Under the pieces are notes generated by a model, which worked only from the letters and a program-made list of their open reading frames with translations, searched no databases and had not been told where the DNA came from. The position numbers were made by a program, and so were the translations under genes. From Secundilactobacillus malefermentans DSM 5705 = KCTC 3548 (GTDB lineage Bacteria > Bacillota > Bacilli > Lactobacillales > Lactobacillaceae), in assembly GCF_001436395.1 (NCBI RefSeq), contig NZ_AZGJ01000006.1, positions 1 to 62,893 of the forward strand: a DNA stretch of 62,893 nucleotides, in the 5' to 3' direction. Positions 1-62,893 of this stretch are shown piece by piece. Position 1 is the stretch's first letter. The number at the start of each line of letters is the position of its first letter.

Positions 1-18
1 ACTAATGTTAGTCAGTTT

Positions 19-51
19 TTGAGTCAAATTTTAAATTTGATATGATATAAT
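19..51 (+). promoter_or_regulatory. Probable truB-ribF promoter with internal palindrome
   Basis: An extended -10 (TGA followed by TATAAT, 46-51) precedes truB by about 40 bases. A TTGAGT (19-24) could serve as -35, best spaced (16 bases) to an overlapping TATGAT at 41-46. A perfect AT-rich palindrome, TCAAATTTTAAATTTGA (24-40), fills the spacer. It could be an operator or just AT-rich sequence. Confidence 0.5.
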
Positions 52-90
52 TAAACGATTATCGTATCTACTAATTAAGGAATGAAATCT

Positions 91-1002
91 ATGAACGGAA
101 TAATCCCACTTTATAAAGAACGTGGCATGACAAGTCATGACTGTGTCAATCAATTAAGAAGAATTCTACACACCAAAAAAATTGGGCATTCAGGCACACT
201 TGATCCAAATGTAGATGGCGTTTTACCAATTTGTGTGGGTAGTGCGACAAAAGTGGTCGACTACTTGATGACCTTTGGAAAAACATACAGAGGCACGATT
301 ACCTTGGGATTTTCGACGACAACGGAAGACCTAGATGGAGATGTTGTTGAAGAAAGAAAATTACCGGAGCCGTTTAATGATGATCAATTAGCATCTGCTA
401 TGGCGATGCTGACTGGCGAAATTATTCAAATTCCGCCGATGTATTCTGCGGTAAAAGTTGATGGTAGAAAACTTTATCAATATGCACGTGCTGGCAAAGA
501 GGTTAAGCGACCAGAACGAAAAATTATGATTTATGCCTTTACGCAATTAGGAACGACTAAGTTTGATAAGGAAACTGGGCATCAAGAAGTTCATTTTGAG
601 GTGCGATGTTCAAAAGGAACCTACATTAGAACCTTGGCAGTTGATCTAGGCAAACAACTTGGAGTTCCAGCAGTTATGTCGGATTTAAGCAGAATTTCAA
701 GTGGTGGTTTTGACGTTAAAGAAACGGTAACCCTAGATGAAATAAAGGATGCGGTTGACGAAGAGAACACCGACTATTCATGGCTGTATCCGATTAAGCG
801 CGCACTTGCTAAATATCCCGAAGTGCCACTAACTGATGAGCTCTGGGACGCTGTTAAGCATGGTGTCTGGCTGTATTCTGAAGAAATAGACACGACGGAA
901 CCAGTTGTTGCTTTGAGCTTTAATGGGGAAATAAAATGTTTGTATCAATTGATGGAAAATAAAACACAATATAAGCCACTTAAAATGTTTAGTACACAAT
1001 AA
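91..1002 (+). CDS. truB: tRNA pseudouridine(55) synthase TruB
   Basis: Converts U55 in the T-loop of tRNAs to pseudouridine in the cytoplasm. The family motif GHSGTLDPNVDG (residues 32-43) carries the probable catalytic Asp38. The KVDGRKLYQYAR stretch and a later CSKGTYIRTLA block are also typical of TruB, as is the length of 303 residues. I prefer ATG 91 over ATG 82: the AAGG at 77-80 overlaps the upstream ATG but is well spaced for the second one, and the product then begins MNGIIPLYKERG as in relatives. It is followed after 29 bases by ribF, probably in one transcript. Confidence 0.95.
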   Translation: MNGIIPLYKERGMTSHDCVNQLRRILHTKKIGHSGTLDPNVDGVLPICVGSATKVVDYLMTFGKTYRGTITLGFSTTTEDLDGDVVEERKLPEPFNDDQLASAMAMLTGEIIQIPPMYSAVKVDGRKLYQYARAGKEVKRPERKIMIYAFTQLGTTKFDKETGHQEVHFEVRCSKGTYIRTLAVDLGKQLGVPAVMSDLSRISSGGFDVKETVTLDEIKDAVDEENTDYSWLYPIKRALAKYPEVPLTDELWDAVKHGVWLYSEEIDTTEPVVALSFNGEIKCLYQLMENKTQYKPLKMFSTQ

Positions 1003-1031
1003 ACAATATTACTTGGTAGGAGGCAGTTGAC

Positions 1032-1973
1032 TTGAAAGTCATTAACATTCATCACCCGCTAAATTTAAATTTAATTGATGAAGGTCCAGTTGTTTTGGCA
1101 ATGGGCTTTTTTGATGGGGTCCATAAAGGACATCAGGAAGTTATTAAAGCTGCTAAGAAAGAAGCAGATAAATTAGGCGTCAAATTGGCGGTTTTAACCT
1201 ACGACCATCATCCAGAGGTTGTTTACAGACGACTAATGCCTGAGGACACAAAATATATTACGCCTCAAGAACGGCGACTCGCTTTGCTAGAAGAATTTGG
1301 CGTCAATTTAGTCTATTTGGTTAACTTTACTGGAAGTTTCTCAGCACTTTCACCTCAACAGTTTGTGGATCAGTATATTTGTGCCTTGCATCCGACGACT
1401 GTCGTTGCTGGATTTGATCATACTTATGGTGCAAAGGATTCCGATGCAGACATGGCTCACTTGGCTGAATATGCTCAGAACCGATTTAAGGTCATCACGG
1501 TTGGTGAAAGAGAACAAACTGGGGACAAGGTCAGTTCAAGCCGAATCAGGGATGCTTTAGATGAAGGTGACTTAGCCAAAGTAAATCTTCTACTAGGCTA
1601 TACGTTCCAGACAAAGGGCGTTGTCGTTCACGGATTTGCTAGGGGGAGAACGATTGGATTTCCGACAATCAATATCAATCACCCCGAGGATCAGTGGCTT
1701 CCTGGAATTGGTATTTATACAACGAGGGTTAAGGTTGGGGACAAATGGGTTAATGGAATGGCGTCAATTGGTAGAAATGTGACCTTTGGAGAAGGCCGTC
1801 CAGTGACCGTCGAAATTTACCTACTAGATTTCACAGGTAACCTATACGGTGAAAACGTGGCAATTGAATGGTTCACGAGGCTCAGAGGAGAAGTTAAGTT
1901 TTCTGGTGCAGATGCACTTGTCACTCAACTTAATGCAGATGAAGAAAAAACACGGGAATTTTTTAAAAATTAG
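1032..1973 (+). CDS. ribF: Bifunctional riboflavin kinase / FAD synthetase RibF
   Basis: Makes FMN and then FAD from riboflavin and ATP. The N-terminal nucleotidyltransferase domain shows GFFDGVHKGHQ (about residues 25-35) and SSSRIRDAL. The C-terminal flavokinase domain shows GRTIGFPTINI and the later VEIYLLDF. The length of 313 residues is normal for the family. It starts with TTG behind an AGGAGG at 1019-1024. It supplies the FMN that the riboswitch at 53.4 kb would sense. Its stop codon lies inside a CIRCE-like element that begins the hrcA control region. Confidence 0.95.
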   Translation: MKVINIHHPLNLNLIDEGPVVLAMGFFDGVHKGHQEVIKAAKKEADKLGVKLAVLTYDHHPEVVYRRLMPEDTKYITPQERRLALLEEFGVNLVYLVNFTGSFSALSPQQFVDQYICALHPTTVVAGFDHTYGAKDSDADMAHLAEYAQNRFKVITVGEREQTGDKVSSSRIRDALDEGDLAKVNLLLGYTFQTKGVVVHGFARGRTIGFPTININHPEDQWLPGIGIYTTRVKVGDKWVNGMASIGRNVTFGEGRPVTVEIYLLDFTGNLYGENVAIEWFTRLRGEVKFSGADALVTQLNADEEKTREFFKN

Positions 1974-1996
1974 CACTCAATAATAGAGATTGCCAA
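1970..1996 (+). promoter_or_regulatory. Upstream CIRCE-like HrcA operator
   Basis: TTAGCACTC, nine bases, then GATTGCCAA. The left arm is a perfect CIRCE half and the right arm matches GAGTGCTAA at 7 of 9. It overlaps the ribF stop codon and lies upstream of the hrcA -35 (2014-2019). HrcA binding here is inferred. Confidence 0.6.
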
Positions 1997-2013
1997 AAAA
2001 GTCATGTATATTC

Positions 2014-2042
2014 TTGACTTTCTATTTCGCGTTTGCTACATT
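2014..2042 (+). promoter_or_regulatory. hrcA operon promoter
   Basis: TTGACT (2014-2019), a 17-base spacer and TACATT (2037-2042). Transcription would start near 2049, just before the second CIRCE, placing that operator at the very 5' end of the heat-shock mRNA. Confidence 0.7.
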
Positions 2043-2053
2043 GTATATGTGTC

Positions 2054-2080
2054 TTAGCACTTATGTTAATCGAGTGCTAA
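2054..2080 (+). promoter_or_regulatory. CIRCE operator of the hrcA-grpE-dnaK-dnaJ operon
   Basis: TTAGCACTT, nine bases, GAGTGCTAA: a near-perfect inverted repeat of the class I heat-shock operator bound by HrcA. It sits between the promoter and the hrcA ribosome binding site. Confidence 0.93.
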
Positions 2081-2093
2081 AAGAGGTGATATC

Positions 2094-3134
2094 ATGTTAA
2101 CGGATAGACAAGAAATGATTTTGAGGGCGATTGTTAGAGATTATACCAACAACGGTGTTCCAGTTGGATCGAAAGCACTGGTTGAACAATTACCAGTACA
2201 CGTCAGTTCAGCAACAATTCGAAATGAAATGGCAGTTTTAGAATCAGTCGATTTAATTCGAAAAACGCATTCATCGTCTGGAAGAATTCCTTCGATGAGA
2301 GGCTATCGATATTATGTCGACCATTTGGTTAGACCAGACGTTGTAAAAGATAACGATGTTGATTTGATTAAAACGTCGCTGGGTGGTGACTTTCAGAAGA
2401 TTGATGAAATTGTGGCACAATCGGCGACAATTTTATCTGATCTTACATCTTACACAACGTTTACGTTAAAACCAGAGTTAAAGAATAGTCGACTTAGCGG
2501 TTTTCGATTAGTACCATTAGGGAATCGACAGGTCATGGCAATTCTAGTGACTGACAATGGGGATGTTGAGAACCAGACGTTCAGTGTGACTCATAATGTA
2601 ACAAGTGAGCAACTTGAAGCGGTCGTTAGAATTATTAATGATCAACTGGTTGGGCTTCCTTTGGAAGATGTGGTTGAAAAGTTAAAGCTTCAGATTCCAG
2701 CGGAGGTAACCCGTTATATGCAAAAACCAGAGGGATTTCTTAGAATCTTTGGGGATGTTTTAACTCGTGCTTCTCAGGAACGCTTTTATGTTGGTGGTCG
2801 AATGAATGTGCTCGATTTTTCTGAGCAGACTGACATCGACACTTTAAGATCAATCTATTCATTAATGGATCATACAGATGATATTGCTGAAGTTTTGGGT
2901 GAGCCGTCTAACCAAATTCAAGTTAAAATTGGCGATGAAATTTCCAATAGCGACTTGCTTAAAAACTACAGTTTAATCACGGCAACGTATGATGTTGATG
3001 CACATGGTAAAGGAATCATCGCACTATTGGGGCCAACTAGAATGCCTTATTCAAAAATGATTGGTCTAATAGGTGCATTTAGAAACGAGTTAGCAAGCAA
3101 ATTAATTGAATATTATCGTCATTTTGACGAATAA
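2094..3134 (+). CDS. hrcA: Heat-inducible transcription repressor HrcA
   Basis: Represses class I heat-shock genes by binding CIRCE and is kept active by GroEL/GroES. The N-terminal winged helix (about residues 1-75) includes the recognition region around SSATIRNEMAVLE. A GAF-like dimerisation core follows. The length of 346 residues is usual. The ATG is preceded by an AGAGGTGAT ribosome binding site. It is the first gene of the hrcA-grpE-dnaK-dnaJ operon and lies directly behind two CIRCE copies, so autoregulation is expected. Confidence 0.96.
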   Translation: MLTDRQEMILRAIVRDYTNNGVPVGSKALVEQLPVHVSSATIRNEMAVLESVDLIRKTHSSSGRIPSMRGYRYYVDHLVRPDVVKDNDVDLIKTSLGGDFQKIDEIVAQSATILSDLTSYTTFTLKPELKNSRLSGFRLVPLGNRQVMAILVTDNGDVENQTFSVTHNVTSEQLEAVVRIINDQLVGLPLEDVVEKLKLQIPAEVTRYMQKPEGFLRIFGDVLTRASQERFYVGGRMNVLDFSEQTDIDTLRSIYSLMDHTDDIAEVLGEPSNQIQVKIGDEISNSDLLKNYSLITATYDVDAHGKGIIALLGPTRMPYSKMIGLIGAFRNELASKLIEYYRHFDE

Positions 3135-3148
3135 GAGGAGGTTATTGT

Positions 3149-3733
3149 GTGGCTGCAGAAGATAAAAAATCTGAAGAAGAGTTAAAAGACCAAGAAGTAC
3201 CAAAAGATGAAATAACGGATACTTCTGGTGAAAAAGAAGCAACGACTGTAGATGACCAAAATACGGTTGAAGAAAAAGAAGAATCAAAGATTACAGAGTT
3301 AGAAGATAAGGTTTCTGGTCTTGAGGACCGATATCTTCGAGCTGAAGCAGAAATTAAAAATATCCAAGCGCGTAATGCAAAAGAACGTGCTGCCTTACTC
3401 AAATATGATGGACAGCAGCTTGCTCATGATCTGTTACCAGTTGTTGATAACATTGAGCGTGCCTTGGATAGTAAGGTGGATGATGACCAAAATCAGGCCC
3501 TTAAAAAGGGAATTGAACTTGTTCTTCAACACTTAAATGAGGCATTAACTAAGAATGGGATTGAAGAGATTGAGGCAACTGGCGTTAAGTTCGATCCTCA
3601 ATTACATCAAGCTGTTCAGACAGTTCCGGCTACGGACGAAGTTCCCGCAGACCACGTTGCACAGGTTTTACAAAAGGGCTATAAATTGAAGGACCGAGTA
3701 TTGAGACCAGCAATGGTTGCTGTGGCACAATAA
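3149..3733 (+). CDS. grpE: Nucleotide exchange factor GrpE
   Basis: Exchanges ADP for ATP on DnaK and acts as a cytoplasmic dimer. The first 45 or so residues are a charged, Glu/Lys-rich tail. A long coiled coil follows (ITELEDKVSGLEDRYLRAEAEIKN), then the beta domain with the GVKFDPQLHQAV family signature near residue 150. It has 194 residues and starts with GTG seven bases after AGGAGG (3136-3141). It lies 14 bases behind hrcA and 30 bases ahead of dnaK, in the same operon. Confidence 0.95.
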   Translation: MAAEDKKSEEELKDQEVPKDEITDTSGEKEATTVDDQNTVEEKEESKITELEDKVSGLEDRYLRAEAEIKNIQARNAKERAALLKYDGQQLAHDLLPVVDNIERALDSKVDDDQNQALKKGIELVLQHLNEALTKNGIEEIEATGVKFDPQLHQAVQTVPATDEVPADHVAQVLQKGYKLKDRVLRPAMVAVAQ

Positions 3734-3763
3734 ATAAAAAATTATGAAGAGGGTAAATGAACA

Positions 3764-5620
3764 ATGGCAAGTAATAAAATTATTGGAATTGATTTAGGAA
3801 CAACTAACTCAGCAGTTGCTGTTTTGGAAGGAAACGAACCAAAAATTATCACAAATCCTGAAGGCGCTCGTACAACGCCATCAGTTGTTGCATTTAAAGA
3901 CGGCGAACCACAAGTTGGTGAAGTTGCTAAACGACAGGCTATCACTAATCCTAATACCATCGTTTCAATCAAGAGCCACATGGGTGATGGAAACTACACT
4001 GTTGATGTTGATGGCAAGAAATACACACCACAACAAATTTCAGCAATTATTCTTCAACATTTGAAGAGCTACGCTGAAGAATACCTTGGTGACACGGTTT
4101 CTCAAGCTGTTATTACAGTTCCAGCTTATTTTGACGATGCCCAACGTCAAGCAACTAAAGATGCTGGTAAGATTGCCGGATTAGACGTTAAACGAATTAT
4201 TAACGAACCTACCGCTGCATCTCTTGCATACGGTTTGGACAAGCAAGATACCGATGAAAAAATCTTAGTTTATGACTTGGGTGGCGGTACTTTTGATGTT
4301 TCCGTTCTTGATTTAGGTGACGGTGTGTTTGAAGTTCTCTCAACTAATGGAGATACTCATCTTGGTGGAGACGACTTTGACCAAAAGGTAATGGATTGGT
4401 TAGTTGCCCAATTTAAACAAGCAAATGGCATCGATTTATCAAAAGATAAGATGGCAATGCAACGTTTAAAGGAAGCTGCAGAAAAGGCCAAGAAGGATGT
4501 TTCTGGTATGGCACAAACCCAAATCAGTTTGCCTTTCATTTCTGCTGGTGAAAATGGACCTATTCATTTGGAAGAAACATTAACCCAAGCTAAATTTAAC
4601 GAATTGACTTCTGATTTAGTTGAAAAGACCCGTATCCCAGTTGAAAATGCATTGAAGGATGCTGGCATCTCAGCTAGTGACTTAGATGTTGTTATCTTAA
4701 ATGGAGGTTCAACTCGTATTCCAGCTGTCCAAGAATCAGTAAAGAAATGGACTGGTAAAGAACCTAACCATTCAATTAACCCCGATGAAGCGGTCGCTTT
4801 AGGTGCTGCTGTTCAAGGTGGTGTCCTAACTGGTGATGTTAAGGACGTTGTTTTACTTGACGTTACGCCATTATCACTTGGTATTGAAACCATGGGTGGT
4901 GTCTTCACTAAGTTGATTGATCGAAACACGACAATTCCAACTAGCAAGTCACAAGTGTTCTCTACAGCTGCAGATAACCAACCCGCTGTTGATATTCATG
5001 TGTTACAAGGTGAACGTCCAATGGCAGCCGATAACAAGACACTTGGTAATTTTCAATTAGCCGACATTCCAGCAGCACCACGTGGCGTTCCTCAAATCGA
5101 AGTTACCTTTGATATTGATAAAAATGGGATTGTTAACGTATCTGCTAAGGATAAGGGAACTGGTAAGGAACAAAAGATTACCATCAAGAGTGATTCTGGC
5201 TTGTCGGATGAAGAAATCGACAAGATGATGAAAGAAGCTCAAGAAAACGCGGATGCCGATAAGAAACGTAAGGACGAAGTCGACTTAAAGAATGAAGTTG
5301 ATCAACTCCTCTTCACTGTTGATAAGACATTGAAGGAAGTTAAGGGTAAGGTTTCTGACGATGAAATTAAAAAGGCAGAAGCTGCTCGTGACGACTTGAA
5401 GAAGGCACAAGAAGATAATAACTTAGAAGATATGAAGACCAAGAAGGATGATTTGAACAAGATTGTTCAAGACCTTTCAGTTAAGTTATATCAACAAGCT
5501 CAACAACAAGAACAAGCCTCCGATGCAAAAGATACTAAGGATAGCGGATCTGCTGACAAGGGTAACGATGATAATACTGTTGACGGTGACTTCTCTGAAG
5601 TTCATGACGACAACAAGTAA
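3764..5620 (+). CDS. dnaK: Molecular chaperone DnaK (Hsp70)
   Basis: ATP-driven chaperone that binds exposed hydrophobic peptides with DnaJ and GrpE. The nucleotide-binding domain begins with [13 protein letters not shown] and includes [16 protein letters not shown] and [13 protein letters not shown]. The substrate-binding beta domain follows from about residue 370, and a helical lid ends in a Gln- and Asp-rich tail. It has 618 residues, normal for the family. ATG start behind GAGG. The codon choice is more biased than in neighbouring genes, as expected for a highly expressed protein. A terminator follows. Confidence 0.98.
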
Positions 5621-5638
5621 TTAGATATTATTGTTGTG

Positions 5639-5670
5639 AAAGCCAGAGCTCATTTGGGCTTTGGCTTTTT
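5639..5670 (+). terminator. Terminator after dnaK
   Basis: An 11-bp stem, AAAGCCAGAGC with GCTTTGGCTTT (including a wobble pair), followed by a T-run. It would partly separate dnaJ from the upstream operon. Confidence 0.8.
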
Positions 5671-5750
5671 AATTGGGCGTCATTATGATATGCTAAATTC
5701 ACAAAAACGACCTATTAAACTTGAATTGAATTGATTCTGGGAGGAAAACA

Positions 5751-6911
5751 ATGGCTGAGAAAGATTATTATGAAACACTGGGCATTGACCGTGATGCCAG
5801 TAAAGACGACATAAGAAAGGCCTATCGAAAGTTATCCAAAAAGTACCATCCTGATATAAATAAAGAACCTGGTGCGGAAGAAAAGTTTAAGACGATTACA
5901 GAAGCTTATGAAGTGCTTAGTGACGATCAAAAACGAGCAAACTATGACCAATATGGTTCTGCTGACGGTGCAGCTGGTGGCTTTGGTGGTAACGGTGGCG
6001 GATTTTCAGGTAGCGACTTTGGTGGCTTTGGCGGAGGTGGCGGTTTTGATGACATCTTTAGTCAATTCTTTGGTGGCGGAGGTGGCGGCCGTTCGCAACG
6101 AAACCCCAATGCGCCACAACCGGGTCGCGACTTACAGTACCAAATGACGCTGAAATTTGAAGAAGCTATTTTTGGTAAAGAAACCAAGATTACGTATACC
6201 CGAGAAGCTCAATGTGACACTTGTAATGGGAGTGGCGCAAAACCAGGGACCTCGCCGGTTACCTGTCATAATTGTGGTGGAAGTGGCTATGTTTCAACTG
6301 AAACAAACACACCGCTTGGTAGAATGCGAAGCCAACAGGTTTGTCCAGTTTGCCAAGGAACAGGTAAAGAAATTAAAGAAAAGTGCCCTACCTGTGCAGG
6401 TAGCGGTCATGTAGAACAACGTCATGAAGTTGAAGTTAAGATTCCTGCCGGTGTTGATGATGGCCAACAAATGCGGTTACAAGGACAGGGCGAAGCTGGA
6501 ACTAATAGTGGCCCTTACGGAGACTTATTTATTATTTTCCAGGTTCAGCCAAGTAAAGACTTTAAGCGTGATGGCGCTGATATTTACTTCGATCAAGCCA
6601 TTAGCTTTTCACAAGCCGCTCTTGGGGACAAGGTTCAGGTGAAGACGGTTCATGGAGATGTTGAACTTAAGGTGCCTGCTGGAACACAATCTGGAACAAC
6701 TTTCCGTTTAAAGGGAAAAGGTGCTCCTAAGTTGCGGGGAACCGGAAATGGTGATCAGCGAGTCACTGTCAATATTAAGACGCCAAAGAATCTTTCGAAG
6801 GAACAACGTGATGCATTAAGACAATTGGCAAAGGCCAGTGGCGAAGAAGTTGCCGGGAATGGTAAAGGCAATTTTTTTGACAAAGTAAAAGACGCATTTA
6901 ACGATGACTAA
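5751..6911 (+). CDS. dnaJ: Molecular chaperone DnaJ (Hsp40)
   Basis: Co-chaperone that delivers substrates to DnaK and stimulates its ATPase. The order of parts is complete: J domain (residues 1-70) with the HPD tripeptide in KKYHPDIN; a Gly/Phe-rich linker (about 75-115); a zinc domain with four CxxCxGxG repeats ([32 protein letters not shown]); and C-terminal peptide-binding domains. The length of 386 residues is normal. ATG start behind GGGAGG. It lies 130 bases after dnaK, beyond a terminator, so it may depend on read-through or a weak promoter of its own. Confidence 0.97.
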
Positions 6912-6956
6912 AGGCGGTTGTCGACATTAAGTTGTCGGCAACGCCTTTTTATTTTT
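6910..6956 (+). terminator. Terminator after dnaJ
   Basis: A hairpin pairing AAGGCGGTTGTCGAC with GTCGGCAACGCCTT, followed by TTTTTATTTTT. It begins at the dnaJ stop codon. Confidence 0.85.
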
Positions 6957-6971
6957 GTCCAGCTTCAATCG

Positions 6972-7000
6972 TTGTTAAATATGGCATACGTTGTTATAAT
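6972..7000 (+). promoter_or_regulatory. lepA promoter
   Basis: TTGTTA (6972-6977), a 17-base spacer and a perfect TATAAT (6995-7000) with an extended TGT just upstream. It lies between the dnaJ terminator and lepA. Confidence 0.75.
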
Positions 7001-7043
7001 TGATTAGATATGAAACAGAGCGAGAGAAAGTAGGAATCAAATA

Positions 7044-8873
7044 ATGGATCTTAAACAAATGGCGGAACATCAAAAATTAATCCGTAATTTTTCCATTGTT
7101 GCGCATATTGATCATGGTAAATCGACATTGGCAGACCGAATTTTGGAAATGACGGATACTGTCGCTAAGCGAGATATGAAAGATCAATTGTTAGATAATA
7201 TGGATCTAGAGCGAGAACGCGGGATTACGATTAAATTGAATGCCGTGGAATTACAGTATCATGCGAAAGATGGCCACACTTACGAATTTCATTTAATTGA
7301 CACACCGGGTCATGTGGACTTTTCGTATGAGGTTTCAAGAAGTTTAGCAGCATGTGAGGGTGCAATCTTGGTGGTTGATGCTGCACAGGGTGTTGAAGCA
7401 CAGACCCTTGCGAACGTTTATTTAGCATTGGATGACAATCTTGAAATTATTCCAATCATTAACAAAATTGATTTACCTTCTGCAGAACCAGAAAAGGTTC
7501 GAAAAGAAATTGAAGATGTTATTGGGATCGATGCTGAAGATGCCGTTTTAACAAGTGCCAAAAATGGTATTGGGATTGAAGAAATGTTGGAGCAAATTGT
7601 TCAAAAAGTACCAGCACCAACTGGCGATTTGAATGCACCACTCCAGGCGTTAATTTTTGATTCTGTTTATGATGAATATCGGGGCGTTGTCTTGAGCGTG
7701 CGTGTTTTTGAAGGCACCGTTCAGCCCGGCGACCGGATTACTTTAATGAACTCTAATACAACTTATGAAGTAACCGAGGTTGGGGTTAACTCACCTAAGC
7801 CAATTAAGCGTGATTATTTGATGGCAGGGGATGTTGGCTACTTGACCGCTAGTATTAAGGACATAACGGATACACGGGTTGGAGACACCGTGACGAACGC
7901 AAAAGATCCAGCCGACAAAGCACTCCCAGGTTATCGAGAGATGGCTCCTATGGTTTACGCTGGTTTATATCCTTCTGATAATGCAAAATTTAACGATTTA
8001 CGAGAGGCACTAGAAAAACTAAAGTTAAACGATGCAGCACTTGAATATGAACCAGAATCATCACAGGCTTTGGGATTTGGTTTCCGATGTGGCTTTTTGG
8101 GAATGTTACACATGGATGTTGTCCAAGAACGATTGGAGCGAGAATTCAACCTAGATTTAATTACAACAGCACCATCCGTTACCTATCGGGTTAATCAAAC
8201 AGATGATACCGTTCTTATGGTTGAAAACCCCTCTGAAATGCCAGAGGTTTCTGCAATTAAGACAATCGAAGAGCCCTATGTAAAAGCTTCTATCATGGTT
8301 CCAAATGAATATGTCGGGGCCGTCATGGAACTTTGTCAGCATAAACGGGGACAGTTCCAAACAATGGACTACCTGGATGATTATCGCGTAAATGTGATTT
8401 ATAAAATGCCGTTATCCGAGATTATTTATGATTTCTTTGATAAACTTAAGTCAAGTACGAGAGGGTACGCTTCGCTAGATTATGAAATAGCGGACTACGA
8501 GCCAAGTGATCTTGTTAAAATCGATATTTTACTAAATAGTGATAAAGTGGATGCCCTTAGTTTCATTTCGCATAGAGAATTTGCGGAGAAACGTGGTCGA
8601 GAGATTGCCAGCAAGCTTAAGAAAATTATTCCAAGGCAAAACTTTGAAATTCCGGTACAGGCTGCAATTGGGGCAAAAATTATTGCTCGAACAACAATTA
8701 AGGCCTATCGGAAGGATGTTACCTCAAAGATTCATACTGGTGATCCGGATCGACGTGCTAAGTTGCTTGAAAAGCAAAAGCGTGGGAAGAAGCGAATGAA
8801 ATCTGTCGGTACGGTGGATATCCCGCAGGAAGCCTTTATGGCGGTACTCCAAACTGACGAGGAAGACGAATAA
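7044..8873 (+). CDS. lepA: Elongation factor 4 (LepA) back-translocase GTPase
   Basis: Ribosome-bound GTPase related to EF-G that helps stalled or mis-translocated ribosomes and affects initiation and ribosome assembly. It shows the G1 box AHIDHGKST, the G3 box [12 protein letters not shown] and the G4 box NKIDLP. The C-terminal domain typical of LepA, with [17 protein letters not shown], is present. It has 609 residues, usual for the family. It is a single gene with its own promoter and follows dnaJ as in other lactobacilli. Confidence 0.97.
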
Positions 8874-8880
8874 TTAGTAG

Positions 8881-8909
8881 TTGACTTTATGGACAGAATT
8901 CATTAGAAT
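8881..8909 (+). promoter_or_regulatory. Promoter for the 95-residue hypothetical gene
   Basis: TTGACT (8881-8886), a 17-base spacer and TAGAAT (8904-8909), each 5 of 6 to consensus. The leader would be about 68 bases. Confidence 0.7.
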
Positions 8910-8983
8910 TATTTATTTGTATAGTATTTACGTGATTCTGAGTAATTAGACGAAATGACAACATCAATTAGGAGGTGTTTTCC

Positions 8984-9271
8984 ATGCTGAACCGAACAAA
9001 AGAGTATTTACAGGATCAGGGCTTTAACTATCAAAAATCATACATTCGACCATTGATGGCACCTGAAAGTGTTTATGTGTTGAAGTTTGGCAAGGATGCA
9101 TTTAATAATCGCGTGATTGTCAGATATTCGCATACATGGATAGGTCGCCAACGTATTAATGAAATTGACCTACGATTACACAAACAAAAACATCCTCGAG
9201 TATTTAAAAACGAGAATGATTTACTTGAGTATTTAGAGCCACATTTGGAAAACCGAGAAGATAACAACTAA
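8984..9271 (+). CDS. Hypothetical small protein (95 aa)
   Basis: I do not recognise this protein. It is basic and soluble, without a signal peptide or membrane segment, and rich in Arg, Lys, Tyr and His. Its middle part (YSHTWIGRQRINEIDLRLHK) looks like paired beta strands, and the acidic C-terminus reads LEYLEPHLENRED. I choose ATG 8984 because GGAGG at 8971-8975 is ideally spaced for it; a GTG at 8975 overlaps that site. It has its own good promoter and terminator, so it is a monocistronic gene between lepA and prmA. That arrangement argues that it is expressed, but no function can be assigned. Confidence 0.75.
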   Translation: MLNRTKEYLQDQGFNYQKSYIRPLMAPESVYVLKFGKDAFNNRVIVRYSHTWIGRQRINEIDLRLHKQKHPRVFKNENDLLEYLEPHLENREDNN

Positions 9272-9272
9272 G

Positions 9273-9306
9273 AAGCGTATCCTTAAAGCGGATGCGCTTT
9301 TATTAT
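9273..9306 (+). terminator. Terminator before prmA
   Basis: A 10-bp stem AAGCGTATCC / GGATGCGCTT with a 7-base loop, then TTTATTAT. It begins at the stop codon of the small gene. Confidence 0.8.
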
Positions 9307-9333
9307 AAAATTTTTTGAGTGGAGGATTTATTG

Positions 9334-10293
9334 ATGAAGTGGACTGAAATTGATGTCACAACAACGAGCGAAGTTGTAGAAGCCGTTTCTAATATACTAA
9401 TGGACGAGGGCGCTTCTGGAATCAAAATTGACGATGCCAAGGATTTTGAGAATTTGCACGATGGTCCACTAGGTCACTTGGGAGATTATGTTGAAGTAGC
9501 GAGTCTACAGCACATTGAATTTGGCGCTAAAGTGACCGCCTATTATCCAGAAACCATTTTTATTCCTGAAATATTGCCAACGATCAATCAGAGAATTTCC
9601 CAGTTAAACGAGTTTGGGTTAAACCCCGGTGATTTTACCGTTAAAACCAGTGAGGTTGCTGAGAGCGATTGGGCGACTGCGTGGAAAAAGTATTATCATC
9701 CAGTTCGTGTGACTCGCTTTTTAACGGTTGTTCCTAGTTGGGAAAGTTACAAACCGCAAACGGATGATGAAAAGCTAATTGTGTTAGATCCAGGGATGGC
9801 ATTCGGCACAGGTACTCACCCAACAACCAAGCTTTCCTTAATATCTTTGGAACAGGTCATTCGTGGTGGGGAATCAATGATTGATGTCGGTACCGGTTCT
9901 GGCGTATTGAGCATCGGGGCCAAGCAATTAGGTGTTGGTCAAATAAGAGCGTTTGACTTAGATGACGTTGCGGTAAAGTCTGCACAAAGTAATCTTGATT
10001 TGAATCCAGTTGCTGGAGATGTGGAGGTTGCTGCAAACGACTTATTGAATGGCATTACTGAAGGCGCGCAGATTATCGTTGCAAATATTTTGGCAGAAAT
10101 TATTATGCCGTTAATCCCCCAAGCATGGAACCTTCTTCCGGAAAATGGCTTATTTCTTACTTCTGGAATCATTAATAAAAAGTTCGATGAAGTTAAGGCA
10201 GCTCAGGAAAAGCAAGGATTTATCATTGTACAAACACTAAAAATGGGCGATTGGTATGGCATTATTGCTCGAAAACCGGGAGTTGATGATTAA
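9334..10293 (+). CDS. prmA: Ribosomal protein L11 methyltransferase PrmA
   Basis: SAM-dependent enzyme that trimethylates ribosomal protein L11. The N-terminal substrate-recognition domain (about residues 1-120) is followed by a Rossmann methyltransferase domain with [14 protein letters not shown] and the family motif NILAEII. The motif [14 protein letters not shown] before motif I is typical of PrmA. It has 319 residues from ATG 9334, which is eight bases behind GGAGG (9321-9325). The GTG at 9319 overlaps the ribosome binding site and is unlikely to be used. It overlaps rsmE by one base. Confidence 0.95.
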
Positions 10294-11039
10294 TGCAGCA
10301 CTATTTTTTAAAACAGCCCGCCCAGTTGGGAGCATCAGTCGACCTAAATTCAGATATTTCTCGCCATTGGGTGAAAGTCATGCGTGCAACGCCGGGTGAT
10401 CACGCAGAATTTGTTGATTTAAATGGCAATCTATTTTTAGGACAACTCCAAACAAGTACGGATGAGAAAACGACCGTTAAACTTGTTGAAAATTTGGATT
10501 CAAAAAGCGAAATACCGGTTAATGTAACCTTGATTATGGGACTACCTAAACAGGATAAGGCAGATTGGATTGTGCAAAAGACGACGGAAATGGGCGTATC
10601 TGAGGTGATCTTTTTTGCAGCAGATTGGTCTGTTGCGCAGTGGAAGGGAAATCGGATAGATAAAAAGCTGGAACGGCTCCAAAAAATTGCCGCTGGGGCA
10701 GCCGAACAATCCCATCGGTTAAAAATCCCGACAATTAAATATGAAAAAAGTTTAGAAAATATTGTTACCTCATTTAGCGGGAGATTACTCGTTGCGTATG
10801 AAGAGGCTGCCAAACAGGGTGAAAAATCTGAACTACGTCATCAATTAGGCGAAGTAAATTCAGGTGATAATTTAGCAGTGGTTGTCGGACCAGAAGGGGG
10901 AATTTCGCCCGCTGAAATTCAACTTCTAGAAAATAATAATGGGATCAAGGTTGGCCTAGGTCCGCGAATTTTAAGAACCGAAACTGCCCCTCTTTACTTT
11001 TTAGCGGCTGTTTCAACAATAATTGAATTGAATTCCTAA
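10293..11039 (+). CDS. rsmE: 16S rRNA (uracil-1498-N3)-methyltransferase RsmE
   Basis: SPOUT-class enzyme that methylates U1498 of 16S rRNA with SAM. The N-terminal PUA-like region includes SRHWVKVMRATPGD. The C-terminal SPOUT fold carries VVVGPEGGISPAE and the closing LGPRILRTETAPL knot motif. It has 248 residues. Its ATG overlaps the prmA stop in TAATG, so the two are translationally coupled. This prmA-rsmE pair is common in Firmicutes. Confidence 0.95.
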   Translation: MQHYFLKQPAQLGASVDLNSDISRHWVKVMRATPGDHAEFVDLNGNLFLGQLQTSTDEKTTVKLVENLDSKSEIPVNVTLIMGLPKQDKADWIVQKTTEMGVSEVIFFAADWSVAQWKGNRIDKKLERLQKIAAGAAEQSHRLKIPTIKYEKSLENIVTSFSGRLLVAYEEAAKQGEKSELRHQLGEVNSGDNLAVVVGPEGGISPAEIQLLENNNGIKVGLGPRILRTETAPLYFLAAVSTIIELNS

Positions 11040-11111
11040 TTTATCCGCAAATAATGTATTATTACTAATAAAAATGCTAAAATAAGCACAATTACAATCA
11101 ACAGGAATTGA

Positions 11112-11444
11112 GTGACTAATATGCATAACTTACTTGATAAATATCGTTGGCAAGGATTAATCTGTATCGATTTACTATTAGGAATTATTTTGCCTTTCTT
11201 CATAAAATGGGTGGGGATAGATAAAGCATGGCGATTTGGCTTAATCTTTATCGTGATTAATTGTCTTTGGTCAATTGTGATTGGAAATATCATCAAACCT
11301 TTGCCGCATTCATGGTTATGGCTGTTTGTTTGGCCACTAATTTATATGGTTGGAAATTGGTTGTTCTATCCAAAATATGCTTATTTATTCGCCATTGTGT
11401 ATCTTGGGGCATCGTATATTGCCTATGGAAGAGAAAAAGGATAA
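11112..11444 (+). CDS. Small integral membrane protein, unknown function
   Basis: A 110-residue hydrophobic protein with four predicted membrane spans (roughly residues 15-34, 42-60, 66-83 and 86-104) and a short basic tail. Trp and Tyr cluster at the membrane edges. I recognise no named family or motif. I keep GTG 11112 because AGGA at 11102 fits it; ATG 11121 is the alternative. It lies between rsmE and rel with short gaps and may share a transcript with them. Confidence 0.65.
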   Translation: MTNMHNLLDKYRWQGLICIDLLLGIILPFFIKWVGIDKAWRFGLIFIVINCLWSIVIGNIIKPLPHSWLWLFVWPLIYMVGNWLFYPKYAYLFAIVYLGASYIAYGREKG

Positions 11445-11469
11445 GAGAATTGCATAATTAATAAACGGG

Positions 11470-13716
11470 GTGAGCAATATTCCAAAAGAGCAGATATGGA
11501 CGGCTGATCTAGTAATAAAGACCGTCTCAGAATATATGAATCAAGAGCATGTCGCTAAGGTGAAGCGGGCTTGTCAATTTGCAACGGTTGCTCATAAGGA
11601 GCAATTCAGGCAATCAGGGGAAGCCTATATTATTCACCCTATTCAAGTAGCAGGAATTCTGGCTGAATTGCGGATGGATCCTGCTACTGTTTCTGCTGGA
11701 TTTTTGCACGATGTCGTCGAAGATACTGGTGCAACCCTAAGTGACGTAAAAGAGTTATTTGGTGAAGATATCGCCATGATTGTGGATGGTGTTACCAAAC
11801 TGGGTAAGATTAAATATAAGTCCAACCGTGAACAATTGGCCGAGAATCATCGGAAATTGTTATTAGCGATGTCAAATGACATTCGAGTAATGATTGTCAA
11901 ATTGGCGGATCGATTACATAATATGCGGACACTAGAACACCTCAGGCCTGATAAACAGCGGCGCATTGCGAATGAAACTTTAGAAATTTATGCACCACTG
12001 GCTGATCGATTGGGTATTAGTACAATCAAATGGGAACTTGAGGACATTTCGCTACGGTATTTGAACCCACAACAGTATTATCGAATCGTCCATTTGATGA
12101 ACTCGAGGCGAGACCAGCGAGAAGCTTATATTGCTTTAGCAATTGGTGATATCAAAGACGCAATCGCTGATCTTAATATGAAGGTTGATATTTATGGTCG
12201 ACCAAAGCACATTTATTCGATTTATCGAAAAATGAAGGATCAACATAAGCAGTTTAGCCAGATTTATGACCTGCTGGCAATTCGAGTGATTGTTGATTCA
12301 ATCAAAGACTGTTACGCGGTTCTTGGGGCAATTCATTCCAAATGGAAGCCAATGCCTGGTCGGTTTAAGGACTACATTGCAATGCCAAAGGCCAATATGT
12401 ACCAATCCTTGCATACAACAGTGATTGGACCAGAAGGCAAGCCGCTTGAAGTGCAAATTCGAACCGAACAAATGCACCAAGTTGCTGAATTTGGTGTTGC
12501 TGCGCACTGGGCTTATAAAGAAGGGCAGACCGGTAAAGTTGAATATAATGGAACCGGCAATAAATTAAATTGGTTTAAACAAATTATTGAAATTCAAGAA
12601 GACACCGAAAATGCTGCCGATTTTATGGACAGTGTTAAGGGTGAATTATTTGGTGACCACGTTTATGCGTTTACACCCAAAGGCGATGTGTTAGAGCTGC
12701 CAAAGGGCGCAGGTCCCTTGGATATGGCGTATTCCATTCATACTGAGGTGGGAAATCATACAATTGGTGCGACTATCAATGGTAAGATTGTACCGTTGGA
12801 CTCTCAGATAAAAAATGGTGATATTGTTGATATCAAAACTTCCGCAAGTTCAACTGGCCCAAATCGTGACTGGCTCAAACTGGTTTCAACCCGGAGAGCA
12901 AGAAACAAAATTAAGCAATTCTTTAGGCAGCGTGATCGTGAAGAGAATGTCTCAACGGGTCGGGATTTAATTGTCCAACAATTGCGAGAATTTAAGTATG
13001 ATCCTAAGGCCATCATGACCAAGTCTCAACTAGAAAAAGTTGCCATTAAACTGCATTATCAACACATTGATGATCTATTTGCTGCCATTGGGTTTGGGGA
13101 TGTACAACCAGTTGGTGTTGCTAACAGACTGACGGATGATATTCGGCATGAGGCTGAGGAAAAACGGCTTCGTAACGAAGAACGTCAAATGTTAGAGGAA
13201 CATCAGACGATTTCAAATGAAACTGAAAATATTCAGCAACGCGGCAAGAAAAAGACGAATGCGCCTGAAGGGGTTGTCATTGAGGGGGTCGATAATCTCC
13301 TTGTCCGACTGAGCCACTGCTGTTCTCCGATTCCTGGGGATGAAATTGTTGGTTACATTACAAAAGGTCGTGGTGTTTCCGTCCATAGACAGAACTGTCC
13401 GAACGTTGCTAAGTCTGAAGAAAATGGCGAACGGATTGTAGATGTGTACTGGAATATTGATTCTGATTCGAAGAGTCAATACAGCGCCAATCTTGAAGTT
13501 CAGGGCTACAATCGGAACGGCTTACTGAACGATGTTTTAAAAACAATCAACAACAATACAAAATCCTTAACGTCCGTTAATGGTCAAGTCGATCATAATA
13601 AAATGGTCACTATTTCAATTTCACTAGGAATTAGAAACTTGGAACATTTACAACGAATCATGGATAATTTAAAAAATGTGCAGGATGTTTACGTTGTTAA
13701 ACGTCCATTTAGATAA
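11470..13716 (+). CDS. rel: Bifunctional (p)ppGpp synthetase/hydrolase Rel
   Basis: Makes and degrades the stringent-response alarmones (p)ppGpp in response to uncharged tRNA on ribosomes. The order of parts is an HD hydrolase domain (FLHDVVEDTGA near residue 80), a synthetase domain (RPKHIYSIYRKM, then YDLLAIRVIVDS), a TGS domain (VYAFTPKGDVLELPKGAG), a zinc-finger region (LSHCCSPIPGDEIVGY) and a C-terminal ACT domain. The length of about 748 residues is normal. The listed GTG start overlaps the only good Shine-Dalgarno. The better-placed start is an ATT codon at 11479, giving a product that begins PKEQIWT like its relatives. It is followed by dtd after 20 bases, the usual rel-dtd pair. Confidence 0.96.
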   Translation: MSNIPKEQIWTADLVIKTVSEYMNQEHVAKVKRACQFATVAHKEQFRQSGEAYIIHPIQVAGILAELRMDPATVSAGFLHDVVEDTGATLSDVKELFGEDIAMIVDGVTKLGKIKYKSNREQLAENHRKLLLAMSNDIRVMIVKLADRLHNMRTLEHLRPDKQRRIANETLEIYAPLADRLGISTIKWELEDISLRYLNPQQYYRIVHLMNSRRDQREAYIALAIGDIKDAIADLNMKVDIYGRPKHIYSIYRKMKDQHKQFSQIYDLLAIRVIVDSIKDCYAVLGAIHSKWKPMPGRFKDYIAMPKANMYQSLHTTVIGPEGKPLEVQIRTEQMHQVAEFGVAAHWAYKEGQTGKVEYNGTGNKLNWFKQIIEIQEDTENAADFMDSVKGELFGDHVYAFTPKGDVLELPKGAGPLDMAYSIHTEVGNHTIGATINGKIVPLDSQIKNGDIVDIKTSASSTGPNRDWLKLVSTRRARNKIKQFFRQRDREENVSTGRDLIVQQLREFKYDPKAIMTKSQLEKVAIKLHYQHIDDLFAAIGFGDVQPVGVANRLTDDIRHEAEEKRLRNEERQMLEEHQTISNETENIQQRGKKKTNAPEGVVIEGVDNLLVRLSHCCSPIPGDEIVGYITKGRGVSVHRQNCPNVAKSEENGERIVDVYWNIDSDSKSQYSANLEVQGYNRNGLLNDVLKTINNNTKSLTSVNGQVDHNKMVTISISLGIRNLEHLQRIMDNLKNVQDVYVVKRPFR

Positions 13717-13736
13717 ATTATAGGAGCTGAATTAAC

Positions 13737-14183
13737 TTGAAAGTTGTTTTACAGCGAGTTAGTAGCGCGTCAGTAACAATCGAGGGTAAGCTTAATGGCA
13801 AAATTGGGCAAGGGTTTATGCTCTTGGTCGGCGCACAGGATAGTGATGGTCCTGAGGAAATTAACTACCTCGTTCACAAAATTAGTAAACTTCGAGTGTT
13901 CAGTGATGATGCTGGTAAGATGAATCTTTCCATTGAAGATATCGGCGGTGAAATTTTATCGGTTTCGCAATTCACGCTTTACGCGGATACGAAGAAGGGA
14001 AATCGGCCCAGCTTTATTGGCGCTGGCGATCCAAAACATGCAGAAGCTTGCTACCAGCAATTTAATACCGCTTTACGAGCGTTGGATATTCCGGTTGAAA
14101 CGGGTGAATTCGGTGCCGATATGCAGGTTTCACTAGTTAATGATGGTCCCGTAACGATCATTTTTGACACAGATCATAAATAA
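13737..14183 (+). CDS. dtd: D-aminoacyl-tRNA deacylase Dtd
   Basis: Hydrolyses D-amino acids (and glycine mischarged on tRNA-Ala) from tRNAs, protecting translation. The two family motifs are visible: SQFTLYAD (about residues 78-85) and the proline-containing NDGPVT near residue 138. The length of 148 residues is typical. It starts with TTG behind TAGGAG (13721-13726). It lies directly behind rel and is probably co-transcribed; a terminator follows the stop codon. Confidence 0.95.
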
Positions 14184-14188
14184 AAATG

Positions 14189-14222
14189 AGCATCAGTTGT
14201 TTTATTGGCTGGTGCTATTTTT
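14189..14222 (+). terminator. Terminator after dtd
   Basis: An 8-bp stem AGCATCAG / CTGGTGCT (one wobble) with a 12-base loop, then ATTTTT. Confidence 0.75.
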
Positions 14223-14237
14223 GTAAGGAGAAACTTA

Positions 14238-14876
14238 ATGAAAAATGTTATTTGGGATTTTGATGGCACGCTATTTAATACGTATCCAGAAATGGTAAAA
14301 GCGTTCAGTCAAACGTTGGCCTATTTTAATATTGAAGATTTTGAAATTGATACGGAAGATATTTACGCAACGATGAGACGTGGATCAGTTGGAACAGCAG
14401 TCAAAAAGTTTTCGGCAATATATGGGTTACAGGAAACACAAGTGAGAGATAAATTTAATCACATCGAACCAGAATTAGTTCAAAACGCCAGACCATTTGA
14501 GGGAATTGCAGACCTATTGAAAGAAACAAAGCTCGCCAATCGTCATCATTTTTTGGAAACGCATCGTAATCAGTTAGCAGTTGAGTTATTAAATGAGTTT
14601 GAGTTAACCCAATATTTCGATGTCATGGTTACCAAGGATGACGGGGTTAAACGGAAACCCAATCCAGAAGGCATTAATTTATTATGTGAAAAATTCGAAT
14701 TAGATCGTGGTGAAACCGTTATGATTGGTGATCGAAAACTTGATATTGAGGCTGGTAATAATGCTGGTATCAACAGTTGGTTATTTGATTACGATCACCT
14801 CATCATCGTTGATGGTCAGCCCAATAAGCGTTTCACCCAAGTGGATGACATAAAAAAATCATTACTAGAAGACTAG
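14238..14876 (+). CDS. HAD-family hydrolase (HAD-IA, phosphoglycolate phosphatase-like)
   Basis: A probable small-molecule phosphatase of 212 residues. Motif I is WDFDGTLFN with the nucleophile Asp7 and acid/base Asp9. Motif II is the Thr in HHFLETHRN. Motif III and IV are visible as KRKPNPEG and MIGDRKLDIEAG. A helical cap lies between motifs I and II. The substrate cannot be told from sequence. I choose ATG 14238 because AAGGAG (14224-14229) fits it and motif I then starts at residue 6; a longer reading frame from 14205 runs back into the terminator. Its last codons overlap the end of the convergent fructosamine kinase gene. Confidence 0.9.
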   Translation: MKNVIWDFDGTLFNTYPEMVKAFSQTLAYFNIEDFEIDTEDIYATMRRGSVGTAVKKFSAIYGLQETQVRDKFNHIEPELVQNARPFEGIADLLKETKLANRHHFLETHRNQLAVELLNEFELTQYFDVMVTKDDGVKRKPNPEGINLLCEKFELDRGETVMIGDRKLDIEAGNNAGINSWLFDYDHLIIVDGQPNKRFTQVDDIKKSLLED

Positions 14877-14889
14877 TAATGATTTAATA
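14852..14889. terminator. Convergent-gene terminator embedded in coding sequence
   Basis: A perfect 13-bp stem (14856-14868 with 14873-14885) and a 4-base AAGA loop. On the minus strand it is followed by a run of seven T. Both facing stop codons lie inside it, so it probably ends the fructosamine kinase transcript and perhaps also the HAD gene transcript. Confidence 0.75.
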
Positions 14890-15712
14890 TTTGATCGACT
14901 GCACTACCGTACATTTCGCCAAAAAGGTTCAAATGTGCCAGCAGATAATAAAATTGATACCAAGGTAATCGCTCTTTGAAATCTGGTTCCAACGGATAAG
15001 TAGCGGTATACGCTGAGTAAAAGTTCTCATCAAAGCCACCAAAAATGGTGGTCATTGCTAAGTCGAGTTCACGGTCTCCGTAAAAGACATCCGGATCGAT
15101 TAGCATCGGGTTACCGTCGGATGTAAACAAATAATTTCCAGACCATAAGTCACCATGTAGGAGACTAGGAACGATTGACCGATCTTTATAGTACGATTCA
15201 AAGATGGCCCGTAAGTGGGCGTAGTGTTGATCACGCTGAGAATTCCACAATTGGTGGTTTTCCGCACGTTTGACTAATACATCTAGTCGTTGCGTTAAGT
15301 AAAAGGTTGGCCAATCAGATTGCCACGTATTGATTTTCGGTAATTTCACATTTAGAACATCGTGATCGAAGCCGAATCGATCTTGGTGAATTTGATGGAC
15401 GTGAGCGACCATTTCGCCTAACGCGGATTGGGAACCTTGTCCTGTATCAACCCAATTTAGGATTAAGTAGGCATCTCCCGAAATCTGTCCGGTTGCGATA
15501 ACTTCTGGAACTAGGGCTGCCTGACTAAGAAGGGCTAATCCTTCAACCTCATGAGCATAAAAAGAGGCATCATGATTTGGCTGAACAAGTAGAAAGAAGG
15601 GTCCTTCTGAAGTTTCAACTCGGTATGAATCATTAATATCACCACCAGAAACCGGTTGGATTGATTGAATACCTGATAATGGTAGTTGATCTAACCATTC
15701 TTTTGTAAGCAT
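14873..15712 (-). CDS. Fructosamine kinase family protein
   Basis: Family members phosphorylate ketoamine adducts (fructosamine or ribulosamine) formed by glycation of amines, allowing them to fall off. The protein kinase-like fold shows the catalytic loop LLHGDLWSGNYLF and the metal-binding LIDPDVFYGDRELDLA. SGGDINDSYRV near the N-terminus is the glycine-rich nucleotide loop. It has 279 residues. The ATG lies behind AGGTGAT. It is the second of two minus-strand genes, 42 bases after the amidase, and probably shares its promoter. The actual substrate is unknown. Confidence 0.9.
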   Translation of the reverse strand: MLTKEWLDQLPLSGIQSIQPVSGGDINDSYRVETSEGPFFLLVQPNHDASFYAHEVEGLALLSQAALVPEVIATGQISGDAYLILNWVDTGQGSQSALGEMVAHVHQIHQDRFGFDHDVLNVKLPKINTWQSDWPTFYLTQRLDVLVKRAENHQLWNSQRDQHYAHLRAIFESYYKDRSIVPSLLHGDLWSGNYLFTSDGNPMLIDPDVFYGDRELDLAMTTIFGGFDENFYSAYTATYPLEPDFKERLPWYQFYYLLAHLNLFGEMYGSAVDQILNHY

Positions 15713-15754
15713 GTTATCACCTCAATTCCATTGTAACCGTGTTAACTAAAAATT

Positions 15755-16603
15755 CTATTTTTTAAGATTTTTAAAATAGGCGTTAAGTCCCTTAGTGATG
15801 TCAACAGCAACCCGTTTCTGGTAACGAGTACTCTTAATTTGGGAGAAATCCTTTTTCGTGTTGATGTAACCCATTTCAAGCAAAAGGGCGGGACGTAGAT
15901 TATCACGAATTACTAAAAAGTTGCCGAATTTTACGCCGCGATTAGTTAATGGGAGGTCAGAGAATTCAGAGTTGACCGTTTTCGCTAATCTCAAAGAGGT
16001 ACTAGTATGATAATAATACGTTGTAAACCCTGTAGCCGAATCCGCAATGGGACTTGAGTCATAGTGGAAACTGATGAACGCATCAGCATGGTTATCAGTC
16101 GCTAGTTCAGCACGGTCACCAAGGCTAACGGTTTGATTCCCTTTTCGAGTCATGATGACGTTAGTACCATACCGTTTTAGTTGCTTTTCGACCATCTTAG
16201 CTTGTTGAAGGGTGTAGGTTCTTTCCTCTTGATTTCCTTGAGAGAGGGCGCCCGAATCGCTACCCCCGTGGCCAGGATCTAAAACAATTGTCGCTTCTGA
16301 TAATTTTGTGGTAATGGTTCCTTTCTTGGGCTTGTTGACAAGCCAACTTGCAACCCAACCGGTATTATCCTGATAGCGAATCTTATACCAATTTTCCTTT
16401 TTAGTCATAATGTGAATTCGTTGCCCTTTTTTTAAGGTATCTTTGACTGAATAGGATAGGTTAGGACCAGTTCTGACATTGATATTATTAGTTGGAGTGG
16501 TTAAACTATTTTTTATAATGAGCGTGTAAACTAAGAAGCAAAAGCTAATCAGTAAGATTAAGCTTACAATAATGCCGCGCCATGGTAATTTTTTATAATT
16601 CAA
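15755..16603 (-). CDS. N-acetylmuramoyl-L-alanine amidase with SH3b domain
   Basis: Cell-wall hydrolase that cuts between muramic acid and the stem peptide, anchored or secreted outside the membrane. One N-terminal membrane segment (about residues 9-29) is followed by a bacterial SH3 domain (NVRTGPNLSYSV ... GWVASWLV) and a zinc amidase_3 domain. The last contains VLDPGHGGSDSGA, SFHYDSSP and the catalytic Glu in LLLEMGYINT. I choose TTG 16603: GAGGA is well placed for it, while the longer reading frame to 16654 starts upstream of the predicted transcription start. The length is then 282 residues. Confidence 0.92.
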   Translation of the reverse strand: MNYKKLPWRGIIVSLILLISFCFLVYTLIIKNSLTTPTNNINVRTGPNLSYSVKDTLKKGQRIHIMTKKENWYKIRYQDNTGWVASWLVNKPKKGTITTKLSEATIVLDPGHGGSDSGALSQGNQEERTYTLQQAKMVEKQLKRYGTNVIMTRKGNQTVSLGDRAELATDNHADAFISFHYDSSPIADSATGFTTYYYHTSTSLRLAKTVNSEFSDLPLTNRGVKFGNFLVIRDNLRPALLLEMGYINTKKDFSQIKSTRYQKRVAVDITKGLNAYFKNLKK

Positions 16604-16636
16604 TGATTTTTCCTCGTTTACATAGATAATAGTTTT

Positions 16637-16664
16637 ATTATAGGTATTTCTCAATGAAAATCAA
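16637..16664 (-). promoter_or_regulatory. Amidase promoter (minus strand)
   Basis: Read on the minus strand: TTGATT (16664-16659), a 16-base spacer and a perfect TATAAT (16642-16637). Transcription would start near 16630, between the two possible amidase starts, favouring TTG 16603. Confidence 0.7.
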
Positions 16665-16699
16665 AATGAATCAAATAAATGAAAAATTTTCTTACAATC

Positions 16700-16728
16700 T
16701 TGACTTTCCGGTAAATTTTCACTATTGT
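16700..16728 (+). promoter_or_regulatory. hisS-aspS promoter
   Basis: TTGACT (16700-16705), a 17-base spacer and TATTGT (16723-16728). It directs the T-box leader and diverges from the amidase promoter. Confidence 0.7.
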
Positions 16729-16734
16729 ATTAGT

Positions 16735-16942
16735 AGTAAATAAAAGCTAATGAGAAAGACTAGTAAGTTGGTTTTAGCATTCAGAGAGTACCGGTAGCTG
16801 CGAAGGTATGGCAAGATAACCAAACTGAAGACACTTTTGAAGCTAATAACTTTGTGTTATTCGTCTGTGACGTTATCCTGTAGAAAATTAAAGGTGGTAC
16901 CGTGCGCCAGCACCCTTGTCTAATGACAGGGGTGTTTTTTTA
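16735..16942 (+). promoter_or_regulatory. T-box riboswitch of the hisS-aspS operon
   Basis: tRNA-sensing leader that lets transcription continue when its tRNA is uncharged. Visible parts are an AGTA motif (16761-16764), an apical stem I region (AGAGAG ... GGTAGCTGCGAAGGTA), the specifier region with GACAC (16830-16834), the T-box core AAGGTGGTACCGTGCG (16891-16906) and the terminator stem CACCCTTGTC / GACAGGGGTG plus seven T (16911-16942). By the layout specifier-A-CTTT, shared with the glycine leader at 30.8 kb, the codon read is GAC (Asp). CAC (His) overlaps it by one base. Confidence 0.93.
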
Positions 16943-16962
16943 TTTTAGGAAGGGGAATTTTA

Positions 16963-18261
16963 ATGCGCTATCAAAAACCAAAAGGGACCGCTGATATACT
17001 ACCCGGCGATACTGAAAAATGGCGGTTTGTTGAAGATACTGCTCGAAAATTATTTAAAACGTACCAATATCGAGAAATTCGAACGCCAATGTTTGAAAAC
17101 TTTGAGGTATTCTCCAGAACATCGGGAGATACTTCCGATATTGTGACTAAAGAAATGTACGATTTTAAGGATAAAGGTGATCGACACATTTCGTTGCGAC
17201 CCGAGGGAACGGCAGGGGTTGTTAGAGCCTTCGTTGAGAATAAACTTTATGGTCCTGAATATAATAAACCATACAAGGTGTACTATATGGGCCCCATGTA
17301 CCGATACGAACGGCCACAATCTGGACGACTAAGAGAATTCCACCAAATTGGTGTCGAAGCATTTGGTAGTGATTCGCCCGTTTTAGATGTTGAAGTTATC
17401 TCGATGGCCATCAACCTCTTCAAGAAGCTTGGACTTTCTGATTTAAGATTGACGTTGAATTCCTTAGGAGATAAAACAAGTCGGGATAATTATCGGGCTG
17501 CATTGATTGAATATTTGGAACCCCACTTTGAGGAATTGAGCGAAGAATCAAAGGTTCGTCTTCACAAAAATCCGCTGCGAGTTCTCGATAGCAAGGAAGA
17601 ACAAGATCAACAATTTGTCGCAGATGCACCTTCTATTTTAGATTACCTGACGGATGACGCTAAAGCTCATTTTGAACAAGTAAAGCAACAGCTAGATTTG
17701 CTTGGCATTGACTACGTGGTTGATTCGACAATGGTCCGAGGATTAGATTATTATAATCACACGATTTTTGAAGTGATGACGCAGTCGAAGTCACTTGGTC
17801 ACGGCTACACAACAATTTGTGCGGGTGGTCGCTATAACGGTTTAGTTGAAGAATTAGGCGGTCCTGAGGTTTCTGGTGTTGGGTTTGGTCTCGGGATTGA
17901 GCGCTTACTCCTTTTACTACAGGACGAGCAAGTTTCAATGCCAAATGACGATGATCTGGATGTCTTTGTTGTTGGAATTGGTGAAGCTGCCAATGCGATG
18001 ACCCTTAAAGTGGTACAAGCAATTCGTGCAAAAGGATTTTCAAGTGACCGGGACTACTTGGATCGCAAGCCAAAGGGGCAGTTTAAAATAGCTGATCGTT
18101 TAAATGCCAAGTATACGTTGACGATTGGCGAGAGTGAACTGGAATCAAAGACAGCCCATTTGAAGAAAATGGCGAGTGGCGAAGAAATTACGGTCACGCT
18201 GGAGGAAGTTCAACAAGATTTCCAATCAATTATTGAGTCTAAATTTTCAAATAAAAAATAG
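16963..18261 (+). CDS. hisS: Histidyl-tRNA synthetase
   Basis: Class II synthetase that charges tRNA-His. Motif 2 region ([24 protein letters not shown], quoted in part) and [12 protein letters not shown] are typical. The histidine-binding signatures [12 protein letters not shown] and [12 protein letters not shown] are present. A C-terminal anticodon-binding domain follows from about residue 330. It has 432 residues. ATG 16963 follows GGAAGGGGA. Expression is controlled by the T-box leader. aspS follows with the stop and Shine-Dalgarno overlapping, so they form one operon. Confidence 0.97.
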
Positions 18262-18272
18262 GAGTGACGATG

Positions 18273-20057
18273 ATGAAAAGGACCACTTATGCAGGATTAG
18301 TAGATGAACAGTATCTAGATCAGGATATTGTTCTAAAGGGTTGGGTACAAAAGCGCCGGGATTTAGGTGGCTTAATTTTCATTGATTTGCGAGACCGTGA
18401 AGGAATCGTCCAACTTGTGTTCAGTGAAGAATACGGGAAAGAAGCTTTGAAAACAGCCGATGAATTGCGTAATGAATACGTGATTGAAGTTAAAGGACAC
18501 GTCGTTAACCGTGCTGAAAATGAAGTTAATAACAATATGCGGACTGGTAAGATTGAGGTTCGAGTAACGGAAATTAACCTTCTAAATAAAGCAAAGAACC
18601 CACCATTTTATATTCAGGATAATATCAATGTTTCTGATGAACTACGTCTGAAATACCGTTATTTAGACTTACGTCGTCCAGAAATGCAAAAGAGCCTGCG
18701 GATTCGTAATCGAATTACGCAATCCGTTCACAGCTATTTTGACTCACAAGGCTTTCTTGATATTGAAACGCCAGATTTAACTAAGTCTACGCCAGAAGGC
18801 GCTCGTGACTATTTGGTACCTTCACGAGTTTACCCAGGTCATTTTTATGCATTACCACAATCACCACAACTCTTTAAGCAATTATTAATGGGCTCAGGAT
18901 TTGATCGATATTACCAAATCGCGAGATGTTTCCGTGATGAGGATTTACGTGGCGATCGTCAACCAGAATTTACGCAAATTGATATGGAAACCTCATTTCT
19001 AACAGCTGAAGAAATTCAGGATTTGACTGAAGGTCTAATTGCTAAAGTTATGAAGGATACCCTTGATATTGACGTTAAACTTCCATTCCAACGAATGGAT
19101 TGGGATGAGTCAATGGCTCGCTATGGAACCGACCAGCCTGACGTTCGTTTTGGGATGGAATTGAAGGATCTTTCTTCAATTATGAAGAATGTTGATTTCA
19201 AAGTCTTTTCAAGTGTTGTTGAAAATGGCGGCCAAGTTAAGGCAATTGCGGTTCCTGGTGGAGCTGCAAAATATTCTCGTAAGGATATTGATGGCTATAC
19301 GCAGTACGTTGAACGTTTTGGTGCCAAAGGTCTTGCATGGATGAAGGTTACTGATGAAGGATTCAACGGTCCAATTGCTAAATTCTTCAAGGATGAAGCA
19401 ATCAACAAACAAATTTTGGAAACAACTGGTGCTAAGATTGGTGATTTAATTTTGTTTGCTGCTGACAATCAACGAATTGTGGCAGACACATTAGGTTATC
19501 TACGTGTTGCAATTGCCAAGGAACAAGGGATGATCGACGAATCTCAATTTGCGTTCCTTTGGATCGTTAACTGGCCATTATTCCACTATGATGTGGACTT
19601 AAAACGTTACGTGGCTGCGCATCATCCATTCACAATGCCAAACGAAGAAGATGTTCATTACCTTGATGATGGCGAAGATCCTCATAAGGCATACGCCCAA
19701 AGTTATGACATTATCTTAAATGGACTTGAACTAGGTGGTGGCTCAATTCGTATCCATACCCGTGAACTTCAGGAGAAGATGCTTAAGGCGCTTGGCTTTA
19801 CCAAGGAACGGGCAGAGGCGCAATTTGGATTCCTACTTGAAGCTTTAGACATGGGATTCCCACCTCATGGCGGATTAGCTATCGGACTTGACCGATTTGC
19901 AAGATTATTGGCTCACCGTGAGAATATTAGAGATGTTATCGCATTCCCTAAGAACTCGAAGGCAACTGAACCAATGACCAAGGCGCCATCAACAGTTTCA
20001 GACAAGCAACTTCAAGAACTTGATTTATTTGTCACTAAGCCAGATGATGGTGAATAG
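18273..20057 (+). CDS. aspS: Aspartyl-tRNA synthetase
   Basis: Class IIb synthetase that charges tRNA-Asp. An N-terminal OB-fold anticodon-binding domain (about residues 15-105, [23 protein letters not shown]) precedes the catalytic core. The core shows [20 protein letters not shown] and the motif 3 [13 protein letters not shown]. The bacterial GAD insertion lies between them (about 280-420). ATG 18273 gives 594 residues and starts MKRTTYAG as in relatives; ATG 18270 is also possible and a GTG at 18264 overlaps the Shine-Dalgarno. It is the second gene of the T-box operon, followed by a terminator. Confidence 0.97.
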
Positions 20058-20066
20058 GTTCATTCT

Positions 20067-20100
20067 AAAGACCCGAGTATTTCTATCGGGTCTTTTTTTA
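20067..20100 (+). terminator. Terminator after aspS
   Basis: A 10-bp stem AAAGACCCGA / TCGGGTCTTT with a 9-base loop and a run of T. Confidence 0.88.
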
Positions 20101-20150
20101 TGTCTACATAATTTCTATGGTTCATAACGCTGCAAAATGTTATTCTAGTA

Positions 20151-21056
20151 ATGGCAAAGAAAAGTGAGGCAGAAGAAAAAATGGATGACGTTCAAAAACT
20201 AATACGCAGACACCAGTCAATCACCAAAGCATCGACTGCTTTCATTTATGCTATTTTAGTTTCAATTGCGATGAATTTCTTTTGGACGCCAGGGCACATT
20301 TATTCTTCAGGAATTACGGGACTGGCTCAATTACTAACAACAGTTTCATCACAGACAATGCCAGTCACGATTTCAACGGCGCTTGGATTATTAGTCTTAA
20401 ATATTCCATTGTTCTTTGTTGCCTGGAAAAATATTGGCAGAAACTTTACCATTTTTACAATTATTTCGGTCGTGTTAGCTAGTATAATGATAAAGTCATT
20501 GAATCCAATTCACTTAACAACTGATCCCATCATTTGTGCAATCTTTGGGGGAGCTGTGAATGGGTTTGGGACTGGAACGGCGCTTAAAAATGGTATCTCA
20601 ACTGGTGGCTTGGATATCTTAGGGATTGTCATCAGGCGTAAGACCGGGAAATCCATTGGAACGATTAACATTATTTTTAATATGTTTATAGTGGTTGCCG
20701 CTGGATTTGAATATGGTTGGCCATACGCCTTTTATTCGGTTATTGGACTGGTTGTAAATGCCAGGGTCATGGATATGGTGTACACCCGTCAGCAACGGAT
20801 GCAGGTCATGATCATTACCGATCGTCCTAAAACGGTAATTGATTCCGTACAGAATCATATTCGACGAGGAATCACAATCGTTCATGATGCAGAAGGGGCC
20901 TATCACCATGATACAAAAACAATTTTATTTACGGTCATTTCGCGTTATGAAATGTCTGAGTTAGAGGAAGCAATGGAAGAATCGGATCCAAAGGCATTCG
21001 TTAGTATCTCTGATACAGTTAAGATTCTCGGCCACTTTTATGAACCAAAGCTTTGA
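20151..21056 (+). CDS. YitT family membrane protein (DUF161 / DUF2179)
   Basis: A predicted integral membrane protein with about five N-terminal spans (residues 25-195) and a soluble C-terminal DUF2179 domain (about 215-297, beginning RMQVMIITDRPKTVIDSVQ). The loop GTGTALKNGISTGGLDILG is typical of the YitT family. The transport or signalling role of this family is not established. The listed ATG has no clear Shine-Dalgarno; ATG 20181, 11 bases behind GAGG, is an alternative giving 291 residues. It lies alone between the aspS terminator and the teichoic acid promoter. Confidence 0.85.
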   Translation: MAKKSEAEEKMDDVQKLIRRHQSITKASTAFIYAILVSIAMNFFWTPGHIYSSGITGLAQLLTTVSSQTMPVTISTALGLLVLNIPLFFVAWKNIGRNFTIFTIISVVLASIMIKSLNPIHLTTDPIICAIFGGAVNGFGTGTALKNGISTGGLDILGIVIRRKTGKSIGTINIIFNMFIVVAAGFEYGWPYAFYSVIGLVVNARVMDMVYTRQQRMQVMIITDRPKTVIDSVQNHIRRGITIVHDAEGAYHHDTKTILFTVISRYEMSELEEAMEESDPKAFVSISDTVKILGHFYEPKL

Positions 21057-21111
21057 GAATTTTAGATTTAGTTATGTGCCTTTAAAAACGAATGGAACGG
21101 GCGAATTTATG

Positions 21112-21120
21112 TGGTATAAT
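21112..21120 (+). promoter_or_regulatory. Promoter of the teichoic acid cluster
   Basis: An extended -10: TGG followed by a perfect TATAAT (21115-21120). No good -35 is visible. It lies 40 bases ahead of the TagB-like gene. Confidence 0.6.
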
Positions 21121-21161
21121 ACCAAAAGTGTTGAGAAGAATATTAAAAATGGTGGTCTGTT

Positions 21162-22307
21162 GTGAAAGTCATTTATTTATGGTTAATTCGAATTATTTCT
21201 GGATTATTTCAGTTTCGACGTAAGCGAAATATGACTTACTTCGTTAGCTTTGACAATAATCTGGATTTGATAAAGGCAATTGCCAAGAAATTACCAAACA
21301 AAAAGCGGTTAACTGTTTTTTATGACCCTAGTATTGAAGCTGCCGCCACTGATCTGGCTGCAAGAGGGATTCGAACGATTCAATTTCATAACAATTTGTC
21401 GTTCGTTTTCAAATACATTCCACTTGTGATGACGTCTAGAGTATTATTTTGTGATAATTACTATGCTTTTTTGGGTGGTCTTGTTCATCCGAAAAGGTTA
21501 AAAATTGTTCAGCTGTGGCATGCAAATGGTGCAATCAAACGATTCGGGTGGGAAGATTATGCGACTAAAAATCGGTCGAAGGCAGCTAAGAGCCGCTTTC
21601 AATCTGTTTATAACCACTTTGATGATTACGTTGTCGCTTCAAAAGCGATGGGACAGGTTTTTCAAAATAGTTATCACGTTTCGGAAGATAAAGTTAAACT
21701 ACTTGGTTATCCAAGATCTGATCGTTTTTTACATACAACTTGGATTAATCGAGCGAGGAGTCGAGTCTACCGTGTGGCGCCAGAACTGATTGGCCGGCGA
21801 GTGATTTTTTACGCTCCAACGTATCGCGAGGGAATCGACTTTAAGCTTCCTAACGGTGTGATTGATGCATTAAAATCTGATCCGGACGCCATTGTAATTA
21901 TCAAACTTCATCCTGTTCTTAAGAAGCAAGAAGCGAAATTACGGCATTTTAGCAGTTCATCAGTTAGATTTTACGATCAGCTTCCCACGGCAGACATATT
22001 GACGGTTACCGACACGTTAGTCACTGATTATTCGTCGGTTGCTTTTGACTTTTCTTTACTAAAGAACGCAAAAACGCTGATATTCTTCATGTTTGATCTA
22101 GCAGCATATGAGAAAGCACCAGGAATCCAAAGTGATTTGATTAAGTATTTACCAACAGAACCGGTCAAAACTGTTCAAGGCTTAACGAAAGCAATAATAG
22201 AAAATAAAACGACAGATTTTACCGAATTCAACGCAAATTGGAATGGTTATAACGACGGTGAGGCAACTAAGAGAGTTGTTGCCCGATACTGCGCTTTAAT
22301 TAAATAA
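21162..22307 (+). CDS. CDP-glycerol glycerophosphotransferase, TagB-like
   Basis: Probably adds the first glycerol phosphate to the linkage unit of wall teichoic acid at the inner membrane face. The N-terminal amphipathic segment is followed by a GT-B-like catalytic region. Family motifs include LWHANGAIKRFGWED (about residue 118), LGYPRSDRF, FYAPTYREG, IIKLHPVL and VTDYSSVAFDFSL. The WHANGAIKRFG form points to TagB rather than to the polymerase TagF. It has 381 residues and starts with GTG. It heads a three-gene cluster with a TagG permease and a TagF-like enzyme. Confidence 0.87.
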   Translation: MKVIYLWLIRIISGLFQFRRKRNMTYFVSFDNNLDLIKAIAKKLPNKKRLTVFYDPSIEAAATDLAARGIRTIQFHNNLSFVFKYIPLVMTSRVLFCDNYYAFLGGLVHPKRLKIVQLWHANGAIKRFGWEDYATKNRSKAAKSRFQSVYNHFDDYVVASKAMGQVFQNSYHVSEDKVKLLGYPRSDRFLHTTWINRARSRVYRVAPELIGRRVIFYAPTYREGIDFKLPNGVIDALKSDPDAIVIIKLHPVLKKQEAKLRHFSSSSVRFYDQLPTADILTVTDTLVTDYSSVAFDFSLLKNAKTLIFFMFDLAAYEKAPGIQSDLIKYLPTEPVKTVQGLTKAIIENKTTDFTEFNANWNGYNDGEATKRVVARYCALIK

Positions 22308-22345
22308 CAAAAATCTTTATTTTACATTAAGGGAGTGTAAGTGAC

Positions 22346-23155
22346 TTGAAAGAGGTCATTACGTTATTCAAAGAACAAATAAAAAATATCGGAATCATTT
22401 TCCGAATTTCTAAATATGAGGATATGGCTAGCTATCAAAGCCATTACTTAGGACTCGTTTGGGAATACCTTTACCCGTTAATTCAAATTGGGATTTACTG
22501 GGTCGTGTTTGGTGTAGGTCTTAAGCACGGTGCTTCAATGAATGGGGTTTCCTATCTTCCGTGGATGGTCATTGGAATCACGCCATGGTTTTTCATGAAT
22601 CGTTCCGTGCTCGATGCCTCAAAGAGTATTTATCAACGGGTGGGAATGGTTTCCAAAATGAAATTCCCAGTTTCGATACTACCAACAATCAAAATTGTGG
22701 GTAATTTGAGCTCATTTTGGACGATGCTTGTTTTTTCAATTATCATTGGGCTGTTGAATCACGTTACCCCAACTATTTACTGGTTCCAGTGGATCTATTA
22801 CTTTTTCTGCATGATTATGCTGTTACTGGCATTAGGAATTTTTAGTTCAGCAGTTTCAATTTTGATTCGTGATTTCCATATTTTGCTTCAATCATTAATG
22901 AGAATGCTTTTTTATCTATCTGGCGTTTTGTTCAACTTTGAAACGGATGCTTTCCCAGCAATCTTTGCGAGAATTTTACAAATAAATCCATTTTTCTACG
23001 TGGTATCCGGTTTTAGACAATCAATGGTCGGTAACGTGTGGTTCTGGCAAAGACCAACATTGACAATTGTGTTCTGGATGATTGTTTTATTCTTCCTCTT
23101 AGTTGGATCTCACTTACACTACAAGTTCAGATCAAGATTCGTAGATCTCATTTAG
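22346..23155 (+). CDS. tagG: Teichoic acid ABC transporter permease, TagG-like
   Basis: Membrane part of the exporter that moves wall teichoic acid across the membrane. It has 269 residues with six predicted membrane spans and belongs to the ABC-2 family. MASYQSHYLGLVWEYLYPL near residue 27 and FWFMNRSVLDASKSIYQR-like segments are typical of TagG/Wzm exporters. TTG start behind GGGAG. The ATPase partner TagH, which normally follows tagG, is not in this window. It lies between two glycerophosphotransferase genes, supporting the teichoic acid role. Confidence 0.9.
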   Translation: MKEVITLFKEQIKNIGIIFRISKYEDMASYQSHYLGLVWEYLYPLIQIGIYWVVFGVGLKHGASMNGVSYLPWMVIGITPWFFMNRSVLDASKSIYQRVGMVSKMKFPVSILPTIKIVGNLSSFWTMLVFSIIIGLLNHVTPTIYWFQWIYYFFCMIMLLLALGIFSSAVSILIRDFHILLQSLMRMLFYLSGVLFNFETDAFPAIFARILQINPFFYVVSGFRQSMVGNVWFWQRPTLTIVFWMIVLFFLLVGSHLHYKFRSRFVDLI

Positions 23156-23179
23156 CATTGTTATGTTGGAGGCCAAATG

Positions 23180-24394
23180 ATGTTCATTCAAAAATTAGTC
23201 AAAACAATTAAAATAATTATCAGAGGTGGACTCATCGTAATCAACGATGGGTTTATTTGTTTACCAGTTAAAAAAAGGCAAGTGATTTTTGAAAGCTTCA
23301 ATGGCAAGGAGATTAATGATAATCCTGCGGCAATTTATCGTGAATTAGTCAAGCACCAGCAATTTTCAAAGAAGAACTTGTACTTTGGTATTAAGGCGAG
23401 AGAATTTAATCGAGTGCAAGCTGAGCATCCCGATGTTCAATTAGTGAAACGCTTTTCCCTAAAATGGATTTGGATTACTGCTCGTTCAGAGTTCTGGGTG
23501 TTTAATTCTCGAATGCCAATTTGGTGGAAGAAAAATAAACGAACAACTTATATTCAGACCTGGCATGGTACACCGCTCAAAAAGCTTGGAGTCGACATTG
23601 AAGACGTCAATATTCCCGGAACAACGACAGAAAAGTATAAGCGTAATTTCTTGCAGGAAACGAGTCGGTGGGACTACTTAATTGCTCCTAATGATTACTC
23701 AAGGCAAATCTTTAAACGGGCGTTTGGGTTTAACAACCAATTTATGACCGTTGGGTATCCAAGAAACGATCGATTGTATCATGCAAGTGAACAAGATATA
23801 CAAGTAATTAAGAACAAACTAGTTGGTCAAACTAATAAAAGGGTCATCACCTATGCGCCAACCTGGCGAGATGATGACTTTATCAAAACGGGTCAATATC
23901 ACTTTGAATTACCATTTGATTTAGCAAAATTCTTCGAGAGAGTTGGTAATGATTTTATTCTCGTCATTCGACCCCATTATTTGGTGAAAGATTTAATCGA
24001 TATAACTGGATTTGAGAATCGCGTAAAAATTCTGGCGGATGAGGATATCAGTGATATTTATCTCATTTCTGACTTATTAATAACGGATTACTCTTCAGTG
24101 ATGTTTGATTTTGCAAACCTGAAACGACCCATGTTATTTTATGCATACGACTTAAAACATTATCGTGATCAATTAAGGGGATTCTATTTTGATTATGTCG
24201 CAGAGGCGCCCGGTCCCTTGGCCACGAATGTGCAGACATTCTACGAGGAACTAGATAATTTTCGCAAAAACCGCGGCTTTCCGGAATATCAGGAGAAACT
24301 AAATGCTTTTAATGAAAAGTTTTGTGGTTTTGAAGATGGTCATGCTGCTGAAAACGTCGTTAAGAATATGATGGAGGAAATTAAAAATGAGTAA
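23180..24394 (+). CDS. CDP-glycerol glycerophosphotransferase, TagF/TarF-like
   Basis: Transfers glycerol phosphate from CDP-glycerol to the teichoic acid chain or primer. It has 404 residues, about the size of a catalytic unit without the long N-terminal part of full TagF polymerases. Motifs are [12 protein letters not shown] (His and Gly catalytic region, about residue 130), [28 protein letters not shown] and [14 protein letters not shown]. Whether it is a TarF-like primer extender or the polymerase cannot be told. I prefer ATG 23180, seven bases behind GGAGG, over ATG 23177. It overlaps nfo by eight bases. Confidence 0.87.
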
Positions 24395-25298
24395 ATTACT
24401 TTTAGGATCACACGTTAGTATGAAAGCACCCAAAATGTTTTTGAGTTCAGTCGAAGAAGCATTAAGTTATGGAGAAAATACGTTCATGATTTATACCGGC
24501 GCACCGCAAAATACTAGACGTAAACCAATTGAAGAGTTGAATATAGCAGCAGGTAAAGAATTAGCAGAAAAAAATAGTATTTCACCACTCGTTATCCACG
24601 CGCCATACGTCGTTAACTTGGGAAATACTATTAAACCTGAAAATTATAAATTTGCGGTTACATTCTTAAAGGAAGAAATTGCCCGTGCCGATGCTCTAGG
24701 TGCCACACAAATTGTGTTGCACCCAGGCGCACACGTTGGAGCAGGTGCTGAAGCAGCTATCGCACAAATCGCAAAAGGGCTGAATGAAGTGATTCAACCT
24801 ACTCAAAAAGTCCAAATTGCGCTCGAAACAATGTCTGGCAAGGGTACTGAAGTTGGCATTACCTTTGAACAATTAGGGTCGATTATTGACCAGGTCGAGG
24901 ATAATGATAAGCTATCTGTTTGTTTTGACACTTGTCACACTAGTGATGCTGGTTACGATATTAAAAATGACTTCGATGGTGTTTTAGACGAGTTTGATGA
25001 CGTCATTGGACTTGATCGACTTAAAGTGGTCCATTTAAATGATTCCAAAAATGAACGAGGTAGCCATAAAGACCGTCATGAAGTCATTGGATTAGGAACA
25101 TTAGGGTTTGATGTATTAAATGCTGTTGCGCATTCTCCAAGGCTTGCTGATGTCCCTAAAATCATGGAGACACCAACTGTAGGCCCGGACAAAAAGCATC
25201 AACTGTCACCACACGCATATGAAGTCAGCATGCTTAAAGCTGAAAAGTTCAATGACAACCTAATGTCAGATATTTTAAATCAAGCGCCCATTAATTAG
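24387..25298 (+). CDS. nfo: Endonuclease IV (AP endonuclease Nfo)
   Basis: Zinc-dependent enzyme that cuts DNA at abasic sites in base-excision repair. The TIM-barrel family motifs are present: [40 protein letters not shown] and [19 protein letters not shown], supplying His, Glu and Asp metal ligands. It has 303 residues. The ATG lies inside the end of the preceding teichoic acid gene, so it is translated from the same mRNA although the functions are unrelated. It ends one base short of the convergent gene at 25300; no clear terminator is seen between them. Confidence 0.96.
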
Positions 25299-25299
25299 T

Positions 25300-26115
25300 T
25301 TATAAATTTGACGTATCAATATCCAAGCTTTCCATTACTACTGAGGCCGTTTCTTCAATCGATTTATTTGATACGTTAATGATTAAACAGCCAAGCTTTT
25401 TATAAAGTTTGTGCGCATATTCCAATTCCTGTTTGATTTGGGTTGTATCAGAGTAGGCACTTTCTTTTGGAAGACCGTATGAAATCATTCGTTCCTGCCG
25501 AATTTTTCGTAGTGCACCAGGATTATTTGTTAAGCCAATAATTTTTTTAGGATCAACCTGCCAAAGTTCTTCTGGCAATTGTGTTTTCGGTCCTAGTGGG
25601 AGATTGGCTACTTTTAACCCACGGTTTGCAAGGAAGAGGGAAAGGGGCGTCTTAGACGTTCTAGAAACGCCCAGCAATACGATATCTGCCTTTTCTAAGC
25701 CGGAGGGATCTTTTCCATCATCGTAAGTCACGGCAAATTCCATTGCGGCGATTCTATCGAAGTAGGTTTCCGTCAAATTATGGTTAAGGCTTGGAACCTC
25801 AACGGGGGTTTCGTTAGTTCGCTTTGCCACAGAATCAAGTGCTGGTTGAATACAGTCAAAATGGCCCATTTGATTTTGGTCGGCAAAGTCATCTACAATG
25901 TTGCTAAGTTTCTTTGTCACTAGGGTGTGAAAGATAATTGCTTCATTTTTTTTGGCAAGATTGAGAATGCCTTGTAAAATTGATTCAGTTTGGATAAATG
26001 GAAATCGTTGGAACTTAGGATGAACGTTTGGAAATTGCGCCATTGCGGTTTGTGCGATGGTAAGTGCGGTTTCACCAGATGAGTCGGAAACGATAAAAAC
26101 ATCTAAGTCTTTCAT
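25300..26115 (-). CDS. Pyruvate, phosphate dikinase regulatory protein family (DUF299)
   Basis: Family members are paired kinase/pyrophosphorylases that switch pyruvate phosphate dikinase or PEP synthase off and on by threonine phosphorylation. It has 271 residues, typical. The family motifs VSDSSGETA at the N-terminus and LLGVSRTSKTPLSLFLA (P-loop-like, about residue 148) are present. The ATG is preceded by a GGGGGTC-like site on the minus strand. No dikinase gene is in this window, so its target here is unknown. An extended -10 (TGT-TAAAAT, 26156-26148) is its likely promoter, diverging from rpsU. Confidence 0.9.
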   Translation of the reverse strand: MKDLDVFIVSDSSGETALTIAQTAMAQFPNVHPKFQRFPFIQTESILQGILNLAKKNEAIIFHTLVTKKLSNIVDDFADQNQMGHFDCIQPALDSVAKRTNETPVEVPSLNHNLTETYFDRIAAMEFAVTYDDGKDPSGLEKADIVLLGVSRTSKTPLSLFLANRGLKVANLPLGPKTQLPEELWQVDPKKIIGLTNNPGALRKIRQERMISYGLPKESAYSDTTQIKQELEYAHKLYKKLGCLIINVSNKSIEETASVVMESLDIDTSNL

Positions 26116-26210
26116 TAAGAGACCCCCATATAATTTTTGTTAATTTCATTTTAACACGAGTCGTCTTTAAAAAAGTTTCAAAAAAAACGACTATTAATTC
26201 ACTTAATTCG

Positions 26211-26239
26211 TTGACGTGCATAAATACATTATGTATAAT
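26211..26239 (+). promoter_or_regulatory. rpsU promoter
   Basis: TTGACG (26211-26216), a 17-base spacer and a perfect TATAAT (26234-26239), one of the strongest promoters in the window. Confidence 0.85.
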
Positions 26240-26315
26240 TGATAAGAACTGTTAAGTATTGATTAATTATAAATGCCTGCAGTTACTACTTGAGCTCGGA
26301 GGGAGGGATTTTCAT

Positions 26316-26501
26316 ATGTCAAAGACAGTTGTTCGTAAAAATGAGTCTCTTGATGACGCTCTTCGACGCTTCAAACGTACAGTTTCTAAAAGCGGCACAT
26401 TACAGGAATATCGTAAACGTGAATTTTACGAGAAGCCTAGTGTTAAGAAGAAATTAAAATCAGAAGCAGCAAGAAAACGTAAGAACAAGAAACGCTTCTA
26501 A
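26316..26501 (+). CDS. rpsU: 30S ribosomal protein S21
   Basis: Small basic ribosomal protein bound near the platform of the 30S subunit, linked to mRNA binding during initiation. It has 61 residues and starts [20 protein letters not shown], with a Lys/Arg-rich C-terminus ([14 protein letters not shown]). ATG 26316 follows a strong GGGAGGGA. A longer reading frame begins at 26259 but has no support. In many bacteria rpsU heads the rpsU-dnaG-rpoD operon; here dnaG-rpoD are 8 kb away and rpsU has its own promoter and terminator. Confidence 0.96.
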
Positions 26502-26507
26502 GAACTA

Positions 26508-26536
26508 AGCTCCTGGCTTCCAGGGGCTTTTTTTTG
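26508..26536 (+). terminator. Terminator after rpsU
   Basis: A 9-bp stem AGCTCCTGG / CCAGGGGCT with a 3-base loop followed by a run of T. Confidence 0.88.
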
Positions 26537-26561
26537 AATAAAAATTAGGAGGATTCTAACT

Positions 26562-27005
26562 ATGGGATTACAGGATCAGTTAACGGCAGATTTGAAAGTG
26601 GCTATGAAGGCCAGGGACAAGATGTCATTAAACGTCATTCGTTCTATTAAAACAGCACTTACGAACGACCGCGTTAAATTAGAACATGATTTAACTGAGG
26701 AGGAAGAGACCGCTGTTGTTTCTCGTGAAATGAAACAACGAAAGGAATCCTTAGTGGAGTTTGAAAATGCTGGTCGTGATGACTTAAGCGAACCACTCAA
26801 AGAAGAAATTAAGATCGTGGCAAAATATGCGCCAGAGCAAATGAGTCAGGATGAAGTTGAAAAAATTGTTAAACAAGCCATTTCTGATACTGGTGCATCC
26901 AGCATGGGTGATTTCGGTAAGGTTATGGGTAAGGTAATGGGACAAGTTAAAGGAAAAGCTGATGGCAACGTCGTCAACCAGACTGTAAAATCATTACTAA
27001 AGTAA
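26562..27005 (+). CDS. yqeY: GatB/YqeY domain-containing protein
   Basis: A 147-residue stand-alone YqeY protein, related to the C-terminal tRNA-binding domain of the amidotransferase subunit GatB. Its cellular role is not firmly known. The family signatures are MGLQDQLTADLKVAMKARDK at the start and MGDFGKVMGKVMGQVKGKADG near the end. ATG follows AGGAGG. It sits between the rpsU terminator and phoH, the common rpsU-yqeY-phoH order in Firmicutes. A hairpin with a T-run follows. Confidence 0.93.
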   Translation: MGLQDQLTADLKVAMKARDKMSLNVIRSIKTALTNDRVKLEHDLTEEEETAVVSREMKQRKESLVEFENAGRDDLSEPLKEEIKIVAKYAPEQMSQDEVEKIVKQAISDTGASSMGDFGKVMGKVMGQVKGKADGNVVNQTVKSLLK

Positions 27006-27011
27006 AGTGAA

Positions 27012-27056
27012 GGGCTAGTACAAAACAATTGTTTTGTATCGGCTTTTTATTTTTCT
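27012..27056 (+). terminator. Terminator after yqeY
   Basis: A hairpin pairing GCTAGTACAAAAC with GTTTTGTATCGGC (one mismatch) around AATT, followed by TTTTTATTTTT. Confidence 0.75.
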
Positions 27057-27078
27057 CAAAACTTATTAACCGATTTAA

Positions 27079-27107
27079 TTGCACCAAGTGGGTTAGTTAG
27101 ATACAAT
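27079..27107 (+). promoter_or_regulatory. Possible phoH operon promoter
   Basis: TTGCAC (27079-27084), a 17-base spacer and TACAAT (27102-27107). The -10 is good and the -35 weak. Confidence 0.45.
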
Positions 27108-27175
27108 TAACAATGTAAGTAAAATGGCTTCTTCTATGTTTTTAACTAATCTGAATTTAAAGGAGTTCCATATTT

Positions 27176-28159
27176 TTGACAGAGAATATTGATGTGGAAA
27201 AAGAATATATTTTAGAAAAACCAGAACAAAGCGTTGCCTTATTAGGTACTGAAGATATGTTTGTGACTTTACTTGAAGAGGGCATGAATGTTGAAATTAA
27301 GCCGTTTGGCGCTTCGATTAAAGTCTCAGGAGCGGAAAATGATGTTAATTCCGTCATGACAATCTTCAAGAATCTCACTGATTTAATTGGTCAAGGAATT
27401 CGGTTGAATAGCACCGATATCATTAGTGCAATGAAGATGGCAGAGCGAGGGACCTTAGAGTATTTCAAGGATCTATACACTGAGACCTTAATTAAGGATA
27501 ACAAGGGGCGCCCAGTACGGGTTAAAAATTACGGTCAGCGTCAATATGTGCACGCCGTGAAGGATAACGACATTACCTTTGGAATTGGGCCTGCTGGTAC
27601 TGGTAAGACCTATTTAGCAGTCGTAATGGCAATTGCATCCCTCAAGCGTGGAGATGTTGATAAGATTATCCTAACGCGTCCAGCAGTCGAGGCTGGAGAA
27701 AGCTTAGGCTTCCTTCCAGGAGATTTAAAGGACAAGGTTGATCCGTACCTGCGACCTGTTTACGATGCTTTGTACGCAATTCTTGGAGCAGAGCACACGA
27801 ATCGGCTAATGGAACGGGGCGTTATCGAAATCGCACCTTTGGCTTATATGCGAGGTCGAACGTTGGAAACTGCATTCGTGATTTTGGATGAAGCACAGAA
27901 TACAACGAATTCTCAAATGAAAATGTTTCTCACTAGACTTGGGTTCGGCTCGAAAATGATTGTCAACGGAGATATTACCCAAATCGATTTACCAAGCAAC
28001 TCAATGAGCGGTCTAGTGCAGGCAAAGCGAATCTTAAATGGGGTAAAGCACATTGAATTTGTCCAATTTAATTCTGAGGATGTTGTGCGTCATCCCGTTG
28101 TTGCAAGCATTATTAACGCGTATGAAGCAGTTGAATCTAACGGAAGTAGGTCCAAATAA
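27176..28159 (+). CDS. phoH: PhoH family ATPase
   Basis: Cytoplasmic P-loop ATPase of the PhoH/PhoL family, linked to RNA metabolism; family members often pair with YbeY. The Walker A motif GPAGTGKTYLAV lies near residue 140. FVILDEAQNTT (Walker B) and GFGSKMIVNGDITQIDLP follow. The N-terminal third is a KH-like region. It has 327 residues. TTG start about 10 bases behind AAGGAG. It is followed two bases later by ybeY, and heads the phoH-ybeY-dgkA-era-recO operon. Confidence 0.94.
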   Translation: MTENIDVEKEYILEKPEQSVALLGTEDMFVTLLEEGMNVEIKPFGASIKVSGAENDVNSVMTIFKNLTDLIGQGIRLNSTDIISAMKMAERGTLEYFKDLYTETLIKDNKGRPVRVKNYGQRQYVHAVKDNDITFGIGPAGTGKTYLAVVMAIASLKRGDVDKIILTRPAVEAGESLGFLPGDLKDKVDPYLRPVYDALYAILGAEHTNRLMERGVIEIAPLAYMRGRTLETAFVILDEAQNTTNSQMKMFLTRLGFGSKMIVNGDITQIDLPSNSMSGLVQAKRILNGVKHIEFVQFNSEDVVRHPVVASIINAYEAVESNGSRSK

Positions 28160-28161
28160 AA

Positions 28162-28644
28162 ATGGATTTAGAAATTTACGATAAAACCCAACAGGGTGTT
28201 TCTGATGACCGTCTTAATTTAATTAAAAAAGTTCTCGAATATGCCGGCAACTATATTAAGCTACCCGAGAACACTGAAATGTCAGTTACTTTGACGAATA
28301 ATGAAAAAATTCAAGAAATCAATAAAGAGTATCGTGGCGTGGATCGAGCAACGGACGTGATCAGCTTTGCGATTGAAGACGGAGAAGCCGATGATTTTCC
28401 ACTCAACTTGGACGACGAGTTAGCTGAGGAAATTCCTAAGAATATTGGTGATATTTTTGTCTCAATGGACAAAGTGGGTGAGCAAGCAAAGTATCTTGAA
28501 CATTCATTTGACCGTGAGTTGGGATTCCTGGTTGTGCATGGCTTTTTGCACTTGAATGGGTATGACCATATGAAACCAGAAGATGAGAAAGTGATGTTCA
28601 AATTACAGAGGGATATTTTAGATGCTTATGGGCTTAAAAGATAA
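28162..28644 (+). CDS. ybeY: Endoribonuclease YbeY (rRNA maturation factor)
   Basis: Metal-dependent RNase involved in 16S rRNA 3' end maturation and ribosome quality control. The zinc motif HxxxHxxxxxH is seen as HGFLHLNGYDH near residue 130. The upstream RGVDRATDVISFA signature is typical. It has 160 residues. It begins two bases after phoH and overlaps dgkA by 23 bases, so the three are almost surely one transcript. Confidence 0.95.
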   Translation: MDLEIYDKTQQGVSDDRLNLIKKVLEYAGNYIKLPENTEMSVTLTNNEKIQEINKEYRGVDRATDVISFAIEDGEADDFPLNLDDELAEEIPKNIGDIFVSMDKVGEQAKYLEHSFDRELGFLVVHGFLHLNGYDHMKPEDEKVMFKLQRDILDAYGLKR

Positions 28645-29020
28645 ACAAACGACTAAAAATAAGAACTTTATTCAGTCCTTTATTCATGCGATGCAAGGAA
28701 TATTTTCTCTTGTAACGACTGAGCGAAACTTCAGAAAGCACCTGCTATTTGGAATGTTGGCCGTGGTTCTAGGGCTTATTCTAAATTTAAATTTAGGGCA
28801 GTGGTTATGGATTATTCTGGCGATTTTTTCGGTTATCTCGTCTGAAGCACTGAACACAATCGTTGAATCGGTGGTGGACTTAATAGTTGGCCCTAAGTAT
28901 GACGATTTGGCAAAAAAGGCGAAGGACGTTGCTGCGGGTGGTGTCTTACTTTCGGCGGCATTTGCATTTATTATTGGTGTCATCATTTTTGTACCAGAAC
29001 TAGTTGCATTATTTCAATAG
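28622..29020 (+). CDS. dgkA: Undecaprenol/diacylglycerol kinase family protein
   Basis: Small membrane kinase; in Gram-positive bacteria it phosphorylates undecaprenol, recycling the lipid carrier of wall synthesis. It has 132 residues and three predicted membrane helices. The family motif SSEALNTIVESVVDL and the following KDVAAGGVLLSA carry the conserved Glu, Asn, Asp and Lys residues. I keep ATG 28622 because GAGGGA (28607-28612) fits it; ATG 28628 is also possible. It overlaps ybeY, and era follows after 15 bases. The cdd gene often found between dgkA and era is absent. Confidence 0.93.
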   Translation: MLMGLKDKQTTKNKNFIQSFIHAMQGIFSLVTTERNFRKHLLFGMLAVVLGLILNLNLGQWLWIILAIFSVISSEALNTIVESVVDLIVGPKYDDLAKKAKDVAAGGVLLSAAFAFIIGVIIFVPELVALFQ

Positions 29021-29035
29021 AGGAGATAGTTAATC

Positions 29036-29941
29036 GTGGATAATCCTAATTATAAGTCTGGATTTCTTGCCATCATTGGTAGACCAAACGTTGGTAAATC
29101 AACCTTTTTAAACCGAGTCGTCGGTCAAAAGGTTGCTATCATGTCGGACAAGGCACAAACAACAAGAAACAAGATTCAAGGAATTTATACAACTGATGAG
29201 GCGCAGATCGTCTTTATCGATACACCTGGTGTTCATAAACCTAAAAACCAACTTGGCGACTTTATGGTCAAGTCGGCTCTTTCTTCATTAAATGAAGTGG
29301 ATGCCGTCTTGTTTATGGTTAATGCTGATGAAAAACGAGGCGCTGGTGATAACTTCATCATTGATCGTTTAAAAACAGTTAAGAAGCCAATTTACTTGGT
29401 CATCAATAAAATTGACCAAGTTCATCCCGACGATTTAATTGTGATTGTTGATCAATTTAAGAATGCACTTGATTGGAAGGAAGTTTATCCAATTTCCGCC
29501 CTTGAAGGGAATAACGTCAACGAGCTTCTCAATAAACTAGTTGATAACTTACCTCAAGGACCACAGTACTATCCTGACGACCAAATTACGGACCATCCAG
29601 AACGGTTTATCGTTTCTGAACTGATTCGTGAAAAGGTTCTTCAGCTAACTCGTCAGGAAATTCCCCATTCAGTTGCAGTTGTGGTTGAAAAAATGGCGCG
29701 CCAGGATGAGCAGAAAATTCATATTCAGGCAACGATTGTCGTTGACCGCTCAACTCAAAAGGGTATTTTAATTGGCAAAGGTGGCTCTATGCTTAAGAAA
29801 ATTGGGACGCTTGCTCGTCAAGATATTGAGCATTTACTTGCTGATAAGGTCTATCTTGAGTTGTGGGTTAAGGTTGTTCCTGGTTGGCGGGATAAAGCAT
29901 CAGCGCTTCAATCATACGGTTATCGTAAGGACGACTATTAA
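29036..29941 (+). CDS. era: GTPase Era
   Basis: Essential GTPase that binds the 3' end of 16S rRNA and checks 30S assembly. The G domain shows [12 protein letters not shown] (G1), [14 protein letters not shown] (G3) and NKID (G4). The C-terminal KH RNA-binding domain begins near residue 200 and includes [11 protein letters not shown]. It has 301 residues. GTG start behind GAGGAGA. It is fifth-from-last in the phoH-to-recO run, 13 bases before recO. Confidence 0.97.
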
Positions 29942-29954
29942 AGGGTGAGTACAC

Positions 29955-30731
29955 TTGCCAAAACATAATATTACCGATTTTAATGGCATCATCATGTATC
30001 GAAAGGATTATCAGGAACGCGATTTACTCGTCAAGATACTGACTCGTGAATTTGGAAAAAAGATGTTCTTTGTGCGTGGGGCGAAGAAGCGCGGTTTTAA
30101 ATTAACCGCAGATATTCTGCCCTTTACGTACGGTAAATACATTGGGGATATTAAGTCAGAAGGGCTTTCGTATATCAATTCAAGCAAGTCAACCGAGCAG
30201 TTTAAAAATATCTCAAACGACATCTTTAAAAATGCTTATGTTACTTACATTATGAGTCTAATTGACTTTGCCTTTCCTGATTCAGAGGTTCTCACTAGTT
30301 GGTATGAACCCTTTTTTACTGGTATGAAATTAGTAGATCAGGGGTTAGATGCTGCCGTAATCGCCAATATTTTTGAAGTTCAATTGCTTCCAGTATTTGG
30401 CGTTCAACCAGAGCTAAGGGGATGTGTTATCTGTGGTCAAACAAATCCACCGCTCGATTATTCGGAGTCATATGGTGGACTGCTCTGCGAGAAACACTAT
30501 CACCTTGACCCCCGGAGAATGCACTTGGATCAGCGAACGGTTTACTATTTAAGGCAGTTTTCTGTTCTTGACCTAAAGTCCCTGCATTCAATCAACGTTA
30601 AATCAGAAACCAAGAAGCATCTTCGACATTTCTTGGATCAAATTTATGATGACACGGTCGGGGTTCATCCCAAAAGCAAACGATTTATCGATCAAATGAA
30701 TGAATGGGAAGGACCACAAACTTCCATTTGA
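29955..30731 (+). CDS. recO: DNA repair protein RecO
   Basis: Mediator protein that helps RecF/RecR load RecA on single-stranded DNA and anneals strands. It has an N-terminal OB fold (GIIMYRKDYQERDLLVKILT) and a helical C-terminal part with a Cys cluster (CVICGQ ... LLCEKH) that resembles the zinc site of RecO. It has 258 residues. TTG start behind AAGGGTGAG. It is the last gene of the era operon; the glycine T-box promoter begins three bases after its stop. Confidence 0.94.
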   Translation: MPKHNITDFNGIIMYRKDYQERDLLVKILTREFGKKMFFVRGAKKRGFKLTADILPFTYGKYIGDIKSEGLSYINSSKSTEQFKNISNDIFKNAYVTYIMSLIDFAFPDSEVLTSWYEPFFTGMKLVDQGLDAAVIANIFEVQLLPVFGVQPELRGCVICGQTNPPLDYSESYGGLLCEKHYHLDPRRMHLDQRTVYYLRQFSVLDLKSLHSINVKSETKKHLRHFLDQIYDDTVGVHPKSKRFIDQMNEWEGPQTSI

Positions 30732-30733
30732 CG

Positions 30734-30762
30734 TTGACAACCGCTGTGTTGTTGGCTATCAT
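30734..30762 (+). promoter_or_regulatory. glyQS promoter
   Basis: A perfect TTGACA (30734-30739), a 17-base spacer and TATCAT (30757-30762), just after the recO stop codon. Confidence 0.85.
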
Positions 30763-30768
30763 TGTCTT

Positions 30769-30977
30769 TGTTAATGTTTCAGGCATAGATGAAAGAGGAT
30801 TATTGTTTTGACATCAGCGAGGCTTCGAAAGTGTGAGGAAGCCATAAAAACAATCATTTGGCACTTTCGGAGCAACTTAATTTAAAACGAAGCTGCTGGT
30901 TTTGATACCAGAAGTAGGGTGGAACCGCGATTAACGTCGTCCCTACGTAGACAATTAAAGTCTGCGTAGGGTTTTTT
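30769..30977 (+). promoter_or_regulatory. Glycine T-box riboswitch (glyQS leader)
   Basis: tRNA-Gly sensing leader. Stem I base pairs GAAAG (30791-30795) with CTTTC (30864-30868). The specifier is GGC (30860-30862, Gly). The T-box core AGGGTGGAACCGCG (30917-30930) carries TGGA, matching a discriminator U. The terminator pairs CCCTACGTAGAC (30941-30952) with GTCTGCGTAGGG (30960-30971) and ends in TTTTTT. Confidence 0.95.
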
Positions 30978-31000
30978 ATTTGAAAAAAAGGAGAAATCAA

Positions 31001-31924
31001 ATGACTAAGAAATTGACAATGCAAGAAATTATTTTAAAGCTTCAACAGTATTGGTCTGCACAAGGCTGCCTGCTTATGCAAGCTTATGACACTGAAAAAG
31101 GTGCCGGAACAATGAGTCCCTATACTTTTTTGCGGGCAATTGGCCCCGAGCCATGGAATGCAGCATACGTTGAACCATCACGTCGTCCAGCTGATGGTCG
31201 TTATGCCGAAAATCCTAATCGTCTTTACCAACATCACCAATTTCAAGTAGTAATGAAGCCAGCTCCAGAAAATATTCAGGACTTATATCTGGGCAGTCTA
31301 CAGGAATTAGGAATTGATCCACTTGAGCATGATATTCGATTTGTTGAAGATAACTGGGAAAATCCTTCAATGGGATGTGCCGGTGTTGGTTGGGAAGTTT
31401 GGCTTGATGGAATGGAAATCACACAATTTACCTATTTCCAAGTTGTTGGGGGAATGGAAGTTGATCCCGTTACATCAGAAATTACCTATGGGCTAGAGCG
31501 TTTAGCTTCATATATTCAAGATGTTAACTCCGTTTTTGATTTACAATGGGGCGATGGTGTTCAATACGGTGATATTTTCAGAGAACCAGAAATTGAACAT
31601 TCAACGTATAGCTTTGAAAAGAGTAATCAAGACATGTTATTAAAATTATTTGATGCTTATGAGAAGGAAGCTAAAGCTCAAATTGCCAATGGCTTAGTTC
31701 ATCCGGCCTATGATTACGTATTGAAGTGTTCTCACACGTTTAACCTTTTGGATGCGAGAGGCGCCGTTTCTGTTACTGAAAGAGCGGGTTATCTCTCAAG
31801 AATTCGAAATATGGCTAGACTAATTGCAAAGGCTTTTGTAGCAGAGCGAAAGAAGTTCGGCTTCCCATTGATTAAAGACGAAAAAAAGCGGCAAGAATTA
31901 TTAGCTGACAAGGAGGAGAAATAA
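31001..31924 (+). CDS. glyQ: Glycyl-tRNA synthetase alpha subunit
   Basis: Catalytic subunit of the bacterial alpha2-beta2 GlyRS that charges tRNA-Gly. Typical stretches are [40 protein letters not shown] and [13 protein letters not shown]. It has 307 residues from ATG 31001, behind AAGGAGA. A TTG at 30980 in the terminator tail gives a longer reading frame that I reject. Its TAA overlaps the glyS ATG by one base. Confidence 0.97.
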
Positions 31925-33990
31925 TGGCACATACCTTTTTATTAGAAATTGGACTAGAAGAAATGCCTGCGCACGTTGTAACGCCAAGCATTCGACAATT
32001 AGAGTCTAAAGTTAGAAAATTTTTGAAGGAAAACCGAATCGATTTTGACACAGTGACTGATTTTTCAACTCCTCGTCGGTTAGCCATCAGTATTTCAGGC
32101 CTTATCGAAAAGCAGCCAGATATTTCCGAAACTGTCAAAGGCCCAGCCAAAAAAATCGCGCAGGATGAGGATGGCAACTGGACCAAAGCTGCTATTGGTT
32201 TTACAAAGGGACAAGGCGTGACGACGGATGACATTACCTTTAAAGAACTTAAGGGAACTGAGTACGTTTACGTTGAAAAGCACGTCGTTGGTAAGGTTGT
32301 GAGTGACGTTTTAAAGGGGCTAAAGGACGTTATTACATCAATGACGTTCCCAACAATGATGAAGTGGGGTTCTTATCACTTTGAGTTTGTCCGTCCCATT
32401 AAATGGTTAGTTGCAATGCTGGATGATAGCGTTATTCCTTTTGAAATTTTGAATATCACGGCAGGTAACAAATCACGCGGCCACCGTTTCCTTGGGTCAA
32501 ATATTGAACTGAAAGATGCTACGGACTACGAAGCAGCATTGAAAAAAGAATTTGTGATTGCAAATGCGAAGGATCGCAAAGACTTAATTCGTACCCAAAT
32601 TCAAGAAATTGCCAAAGAGCATAACTGGAAAATCACGATTGATGAGGGACTACTAGAAGAAGTCACGAATTTAGTTGAATGGCCAACCGCCTTTTCAGGA
32701 AGTTTTGATGACAAGTATTTAACGATTCCAGATGAAGTCTTGATTACATCAATGAAGGATCATCAACGATTCTTTTATGTTTTGGATCAAAAGGGCACCC
32801 TATTGCCTAACTTTGTTTCCGTTCGAAATGGAAATGCCGAGCATATCGAGAATGTCGTTGCTGGAAACGAAAAAGTTTTAACTGCTCGTTTGTCGGACGC
32901 CATGTTCTTCTACGAAGAAGATCAAAAGAACCAAATTGCGGACTACGTTGATCGTTTGAAGGAAGTTAGTTTCCACGATAAGATTAGTTCAATGTACGAT
33001 AAGATGATGCGGGTTCAGCAAATTGCACAAATCATCGGGAAATCGGTTGGACTAACTCGTTCAGAATTATCAAACTTAAGTCGTGCAAGTGAAATTTATA
33101 AGTTTGACTTGGTAACCGGCATGGTCGGAGAATTCGCGGAACTACAAGGCGTAATGGGTGAAAAGTACGCACTCTTGCAAGGTGAAACCGCTGAAACGGC
33201 AACTGCTATTCGAGAGCATTACATGCCAATCTCTGCTGAGGGAGCGCTTCCTGAAACAAAAGTTGGGTCGGTGTTAGCTATCTCCGATAAACTAGATAGT
33301 ATCTTGACGTTCTTTGCTGCGGGGATGATTCCAAGTGGATCAAATGACCCATATGCTTTGCGTCGCCAGGCATACGGAATTGTTCGAATTGTGAATAATT
33401 TGAACTGGCATCTCCCAATTTCTGCTTGGGCGCAAGAATTTGTTGACGCTGAGGAAAATGCCAATGTTGCACCAAAGCTAGATCAGCTTGCAAAGTTGAG
33501 TGATGTTTCAGCATTTATCAAGGATCGCGTTAAAGCGGTACTACAAAGTAAAAAAGTTCGACATGATATTATTGACGCTGTTATTGCGGGCCAGAATGAT
33601 GATGTCTTTGATTTATTCATTTCTGCGAAGGTTCTGACTGAACATGAAGATGACGCTAATTTCAAAGCGGTCATTGAGTCACTTGACCGAATCATTCGAA
33701 TTTCAGTTAAAGGGGCAAAGAACTTAACCGTAAAGCCAGTAGACACAGCGCTATTCGAAAATGATTCTGAAAAAGAATTATATGAGGCTGTTTCTGCTAT
33801 TCAAACAACCGACATTGCAGAATTATTCCAAAAGCTGGCTGACCTACAACCAGTTATTGATAATTATTTTGAAGCAACAATGGTGATGGTTGATGATGAG
33901 ACTGTTAAAAATAACCGAATGAATCAGTTGAAATTAATTGCTGATTTAGCTGCCAAAATAGGTGATTTAGATCAAATTATTGTTAAATAA
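31924..33990 (+). CDS. glyS: Glycyl-tRNA synthetase beta subunit
   Basis: Partner subunit of GlyQ that binds tRNA-Gly. It has 688 residues. The N-terminus [15 protein letters not shown] and the stretch [19 protein letters not shown] are family hallmarks. An HD-like domain with SDKLDSIL lies in the middle, and a C-terminal anticodon-binding domain begins near residue 570. It is coupled to glyQ through TAATG and controlled by the glycine T-box. Confidence 0.97.
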
Positions 33991-34067
33991 TTTGTTGATT
34001 TTGTTGTGAGCTAAAAATTTGAATAAAGACACAATTGTGGTATCATATAAGTTGTGTTAATACGCAG

Positions 34068-34106
34068 TGAAAGCCGTTTAGTATCTTGATTACTAAATGG
34101 CTTTCA
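34068..34106 (+). promoter_or_regulatory. Strong hairpin in the dnaG leader
   Basis: A 16-bp stem (34068-34083 with 34091-34106, one wobble) and a 7-base TCTTGAT loop. No T-run follows on either strand, so it is not an ordinary terminator. A possible promoter (TTGAAT 34019-34024, 16 bases, TATCAT 34041-34046) would put the hairpin in the 5' leader of the dnaG-rpoD mRNA. Confidence 0.7.
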
Positions 34107-34134
34107 ATGGTTTATTACGGTTGGGGGTGAGCAA

Positions 34135-35982
34135 TTGGCGAATATACCTGAAGAAGTTATAGAACAAGTTCGGAAAGAAACGAATATTGCTGACGTCATT
34201 GGTCAATACGTTCAACTCAAAAAATCTGGAAATAATTTATTTGGTTTGTGTCCATTTCAAGAGGAACGGACGCCATCCTTTTCGGTCTCCGAGAGCAAGC
34301 AAATCTATCATTGTTTTAGTTGTGGCCGTGGAGGTAGTGTCTTTAATTTCATTATGGAAATAGAAGGTTTATCCTTTAAGGAAGCCATTGGAAAAGTGGC
34401 TGAATTCAGTCACATCCAGTTACCTGAAAATGTTGAGAATGATCTTTCAGATGGCGTTTCAACTGAAACAACCGTCAATCAACAGTTAATCGATTTTCAT
34501 GAACAAGCAGCTAAGCTTTATCACCACATTTTGGTGAATACCGAGATGGGTGAACCGGCTTTGAAATATTTGAATGACCGGGGGTTAAGTGATGAAATTA
34601 TTTCCACTTATAACCTTGGATTTGCTCCTGATAAGCGGCTCTTGTTGCCATTCTTTCAAGAAAAGAAGGCCGATTTTCAATTATTAAGACAATCTGGTCT
34701 ATTCATTGAAAATCAAGAGGGCCAGTTAAGGGATCGATTCTCTGGCCGGGTCATGTTTCCAATCCGAAATCAGTCTGGAAAGACGATTGCATTTTCGGGT
34801 CGAGTTTTAGTAAAAGCTGAAAATTCTCCTAAGTATTTAAACAGTCCAGAGACCGATATTTTTAACAAACGAAAAGTGCTCTTCAATTTTGATATTGCAC
34901 GAGCTGCCGGAAGACAAACAGGAGACCTTGTTCTTTTTGAAGGCTTTATGGATGTCATCGCAGCGTACCGAGCGGGCGTTAAAAATGGCATTGCGTCTAT
35001 GGGAACTAGCTTAACTTCTGATCAAATCGTTGCAATTGAACGTATTACCAAGAAACTGGTCATTTGTTACGATGGTGATGAGCCTGGTCAAGATGCAACA
35101 AATCGTGCAATTGGCTTACTCAACGATGAGCCAAATTTAAACCTCAATATTGTTCAGATTCCTGAAAGGCTTGATCCTGATGAGTACCTAAAAAAGTATG
35201 GATCGGATAAGTTCCAAAAGCTGATTACGGGAGCAGTTGAGACGCCGATTGGATTTAAGATTCAATTTCTTAAAAAGAATCGGAATCTTGACAACGAAAG
35301 TGAACAATTGGACTACATTAATGATGTTTTAAAAGTTCTCGTAACACTTTCGTCACCGGTTGAACAGGATATTTATTTAAATCAGTTGTCTTCTAATTTT
35401 CACCTTGATAAAGAAACCCTAAAACAACAATTGTCTGATTTGCGGCAAACAATGCCACGCCAGGAGCATAGGGCTGGTAGCAATCAGCAACAGCATCGAC
35501 CAGAAGTTGATGTTGTCTATCATCGTCAGGTGCATAAAATTGACCGGACGGAACGAGGGGAAAGAAATTTGTTAGTAAGGATGCTCCATGATCGAAATGT
35601 TTGGCTAAAAGTAACGGCAGTCGAGGCCTTCCATTTTATTCATGATGATTATCAGTCAATCTATTTGTTAGCTGAAGGGTATTTTGAAACTCATCACGAG
35701 GATTATAATTCTGCACAATTTATTGATTTCGTTAAGGACAAGCGATTGCAACAAATTATTGTGGAACTAGAACTTTCCCAGATTAGTGCAGAGAGTACAA
35801 CGACTGAAATTGATGATTACTTGAATGTCATCATGAATCAGGCGCCAATCGACTCGCAACTAATTTCCTTGAAACAGGCGTTAGTTGATGCGGTTCGATT
35901 AGGAGATTCTAGTCGCGAACGCGAAGTTACTTTTGAAATTATTAAATTACAGCAGCAAATACAGCGTGAAAAACAAGCTTAA
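34135..35982 (+). CDS. dnaG: DNA primase DnaG
   Basis: Makes RNA primers at the replication fork and interacts with the DnaB-type helicase. The N-terminal zinc domain reads [14 protein letters not shown] ... [10 protein letters not shown]; the usual His ligand after CPF is Gln here. The TOPRIM core (about residues 260-345) shows [15 protein letters not shown] and [12 protein letters not shown]. The C-terminal helicase-binding region starts near residue 450. It has 615 residues. TTG start seven bases behind GGGGGTGA. It is followed 14 bases later by rpoD. Confidence 0.96.
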
Positions 35983-35996
35983 ACGGAGGCATTTAC

Positions 35997-37229
35997 ATGG
36001 CTAAAGAAAAAACAACAGATACTGCACCAAAGAAAGAAACAGCAACAAGCACCACCAAGAAAGCCACTACAAAAAAGGCAACAACGGCAAAGAAAACGAC
36101 CACCAAGGCCAAAAAGAAGACAACTGCTGTTAAGTTTGATAAAAAGACTTACGACAAGGATCTTAAGAAACTGATTAAAGATTATAAAAAAGACGGACAC
36201 ATCACCTATGATGTTCTGACCGATAAGATTGCTGCACCATTAAGCTTGAACGAAAAGCATATGGATAAGCTTCTTGAGGCCATTGAAGATGCTGGTATTA
36301 GTGTTGTTGACAAAAATGGCGATCCAGATCCAAGAGCTTTAAAGGCCGCTAGAAAAGTGACCGCTAAGGAACTAAAGGATACTTCTGCTCCTTCTGGAAT
36401 TAAGATTAACGATCCTGTCCGGATGTATCTTAAGGAAATTGGTCGTGTTAGTTTACTAACTGCCGATCAAGAAGTTGAGTTAGCACTTAAGATTGAACAG
36501 GGCGAAGAGGAAGCTAAACAGCAATTAGCTGAAGCTAACCTTCGACTGGTTGTTTCGATTGCTAAACGATATGTTGGCCGTGGGATGCAATTCCTTGACC
36601 TTATTCAAGAAGGTAACATGGGTCTAATGAAGGCTGTCGAGAAGTTTGATTATCGCAAAGGATTCAAATTTTCAACTTATGCAACATGGTGGATTCGTCA
36701 GGCGATTACCCGTGCTATTGCGGACCAAGCTCGGACGATTCGAATTCCAGTTCACATGGTTGAAACAATTAACAAGTTAATCCGAATTCAACGTCAGTTA
36801 CTACAAGATTTGGGCCGTGAGCCAGCGCCCGAAGAAATTGGTGCTGAAATGGATATGCCAACTGAAAAGGTTCGCGAAATCTTGAAGATTGCGCAAGAAC
36901 CCGTTTCGTTGGAAACCCCAATTGGCGAAGAGGATGATTCTCACCTTGGTGACTTTATTGAAGATAATGATGCAACGAGTCCTGCCGATCATGCCGCTTA
37001 CGAATTGTTGAAGGAACAATTGGAAGGGGTGCTTGACACCTTGACCGATCGTGAAGAAAATGTTCTTCGCCTTCGTTTTGGGCTTGATGACGGCCGTACG
37101 CGCACTCTTGAAGAAGTTGGCCGAGTATTTGGTGTTACCCGTGAAAGAATTCGTCAGATTGAAGCTAAGGCCCTTAGAAAGCTTCGTCATCCTTCACGTT
37201 CAAAGCAACTAAAAGATTTCCTTGAGTAA
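35997..37229 (+). CDS. rpoD: RNA polymerase primary sigma factor RpoD (sigma A)
   Basis: Housekeeping sigma factor that directs RNA polymerase to -35/-10 promoters. The N-terminal 45 residues are a Lys/Thr/Ala-rich low-complexity tail. Region 1.1 follows, then region 1.2 ([17 protein letters not shown]), region 2 ([20 protein letters not shown] and [13 protein letters not shown]), region 3, and region 4 with the helix-turn-helix [20 protein letters not shown]. It has 410 residues. ATG follows GGAGG. It is co-transcribed with dnaG. Confidence 0.98.
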
Positions 37230-37253
37230 AACTTTATAAGTTACACTTACGAT

Positions 37254-37315
37254 AATCTCTTTGCGATTGTCAGATGAAAAAGGATAAGTCATCTGATAAT
37301 TGTGAAGGGATTTTT
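37254..37315 (+). terminator. Long-stem terminator after rpoD
   Basis: A continuous 24-bp stem pairs 37254-37277 with 37289-37312 (five of the pairs are G-T wobbles), with an 11-base A-rich loop. The T-run of the last strand (TTTTT, 37311-37315) follows GGGA. The stem is unusually long for this genome. Confidence 0.7.
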
Positions 37316-37374
37316 GTGTATCAGATTATTTTCGAATAATTCTGTTTGGGCAGGCTATTCTTAGTTAGGACCTT

Positions 37375-37403
37375 TTGATAACAGCCCCCAATTAACGTAT
37401 ACT
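37375..37403 (+). promoter_or_regulatory. trmK promoter
   Basis: TTGATA (37375-37380), a 17-base spacer and TATACT (37398-37403), 35 bases before the trmK start. Confidence 0.75.
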
Positions 37404-37437
37404 TATTGTATGACTAAAGGAAGAACGGAGAATTACA

Positions 37438-38133
37438 ATGGATGGGAATCATTTATCAAATCGGTTAAGTAAAGTTGCTGAATATGTACCAATAAATGCT
37501 AGAATGGCGGACATTGGATCGGATCACGCTTACCTGCCAGTTTATCTTGCGAACAACCGGTTAATCTCATATGCGGTTGCTGGAGAGGTTGTGAAGGGCC
37601 CCTTTGAAAACGCAAAACACGAAATAGTAAAAGAAGGGCTCGAAGAAATCATTCAACCAAGACTTGCCGATGGATTGGCCGCTATTGAATCAACTGATGA
37701 AATTGATACGGTTGTCATCGCGGGAATGGGTGGGGCATTGATTACCTCAATTTTAACTGAAGGCCGGCATAAGTTAGATAACGTCAAGCGGCTCATTTTG
37801 CAACCAAACATTGGTGAAGATAATATTCGAAAATGGGTTCAAGAAAATGGCTATCAGATTTCTGCAGAAGCAATCTTAGCAGAGGATGGTCATTCCTACG
37901 AAATCATTGTTGCAGACGCGACAACTGCTGTCGTTGAGTACCAACCCAAGGAGCTCCTATTTGGTCCATACTTAGTAAAGGAACGAAATCAGGCTTTTAT
38001 TAATAAATGGCGGTTGGAATTGTTGCGATTAAAGGAAGTTGAAACCCAAATCAAATCCGCAACGACATCACCAGTCGAAAAGTTAGAACAAGTGGAATTA
38101 AAAATTAAAGCAATTGAGGAGGTATTAGGTTGA
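37438..38133 (+). CDS. trmK: tRNA (adenine(22)-N1)-methyltransferase TrmK
   Basis: SAM-dependent enzyme that methylates A22 in the D-loop of some tRNAs in Gram-positive bacteria. The motif I region ADIGSDHAYLPVYL (about residues 24-37) and VIAGMGGALITSIL are typical. It ends in a coiled-coil C-terminal domain. It has 231 residues. Its stop overlaps the TTG start of the next gene by four bases, the conserved sigA-trmK-nif3 order of Firmicutes. Confidence 0.94.
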   Translation: MDGNHLSNRLSKVAEYVPINARMADIGSDHAYLPVYLANNRLISYAVAGEVVKGPFENAKHEIVKEGLEEIIQPRLADGLAAIESTDEIDTVVIAGMGGALITSILTEGRHKLDNVKRLILQPNIGEDNIRKWVQENGYQISAEAILAEDGHSYEIIVADATTAVVEYQPKELLFGPYLVKERNQAFINKWRLELLRLKEVETQIKSATTSPVEKLEQVELKIKAIEEVLG

Positions 38134-39239
38134 AAGCAAGTGATTTAATCACTCGGTTTGAGAAATTTGCACCAACAGATCTTGCAGAACCCAAGGATCC
38201 TGTAGGTCTACAACTTGGTTCAATTAATCGAGAAATTCAAAAAGTAATGGTTACCCTAGATGTTCGGCCAGAGGTGGTGGCAGAAGCAGTTGCAAATAAC
38301 GTAGATTTTATTTTTTCGCATCACCCAATGATGTTTCGGCCAGCCCAAAATTTGGATTTGAGTGTGCCCCAGAATCAGATGTATGCCGACTTAATTAAGC
38401 ACGATATCACTGTGTACTCGGCTCATACAAATTTGGACAACGTTGCCGGTGGAATGAATGATTGGCTATCACAACTAATTAATTTGAATCATACAAGTGG
38501 ACTCGTTTTTCGAAAAATTGAACCTGATTATCTACTATCCGTTCAGGTGCCGAGCAATGATATTGATGCTGTTCGTTTGGCACTAGCTGATCTGGGTAGT
38601 CGAGACGGTGTGAGTGATGGTTCTAGTTTTCAAACTTCTGGAATTAGTTGGTTTACGCCAATGAATGATGAAGAAGTGGCGTTGGGTTCAGTCGGAGAAC
38701 GAACCTGGGCAGATGAAGTGTTACTTAAACTACGGGTAAAAAAGCAAGATTTATCTCAGGCAATTGAAACCATGAAAAGAGTGCATCCCTCAAGTAGTCC
38801 AATTTATAACGTTACGGAGCTTCAAAATGGTGGGACGACGATTTACATGGGACGGATTGGAGAATTATCTGAACCAGTCACGGTATCCGAATTTGCAGCG
38901 CAATGTAAATCAATTTTTAATGTACCAGGCTTGAGATTGGTCAGTCAGCACCCTGAAAAAATGGTTCGTCGAGTCGCAATTTTGGGTGGTGACGGGGGAA
39001 AGTTTTATCCTGAAGCAATCGAAAAGGGCGCTGATGTCTACATCACTGGCGATGTTTACTACCATACCGCTCATGATATGCTTGCCGCTGGTCTATCGGT
39101 TATTGATCCCGGACATCATATTGAACGCATTTGTAAGCCTAAACTGGTTAAATTATTTGACCGCTGGAAAATTGAAAATGATTGGCAAGTCGACTTTAGT
39201 GAATCAAAATTAAATACCGATCCATTCACATTTATCTAA
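38130..39239 (+). CDS. Nif3-like dinuclear metal centre protein (YqfO family)
   Basis: Hexameric protein with a two-metal centre; its enzymatic role is not settled (GTP cyclohydrolase 1 type 2 homologue in databases). The N- and C-terminal NIF3 halves carry the metal ligands in [10 protein letters not shown] (about residue 65), [10 protein letters not shown] and the C-terminal [10 protein letters not shown]. The long insert between them (about residues 125-230) is the PII-like domain of Gram-positive members. It has 369 residues. TTG start behind GAGGAGG, coupled to trmK. Confidence 0.93.
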
Positions 39240-39256
39240 AAAGGGAGCAAACAACC

Positions 39257-40492
39257 ATGACAAAGTATGAAAAATTAATTCCAAGATTTTTAACGTATGT
39301 CCAAACTGAAACTCGTTCTGATGAAACGGCCACCACGACTCCGTCAACTGAGAGTCAGGCAAAATTTGCTAAAAGCTTAGAAACGGAGTTAACTGAAATT
39401 GGGGTTAGCGATGTACACATCAATTCTCAAAGTGGCTACGTTATTGGCACGTTACCATCAAATGTTGAGAAGGAGGTTCCTTCTATTGGATTTATTTCCC
39501 ACATCGATACGGCAGATTTCAATGCGGAGGGTATCAATCCTCAGATAGTTGAGAATTATGATGGCAAGTCAATCATCAAATTAGATAAAGAGGGGGAGTT
39601 TGTTCTTGATCCGAAAGTCTTTCCTAATTTAAAAAATTATGTGGGTGACACCCTTATTACAACTGACGGTACAACACTGTTGGGTGCTGACGATAAATCC
39701 GGAGTCGCTGAAATTGTCACGTTTGCAGACTACTTAATTTCTCATCCAGAAGTTAAGCATGGCAAAATTATGATTGGCCTTGGACCGGACGAAGAAATTG
39801 GAACTGGCGCCGATCATTTTGACGTTTCTGATTTTGCAGTTGATATGGCGTACACGGTTGATGGTGGCCCACTCGGTCAACTTGAGTTTGAAACCTTTAA
39901 TGCAGCTGATGCGCGCGTTTCAATTACTGGGACTAACGTGCATCCTGGTGAGGCCAAGGACACAATGGTCAACGCCTTGCAGATTGCCATTGATTTCCAC
40001 AATCAATTACCTGAAAACCAACGTCCAGAAAAAACAGAAGGCCGAGAAGGATTCTTCCATTTGCATAAGTTAGAAGGAACCGTTGATCAAGCTTCAATGG
40101 GCTATATTATTCGGGATCATGATTCAAAGAAGTTTGAGGCTCAAAAGGCGTTATTTAAGGACGTAGCTGATAAAATGAATCAAGCCTATGGTTCTGAACG
40201 TATCAAAGTCGTTGTAAAGGATCAGTATTACAATATGCGAGAAATCCTTGAGAAGGACATGACGGTGGTGACCCTAGCTGAGTCCGCCATGAAGGAATTG
40301 GGCATTACGCCTGATACCGATCCAGTTCGCGGTGGGACAGATGGGTCCAAGATTTCGTTCATGGGGATTCCAACGCCGAACCTATTTGCTGGTGGCGAAA
40401 ACATGCACGGTCGGTTTGAATACGTCTCCGAACAAACGATGGAAAAGGCGACCGACGTCCTGCTTAAAATTAATGAAATTAACTGTCGTTAA
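39257..40492 (+). CDS. pepT: Peptidase T (tripeptidase)
   Basis: Zinc aminopeptidase that releases the N-terminal residue from tripeptides, in the final steps of peptide use. The M20 family motifs are [13 protein letters not shown] (metal His and catalytic Asp), [13 protein letters not shown] and [11 protein letters not shown] (catalytic Glu). [16 protein letters not shown] near the C-terminus is typical of PepT. It has 411 residues. ATG follows AAAGGGAG. It ends in a terminator ahead of clpB. Confidence 0.96.
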
Positions 40493-40500
40493 GATAGTGA

Positions 40501-40524
40501 GGACGGGTAACCGTCCTTCTTTTT
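40501..40524 (+). terminator. Terminator after pepT
   Basis: Stem GGACGG / CCGTCC, loop GTAA, then TTCTTTTT. Confidence 0.85.
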
Positions 40525-40531
40525 AAATTAA

Positions 40532-40549
40532 AGGTCAAAATAGGTCAAA
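40532..40549 (+). promoter_or_regulatory. CtsR operator of clpB
   Basis: A perfect direct repeat GGTCAAA-ATA-GGTCAAA preceded by A, the class III heat-shock operator bound by CtsR. It lies just upstream of the clpB -35. Confidence 0.93.
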
Positions 40550-40551
40550 TT

Positions 40552-40580
40552 TTAACACTTCAGCCAATTCCTGTGATAAA
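40552..40580 (+). promoter_or_regulatory. clpB promoter
   Basis: TTAACA (40552-40557), a 17-base spacer and GATAAA (40575-40580) with an extended TGT before it. The CtsR box adjoins the -35. Confidence 0.6.
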
Positions 40581-40628
40581 ATCACGGTAACTAAAAATGA
40601 TAATTAAAAATTGAAAGGTGGTTTATCA

Positions 40629-43217
40629 ATGAACCCAGATCAAATGACTCAAGCAGTTGTTGACGCCTTAAATGAAGCAAGACAAATTGCGATAACAAGA
40701 AAACACCAAGCAATCAATATTTCACACTTATTTAAATTCCTTATTCAACCCGGTGAGCTTGTGCGACAAATTTTCAGTACCGCTGGCGTGGATTTAAAAG
40801 CGATGGAATCAGAAATTAATCAAGAAATAGATGAAATTAGCATTGTTGAAGGTCAAAACATCAACTACGGTGAATCACTGTCTCCAAACACGATGCAGTT
40901 ATTCCAAAAGGCCGAACAAATTCAAAAAGACTTTAATGATGATTTTATGGCAACTGATATTTTGGCCATTGCGTTAATGGATCTCAATGGTGAAAAATTA
41001 ACCAGTTATTTAAAAACGTCTGGTATCACGGAGCAACAGGTTAAAAATGCCGTTAGTCAAATTCGAAGTGGCGAGCGGGTTACCTCAAAGAACCAAGAGG
41101 ATAATTATAAAGCGTTAGAAAAATATGGGACGGATTTGGTCAAAGCAATGCGCTCTGGCAAAATGGATCCCATTATCGGGCGTGACGAAGAAATTTTATC
41201 GGTTATTCGAATTCTGTCACGAAAGACCAAAAACAACCCCATTTTAATCGGTGAACCCGGGGTTGGGAAAACGGCGATTATTGAGGGACTTGCACAACGA
41301 ATCGTTAAGGGGGATGTTCCCGAAAACCTAAAGGGCAAAACAATTTTCTCCCTAGATATGGGGTCATTAATTGCCGGTGCCAAGTATCGTGGTGAATTTG
41401 AAGAGCGACTAAAATCGGTGCTGAAAGAAGTCAAAAAGAGCGAAGGTAACATCATTATGTTCATTGATGAAATTCACAACATCGTGGGTGCCGGAAAAAC
41501 TGAAGGTAGTATGGACGCTGGTAATTTGCTGAAACCGATGTTAGCAAGGGGCGAACTTCACTTAATTGGTGCCACCACGCTGGATGAATATCGTCAGTAT
41601 TTGGAAAAAGATCAGGCGCTTGAACGACGATTCCAGCGGGTTCTCGTTTCAGAGCCAAGCGTTGACGATACCGTCACCATTTTGCGTGGCTTACGAGAAC
41701 GATTTGAAATTCATCACGGCGTCAGAATTCACGATAACGCGTTGATTGCCGCTGCCAAACTATCAGATCGGTATATTACGGACCGGTACTTACCAGATAA
41801 GGCAATTGATTTAATCGATGAGGCATCCGCAACGATTCGAGTTGCCTTGAATTCGGCACCAACCGAGCTTGATCAAGCCCGTCGTAAGCAAATGCGAATG
41901 GAAGTTGAAGAACGCGCACTTAAAGAGGAAACCGATTCAGAGTCCCAAGCAAGATTGAAAGAATTGCAAAAACAGTTAGCCGATATCAAGGAGACAGTTT
42001 CTGGATTAGCAGCTAGATGGGATCAAGAGAAAAAGTCCCTTGATGCTCTTTCAACTAAGAAGTCTGAACTAGATCGTGCGCAGCGTGATTTGGAAGAAGC
42101 CGAAAATCGGAATGATTTAGATAAAGCGGCCGTTCTCCAACATGGGACAATTCCAGAATTAAAGAAGGAGTTAGCCAAAATGGAATCGACCGATCACTCT
42201 GGTGAATGGCTAGTAGAAGAATCGGTTACTGAAAACGAAATTGCTGAAGCTGTTGCTCGAGCTACTGGAATACCAGTTGCGAAGCTCGTTCAGGGCGAAC
42301 GAGAAAAATTACTCCACTTATCTGATAATCTGCATAAGCGAGTTGTGGGACAAGATCAAGCCGTTACAGCGGTATCTGATGCTGTCTTAAGGTCACGAGC
42401 AGGATTACAAGATCCTAGCCGACCATTGGGTTCATTCCTGTTCTTGGGACCAACTGGCGTCGGAAAAACCGAATTAGCCAAAGCATTAGCGGAAGATCTT
42501 TTCGATTCCGAGCAGCAAATGGTCCGAATTGACATGAGTGAGTATATGGAGAAGGAATCTGTCTCTCGATTGGTTGGGGCAGCGCCTGGTTATGTTGGCT
42601 ATGAAGAGGGCGGCCAACTGACCGAAGCGGTCAGAAGACATCCCTATTCTATTGTCTTGTTTGATGAAGTTGAAAAAGCGCATCCAGATGTTTTCAACGT
42701 TCTGCTTCAAGTTTTAGATGACGGTCGATTAACGGATGGTCAAGGACATACCGTTGACTTTAAGAACACAATCTTAATTATGACTTCCAACTTAGGTTCC
42801 GATTTGTTGCTGGAAGGGACGGATGAACAGGGTCACATTTCTGATGAGGCCGTAACGAAGGTGAACGATCGGTTACATCAAGCCTTCAAGCCAGAATTTC
42901 TCAACCGAATTGATGACACTATCATGTTCACGCCACTTTCATTAGCGAACGTTACCGAGATTGTTGGTAAATTAATCCAGTCACTCGCAAAACGATTAGA
43001 AATTCAAAATATGACCCTCGAAATTAGTGCCAGTGCAGAAGAGTGGTTGGCTCAAAAAGGGTACGAACCAGCTTATGGGGCACGACCACTGAAACGACTC
43101 ATTACCAATGAAGTCGAAACACCACTTGCCCGAAAAATTATCGGGAATGAAGTGAAGCCGAATGATGACATTATGATTGATGTTGCAAATGATCAACTGA
43201 CATTCATCGTTAAATAA
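40629..43217 (+). CDS. clpB: ATP-dependent chaperone ClpB
   Basis: Hexameric AAA+ disaggregase that rescues aggregated proteins with DnaK. Parts in order: N-domain (1-145), AAA1 with [13 protein letters not shown] (about residue 205), the long coiled-coil middle domain (about 410-530), and AAA2 with [14 protein letters not shown] (about residue 605) and [15 protein letters not shown]. The middle domain and lack of a ClpP-binding loop mark ClpB rather than ClpC. It has 862 residues from ATG 40629, behind AAAGGTGG; a TTG at 40611 would lie upstream of that site. Controlled by CtsR, unlike the HrcA-controlled dnaK operon. Confidence 0.97.
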
Positions 43218-43220
43218 ATA

Positions 43221-43267
43221 AAAAAGAATCGAAGCAGCTAAATAATTAGTCTGCTTCGATTCTTTTT
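43221..43267. terminator. Bidirectional terminator between clpB and the DUF2929-like gene
   Basis: A perfect 17-bp stem (43221-43237 with 43251-43267) including A-runs and T-runs at its ends, with a 13-base loop. It can act on both convergent genes. Confidence 0.9.
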
Positions 43268-43284
43268 GTTTGTTCTTATTGTTT

Positions 43285-43473
43285 TTATTCTGTTCTACTA
43301 ATTCCAAGAAAGTGAATGCCATTTACAAAGATAACCCCAATAACTGCAGTCACAATACCAATGGTAAATGGGCTGTACGTCATCACTTCAAGAGCACTTC
43401 CGATATAACCAATCACTTCACCAAAAATAATAGCCCAGAAAATAACAACGAGATTTGCTTCAATAATTTTCAT
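43285..43473 (-). CDS. Small membrane protein, DUF2929 (YjzD)-like
   Basis: A 62-residue protein with two predicted membrane helices (about residues 8-30 and 38-58) and polar ends. The pattern, with FWAIIFGEVIGYIGSAL, resembles DUF2929 (B. subtilis YjzD), known only as a small membrane family. I choose ATG 43473, seven bases behind GAGAGGTG on the minus strand; a longer frame to 43494 overlaps that site. It faces clpB and diverges from dnaE. The family call is from memory of the pattern. Confidence 0.75.
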   Translation of the reverse strand: MKIIEANLVVIFWAIIFGEVIGYIGSALEVMTYSPFTIGIVTAVIGVIFVNGIHFLGISRTE

Positions 43474-43567
43474 CGAGTTGCACCTCTCAATCAATAAAAT
43501 TTTAGCACAGAACCAAAAAAATGCAATTCTTATATTTTATATTTGATGAGGCGCCAGCCAATTGGTT

Positions 43568-43576
43568 TGTTATAAT
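43568..43576 (+). promoter_or_regulatory. dnaE promoter (extended -10)
   Basis: TGT followed by a perfect TATAAT (43571-43576); no good -35. The transcript would start near 43583, giving a very short leader and ruling out the longer in-frame start at 43521. Confidence 0.7.
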
Positions 43577-43598
43577 GACAAAAGAAAGGATGAGAGAA

Positions 43599-46500
43599 AT
43601 GAGTTTTGTCCCATTACAGGTTACGAGTACGTTTAGTTTGCTACAAAGCACCACCAAAATCGACGAGCTAGTAACCACCGCTAAAGAGCGGGGATACAGC
43701 GCAATTGCGTTGACTGACAATCAAATCATGTATGGCGCTGTGGATTTTTATAATGCGTGCTTGAAACAAGGGATAAAGCCACTCATCGGTCTTAAACTAA
43801 CATTTCAAGGCGTCACGGATCCTAGTCAAACATACAGCGTAATTTTAATTGCTAAAAATAACGAGGGCTATCAAAATTTGATGGTCATTTCGACTTTAAT
43901 AAATACCAGTGAGGCTGCCTTAACCTTTAATAAAATCAAAGATTATTTAACCGGCCTTTTCTACATTTTTCCAAATGATTCAGAGCTAACGCCCCTCATC
44001 CTTAATAAGGACAAAGAGGGATTACAGAAACTATTTGAAATACTAAAGGGTGCTGCAAATCCCGCAGATATTTATATTGGCATCGACGTCACTCAGTCGG
44101 TGGCTTACCGCGAACTGGTTTACAAAATTGGGACAGATTACAAGGTGAGTTTGGTTGCATTACCTCAAGTGAACTATCTGAATGCGACGGATCATTTCAG
44201 TATTGAAGTGTTAAGGGCAATCAAGGATGGGACGACCATCACGAATATCGGTGAGTTAATGAAAAAGCTAGGAACTCATTGGTTAAAGCCTGCCGAAGAG
44301 TTTGAAAGTTCCTTTAGGGATGCCAACTTGCTTGAAGCGGCTCAGAATACAGAAAAAATAGCGGCGCAAAGTCAGATTGAATTGAAATTTCAACAGCTTA
44401 AGTTACCGCAATTCAAAACGGATGATGGGTCTAGTAGTTTCGACTACCTTAGATCAAAGTGTATTACCGGTTTACACAACCGATTGACCCACGCCCCCCA
44501 CACGGCGACGGACGAGGCTTACAAAAAAAGGCTGGAATACGAATTATCAGTAATCAATAAAATGGGATTCAATGATTACTTCCTAATTATTTGGGATGTG
44601 ATTCGATTTGCTCATCAAACTGGTATCACGACTGGACCTGGTCGAGGTTCAGCTGCGGGATCGCTGGTCGCCTATGTTTTAAACATTACGGATGTTGATC
44701 CGCTTGAGTATGATCTCCTATTTGAGCGGTTCTTAAATGAAGAGCGGGCGCAAATGCCAGATATTGATTTGGATATTCCTGATAATCGGCGAGAAGAAGT
44801 TTTGGAATACGTTCATCAAAAGTACGGACACAATAAAGTTGCCCAAATTATTACCTTTGGCACGCTGGCGGCAAAACAGGCAATTCGGGATGTTGGCCGT
44901 GTGTTTGGCCTCTCAACACCGGAACTTTCAGAGTGGAGTCATGCGATTCCAAGCGTTTTGCACGTTAGTTTGACAGAGGCACTAGACCAGTCACAAAAAT
45001 TAAAAAATATGATTAGTGACAGTAGCACGAACAAAATGCTTTACGAAACTGCCTGCAAGCTTGAAGGATTACCCCGGCACTACTCAACCCACGCTGCTGG
45101 AATTGTTTTGAGTGATAATCCATTAGTGGATTTAGTTCCCCTCCAAAATGGATCTGAATCCATGATGATGACGCAATACTCAAAGGACATTGTTGAAAGT
45201 GTTGGGCTTCTTAAAATGGATTTTCTTGGATTAAGAAATTTGTCAATTATGGCCGATGCCTTAGCAACAATTAAGCGGCAGGGGGATGCGCACTTCAAGG
45301 TGGAGGATGTTAATTTAAATGATCCACAAACTTTGGCAATCTTTGCTCGTGGAGATACGAATGGCGTCTTTCAATTTGAATCAAACGGGATTAAGGGTGT
45401 TTTGCGGCGGTTGCAACCCAATAACTTTGAACTGGTCGCAGCCGTCAATGCGCTTTACCGACCAGGGCCAATGGAAAATATTGATACGTTTATTGCCCGA
45501 AAGAACGGAAAAGAACCGGTTAGCTATCCGGATCCTTCACTGGCCCCAATTCTAAAACACACCTACGGAATCATTGTTTATCAGGAGCAAGTGATGCAGG
45601 TTGCTTCTAAAATGGGTGGCTTTAGTCTTGGACAAGCCGATTTACTGCGGCGAGCGATGAGTAAAAAGAAAAAGGCCACAATGGACGCCATGAAAAAACG
45701 CTTTTTAAATGGCGCCTCAAAATTGGGTTACTCCGAAAAAGTTGCTGAGCAAACGTTTAACTATATTGATCGGTTTGCCAATTACGGGTTTAATCGATCG
45801 CATGCGGTCGCGTACAGTAAGATGGCGTTCGAGATGGCCTACTTGAAGGTTCATTACAAAACGGCCTTCTATGCTGCCTTGTTGAATTCCGTGATGAATA
45901 ATCCGGCTAAAACGAAGGTTTATTTGATGGAAGCAAAGCAGCATGAAGTTGACGTTGTGGCGCCCGATATTAATAACAGTGGCGCAACTTTTCAGGTTTC
46001 CAAAGAAACGATTCAATTTGGATTAGCGTCGATTAAGGGGGTTCGAAAGGACTTTCTACGTGATCTATTAGAGGAACGGCGCAGTAGTGGCCGTTTTAAG
46101 AATTTTTATGAATTTTTGAAACGAATTGGCAACAAATGGCAAAAGCAAGATTTAATTGAAAATTTAATTTACGCAGGCGTCTTTGATTCGTTTGACGCAA
46201 ATCGAGCTGAGCTGGTGACGGCACTCCCTGAATTTTTAAGCAGTCTCGAATTAAGTGGTGGCAGCATGGAATTGTTCGAAGAGCTTGCACCAAAAGTGCG
46301 GCCAGTTCCCGATTTTTCGCTGTCTGAAAAGTTGGAAAAGGAGGAGGCCGTGTTGGGCGCCTACCTTTCCGGTCACCCGGTGGAAGAGTATCGGGGCTTG
46401 ATGAAATCGCTCAAGTCGACACCAGTTAGTGATTTAAGTTTAAATTCCAAATGTGTTGTATTGGTGTACATCAAGCGGATTAAGGTCATCCGGACCAAAC

Positions 46501-46952
46501 GAGGAGATCAAATGGCGTTTGCAACGGTGGAGGATCTGACTGGTGAAATTAGTGTGACTATTTTTCCCAACTTGTATCGCACCATTGCGGACTGGTTTGA
46601 AAAGGAACAGGTTGTCGTCGTTAGGGGGAAAGTTGAAAAGCAACGGGATGTTCAAATTGTTGCGGATCAAATTCAACTTGCTAGCACGATTAAGGTTGAT
46701 GAGACGCCCACCCAGCCAGCGGGCAGGTGGTTCCTCAGGATTGATGCTGATCACGACAAACCCGAAGTTCATCAGGCAATTCTCAAGGTGTTAAAGAAAT
46801 ACCAAGGCGAATTTCCGGTCATTTTTTATCGTCCTGAAGGGGATCAAACCCAATTGCTGAATAAAAATCTGTGGTTATCAAATTCAGCTGAAATTCAGCC
46901 AGAATTAATTTCAATATTAGGCGAAAAAAATGTTGTCTTTCAGAAAAAATAA
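43599..46952 (+). CDS. dnaE: DNA polymerase III subunit alpha, DnaE type
   Basis: Replicative C-family polymerase; in low-GC Gram-positives it works beside PolC and extends RNA primers. The N-terminal PHP domain (about 1-210) is degenerate: the usual His residues of the first metal motif are absent (LQVTSTFSLL). The polymerase core has GPGRGSAAGSLVAYVL, the catalytic PDIDLDIPDNRREEV and NRSHAVAYSKMAFEMAYLK. A helix-hairpin-helix region and a C-terminal OB fold (VVLVYIKRIKVIRTKRGDQMAF, quoted in part) follow. It has 1117 residues from ATG 43599, eight bases behind AAAGGA. It is followed by pyk, without pfkA. Confidence 0.97.
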   Translation: MSFVPLQVTSTFSLLQSTTKIDELVTTAKERGYSAIALTDNQIMYGAVDFYNACLKQGIKPLIGLKLTFQGVTDPSQTYSVILIAKNNEGYQNLMVISTLINTSEAALTFNKIKDYLTGLFYIFPNDSELTPLILNKDKEGLQKLFEILKGAANPADIYIGIDVTQSVAYRELVYKIGTDYKVSLVALPQVNYLNATDHFSIEVLRAIKDGTTITNIGELMKKLGTHWLKPAEEFESSFRDANLLEAAQNTEKIAAQSQIELKFQQLKLPQFKTDDGSSSFDYLRSKCITGLHNRLTHAPHTATDEAYKKRLEYELSVINKMGFNDYFLIIWDVIRFAHQTGITTGPGRGSAAGSLVAYVLNITDVDPLEYDLLFERFLNEERAQMPDIDLDIPDNRREEVLEYVHQKYGHNKVAQIITFGTLAAKQAIRDVGRVFGLSTPELSEWSHAIPSVLHVSLTEALDQSQKLKNMISDSSTNKMLYETACKLEGLPRHYSTHAAGIVLSDNPLVDLVPLQNGSESMMMTQYSKDIVESVGLLKMDFLGLRNLSIMADALATIKRQGDAHFKVEDVNLNDPQTLAIFARGDTNGVFQFESNGIKGVLRRLQPNNFELVAAVNALYRPGPMENIDTFIARKNGKEPVSYPDPSLAPILKHTYGIIVYQEQVMQVASKMGGFSLGQADLLRRAMSKKKKATMDAMKKRFLNGASKLGYSEKVAEQTFNYIDRFANYGFNRSHAVAYSKMAFEMAYLKVHYKTAFYAALLNSVMNNPAKTKVYLMEAKQHEVDVVAPDINNSGATFQVSKETIQFGLASIKGVRKDFLRDLLEERRSSGRFKNFYEFLKRIGNKWQKQDLIENLIYAGVFDSFDANRAELVTALPEFLSSLELSGGSMELFEELAPKVRPVPDFSLSEKLEKEEAVLGAYLSGHPVEEYRGLMKSLKSTPVSDLSLNSKCVVLVYIKRIKVIRTKRGDQMAFATVEDLTGEISVTIFPNLYRTIADWFEKEQVVVVRGKVEKQRDVQIVADQIQLASTIKVDETPTQPAGRWFLRIDADHDKPEVHQAILKVLKKYQGEFPVIFYRPEGDQTQLLNKNLWLSNSAEIQPELISILGEKNVVFQKK

Positions 46953-46965
46953 GTTAAAAACAAGG

Positions 46966-46996
46966 TCCATAAAACGTTAAAATTTTATGGATTTTT
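46966..46996 (+). terminator. Terminator after dnaE
   Basis: A 9-bp stem TCCATAAAA / TTTTATGGA with an 8-base loop and TTTTT. Confidence 0.82.
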
Positions 46997-47008
46997 CATT
47001 TTAATCAA

Positions 47009-47024
47009 ATGAAACCGGTTACTT
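47009..47024 (+). promoter_or_regulatory. Candidate cre (CcpA site) upstream of pyk
   Basis: ATGAAACCGGTTACTT matches the cre consensus WTGNAANCGNWNNCAW at all but one fixed position. Its centre lies about 65 bases before the predicted pyk start of transcription, the kind of position used for CcpA activation of glycolytic genes. Confidence 0.55.
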
Positions 47025-47046
47025 GATAAATAAGGGATAATCAATA

Positions 47047-47075
47047 AAGACAACCGTTTTTAAAAGTGCTAGAAT
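47047..47075 (+). promoter_or_regulatory. pyk promoter
   Basis: AAGACA (47047-47052), a 17-base spacer and TAGAAT (47070-47075) with an extended TGC. It leaves a leader of about 80 bases. Confidence 0.6.
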
Positions 47076-47161
47076 ACTAACGGAATCTAAAAAGTATGAT
47101 TGTTTGCTTATGTGAATCAAAAGGAAGCATTTATACTTAAATTAAAGGAGAGATAATTCTA

Positions 47162-48919
47162 ATGAAGAAAACCAAGATTGTTAGTACCCTTGGTCCTGCC
47201 AGCACCGACGTTAACATTATTGTAAAGTTGATTGAATCTGGTGCCAATATTTTCCGTTTCAACTTTTCACATGGTGATCACGCTGAGCACCTTGACCGTA
47301 TCGAAAAGGTACATGAAGCAGAAAAGATTACTGGTAAGACGGTTGGCCTTATGCTCGATACAAAGGGTGCTGAAATCCGTACAACTGTTCAAAAAGACGG
47401 TAAGATTCAATTTAAGACCGGCGAAAAGTTACGTATTTCTATGGACGAAAGCCTTGAAGGTACTAAAGACAAAATCGCTGTTACTTACCCAGGCCTTTTT
47501 GATGATGTAACTGTTGGTGGTCACGTTCTATTTGATGACGGTCTTCTTGACATGTTAATTGACGACAAGGACGATTCTAACCGCGAATTAGTCGTAACTG
47601 TTCAAAACGATGGGTTACTTGGTTCACGTAAGGGTGTTAACGCACCTGGCGTTTCAATCAACTTACCAGGTATTACTGACAAAGACTCAAGCGATATTCG
47701 TTTTGGTTTGGATCATGAAATCAACTACATCGCTGCATCATTTGTTCGTAAGCCAGAAGATGTTCTTGATATTCGTAAATTACTTGAGGAAAAGAACATG
47801 GAACATGTTCAAATCTTCCCTAAGATTGAATCACAAGAAGGTATCAACAACTTTGATGATATCATCAAGGTTTCAGATGGTTTGATGGTTGCTCGTGGTG
47901 ACATGGGTGTTGAAATTCCTACTGAAAATGTGCCTTTGGTACAAAAGACTTTGATTCGCAAGTGTAACCAATTAGGTAAGCCAGTTATTACTGCTACCCA
48001 AATGTTAGACTCAATGCAAGAAAACCCACGTCCTACTCGTGCCGAAGCATCTGACGTTGCCAATGCCGTATTTGATGGTACTGATGCAACAATGCTTTCT
48101 GGTGAAAGTGCTAACGGTGAATACCCAGTTGAAGCCGTTGCTACTATGAACCGTATCGACATTAAGGCTGAAAACGCATTACGCGACTTCGGTACTGCTG
48201 ATGTTGAAGGCGACACTAGTGATGTTACTGAATCAATTGGTGCTTCCGTTGCCCGTGTTGCTAAGCAATTAGGTGTTAAGACCATTGTTGCTGCAACTGC
48301 TTCTGGTTACACTGCTCGAATGATTTCTAAGTATCGTCCAGATGCTGACATTCTTGCAATCACTTTTGACGATCGTACCCGTCGTGGTTTGATGGTTAAC
48401 TGGGGTGTTTACCCAATGGTTGTTGAGAAGCCAGCTAACACTGATGAGATGTTTGATTTAGCAGCTGCTAAGGCCGTTGAATCAGGTTTAGCCAAGGAAG
48501 GCGACCTTATCTTAATCACTGCTGGTGTTCCAGTTGGCGAACGAGGCACGACTAACTTGATGAAGATCCAATTGATCGGTTCAAAGTTAGTTCAAGGCCA
48601 AGGTGTCGGTGACGAAACTGTTATCGGTAAAGCCGTTGTTGCTAACTCAGCTGACGAAGCTAACAAAAAAGCCGTTGAAGGCGGAATCTTGATTGCTAAG
48701 AACACTGACAAGGACTACTTGCCAGCTATCGAAAAGTCAAGCGCCGTTGTTGTTGAAAATGGTGGATTAACTTCACACGCCGCAGTAGTTGGAATCTCAA
48801 TGGGAATTCCAGTTATCGTTGGTGCTACCTCAGCAATCGAAAAGATTTCTGATGGCGAATTAATCACCGTTGACTCACGTCGTGGTATCGTTTATCACGG
48901 TGCTTCAAACGCACTTTAA
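47162..48919 (+). CDS. pyk: Pyruvate kinase
   Basis: Makes pyruvate and ATP from PEP and ADP, the last step of the lower glycolytic pathway. The N-terminal barrel starts with KKTKIVSTLGPAS and includes IFPKIESQEGINNFDDI and MVARGDMGVEIP. The C-terminal extension (about residues 475-585) is the PEP-utiliser-like domain with the motif GGLTSHAAVVGISMGIPVIVG, typical of Gram-positive enzymes. It has 585 residues. ATG follows AAAGGAGA. The codon choice is strongly biased, so expression should be high. It has its own promoter, a cre-like site and a terminator, and forms a single-gene unit. Confidence 0.97.
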   Translation: MKKTKIVSTLGPASTDVNIIVKLIESGANIFRFNFSHGDHAEHLDRIEKVHEAEKITGKTVGLMLDTKGAEIRTTVQKDGKIQFKTGEKLRISMDESLEGTKDKIAVTYPGLFDDVTVGGHVLFDDGLLDMLIDDKDDSNRELVVTVQNDGLLGSRKGVNAPGVSINLPGITDKDSSDIRFGLDHEINYIAASFVRKPEDVLDIRKLLEEKNMEHVQIFPKIESQEGINNFDDIIKVSDGLMVARGDMGVEIPTENVPLVQKTLIRKCNQLGKPVITATQMLDSMQENPRPTRAEASDVANAVFDGTDATMLSGESANGEYPVEAVATMNRIDIKAENALRDFGTADVEGDTSDVTESIGASVARVAKQLGVKTIVAATASGYTARMISKYRPDADILAITFDDRTRRGLMVNWGVYPMVVEKPANTDEMFDLAAAKAVESGLAKEGDLILITAGVPVGERGTTNLMKIQLIGSKLVQGQGVGDETVIGKAVVANSADEANKKAVEGGILIAKNTDKDYLPAIEKSSAVVVENGGLTSHAAVVGISMGIPVIVGATSAIEKISDGELITVDSRRGIVYHGASNAL

Positions 48920-48940
48920 TAGTAAATAAAGTCAAAAAAG

Positions 48941-48969
48941 AAGGATCTGGGCGACCAGGTCCTTTTTTG
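48941..48969 (+). terminator. Terminator after pyk
   Basis: A 10-bp stem AAGGATCTGG / CCAGGTCCTT (one wobble) with loop GCGA, then TTTT. Confidence 0.88.
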
Positions 48970-49056
48970 TGTCTCGCTTATTCACTAAAAGACGTGTAAA
49001 ATAAGGCATTGCAAGAATTGAACTAAGACGAAATTGTAAAAAGTGAGGAACCTAAA

Positions 49057-49935
49057 ATGAAAGAATTATTAGGCCGGATTATTACCGGAAAAGTAACTGA
49101 TGAAAATGAGAAAGATTATTACGTACAGGTTGAAGGAGAAACCTTCCGCCTTGATAAGGCAGAGATTGAAAAGCCTTTGAAGGAGGGCAGTGACTTCTCT
49201 GGATTTGCTTATGAGAACGAATCCCATAAATTCCAAATTACCCGGAATGCACCAAAAGTTCAAGTTGGCCATTATGATTTTGGAACGGTTGTTAGATCAC
49301 AACGGAGCCTTGGCGTTTTCGTTGACGTAGGTCTTCCAAACAAGGATATTGCCGTTTCTTTGGATGATTTGCCAACGATCAACTCATTGTGGCCTCAAAC
49401 GGGAGATAAGCTCTTGATCTCCTTGAAAGTCGATAAGAAGAATCGAATCTGGGGTGAATTAGCCGATGAAGAGATTTATACCGCATTGGCACAGCCTGCC
49501 AATAAACAAATGATGAATGATAATGTGACAGCAACGGTTTATCGATTAAAGCTTGCTGGAACGAAGGTTATTACGGACAAGTACCAATTAGGATTTGTCC
49601 ATCCAAGTGAACGTGACGAAGAACCAAGACTTGGTCAGCAAATCAAAGCACGGGTCATCGGGGTTCATCCAGATGGCACACTCAATTTATCAATGAAGCC
49701 CCGGGCTTATGAGGCAATTGGTGAAGATGCTGAGATGATTTTGGTGGCACTTCAACACGCAGATGGGCATCAACTGCCATTTACGGATAAGAGTGACCCA
49801 GCTGACATTAAAGCCTACTTCGGTATTAGTAAAGGTCAATTTAAGCGGGCTTTAGGTCATTTACTAAAGGAACGATTAATTTCTGAAAATACTGAAAATA
49901 TCATCCTGTTACCAGCGGGCGAAGCAAAGTCATAA
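49057..49935 (+). CDS. cvfB: S1 RNA-binding domain protein CvfB (YitL family)
   Basis: RNA-binding protein named for its part in S. aureus virulence regulation; its molecular target is unclear. It has 292 residues. Tandem S1-like domains (FGTVVRSQRSLGVFVDVGLPNKDIAV, quoted in part, and IKARVIGVHPDGTLNLSMKPR) are followed by a C-terminal winged helix (about residues 225-290, ISKGQFKRALGHLLKERLI). ATG follows GTGAGGA. It lies ahead of xerD, a common order in lactobacilli. Confidence 0.92.
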   Translation: MKELLGRIITGKVTDENEKDYYVQVEGETFRLDKAEIEKPLKEGSDFSGFAYENESHKFQITRNAPKVQVGHYDFGTVVRSQRSLGVFVDVGLPNKDIAVSLDDLPTINSLWPQTGDKLLISLKVDKKNRIWGELADEEIYTALAQPANKQMMNDNVTATVYRLKLAGTKVITDKYQLGFVHPSERDEEPRLGQQIKARVIGVHPDGTLNLSMKPRAYEAIGEDAEMILVALQHADGHQLPFTDKSDPADIKAYFGISKGQFKRALGHLLKERLISENTENIILLPAGEAKS

Positions 49936-49956
49936 ACCTATATATTCGGGGGTGAA

Positions 49957-50853
49957 ATGATGGGGTTAGAAACCCAAGTTGCAGATTATCTACATTACAG
50001 CCAAGTGGAACGTGGCTTATCACGAAATACCATTTTGAGCTATAATCAAGATCTAAAAGAATTCATGGCCTATTTAAAGACCAAGGATCTATCAAGTTGG
50101 AACAAGATTGATCGTTTCGTCATTCTTGATTATCTTCAATATGAGAACAAGCAAAATAAAGCGCGAAACTCCGTTATTCATGCGGTCTCAACTCTTCGGC
50201 GCTTTTTTCGCTATTTAATGCAGGAAAAATTTATTTCAGAAAATCCAATGGTCCAGGTATCATCCCCCAAACAAGCACACCCGTTACCTCAAGTTTTGAC
50301 TGAAACTGAAGTAAATTCGTTGCTGGATGCACCGGATACCAGTACTAAATATGGCTGTCGGGATCGCGCAATTTTGGAAACAATGTATGCAACTGGACTA
50401 CGGGTGAGTGAGCTTGTTCATTTAAAACTGGATGATCTTCACTTAGAAATGGGCCTGATTCAAACCTTGGGTAAGGGGAATAAGGAACGTATTATTCCAA
50501 TTGGCGACGTTGCAATTGACTGGTTAAACCGCTATTTACGAGATAGTCGGCCACAACTGTTAAAGAATCGTCAATCTCCTTACGTTTTTTTGAATGCCCA
50601 TGGATCCGGGCTAAGTCGTCAAAGTATTTGGAAAAAGATTAAGCAGTACGTGGCCCTCGCGGGAATCAAAAAGGACGTTACCCCGCATACATTACGCCAC
50701 TCTTTTGCCACTCATATTTTGGAGAATGGTGCCGATTTACGAGTTCTTCAGGAATTACTGGGTCACTCGGATATTTCAACGACCCAAATTTACACGCATA
50801 TCTCAAAGAAGCGGATGACGGAAGTTTATCGAAAGTACCATCCACGAGCGTAA
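49957..50853 (+). CDS. xerD: Site-specific tyrosine recombinase XerD
   Basis: Resolves chromosome dimers at the dif site near the terminus, with XerC or XerS. The N-terminal SAM-like DNA-binding domain (1-100) begins VADYLHYSQVERGLSRNT. The catalytic residues are visible: Arg in ATGLRVSEL, Lys in GKGNKER, HxxR in HTLRHSFATH, His in LLGHSDI and the nucleophile Tyr in TTQIYTHI. It has 298 residues; ATG 49960 is an equal start choice. There is no nearby att-like repeat or phage gene, so it is the housekeeping enzyme, not an integrase of an element. Confidence 0.94.
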   Translation: MMGLETQVADYLHYSQVERGLSRNTILSYNQDLKEFMAYLKTKDLSSWNKIDRFVILDYLQYENKQNKARNSVIHAVSTLRRFFRYLMQEKFISENPMVQVSSPKQAHPLPQVLTETEVNSLLDAPDTSTKYGCRDRAILETMYATGLRVSELVHLKLDDLHLEMGLIQTLGKGNKERIIPIGDVAIDWLNRYLRDSRPQLLKNRQSPYVFLNAHGSGLSRQSIWKKIKQYVALAGIKKDVTPHTLRHSFATHILENGADLRVLQELLGHSDISTTQIYTHISKKRMTEVYRKYHPRA

Positions 50854-50926
50854 TGTTGAATTGTTGTCGAATTTTGTTTATGGTACAGTTTATAAGACAC
50901 AGGAAAGCTCAAAGGAGGGGATTCGG

Positions 50927-51286
50927 TTGCTTTTAAAATATCGAAATGATTATGAAAAAGTTGCGATGGGACTGTTATCTTTAATCCCTGATTTTAAGGA
51001 TATTCATCAAGTTAACCATCAACTCGAATGGTATCAGCAAAGTGATAAACGGGAACTTTTCTTATATAAAAATGAATTCGATAATATCGTGGGACTTGTT
51101 GGATCTGAAAATATGGAACAATACGTCTTGCTGAGATTAATTGCATTGACACCTCAAGCACGGGGACAGCAAACCTCAAGCAAAATATTAACCGAATTAA
51201 TGAATATATATCCAAAGAAACGGCTAATTGGAACTTTGGAAACGACGGCGATAGTTGAAAAATGGGAGCGGGAGCATGGCGAATAG
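50927..51286 (+). CDS. ribT: GNAT-family acetyltransferase RibT
   Basis: A predicted N-acetyltransferase that resembles RibT of the B. subtilis riboflavin operon; its substrate is unknown. The N-terminal LLKYRNDYEKVAMGLLSL and the acetyl-CoA binding region LIALTPQARGQQTSSKIL are the match. It has 119 residues from TTG 50927, behind a strong AAAGGAGGGG (50911-50920). A longer frame from 50861 has no ribosome binding site. It overlaps scpA by 11 bases. No riboflavin synthesis gene is nearby, so it appears to be a stand-alone ribT, as in other lactobacilli. Confidence 0.83.
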   Translation: MLLKYRNDYEKVAMGLLSLIPDFKDIHQVNHQLEWYQQSDKRELFLYKNEFDNIVGLVGSENMEQYVLLRLIALTPQARGQQTSSKILTELMNIYPKKRLIGTLETTAIVEKWEREHGE

Positions 51287-52034
51287 TGAATTAACCATAA
51301 AGCTAAATGACTTTGAAGGGCCACTCGACCTTCTTTTACACCTCATTCGGGTGTCAGAGGTCTCCATTTATGATATTCCAATTGTCCAAATAACTACGCA
51401 GTACATGACCTATTTGAATCAAATGGAAGCAAATCAGCTCGACGTTGCCGGTGAATACTTTGTCATGGCTGCCACCTTAATGAAAATTAAAGCGCGAACG
51501 TTGCTGCCAAAGCGAGAAGAACCGGTAGAGCCGGATGCTGAAATGGCAGATCCTCGTGAAGAGTTAGTCAACCAATTGATTGAATATAAGAAGTATAAGG
51601 GTGCTGCGCAAGATTTAAAGGCGCTAGAAGAAACGCGGAAGTTGCAATTCTCACGTTCAGAAGCAGAAGTTCCGATTGGGACCGAACTCGAAATGGTTGC
51701 GCCTGGATTGACGACTCAGGATTTGCAGCAGGCGTTGTTAGGATTAATTAATAAGCGGGACTCAAAAACGGTGATTCAACGAATTCATGCCGATCGATTT
51801 ACGGTCGAGCAACAAATGAAAGTCGTCATGAATCAATTGGCTAAAAATAAGCAGCCAATTTACTTTGAAAATCTTCTAAATAGTCATTCCGACTCAGATG
51901 AACTCGTTGCGACCTTTTTATCCGTTTTGGAGCTTGCCAAGGATCATGAACTCAGTCTCACCCAAAAGTATCAGTTTGCCTCGATTAAGTTAGTCTATCA
52001 AGGCAAACGGAAATCAAAGGAGGCACAGGCATGA
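51276..52034 (+). CDS. scpA: Segregation and condensation protein A
   Basis: Kleisin subunit that bridges the SMC dimer in chromosome condensation and segregation. The N-terminal signature [21 protein letters not shown] is clear. [24 protein letters not shown] follows (quoted in part), and the C-terminal winged helix binds the SMC head. It has 252 residues from ATG 51276; a longer frame from 51255 is not supported. It overlaps ribT at the front and scpB by four bases at the end. Confidence 0.95.
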
Positions 52035-52615
52035 CAACAAATTTACAGCAAGTTGCCAGTTTGCTCTTTGTCAGTGGGGATGAGGGCGTTAGTGTCGGTC
52101 AACTAGCGGAACTAACTGGTTTCATGAAACCAGCAATTCACGAGATGGTTGCTGTTCTGAAAAAAAGTTATGACGCTGATGAGGACTGTCCCTTTACGGT
52201 CCTAGAAAGCGCTGACGTGTATCGCCTAGCAACTAAATCGGAAGTTGAACCGGTTGTTAAAAAGTACTTTGAATCGCCTCTGTCAACGAATCTGTCGCGA
52301 GCTTCACTCGAGGTATTAGCAATTATTGCCTATAAACAACCAATTACGAGAATTGAGATTGATGATATTCGGGGTGTTCAGAGTTCCTCGACCATTCAAA
52401 AATTGGTTTTGCGCCAGATGATTGAAGATACGGGACGGGCTGATGAGCCGGGACGACCAATTATCTACAAGACGACGGCCGAGTTTCTGAATTATTTTGG
52501 ATTAAAGACAATTAAAGAATTACCACCACTGAAGGATGAAGAAGCGGATGATGAGTCGCAAAGTGAGACGCTGATAAATCTATTCAACAAACAATGGGAA
52601 GCAGGAGATAAATAA
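52031..52615 (+). CDS. scpB: Segregation and condensation protein B
   Basis: Winged-helix partner of ScpA in the SMC complex. It has 194 residues with two winged helices. The signature [25 protein letters not shown] (quoted in part, about residue 95) is typical, as is [15 protein letters not shown]. The ATG overlaps the scpA stop in ATGA. rluB begins immediately after its stop codon. Confidence 0.95.
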
Positions 52616-53338
52616 ATGGAAAGACTACAAAAAGTGTTAGCACATGCAGGTGTGGCATCACGACGGAAATCTGAGTCAATGATTACCACGGGACGGGTTC
52701 GGGTCAATGGCCAAGTCGTGACCGAACTGGGAACCAAAGTTTCGGTTAATGATCAGATTGTGGTAGATGGTGTGCCAATTGCGAATGAGGCACCGGTTTA
52801 CATTTTGATGTATAAGCCCAAGAGCATTATTTCAACCGTATCCGATGAAAAGCACCGGGCAACCGTGATGGACCTGCTGGAAGATGAAGTCAACGAACGC
52901 GTCTACCCTGTTGGTCGGTTGGATTACGACACCACGGGAGTTCTCTTACTCACTAATGATGGGGAACTTGCGAATCGGTTAACCCATCCAAAGTATGAAA
53001 TTGAAAAGAATTACGTCGCTAAGGTTGAAGGAATTCCCACTAACGATGAGCTGGAAACAATTCGGCACGGGATTCAGGTCGATACTTTCAAGGCAGCGCC
53101 GGCAAGAGTTAAAGTGACGTCTGCGGATCGCGCCAAAAAAACGGCCATCGTTTCGATGACCATTCATGAAGGCAAGAACCATCAAGTGAAAAAAATGCTT
53201 CAAACAATTGGGCACCCAGTTGAAAAACTAAAGCGCGAATCATATTCATTCCTCCAATTGGGGGGCCTACGTCCTGGTGAATGGCGCAGACTTAAGCCAG
53301 AAGAGGTTAAGCAATTAAAGAAGCAAGTGCAAATGTAA
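52616..53338 (+). CDS. rluB: 23S rRNA pseudouridine synthase RluB
   Basis: Makes pseudouridine at position 2605 (E. coli numbering) of 23S rRNA. The N-terminal S4 domain (ERLQKVLAHAGVASRRKSE) is followed by the catalytic domain with YPVGRLDYDTTGVLLLTNDG, which carries the catalytic Asp. It has 240 residues. The ATG follows the scpB TAA without a gap. It is the last gene of the ribT-scpA-scpB-rluB run, ahead of the FMN riboswitch promoter. Confidence 0.95.
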   Translation: MERLQKVLAHAGVASRRKSESMITTGRVRVNGQVVTELGTKVSVNDQIVVDGVPIANEAPVYILMYKPKSIISTVSDEKHRATVMDLLEDEVNERVYPVGRLDYDTTGVLLLTNDGELANRLTHPKYEIEKNYVAKVEGIPTNDELETIRHGIQVDTFKAAPARVKVTSADRAKKTAIVSMTIHEGKNHQVKKMLQTIGHPVEKLKRESYSFLQLGGLRPGEWRRLKPEEVKQLKKQVQM

Positions 53339-53347
53339 GACAAACTC

Positions 53348-53376
53348 TTGCTTTCTCTAAAGTTATCATGTATGCT
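53348..53376 (+). promoter_or_regulatory. Probable promoter of the FMN riboswitch-ribU unit
   Basis: TTGCTT (53348-53353), a 17-base spacer and TATGCT (53371-53376), placing the start of transcription shortly before the aptamer. Confidence 0.5.
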
Positions 53377-53397
53377 CAATTTGTAATTAATTTAAGG

Positions 53398-53572
53398 TTC
53401 ATCTTCAGGGCAGGGTGTAATTCCCGACCGGTGGTTAAAGTCCGCGACCTAGCGTAAGCTAGTTGAACTGGTGTAATTCCAGTACCGACAGTAAAGTCTG
53501 GTATATAGAAGATTAGTTATTTGAGTGGAGACAATCAAAGACCATGCCAATCTTCTTGGTGTGGTCTCTTTT
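53398..53572 (+). promoter_or_regulatory. FMN riboswitch (RFN element) with terminator
   Basis: The conserved RFN blocks are present: AGGGCAGGGTGTAATTCCC, then ACCGGTGG, AAGTCCGCGA, TGGTGTAATTCCAGTACCGA and AGTCTGGTAT. The switch can be read directly. ATCTTC (53401-53406) closes the aptamer with GAAGAT (53508-53513). The same GAAGATT can instead pair with AATCTTC (53549-53555) inside the terminator, whose 12-bp stem is 53539-53550 with 53556-53567. FMN binding should therefore stop transcription of ribU. Confidence 0.96.
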
Positions 53573-53630
53573 CGTATTCGGTTAGATAATGTGCTCTTTG
53601 CGAGATGACCAACTACAGGAGGAGTTTCAT

Positions 53631-54223
53631 ATGGAACGTAGTCAGTCGCATTACAGTATTCGGCAGGTGGCCGAAATGTCGTTATTCGCAGGAATTTCAT
53701 TTGTACTTATGTACATTTCATTTCCAATTATTCCGTTTGCACCATGGATGAAAATTGATTTTTCTGATATCCCAATTTTACTCGGTGCCGTTATTTTTGG
53801 CCCATTGGGTGGTGTATTAATTGCCGCCATTAAAGGCTTCCTTTATTGGCTGTTGACGGGGGTCGACGTCATAAACCTTATCGGAATATTGGCGTCATTT
53901 GCTGCGAGCGTGGGGTTCTTGTTACCAATCGCTGCAGTTTTGAAACATATGCAACATGCTTCACTAAGTAAGAAAATGCCAATTGCGATTATTTCTGGGA
54001 CGGTTTTTTAACCGTTGTCATGGCGTTAGCTAACTTGTTTGTTTTATTGCCAGTCTATGCAAAGCTACTGGGCATGACAATGCCAATGGCGCTTCCTAAA
54101 TTAGTTTTGATTGGTGTGATTCCGTTTAACATCATCAAGGGAATTTTAGTGGGTGGTGTCTCCTGGCTAATTGTTGGGCGAATGAAGAGATGGCTGAATA
54201 AGCAAGGCAAAATGACACTTTAA
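53631..54223 (+). pseudogene. ribU: Riboflavin ECF transporter S component RibU, frameshifted
   Basis: RibU binds riboflavin outside the cell and works with the shared ECF energy module. The first frame (53631-54011, start behind AGGAGGAG) reads through FAPWMKIDFSDIPILLG and LIAAIKGFLYWLLTG, both typical of RibU, and stops at TAA. The rest is in the -1 frame, from TVVMALANLFVLLP to the end at 54223. The break is at a T6 run (54004-54009). Adding one T gives a continuous GTVFLTVVMALA and a protein of about 197 residues with six membrane spans. It may be a real mutation, a sequencing error or a slippage site. Confidence 0.9.
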
Positions 54224-54237
54224 ATTCGTATATGATA

Positions 54238-54264
54238 GAGACCCCAATTTGGGGCCTCTTTTTT
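54238..54264 (+). terminator. Terminator after ribU
   Basis: Stem GAG-A-CCCC / GGGG-C-CTC with a 5-base loop, then TTTTTT. Confidence 0.85.
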
Positions 54265-54318
54265 GTTAAATGTATTATACTGTTCATAAATCGTTTTTAA
54301 TTTAAGGTGGTAAATAAG

Positions 54319-55362
54319 GTGGACGAATTTCGTCTCTTGAGCTTGCTTTCGGACAAACAGCCTCGCAGAAAACGGGTTGTTGAAAATATATTAAAGGGTC
54401 GGCGAACCGTTTCAACTCTCTTTTGGGGGATGCGATACGGGATTTTAGATTGGCTAGGTTATGAAAAAAAGTTACAGCGGGATACGTATGATTCAGTTTT
54501 TGATCAATTGATTCAGGAACAGTTGGTGGAGGCCGTTGATCAACAATTTCGACTAACTGAATTTGGAACAGCTCGACTCAATCAATTGGCAAAGACGCAT
54601 TATCAGCCACAGAATCTCGCCGTGGGTCAGTTCTATGATTCGCAACTATTTCAGGAAAGGCTCTTGCTGATTATTCAGGTAGTTTCAGAGTACAGTTTTG
54701 ATAATCGCCAATATTACCCACAGTTGGCGTCACAAGCGAATCTCCAGTTTGCGCGTGAATGGTTTAGATGGTTTAAAATAAACGGAACTGTTGACCTATT
54801 TGCCAAAGAAATTCAGGACTTGCTTCAAAACTTGAATGATGACCGCTTAGCCTTATTGGTGGCCTTTCGATTTATGGGACATGGCACCATGGGTCTGACA
54901 ACACAACAGTTAGCAGTCGAATATAATAGCGACGTTGACCAAATTGCAGCTATTCAAACCGACGTGATGCTCGGATTTATTCCGAGGATTAAGGAAAATC
55001 CTGAAAGTCTATTGAGTCCTTTAATTGCTGGAATTGACTCATCACGGGTTTCAGCAAGTGCCACGCAAACGCTAGCCGAGGTGTGGCAGCATCACTCATT
55101 TAAGCAAATTAGTCAGCAAAGAAGACTTAAGGAAAGTACCGTCAAAGAGCATATCTTGGAAGCCGCCATTTTATTGCCAATCGACGAAATTCCCTATGAT
55201 GCGTTAATAAGCCAATCACTTCGTAAACAGTTAGCCTCAATTTTAAGTGGGCAGGAGATTGATGAATGGCAGTTTGATCAATTGACGGCAAAACTACCCG
55301 ATTTAGACTTCTTTTATTTTCGACTCTATCAAATTTTAAGGAGTAAGGAACATGTTAAATAG
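54319..55362 (+). CDS. Helix-turn-helix protein, YpbB-like, next to recQ
   Basis: A 347-residue protein of unknown role that resembles B. subtilis YpbB, which is also encoded directly before a recQ-type helicase. The C-terminal third looks like a helix-turn-helix domain (TLAEVWQHHSFKQISQQRRL then KESTVKEHILEAAILLP). I choose GTG 54319, eight bases behind AAGGTGG; GTG 54307 overlaps that site. It overlaps the helicase gene by 11 bases, so the two products are made together and may act together in DNA repair. Confidence 0.8.
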   Translation: MDEFRLLSLLSDKQPRRKRVVENILKGRRTVSTLFWGMRYGILDWLGYEKKLQRDTYDSVFDQLIQEQLVEAVDQQFRLTEFGTARLNQLAKTHYQPQNLAVGQFYDSQLFQERLLLIIQVVSEYSFDNRQYYPQLASQANLQFAREWFRWFKINGTVDLFAKEIQDLLQNLNDDRLALLVAFRFMGHGTMGLTTQQLAVEYNSDVDQIAAIQTDVMLGFIPRIKENPESLLSPLIAGIDSSRVSASATQTLAEVWQHHSFKQISQQRRLKESTVKEHILEAAILLPIDEIPYDALISQSLRKQLASILSGQEIDEWQFDQLTAKLPDLDFFYFRLYQILRSKEHVK

Positions 55363-56800
55363 GGCACAGCTACATGCTGAATTAAAAAGATACACGGGCT
55401 TTGACGAGTTTCGGGATGGGCAGGAAGCTGCGGTAACGTCCCTGTTGGCTAATCAAGACACCCTAGCAATTCTGCCAACGGGTGCAGGAAAGTCGCTCAT
55501 CTACGAACTTTACGGCAAAATTTCCAATAGACTCGTGATTATTATTTCGCCATTATTATCGTTAATGCAGGATCAGGTTTCCAGTTTGAATTATCGTGGG
55601 GAGCGACGGGCTGTAGCCTACACCTCATTGCTGATGGGCCAGGATAAGGCGTACATCGAGGCTCATCTTAATCAGTACCGGTTCCTATTCATGTCACCAG
55701 AAATGCTGGTCAACGATGCCATTTTTAACCGAATTAAGCAGTTGCAGCCTGGGCTACTCGTGATTGATGAGGCCCACTGTATTTCAACCTGGGGTCCCGA
55801 TTTTCGTCCTGAGTATTTACTACTAGGTAAATTACGGGAGCGACTAGGTAGTCCGCTGACATTAATGCTCACGGCAACGGCAACTCCTAAGATCAAATTA
55901 GATATCAAAGCCAAAATGGGCCTACCTGATGCAACAGAGGTGATGACCACGATTGACCGACCTAATATTTTCATTGGGGTACAGCACGTTGATAGCGCCA
56001 AAGATAAGATGAATCACCTTAAGCAACTCATTAGCAACTTGACGATGCCGGGCATTATTTATTTTTCAAGTAAAAAAGTGGCGAATCAGGTGGCTGAGGA
56101 ACTCAATAACGAACTGGCCATTAACGTCGCTGCTTATCACGCTGATTTGAGCAGTGATGATCGATTTAAGGTTCAGCAGCAGTTCATGAGCAACCAGATT
56201 CAGCTGATTTGTGCGACAAGTGCGTTTGGCATGGGGATTGATAAAAATGACATTCGATTTGTCATTCACTATCACATGCCATCAACCCTTGAAGATTATT
56301 GGCAAGAGGTTGGCCGGGCTGGTAGGGATGGAAAGCAAAGTGTCGCAATTATCCTCTATCAAAAAAATGACGAACGAATTCAGTTATCACTCGCCGAAAG
56401 CTCGCTACCGACAAACGAAGAAATTCACCTCTATTATCAAAATCCATCGCGGTTTGCGAAAGTGGATGACGACAAATTTCGACTCGTCAAATTTTACGCA
56501 ACCCATCGCGTTCGTGAAGATCAACTGGTGCAACTGTTACAAAAGCGCCAGCAGAGCAGAACGCAATCAATTCGTGAAATGGTCAGTTACGTGAACTATG
56601 CTGAATGCAAACGAGAGCTCATTGGCCGACACTTCAAAGCGACCATGAAGGATCATGATGAAAAATGCTGCAGTAATGAAATAACATCCGAAATCATCGA
56701 AAGTTTAAATTTACCAGAACCAGCAATATTAGATACAACGAACCCAGTTAAATTAGACTGGAAACGGGTTATTTCCAACTTATTCTTACTTAAAAATTAA
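55352..56800 (+). CDS. RecQ-family ATP-dependent DNA helicase (RecS-like)
   Basis: A 3'-to-5' DNA helicase of 482 residues. Motif 0 and I are FRDGQEAAV and LPTGAGKS. Motif II is VIDEAHCIS (DEAH). Later motifs are LTATATP, IIYFSSKK, ATSAFGMGIDK and QEVGRAGRDG. A short zinc-binding region (Cys in YAECKRELIGRHF and KCCSN) follows. There is no HRDC domain, and the length matches RecS rather than full RecQ. ATG start overlaps the YpbB-like gene. Confidence 0.93.
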   Translation: MLNRAQLHAELKRYTGFDEFRDGQEAAVTSLLANQDTLAILPTGAGKSLIYELYGKISNRLVIIISPLLSLMQDQVSSLNYRGERRAVAYTSLLMGQDKAYIEAHLNQYRFLFMSPEMLVNDAIFNRIKQLQPGLLVIDEAHCISTWGPDFRPEYLLLGKLRERLGSPLTLMLTATATPKIKLDIKAKMGLPDATEVMTTIDRPNIFIGVQHVDSAKDKMNHLKQLISNLTMPGIIYFSSKKVANQVAEELNNELAINVAAYHADLSSDDRFKVQQQFMSNQIQLICATSAFGMGIDKNDIRFVIHYHMPSTLEDYWQEVGRAGRDGKQSVAIILYQKNDERIQLSLAESSLPTNEEIHLYYQNPSRFAKVDDDKFRLVKFYATHRVREDQLVQLLQKRQQSRTQSIREMVSYVNYAECKRELIGRHFKATMKDHDEKCCSNEITSEIIESLNLPEPAILDTTNPVKLDWKRVISNLFLLKN

Positions 56801-56858
56801 ACAAATCAACTGGGCCGTATGGTACAATAATTTCTGAAAGATTTCGGGAGGTAAAGTA

Positions 56859-57467
56859 ATGAGTCAGAAAAATGATGATCACTCATCTAAAAAGGACAGC
56901 AAACCTTGGGACCAAACCTTCACTGATGATAGGGATGATCAGGGAAATTTGTCACGGACAAAGCGTAATAAACGGAATCACAATAACACGTTGATTACGA
57001 TTATCCTGGTTACCGTTATCATTTTGATTGCAATTATTTCGTTGATTATTGGCTTAGCTAAGCAAAGCTCAATGAATAAGCCACAAACGGTCGAATCAGT
57101 GAGCTCTTCCAAAGTTGAGTCATCGAGTTCAGCAGAAAAAAAAACAGTCTCAAGTTCTAAAAAAAAGGCTGCAACCAGCTCAAAAGCTAGTAGTAGCAAG
57201 GCAAGCGTAACGAGCAGTAGTTCTGTTTCAAAGGCAAGCTCATCTTCTTCAACTGAACAGGCCAGCTCAAGCAGTGCTGCGACAAAGGCTAGTAGTTCGA
57301 GTAGTCGCACAAAAACCAGTTCTAAGAAATACGTGACCGTTGCGCAGGGACAAGGTGTCTACCGAGTCGCCGTCAACAATGGCATAACCGTTCAGCGGCT
57401 ACTTGAGTTAAATGGACTATCGTCTAGCTCAACTTTAGCGCCAGGACAACGGTTAAGAGTTAAATAG
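56859..57467 (+). CDS. LysM domain surface-associated protein
   Basis: A 202-residue protein with a basic cytoplasmic N-terminus, one membrane segment (about residues 47-67, LITIILVTVIILIAIISLII), a long Ser/Ala/Lys-rich linker (about 75-150) and a C-terminal LysM domain (YVTVAQGQGVYRVAVNNG ... LAPGQRLRVK) that would bind peptidoglycan outside the cell. It resembles the SAG1386/EF1546 family of surface proteins found before cmk in lactic acid bacteria. ATG follows GGGAGG. The linker's low complexity explains the long antisense reading frame here. Confidence 0.9.
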   Translation: MSQKNDDHSSKKDSKPWDQTFTDDRDDQGNLSRTKRNKRNHNNTLITIILVTVIILIAIISLIIGLAKQSSMNKPQTVESVSSSKVESSSSAEKKTVSSSKKKAATSSKASSSKASVTSSSSVSKASSSSSTEQASSSSAATKASSSSSRTKTSSKKYVTVAQGQGVYRVAVNNGITVQRLLELNGLSSSSTLAPGQRLRVK

Positions 57468-57490
57468 AATATATTTAGGAGTCTTTAGTG

Positions 57491-58168
57491 ATGGCAGGAA
57501 AAGAGATACAGATTGCAATTGATGGACCAGCATCTGCTGGAAAAAGCACAGTTGCTAAATTAGTCGCAAAGCATTTTAATTTTATTTATTGTGATACAGG
57601 TGCAATGTATCGCACGTTAACTTTAAAAGCGATGCAAGAGGGCGTTGAATTGACGAATGAGGCTGGCCTAGTCAAGTTGCTCTCAACGACTGAGATTAAG
57701 TTTAAGCCAGGTAAACCCGATCAAAAGGTCTTTTTGGACGGGAAAGAGGTCACAACCGATATTCGCCAACCTGATGTTACCAATAACGTATCAACGGTAG
57801 CTGCAATCGGCAGTGTCCGAGAAGAGTTAACCAATCGGCAACGTCAAATTGCTGATGAGGGTGGCATTGTGATGGATGGCCGAGATATTGGCACAACCGT
57901 CTTACCAAATGCACAAGTTAAAATTTTCTTAGTTGCCAGCGTTGATGAACGTGCGAAGCGCCGATTTGCAGATAACGATGCAAAAGGAATTCACACCCCA
58001 TTAGAAGTTTTAAAGCAGGAAATTGAGACGAGAGATTACAAAGATTCTCATCGAGAAATAGCGCCATTAACGCAAGCAGAAGACGCTGTTAAGGTTGATA
58101 CAACGCCAATGACGATTCAAGAGGTTGTTGACGAAATTATTCAAATTACATCAAATAAAATAAAATAA
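57491..58168 (+). CDS. cmk: Cytidylate kinase
   Basis: Phosphorylates CMP and dCMP with ATP, feeding CTP and dCTP pools. The P-loop [17 protein letters not shown] (about residues 10-26) is followed by [17 protein letters not shown] and [13 protein letters not shown], all typical of Cmk. It has 225 residues. ATG 57491 is preferred; GTG 57488 directly before it is also possible. It is followed by rpsA as in most Gram-positive bacteria. Confidence 0.96.
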
Positions 58169-58254
58169 TTAAGAGATAAGGGCTTGGCACTAGCTTTTAG
58201 AAAGCTTTTCAGCTAAAATAGTGTTTAGAGTTGTCGCGAGGAGGAAATATTCAT

Positions 58255-59520
58255 ATGAGTGAAAAGAATGATAATGCAGACTTATTAAACGCATTAAACA
58301 GTGTTGAAGAAGTTAAAATTGGTGACGTTGTTAAGGGTGAAGTACTTGCCATTGATGATGACAAGCAAGCCATTGTTGGTATTGAAGGCGCCGGTATCGA
58401 AGGTGTTGTACCACAAAAAGAAATTTCAACAAAGCCAGTTGAAGACATCAGAGATGTTGTTAAAGTTGGTGACAAGCTTGATTTAGTTGTCATCTCAAAG
58501 ATTGGTAACGATAAAGAAGGCGGCAGTTACTTACTATCTGTTCGTCGTTTAGCAGCCCGAAAGATTTGGGATGATATTCAAAAAGAATACGAAGCTGGTC
58601 ATACATTGACTGCCCAAGTAACACAAGTTGTTAAGGGTGGCTTAGTAGTAGATGCTGGTGTACGTGGATTTGTACCCGCATCAATGATTACTGATCATTT
58701 CGTTGAAGATTTGAACCAATTTAAAGACCAATCATTAGAGTTTAAGATTATTGAAATCGAACCTAGTGAAAACAGATTAATCTTGTCACACCGTGCCATT
58801 GTTGAAGAACAAAAGGCTGAAGGTCGTGAAAAGGTTATGGAAACATTGACTGTTGGCGATACAGTTGAAGGAACAGTTGCTCGTTTGACTGACTTCGGTG
58901 CTTTCGTTGATCTTGGTGGCGTTGATGGATTAGTTCACGTTTCAGAAATTTCATACGAACGTGTCGGCAAGCCTTCAGACGTCTTAAAGGTTGGCGAAAA
59001 GGTTAACGTTAAGATTCTTTCTGTTGACGAAGACCGTAACCGAATTTCACTTTCAATCAAGCAAACACTTCCAGAACCATGGGATGGTATCGAAGAAAAA
59101 GCACCAGAAGGCGCAGTTCTTGAAGGAACTGTTAAGCGTTTGACTAGTTTTGGTGCCTTTGTTGAAGTATTCCCTGGCGTTGAAGGACTTGTTCACATTT
59201 CACAAATTGCTCATGAGCACATTGCAACACCAAATGATGTTCTTAAGACTGGTGAAAAGGTTAACGTTAAGGTTCTTGAAGTACACCCAGAGCGTCATCG
59301 TTTAGCATTATCAATCAAGGCTTTGATTGAAAAGCCAGCTGGTCTTGCTGAAGAAGACAACAACAACGAGAGCAAGAGAAGCAACAACAAACCTTCTAAG
59401 CGTCGTAACAACAACGTAAACGAACGTTCAATTGCCAATGCTCCTGAAGAAGATACTGGCTTTACTTTAGGTGACCTAATTGGTGATCAATTAAAGAACA
59501 GTGAAGATTCTGAAAAATAA
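58255..59520 (+). CDS. rpsA: 30S ribosomal protein S1
   Basis: RNA-binding protein with four S1 domains, roughly at residues 15-85, 103-170, 188-258 and 273-343; the last two are best conserved (GTVARLTDFGAFVDLGGVDGLVHVSE and GTVKRLTSFGAFVEV, quoted in part). The C-terminal tail is rich in Asn, Lys and Arg, then acidic. Four domains are usual for this group, against six in E. coli. It has 421 residues from ATG 58255, behind GAGGAGGA; a longer frame from 58231 includes that site. Biased codon use indicates high expression. Confidence 0.94.
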   Translation: MSEKNDNADLLNALNSVEEVKIGDVVKGEVLAIDDDKQAIVGIEGAGIEGVVPQKEISTKPVEDIRDVVKVGDKLDLVVISKIGNDKEGGSYLLSVRRLAARKIWDDIQKEYEAGHTLTAQVTQVVKGGLVVDAGVRGFVPASMITDHFVEDLNQFKDQSLEFKIIEIEPSENRLILSHRAIVEEQKAEGREKVMETLTVGDTVEGTVARLTDFGAFVDLGGVDGLVHVSEISYERVGKPSDVLKVGEKVNVKILSVDEDRNRISLSIKQTLPEPWDGIEEKAPEGAVLEGTVKRLTSFGAFVEVFPGVEGLVHISQIAHEHIATPNDVLKTGEKVNVKVLEVHPERHRLALSIKALIEKPAGLAEEDNNNESKRSNNKPSKRRNNNVNERSIANAPEEDTGFTLGDLIGDQLKNSEDSEK

Positions 59521-59532
59521 GCGTTAATTCGC

Positions 59533-59576
59533 TAATGGGCCGAGACGAAGTCATTTTTCGCCTCGTCCTTTTTTAT
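59533..59576 (+). terminator. Terminator after rpsA
   Basis: An imperfect hairpin pairing GGGCCGAGACGAA with TTCGCCTCGTCC, followed by TTTTTT. Confidence 0.72.
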
Positions 59577-59618
59577 TGATATGGAAGCTTTTATTTAAAA
59601 GAGAAGGGAGTGTTTTGC

Positions 59619-60929
59619 ATGGCAAAACCAGTTGTTGCAATTGTGGGTCGACCAAATGTTGGTAAATCGACAATTTTTAATCGAATTGCGGGTGACCGAA
59701 TTTCGATTGTTGAAGATACCCCTGGTGTTACCCGAGATCGAATTTATGCAAATTCGGAATGGATGGGAACCCAATTTAGCCTTATTGATACAGGCGGAAT
59801 AGATATTGGTGACGAGCCATTTTTGAAACAAATTTCAGAACAAGCAGAAGTTGCGATTGATGAAGCTGACGTGATTGTCTTTCTAGTTAGTGGTCGTGGT
59901 GGCGTGACGGATGCTGATGAGCACGTCGCAAGAATTCTGTACAAATCAAATAAACCCGTTATTTTAGCCGTAAACAAAGTTGACAACCCAGAAATGAGAG
60001 TTGGCATTTATGACTTTTACGCGCTAGGATTTGGCGATCCGTTCCCAATTTCAGGATCTCACGGAATTGGTTTAGGAGATCTCCTAGATGCAGTCGTGAA
60101 GGCCTTTCCTGAATCAGCTAATTATGAAGAGGATAAAACAATCCGCTTTAGTTTAATTGGCCGACCAAACGTTGGAAAATCGTCAATCGTCAACGCACTT
60201 TTGGGCACTGACCGGGTTATCGTATCCGATATCGCTGGTACAACTAGAGATGCAGTTGATACGCCGTTTACGACGCCGGATGGTGATGAATTCACGATGG
60301 TGGATACTGCCGGAATTAGAAAACGTGGTAAAGTTTACGAAAATACCGAGCGTTACAGTGTTATGCGGGCCATGAAGGCAATTGATAATTCAGACGTTGT
60401 GCTCTTTATTATCAATGCTGAAGAGGGCATTCGTGAACAAGACAAGAAGGTTGCAGGCTACGCCCATCAGGCTGGTCGAGGAATCGTTATTGTGGTTAAC
60501 AAATGGGATACGATTAAAAAGGATAACCACAGTTTGCATGACTTCGAAGTGCACGTTCGTGAAGAATTCCAGTATCTGGCCTATGCACCTATGATTTTTG
60601 TCTCTGCAAAGACTGGACAGCGACTCGAAAAGCTTCCTGAACTTATCAAAAAGGTTGCAACGAATCATGCCAAACGAGTACAGTCTGCAACGCTTAATGA
60701 TGTGATTGTTGATGCGGTTGCGATGAATCCAACCCCAACAATTAATCAACGCAGACTGCGAATTTACTACACAACACAAGTGGCTATTCAGCCACCAACA
60801 TTTGTCGTGTTTGTTAATGATCCGGAACTAATGCACTTTTCGTATGAGCGTTTCCTTGAGAATCAGATTCGAGCACACTTTGATTTTTCAGGAACCCCAA
60901 TTCGAATTATTGAACGCAAACGGAAGTAG
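59619..60929 (+). CDS. der: GTPase Der (EngA)
   Basis: Essential GTPase with two G domains in tandem, needed for 50S ribosome assembly. G1 boxes are [12 protein letters not shown] (about residue 10) and [12 protein letters not shown] (about 183). G3 boxes are DTGGID and [12 protein letters not shown]4 boxes are NKVDN and NKWDT. A C-terminal KH-like domain follows from about residue 355. It has 436 residues from ATG 59619, behind GAAGGGAG; a GTG at 59610 overlaps that site. Confidence 0.97.
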
Positions 60930-60968
60930 GTAGATGCCCTGATTTCAACGGGTAAACTACCATTTTTA
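60929..60968 (+). terminator. Terminator after der
   Basis: A hairpin with arms GGTAG-atg-CCC and GGG-taaa-CTACC, followed by ATTTTT. Confidence 0.7.
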
Positions 60969-60983
60969 CGAAAACTTTTCGTA
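60967..60983. repeat. Palindrome between der and hup
   Basis: TACGAAAACTTTTCGTA is a perfect 17-base inverted repeat, about 60 bases upstream of the hup -35. It could be an operator or extend the der terminator region. Confidence 0.6.
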
Positions 60984-61040
60984 TATTTATGCAGACCGTT
61001 CGTATTATTCATAAAAAAGGTCAGAAAGCGCTTTTAAACC

Positions 61041-61069
61041 TTGTCATATAAGCCTTCTTGTGCTATCTT
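61041..61069 (+). promoter_or_regulatory. hup promoter
   Basis: TTGTCA (61041-61046), a 17-base spacer and TATCTT (61064-61069) with an extended TGC. A palindromic AAAGCGCTTT (61025-61034) lies just upstream and weakly resembles a cre core. Confidence 0.75.
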
Positions 61070-61081
61070 TGATTAAGAATC

Positions 61082-61155
61082 AATACGGTTGTCCGTATTC
61101 GTTTCATCATTTTTGGACCACTCAAGAATGACAGCTTAGATGGTTTTCCATCTAA
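61082..61155 (+). promoter_or_regulatory. Structured 5' leader of hup with two hairpins
   Basis: The predicted transcript has a leader of about 105 bases. It holds two perfect tetraloop hairpins: AATACGG-TTGT-CCGTATT (61082-61099) and TTAGATGG-TTTT-CCATCTAA (61136-61155). The second ends shortly before the GGGAGGTGA ribosome binding site. Confidence 0.65.
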
Positions 61156-61180
61156 TGATATTCCGGGAGGTGAAATTAAC

Positions 61181-61456
61181 ATGGCAAACAAAGCACAATT
61201 GGTTAACGATGTTGCATCAGCAACTGGTTTAACAAAGAAGGATGCAACTGCTGCAGTAGATGCAGTATTTGGTTCTGTTCAAGCAACTTTAGCTAAGGGC
61301 GAAAAGGTCCAATTAATCGGCTTTGGTAACTTCGAAGTTCGTGAACGTGCAGCTCGTAAGGGTCGCAATCCACAAACTGGACAAGAAATCCAAATTCCAG
61401 CAAGCAAAGTACCTGCATTTAAGCCAGGTAAAGCTTTAAAGGATGCTGTTAAATAA
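61181..61456 (+). CDS. hup: DNA-binding protein HU
   Basis: Abundant nucleoid protein that bends and wraps DNA as a dimer. It has 91 residues. The start is [20 protein letters not shown] and the DNA-binding arm includes [24 protein letters not shown] (quoted in part). ATG follows GGGAGGTGA. Codon use is strongly biased. It stands alone with its own promoter, a structured leader and a terminator. Confidence 0.97.
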
Positions 61457-61472
61457 GCAATTATTTTACAGT

Positions 61473-61509
61473 GAGAAACCAGTGCGACGCTTGTCGGCTG
61501 GTTTTTTTG
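61473..61509 (+). terminator. Terminator after hup
   Basis: A hairpin AAACCAGTGCGAC / GTCGGCTGGTTT with loop GCTT and a run of T. Confidence 0.88.
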
Positions 61510-61589
61510 TTGGAGTTCTTTCTGTTGCATTTGTTGTGAGTCATGTTAATGTTTAACCCTAAACTGTTTAAAAAGAGGATGAAATTTTA

Positions 61590-62858
61590 TTGAGTTATTC
61601 TGAAACTGCATTAGACCTGCTTGAAAAAGGTCAACTTGACGATTTTAAAAAACAATTTGCGCTTGCACTTAGGCATGATGATGATGACACACTTTACGGC
61701 CTTGCGGAAGAACTGTACTCACTTGGCTTTATCAACCAGTCCAAACGAATATACGAAAATCTACTTAAAAAATATCCTGACGAAGATGAGTTACGCACAA
61801 ATTTGGCGGATATCTTGGTGGGGGAAGACAAAACCGATGAAGCACTGTTACTTTTAAACGAAATCAAACCTGATTCGTCGGCTTACGTCCAATCCCTAAT
61901 GGTGGCCGCTGATCTTTACCAAACGCAGGAACTCTTTGAAGTTAGCGAACAAAAGTTACTAAAAGCGCTGGAACTGGCACCTGACGAAACCGTTATTCGA
62001 TTTGCCTTGGCGGAACTGTATTTCACCATGCGTGAATTCGCCAAATCAATTCCCCTTTACATGCAGATTATTGAAGCGGGGAACCTAACTTTCTCTGCCG
62101 TTAACATTGTGGAGCGAGTCGGGGTAGCCTACGCAAACGAGGGCCGCTTTGAGCAAGCAGTGGGTTATTTGGAACAAGTCCATTCCGGTGAGATGACGCC
62201 TGACGTCAAATTTGAGCTAGGATTTACCTATCTCCAACTGAAAGATACCAAAAAAGCGATTGAGACGCTTTCTGAGCTACAAGAAAGTGATTCCCAGTAC
62301 ACTTCCCTATATCCATACCTAGGGCAGGCGTATGAGGCTGAAAATCAGAATGACGAAGCCTTGAAAGTCTTGCAGGAAGGTTTAGCCGTTGATGAATATA
62401 ATGAAAAGTTGTGGTTGCAGGCCGCCAAAACAGCTTTGAAGCTGGATGACGAAGATTTGGCGAAGCAATACCTTGATAAAGGTCGCCAATTGGATCCTGA
62501 AGACTTGGAAATTGCGATTCAATTATCGAATTTGTTTGTTAAACAGGAGAAATGGCAGGACAACATTGACCTAGTTTCAAGTTATCTAGATCAGGAAAAA
62601 GTTGATCCACAGCTTTACTGGAACTTAGCCGTCTCCTATAATCACCTTGAGAATTTGGACAAGGCGCAGGAAGCGTACGAAAATGCACAACCATTCTTTA
62701 TGGATCAAAAAGACTTCTTAAAGCCTGCCGTGTACTTCTTCAGAAAAGTCGGGCAAATGGAAATGGCCTTTACCTTACTTAAAAAGTATTTGGAACTTGT
62801 ACCAGAGGATGACGAAATGAACCTGTTGTTGGAAGATTTTCAGCAAATGGGATTTTAA
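61590..62858 (+). CDS. Tetratricopeptide repeat protein (YpiA-like)
   Basis: A 422-residue soluble protein made almost wholly of TPR helix pairs, with no signal peptide. Repeat-like segments are spaced about 34 residues apart, for example RIYENLLKKYPDEDELRTNLA, KLLKALELAPDETVIRFALAE and AYENAQPF near the end. TPR proteins act as protein-binding scaffolds; the partner is unknown. It follows hup, as in other lactobacilli and in B. subtilis where the relative is YpiA. TTG start behind AGAGGATGA. It is acidic overall. Confidence 0.88.
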   Translation: MSYSETALDLLEKGQLDDFKKQFALALRHDDDDTLYGLAEELYSLGFINQSKRIYENLLKKYPDEDELRTNLADILVGEDKTDEALLLLNEIKPDSSAYVQSLMVAADLYQTQELFEVSEQKLLKALELAPDETVIRFALAELYFTMREFAKSIPLYMQIIEAGNLTFSAVNIVERVGVAYANEGRFEQAVGYLEQVHSGEMTPDVKFELGFTYLQLKDTKKAIETLSELQESDSQYTSLYPYLGQAYEAENQNDEALKVLQEGLAVDEYNEKLWLQAAKTALKLDDEDLAKQYLDKGRQLDPEDLEIAIQLSNLFVKQEKWQDNIDLVSSYLDQEKVDPQLYWNLAVSYNHLENLDKAQEAYENAQPFFMDQKDFLKPAVYFFRKVGQMEMAFTLLKKYLELVPEDDEMNLLLEDFQQMGF

Positions 62859-62869
62859 GTTAACCGCAA

Positions 62870-62893
62870 CAAGAGGCTGGGACAAAAGTCCTA
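62870..62893 (+). terminator. Start of a hairpin cut by the window end
   Basis: AAGAGGCTGGGACAAAAGTCC looks like the left arm and loop of a terminator after the TPR gene, of the kind common in lactobacilli. The right arm lies outside the window. Confidence 0.45.

Follow-up and report, generated by a model that had tools for sequence, protein, structure and literature searches.

The window (the whole stretch of DNA analysed, 62,893 nucleotides) comes from a Secundilactobacillus draft genome of 2.05 Mb in 152 contigs (G000). Its forward strand carries rel, which, read from the start proposed below, occupies 11479..13716 and encodes a long RelA/SpoT homologue of 745 amino acids followed by a stop codon. 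HD_4, RelA_SpoT, TGS, AH-RIS and ACT domains (Pfam) lie in one chain, and the product scores 814 bits against NCBIfam TIGR00691 (cut-off 499). Judged by RelA_SpoT matches it is the only long RelA/SpoT homologue found in this genome, and it presumably serves as both the main (p)ppGpp hydrolase and the ribosome-triggered synthetase. Between rel and a gene ending at 11039, positions 11121-11444 encode a hydrophobic-looking protein of 107 residues, 56% identical to its counterpart in a second genome (G008, see below) and without a match in Pfam or NCBIfam.

From 11455 the rel frame reads TAA, TTA, ATA, AAC, GGG, GTG (11470), AGC, AAT, ATT (11479), CCA, AAA and GAG. The Shine-Dalgarno sequence GGGGTGA (11467..11473, forward strand) is separated by five bases (11474-11478) from the ATT (11479..11481), and the start region as a whole reads GGGGTGAGCAAT then ATT CCA AAA GAG. 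An ORF caller limited to ATG, GTG and TTG selects the GTG at 11470..11472, inside the Shine-Dalgarno sequence. The original prediction placed the start at the ATT, which it put at a distance of eight bases from the last paired G; this is slightly off, as the ATT begins 7 bases after G11472.

Start codon of rel across relatives

rel genes from 15 Secundilactobacillus genomes were aligned on their first codon. The column that holds the window's ATT is ATG in 13 of the 15, as expected if translation begins there, and ATT in two, G000 and G008 (a draft of about 90 contigs). Hence, a near-cognate codon occupies the homologous start position at which the relatives carry ATG. Homologues begin with MPKEQTWT, MSKEHIWT, MPKEEILT and others at this column, and the proposed window product, (M)PKEQIWT, lines up with them as had been anticipated. 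The corresponding region of G008 reads GAGGTGGATATC then ATT CCT AAA GAA, with Pro-Lys-Glu retained through synonymous changes relative to the window. In both ATT genomes a GTG lies within the Shine-Dalgarno sequence, in frame at -9; the codons between it and the ATT encode Ser-Asn in the window and Asp-Ile in G008. Among the 13 ATG congeners, four have a stop codon immediately 5' of the ATG. The segment 11470-11478, whose conservation as protein would have spoken against an ATT start according to the original prediction, is thus not conserved.

A wider survey drew on 193 loci (15 from the genus, 80 from named genome contigs and 98, partly repeats, from a family search), a paralogue (L017), three duplicates (L001, L098 and L099), 15 infC loci and 10 long stretches having been dropped before the count. 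The family search matched rel in 298 of 301 genomes, with start codons read for 30 loci and 70 fetched places. Alignment was obtained for 182 of the 193 loci, and the other 11, read by position, all have ATG. Among 164 distinct rel start contexts, 161 show ATG, GTG or TTG at the column or at most four codons away from it. The column itself holds 139 ATG, 5 GTG, 2 TTG and the 2 ATT; off the column, the next codon is ATG in 13 contexts and GTG in one, and one context has ATG four codons upstream. The one context still to be accounted for comes from a frameshifted contig of Listeria rocourtiae (L048, NZ_AODK01000005.1), in which a short run close to the rel start apparently contains a base too many; its out-of-frame start is probably an assembly error.

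G000 and G008 group together in the rel tree (support 100/99), and none of the remaining 13 genus genomes has their ATT. The end branch leading to each is about 0.55 changes per column long, double the median, and third-codon-position identity between the two rel genes is 0.441 over 660 codons. The ATT is therefore present in two long-separated lineages. It probably arose by a single change in the ancestor of the two species, or may have originated in parallel in each. Where other rel codons are ATT in G000 and encode isoleucine in both genomes, 21 of 32 are likewise ATT in G008, so the shared ATT by itself is weak evidence.

Shine-Dalgarno pairing and competing readings of the start

Duplex energies were calculated with an assumed 16S 3' tail, AUCACCUCCUUUCU; the 16S 3' end gave no match in either draft genome, G000 or G008. 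On this basis, the window pairs upstream of its ATT at -10.9 kcal/mol and G008 at -11.2 kcal/mol. Both have a spacing value of 4, and the 13 ATG genomes have values of 3-5. These energies are mid-range for the genus (ATG congeners, -7.3 to -15.7 kcal/mol); a strengthened Shine-Dalgarno sequence was not found in the ATT species. Nor was a special start hairpin, with folding energies of -10.3 and -9.6 kcal/mol falling within the -5.4 to -17.1 kcal/mol of the four ATG congeners folded. Canonical codons downstream of the ATT, an ATG at +19 codons and a GTG at +27, have duplexes of only -1.3 and -2.1 kcal/mol, and starting there would delete an N-terminal part common to homologues. The ATC that directly precedes the ATT in G008 was rejected at a spacing value of 2, compared with 3-5 in the ATG genomes. 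With the assumed 16S tail, the rel ATT has a properly spaced Shine-Dalgarno sequence and no usable canonical alternative.

As a control, 48 window genes conserved in G008 were examined, accepting any canonical codon up to codon 45 of the frame, a range that favours canonical codons. In 46 of the 48 a canonical start reached -6 kcal/mol or lower; this threshold is generous, and chance may account for part of the 46. A narrower range, extending no more than 12 codons into the match, missed the canonical starts of real genes (frames 34090, 39203 and 20112). The best canonical codon of rel reaches -2.1 kcal/mol compared with -10.9 kcal/mol for its ATT, and the next largest such gap among the 48 genes is 1.2. 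The other exception, at 15755-16660 on the minus strand, is barely past the threshold with a TTG at -5.9 kcal/mol. rel is a clear exception among these genes, and the unique energy gap together with the recurrence in G008 argues that its ATT is more than chance. The gene named dnaG in the original prediction (Shine-Dalgarno sequence and start codon at 34123..34137, forward strand) does share the layout of rel, as stated there: GGGGGTGA (34123-34130) is followed by four bases, GCAA, and TTG at 34135.

If rel instead began at the GTG (11470), the product would read MSNIPKEQ..., the start having shifted three codons upstream and the old ATG having decayed to an internal isoleucine codon. Both ATT genomes have this GTG in frame, callers limited to ATG, GTG and TTG choose it, and an AGGA upstream of it pairs at -6.0 kcal/mol in G008. 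That pairing is too close, however, with a spacing value of -2 rather than 3-5, and in the window there is none, the duplex upstream of the GTG being +1.3 kcal/mol against -10.9 kcal/mol for the ATT; the original prediction had argued likewise that a GTG forming part of the Shine-Dalgarno sequence makes a poor start. Furthermore, the extra codons differ between the two genomes, yet Ile-Pro-Lys-Glu is common to both, and the stop codons immediately before the ATG in four congeners also argue against an extension. We consider the GTG start improbable. A sequencing or assembly error concealing a true ATG could be entertained, given that both genomes are drafts, but the same change would be needed at the same base in two genomes as well separated as their third-position identity indicates, and this explanation is scarcely credible.

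We favour translation of the window rel from AUU at 11479 and assign this start a probability of about 0.84; the Rel level would then be lowered and IF3-dependent. Comparison supports the position of the start and its Shine-Dalgarno geometry; no usable canonical start competes with it, and the tree permits one origin of the ATT. Reduced translation and IF3 dependence we infer by analogy. The original prediction had proposed that such a start would limit Rel translation and could tie alarmone synthesis to initiation fidelity, which is a reasonable expectation given how IF3 is known to act. The 16S tail would pair with GGGGUGA five bases 5' of the AUU, and the initiator tRNA would be set on the AUU with a third-position mismatch. 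IF3 would then reject many of these complexes, just as it does when infC or another gene begins at a near-cognate codon, leaving Rel output at a fraction of the AUG rate and its synthesis tracking IF3 activity. Both hydrolase and synthetase activity would fall with the Rel level, since Rel is the sole long RelA/SpoT homologue found and presumably performs both functions. Alternatively, the AUU is the start but represents tolerated drift with no regulatory role, Rel levels being compensated by transcription or mRNA stability. As this accepts the AUU start, its odds overlap with those of the favoured reading; we rate it at somewhat below an even chance. The probably single origin of the ATT and the retention of ATG in the 13 other congeners agree with drift, and the unstrengthened Shine-Dalgarno sequence fits a low set point or drift alike. 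Drift is harder to reconcile with the persistence of ATT in both far-apart lineages when one base change would restore ATG.

Near-cognate starts in infC and other genes

The infC genes of the 15 genus genomes (L128-L142) all show GGAGGTGA, six bases and then ATA, which comes third among the codons of the longest frame. In 14 of these genomes an ATG abuts the infC Shine-Dalgarno sequence; the corresponding codon is ATA in G000, whose copy (L130, G000:C83, about 8.4 kb, minus strand) has no properly spaced canonical start left. IF3 of Secundilactobacillus is thus itself probably AUA-started, in which case near-cognate starts in G000 would number at least two, those of infC and rel. The two genes resemble each other in placing a near-cognate codon behind a good Shine-Dalgarno sequence with the same geometry, in being missed by callers limited to ATG, GTG and TTG, and in the rejection by IF3 that would be expected. 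They differ in that infC encodes the discriminating factor and closes an autogenous loop, whereas rel would be targeted without belonging to the loop, and in that the infC ATA occurs in 15/15 genus genomes compared with 2/15 for the rel ATT.

The view that ATT starts are known mainly from infC, held in the original prediction, proved too narrow. Besides the AUU start of E. coli infC, AUU starts are reported for E. coli pcnB and for lepA of Borrelia burgdorferi and Bacillus licheniformis (PMC1780047). Like rel, these lie outside infC, and the lepA cases are likewise described as inferred from sequence; all concern other genes in other organisms. In S. aureus, Ribo-Ret is reported to place the infC start at AUA, and further near-cognate starts are given for cvfC1 (AUU), ccpN (AUA) and citZ (AUA), with reporter activities of ~10% of AUG and up to 30% for ccpN in rich medium (PMC13009471). 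The latter three are Firmicute near-cognate starts as proposed for rel. That study identified them by Ribo-Ret and followed them up with reporters, whereas the rel start is proposed from sequence comparison, and extended Shine-Dalgarno motifs are described for infC, cvfC1 and ccpN in contrast to the ordinary-strength one at rel (PMC13009471). Streptomyces sigR offers a parallel as a stress-response regulator with a non-canonical start that was misannotated to an upstream canonical codon; its GTC start is reported to be repressed by IF3, and replacement with a canonical codon to deregulate the response (PMC5472188). According to that report, sigR encodes a sigma factor with a GTC start that is well conserved in Streptomyces and proven by mutation, unlike the AUU proposed for an alarmone enzyme in two species. 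A near-cognate start limiting a regulator is of an already known kind. Rel as its bearer may be new: among the papers listed on rel or the stringent response together with AUU or non-canonical starts, viewed mainly at abstract level, none named a rel AUU start.

Small alarmone synthetases and the reach of an AUU-started Rel

RelA_SpoT matches were obtained in all 15 genus genomes. One small synthetase, which we take to be RelQ-like, is open in both G000 (223 codons) and G008 (230 codons). A second is interrupted in both ATT species by an in-frame stop that differs between them, TGA after VEIQI in G000 (L253, G000:C75:19700-22200) and TAA after LDSEF in G008 (L254, G008:C70:24300-26800). Identities between the interrupted copies at the three codon positions are 0.81, 0.92 and 0.40 over 225 codons, a pattern that marks constraint at the protein level; the stops thus look recent and independent, with both copies read from draft sequence. 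Inner stops in the syntenic region served as a control and were found in 7/47 (G008 ORFs on the window), 4/47 (window ORFs on G008) and 5/44 (G005 ORFs on the window) best matches. Among the positions listed, every such stop lies within 35 residues of the beginning or 11 of the end, and none is mid-gene. The gene beside the second synthetase of G000 (MKVMLLRGVNVGG..., L253 frame at 1579) has 75 codons compared with 177 in G008, and has apparently been shortened by an internal deletion.

A further small synthetase lacking an inner stop occurs in 12 of the 13 ATG genomes, and kinship of the second synthetase was compared for three of these (G002 59, G007 55 and G011 54%). The ATG-type genome G005 shows Rel and one small synthetase only among its RelA_SpoT matches, hence the second synthetase can be missing without an ATT start. 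Genomes without a further intact small synthetase are thus 2/2 for ATT and 1/13 for ATG (hand calculation 3/105 = 0.029). This association is statistically weak because the ATT probably has one origin and the genomes are not independent. The interrupted synthetase recalls B. subtilis, in which relA loss is reported to select for mutated yjbM and ywaC, the genes of its small synthetases (PMC2474695). The pattern of loss is what low Rel hydrolase activity would predict, and with one likely ATT origin and two genomes a link is possible. A stronger version, in which the AUU makes Rel chronically scarce and IF3-dependent and thereby favours loss of a second synthetase that demands hydrolase, is doubtful in our view. 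Were it true, it would provide a natural counterpart of the B. subtilis yjbM/ywaC suppressors and a circuit linking start-codon fidelity to alarmone level.

Annotation limited to ATG, GTG and TTG hides starts of this kind, as illustrated by the plausible GTG that sits in the rel Shine-Dalgarno sequence. Combining the homologous ATG column with Shine-Dalgarno geometry may reveal more near-cognate starts genome-wide. For the ATT rel, nature already supplies a comparison in the ATG congeners. If the AUU reading is correct, IF3 would directly control the stringent response in the ATT species, since Rel sets the (p)ppGpp level.
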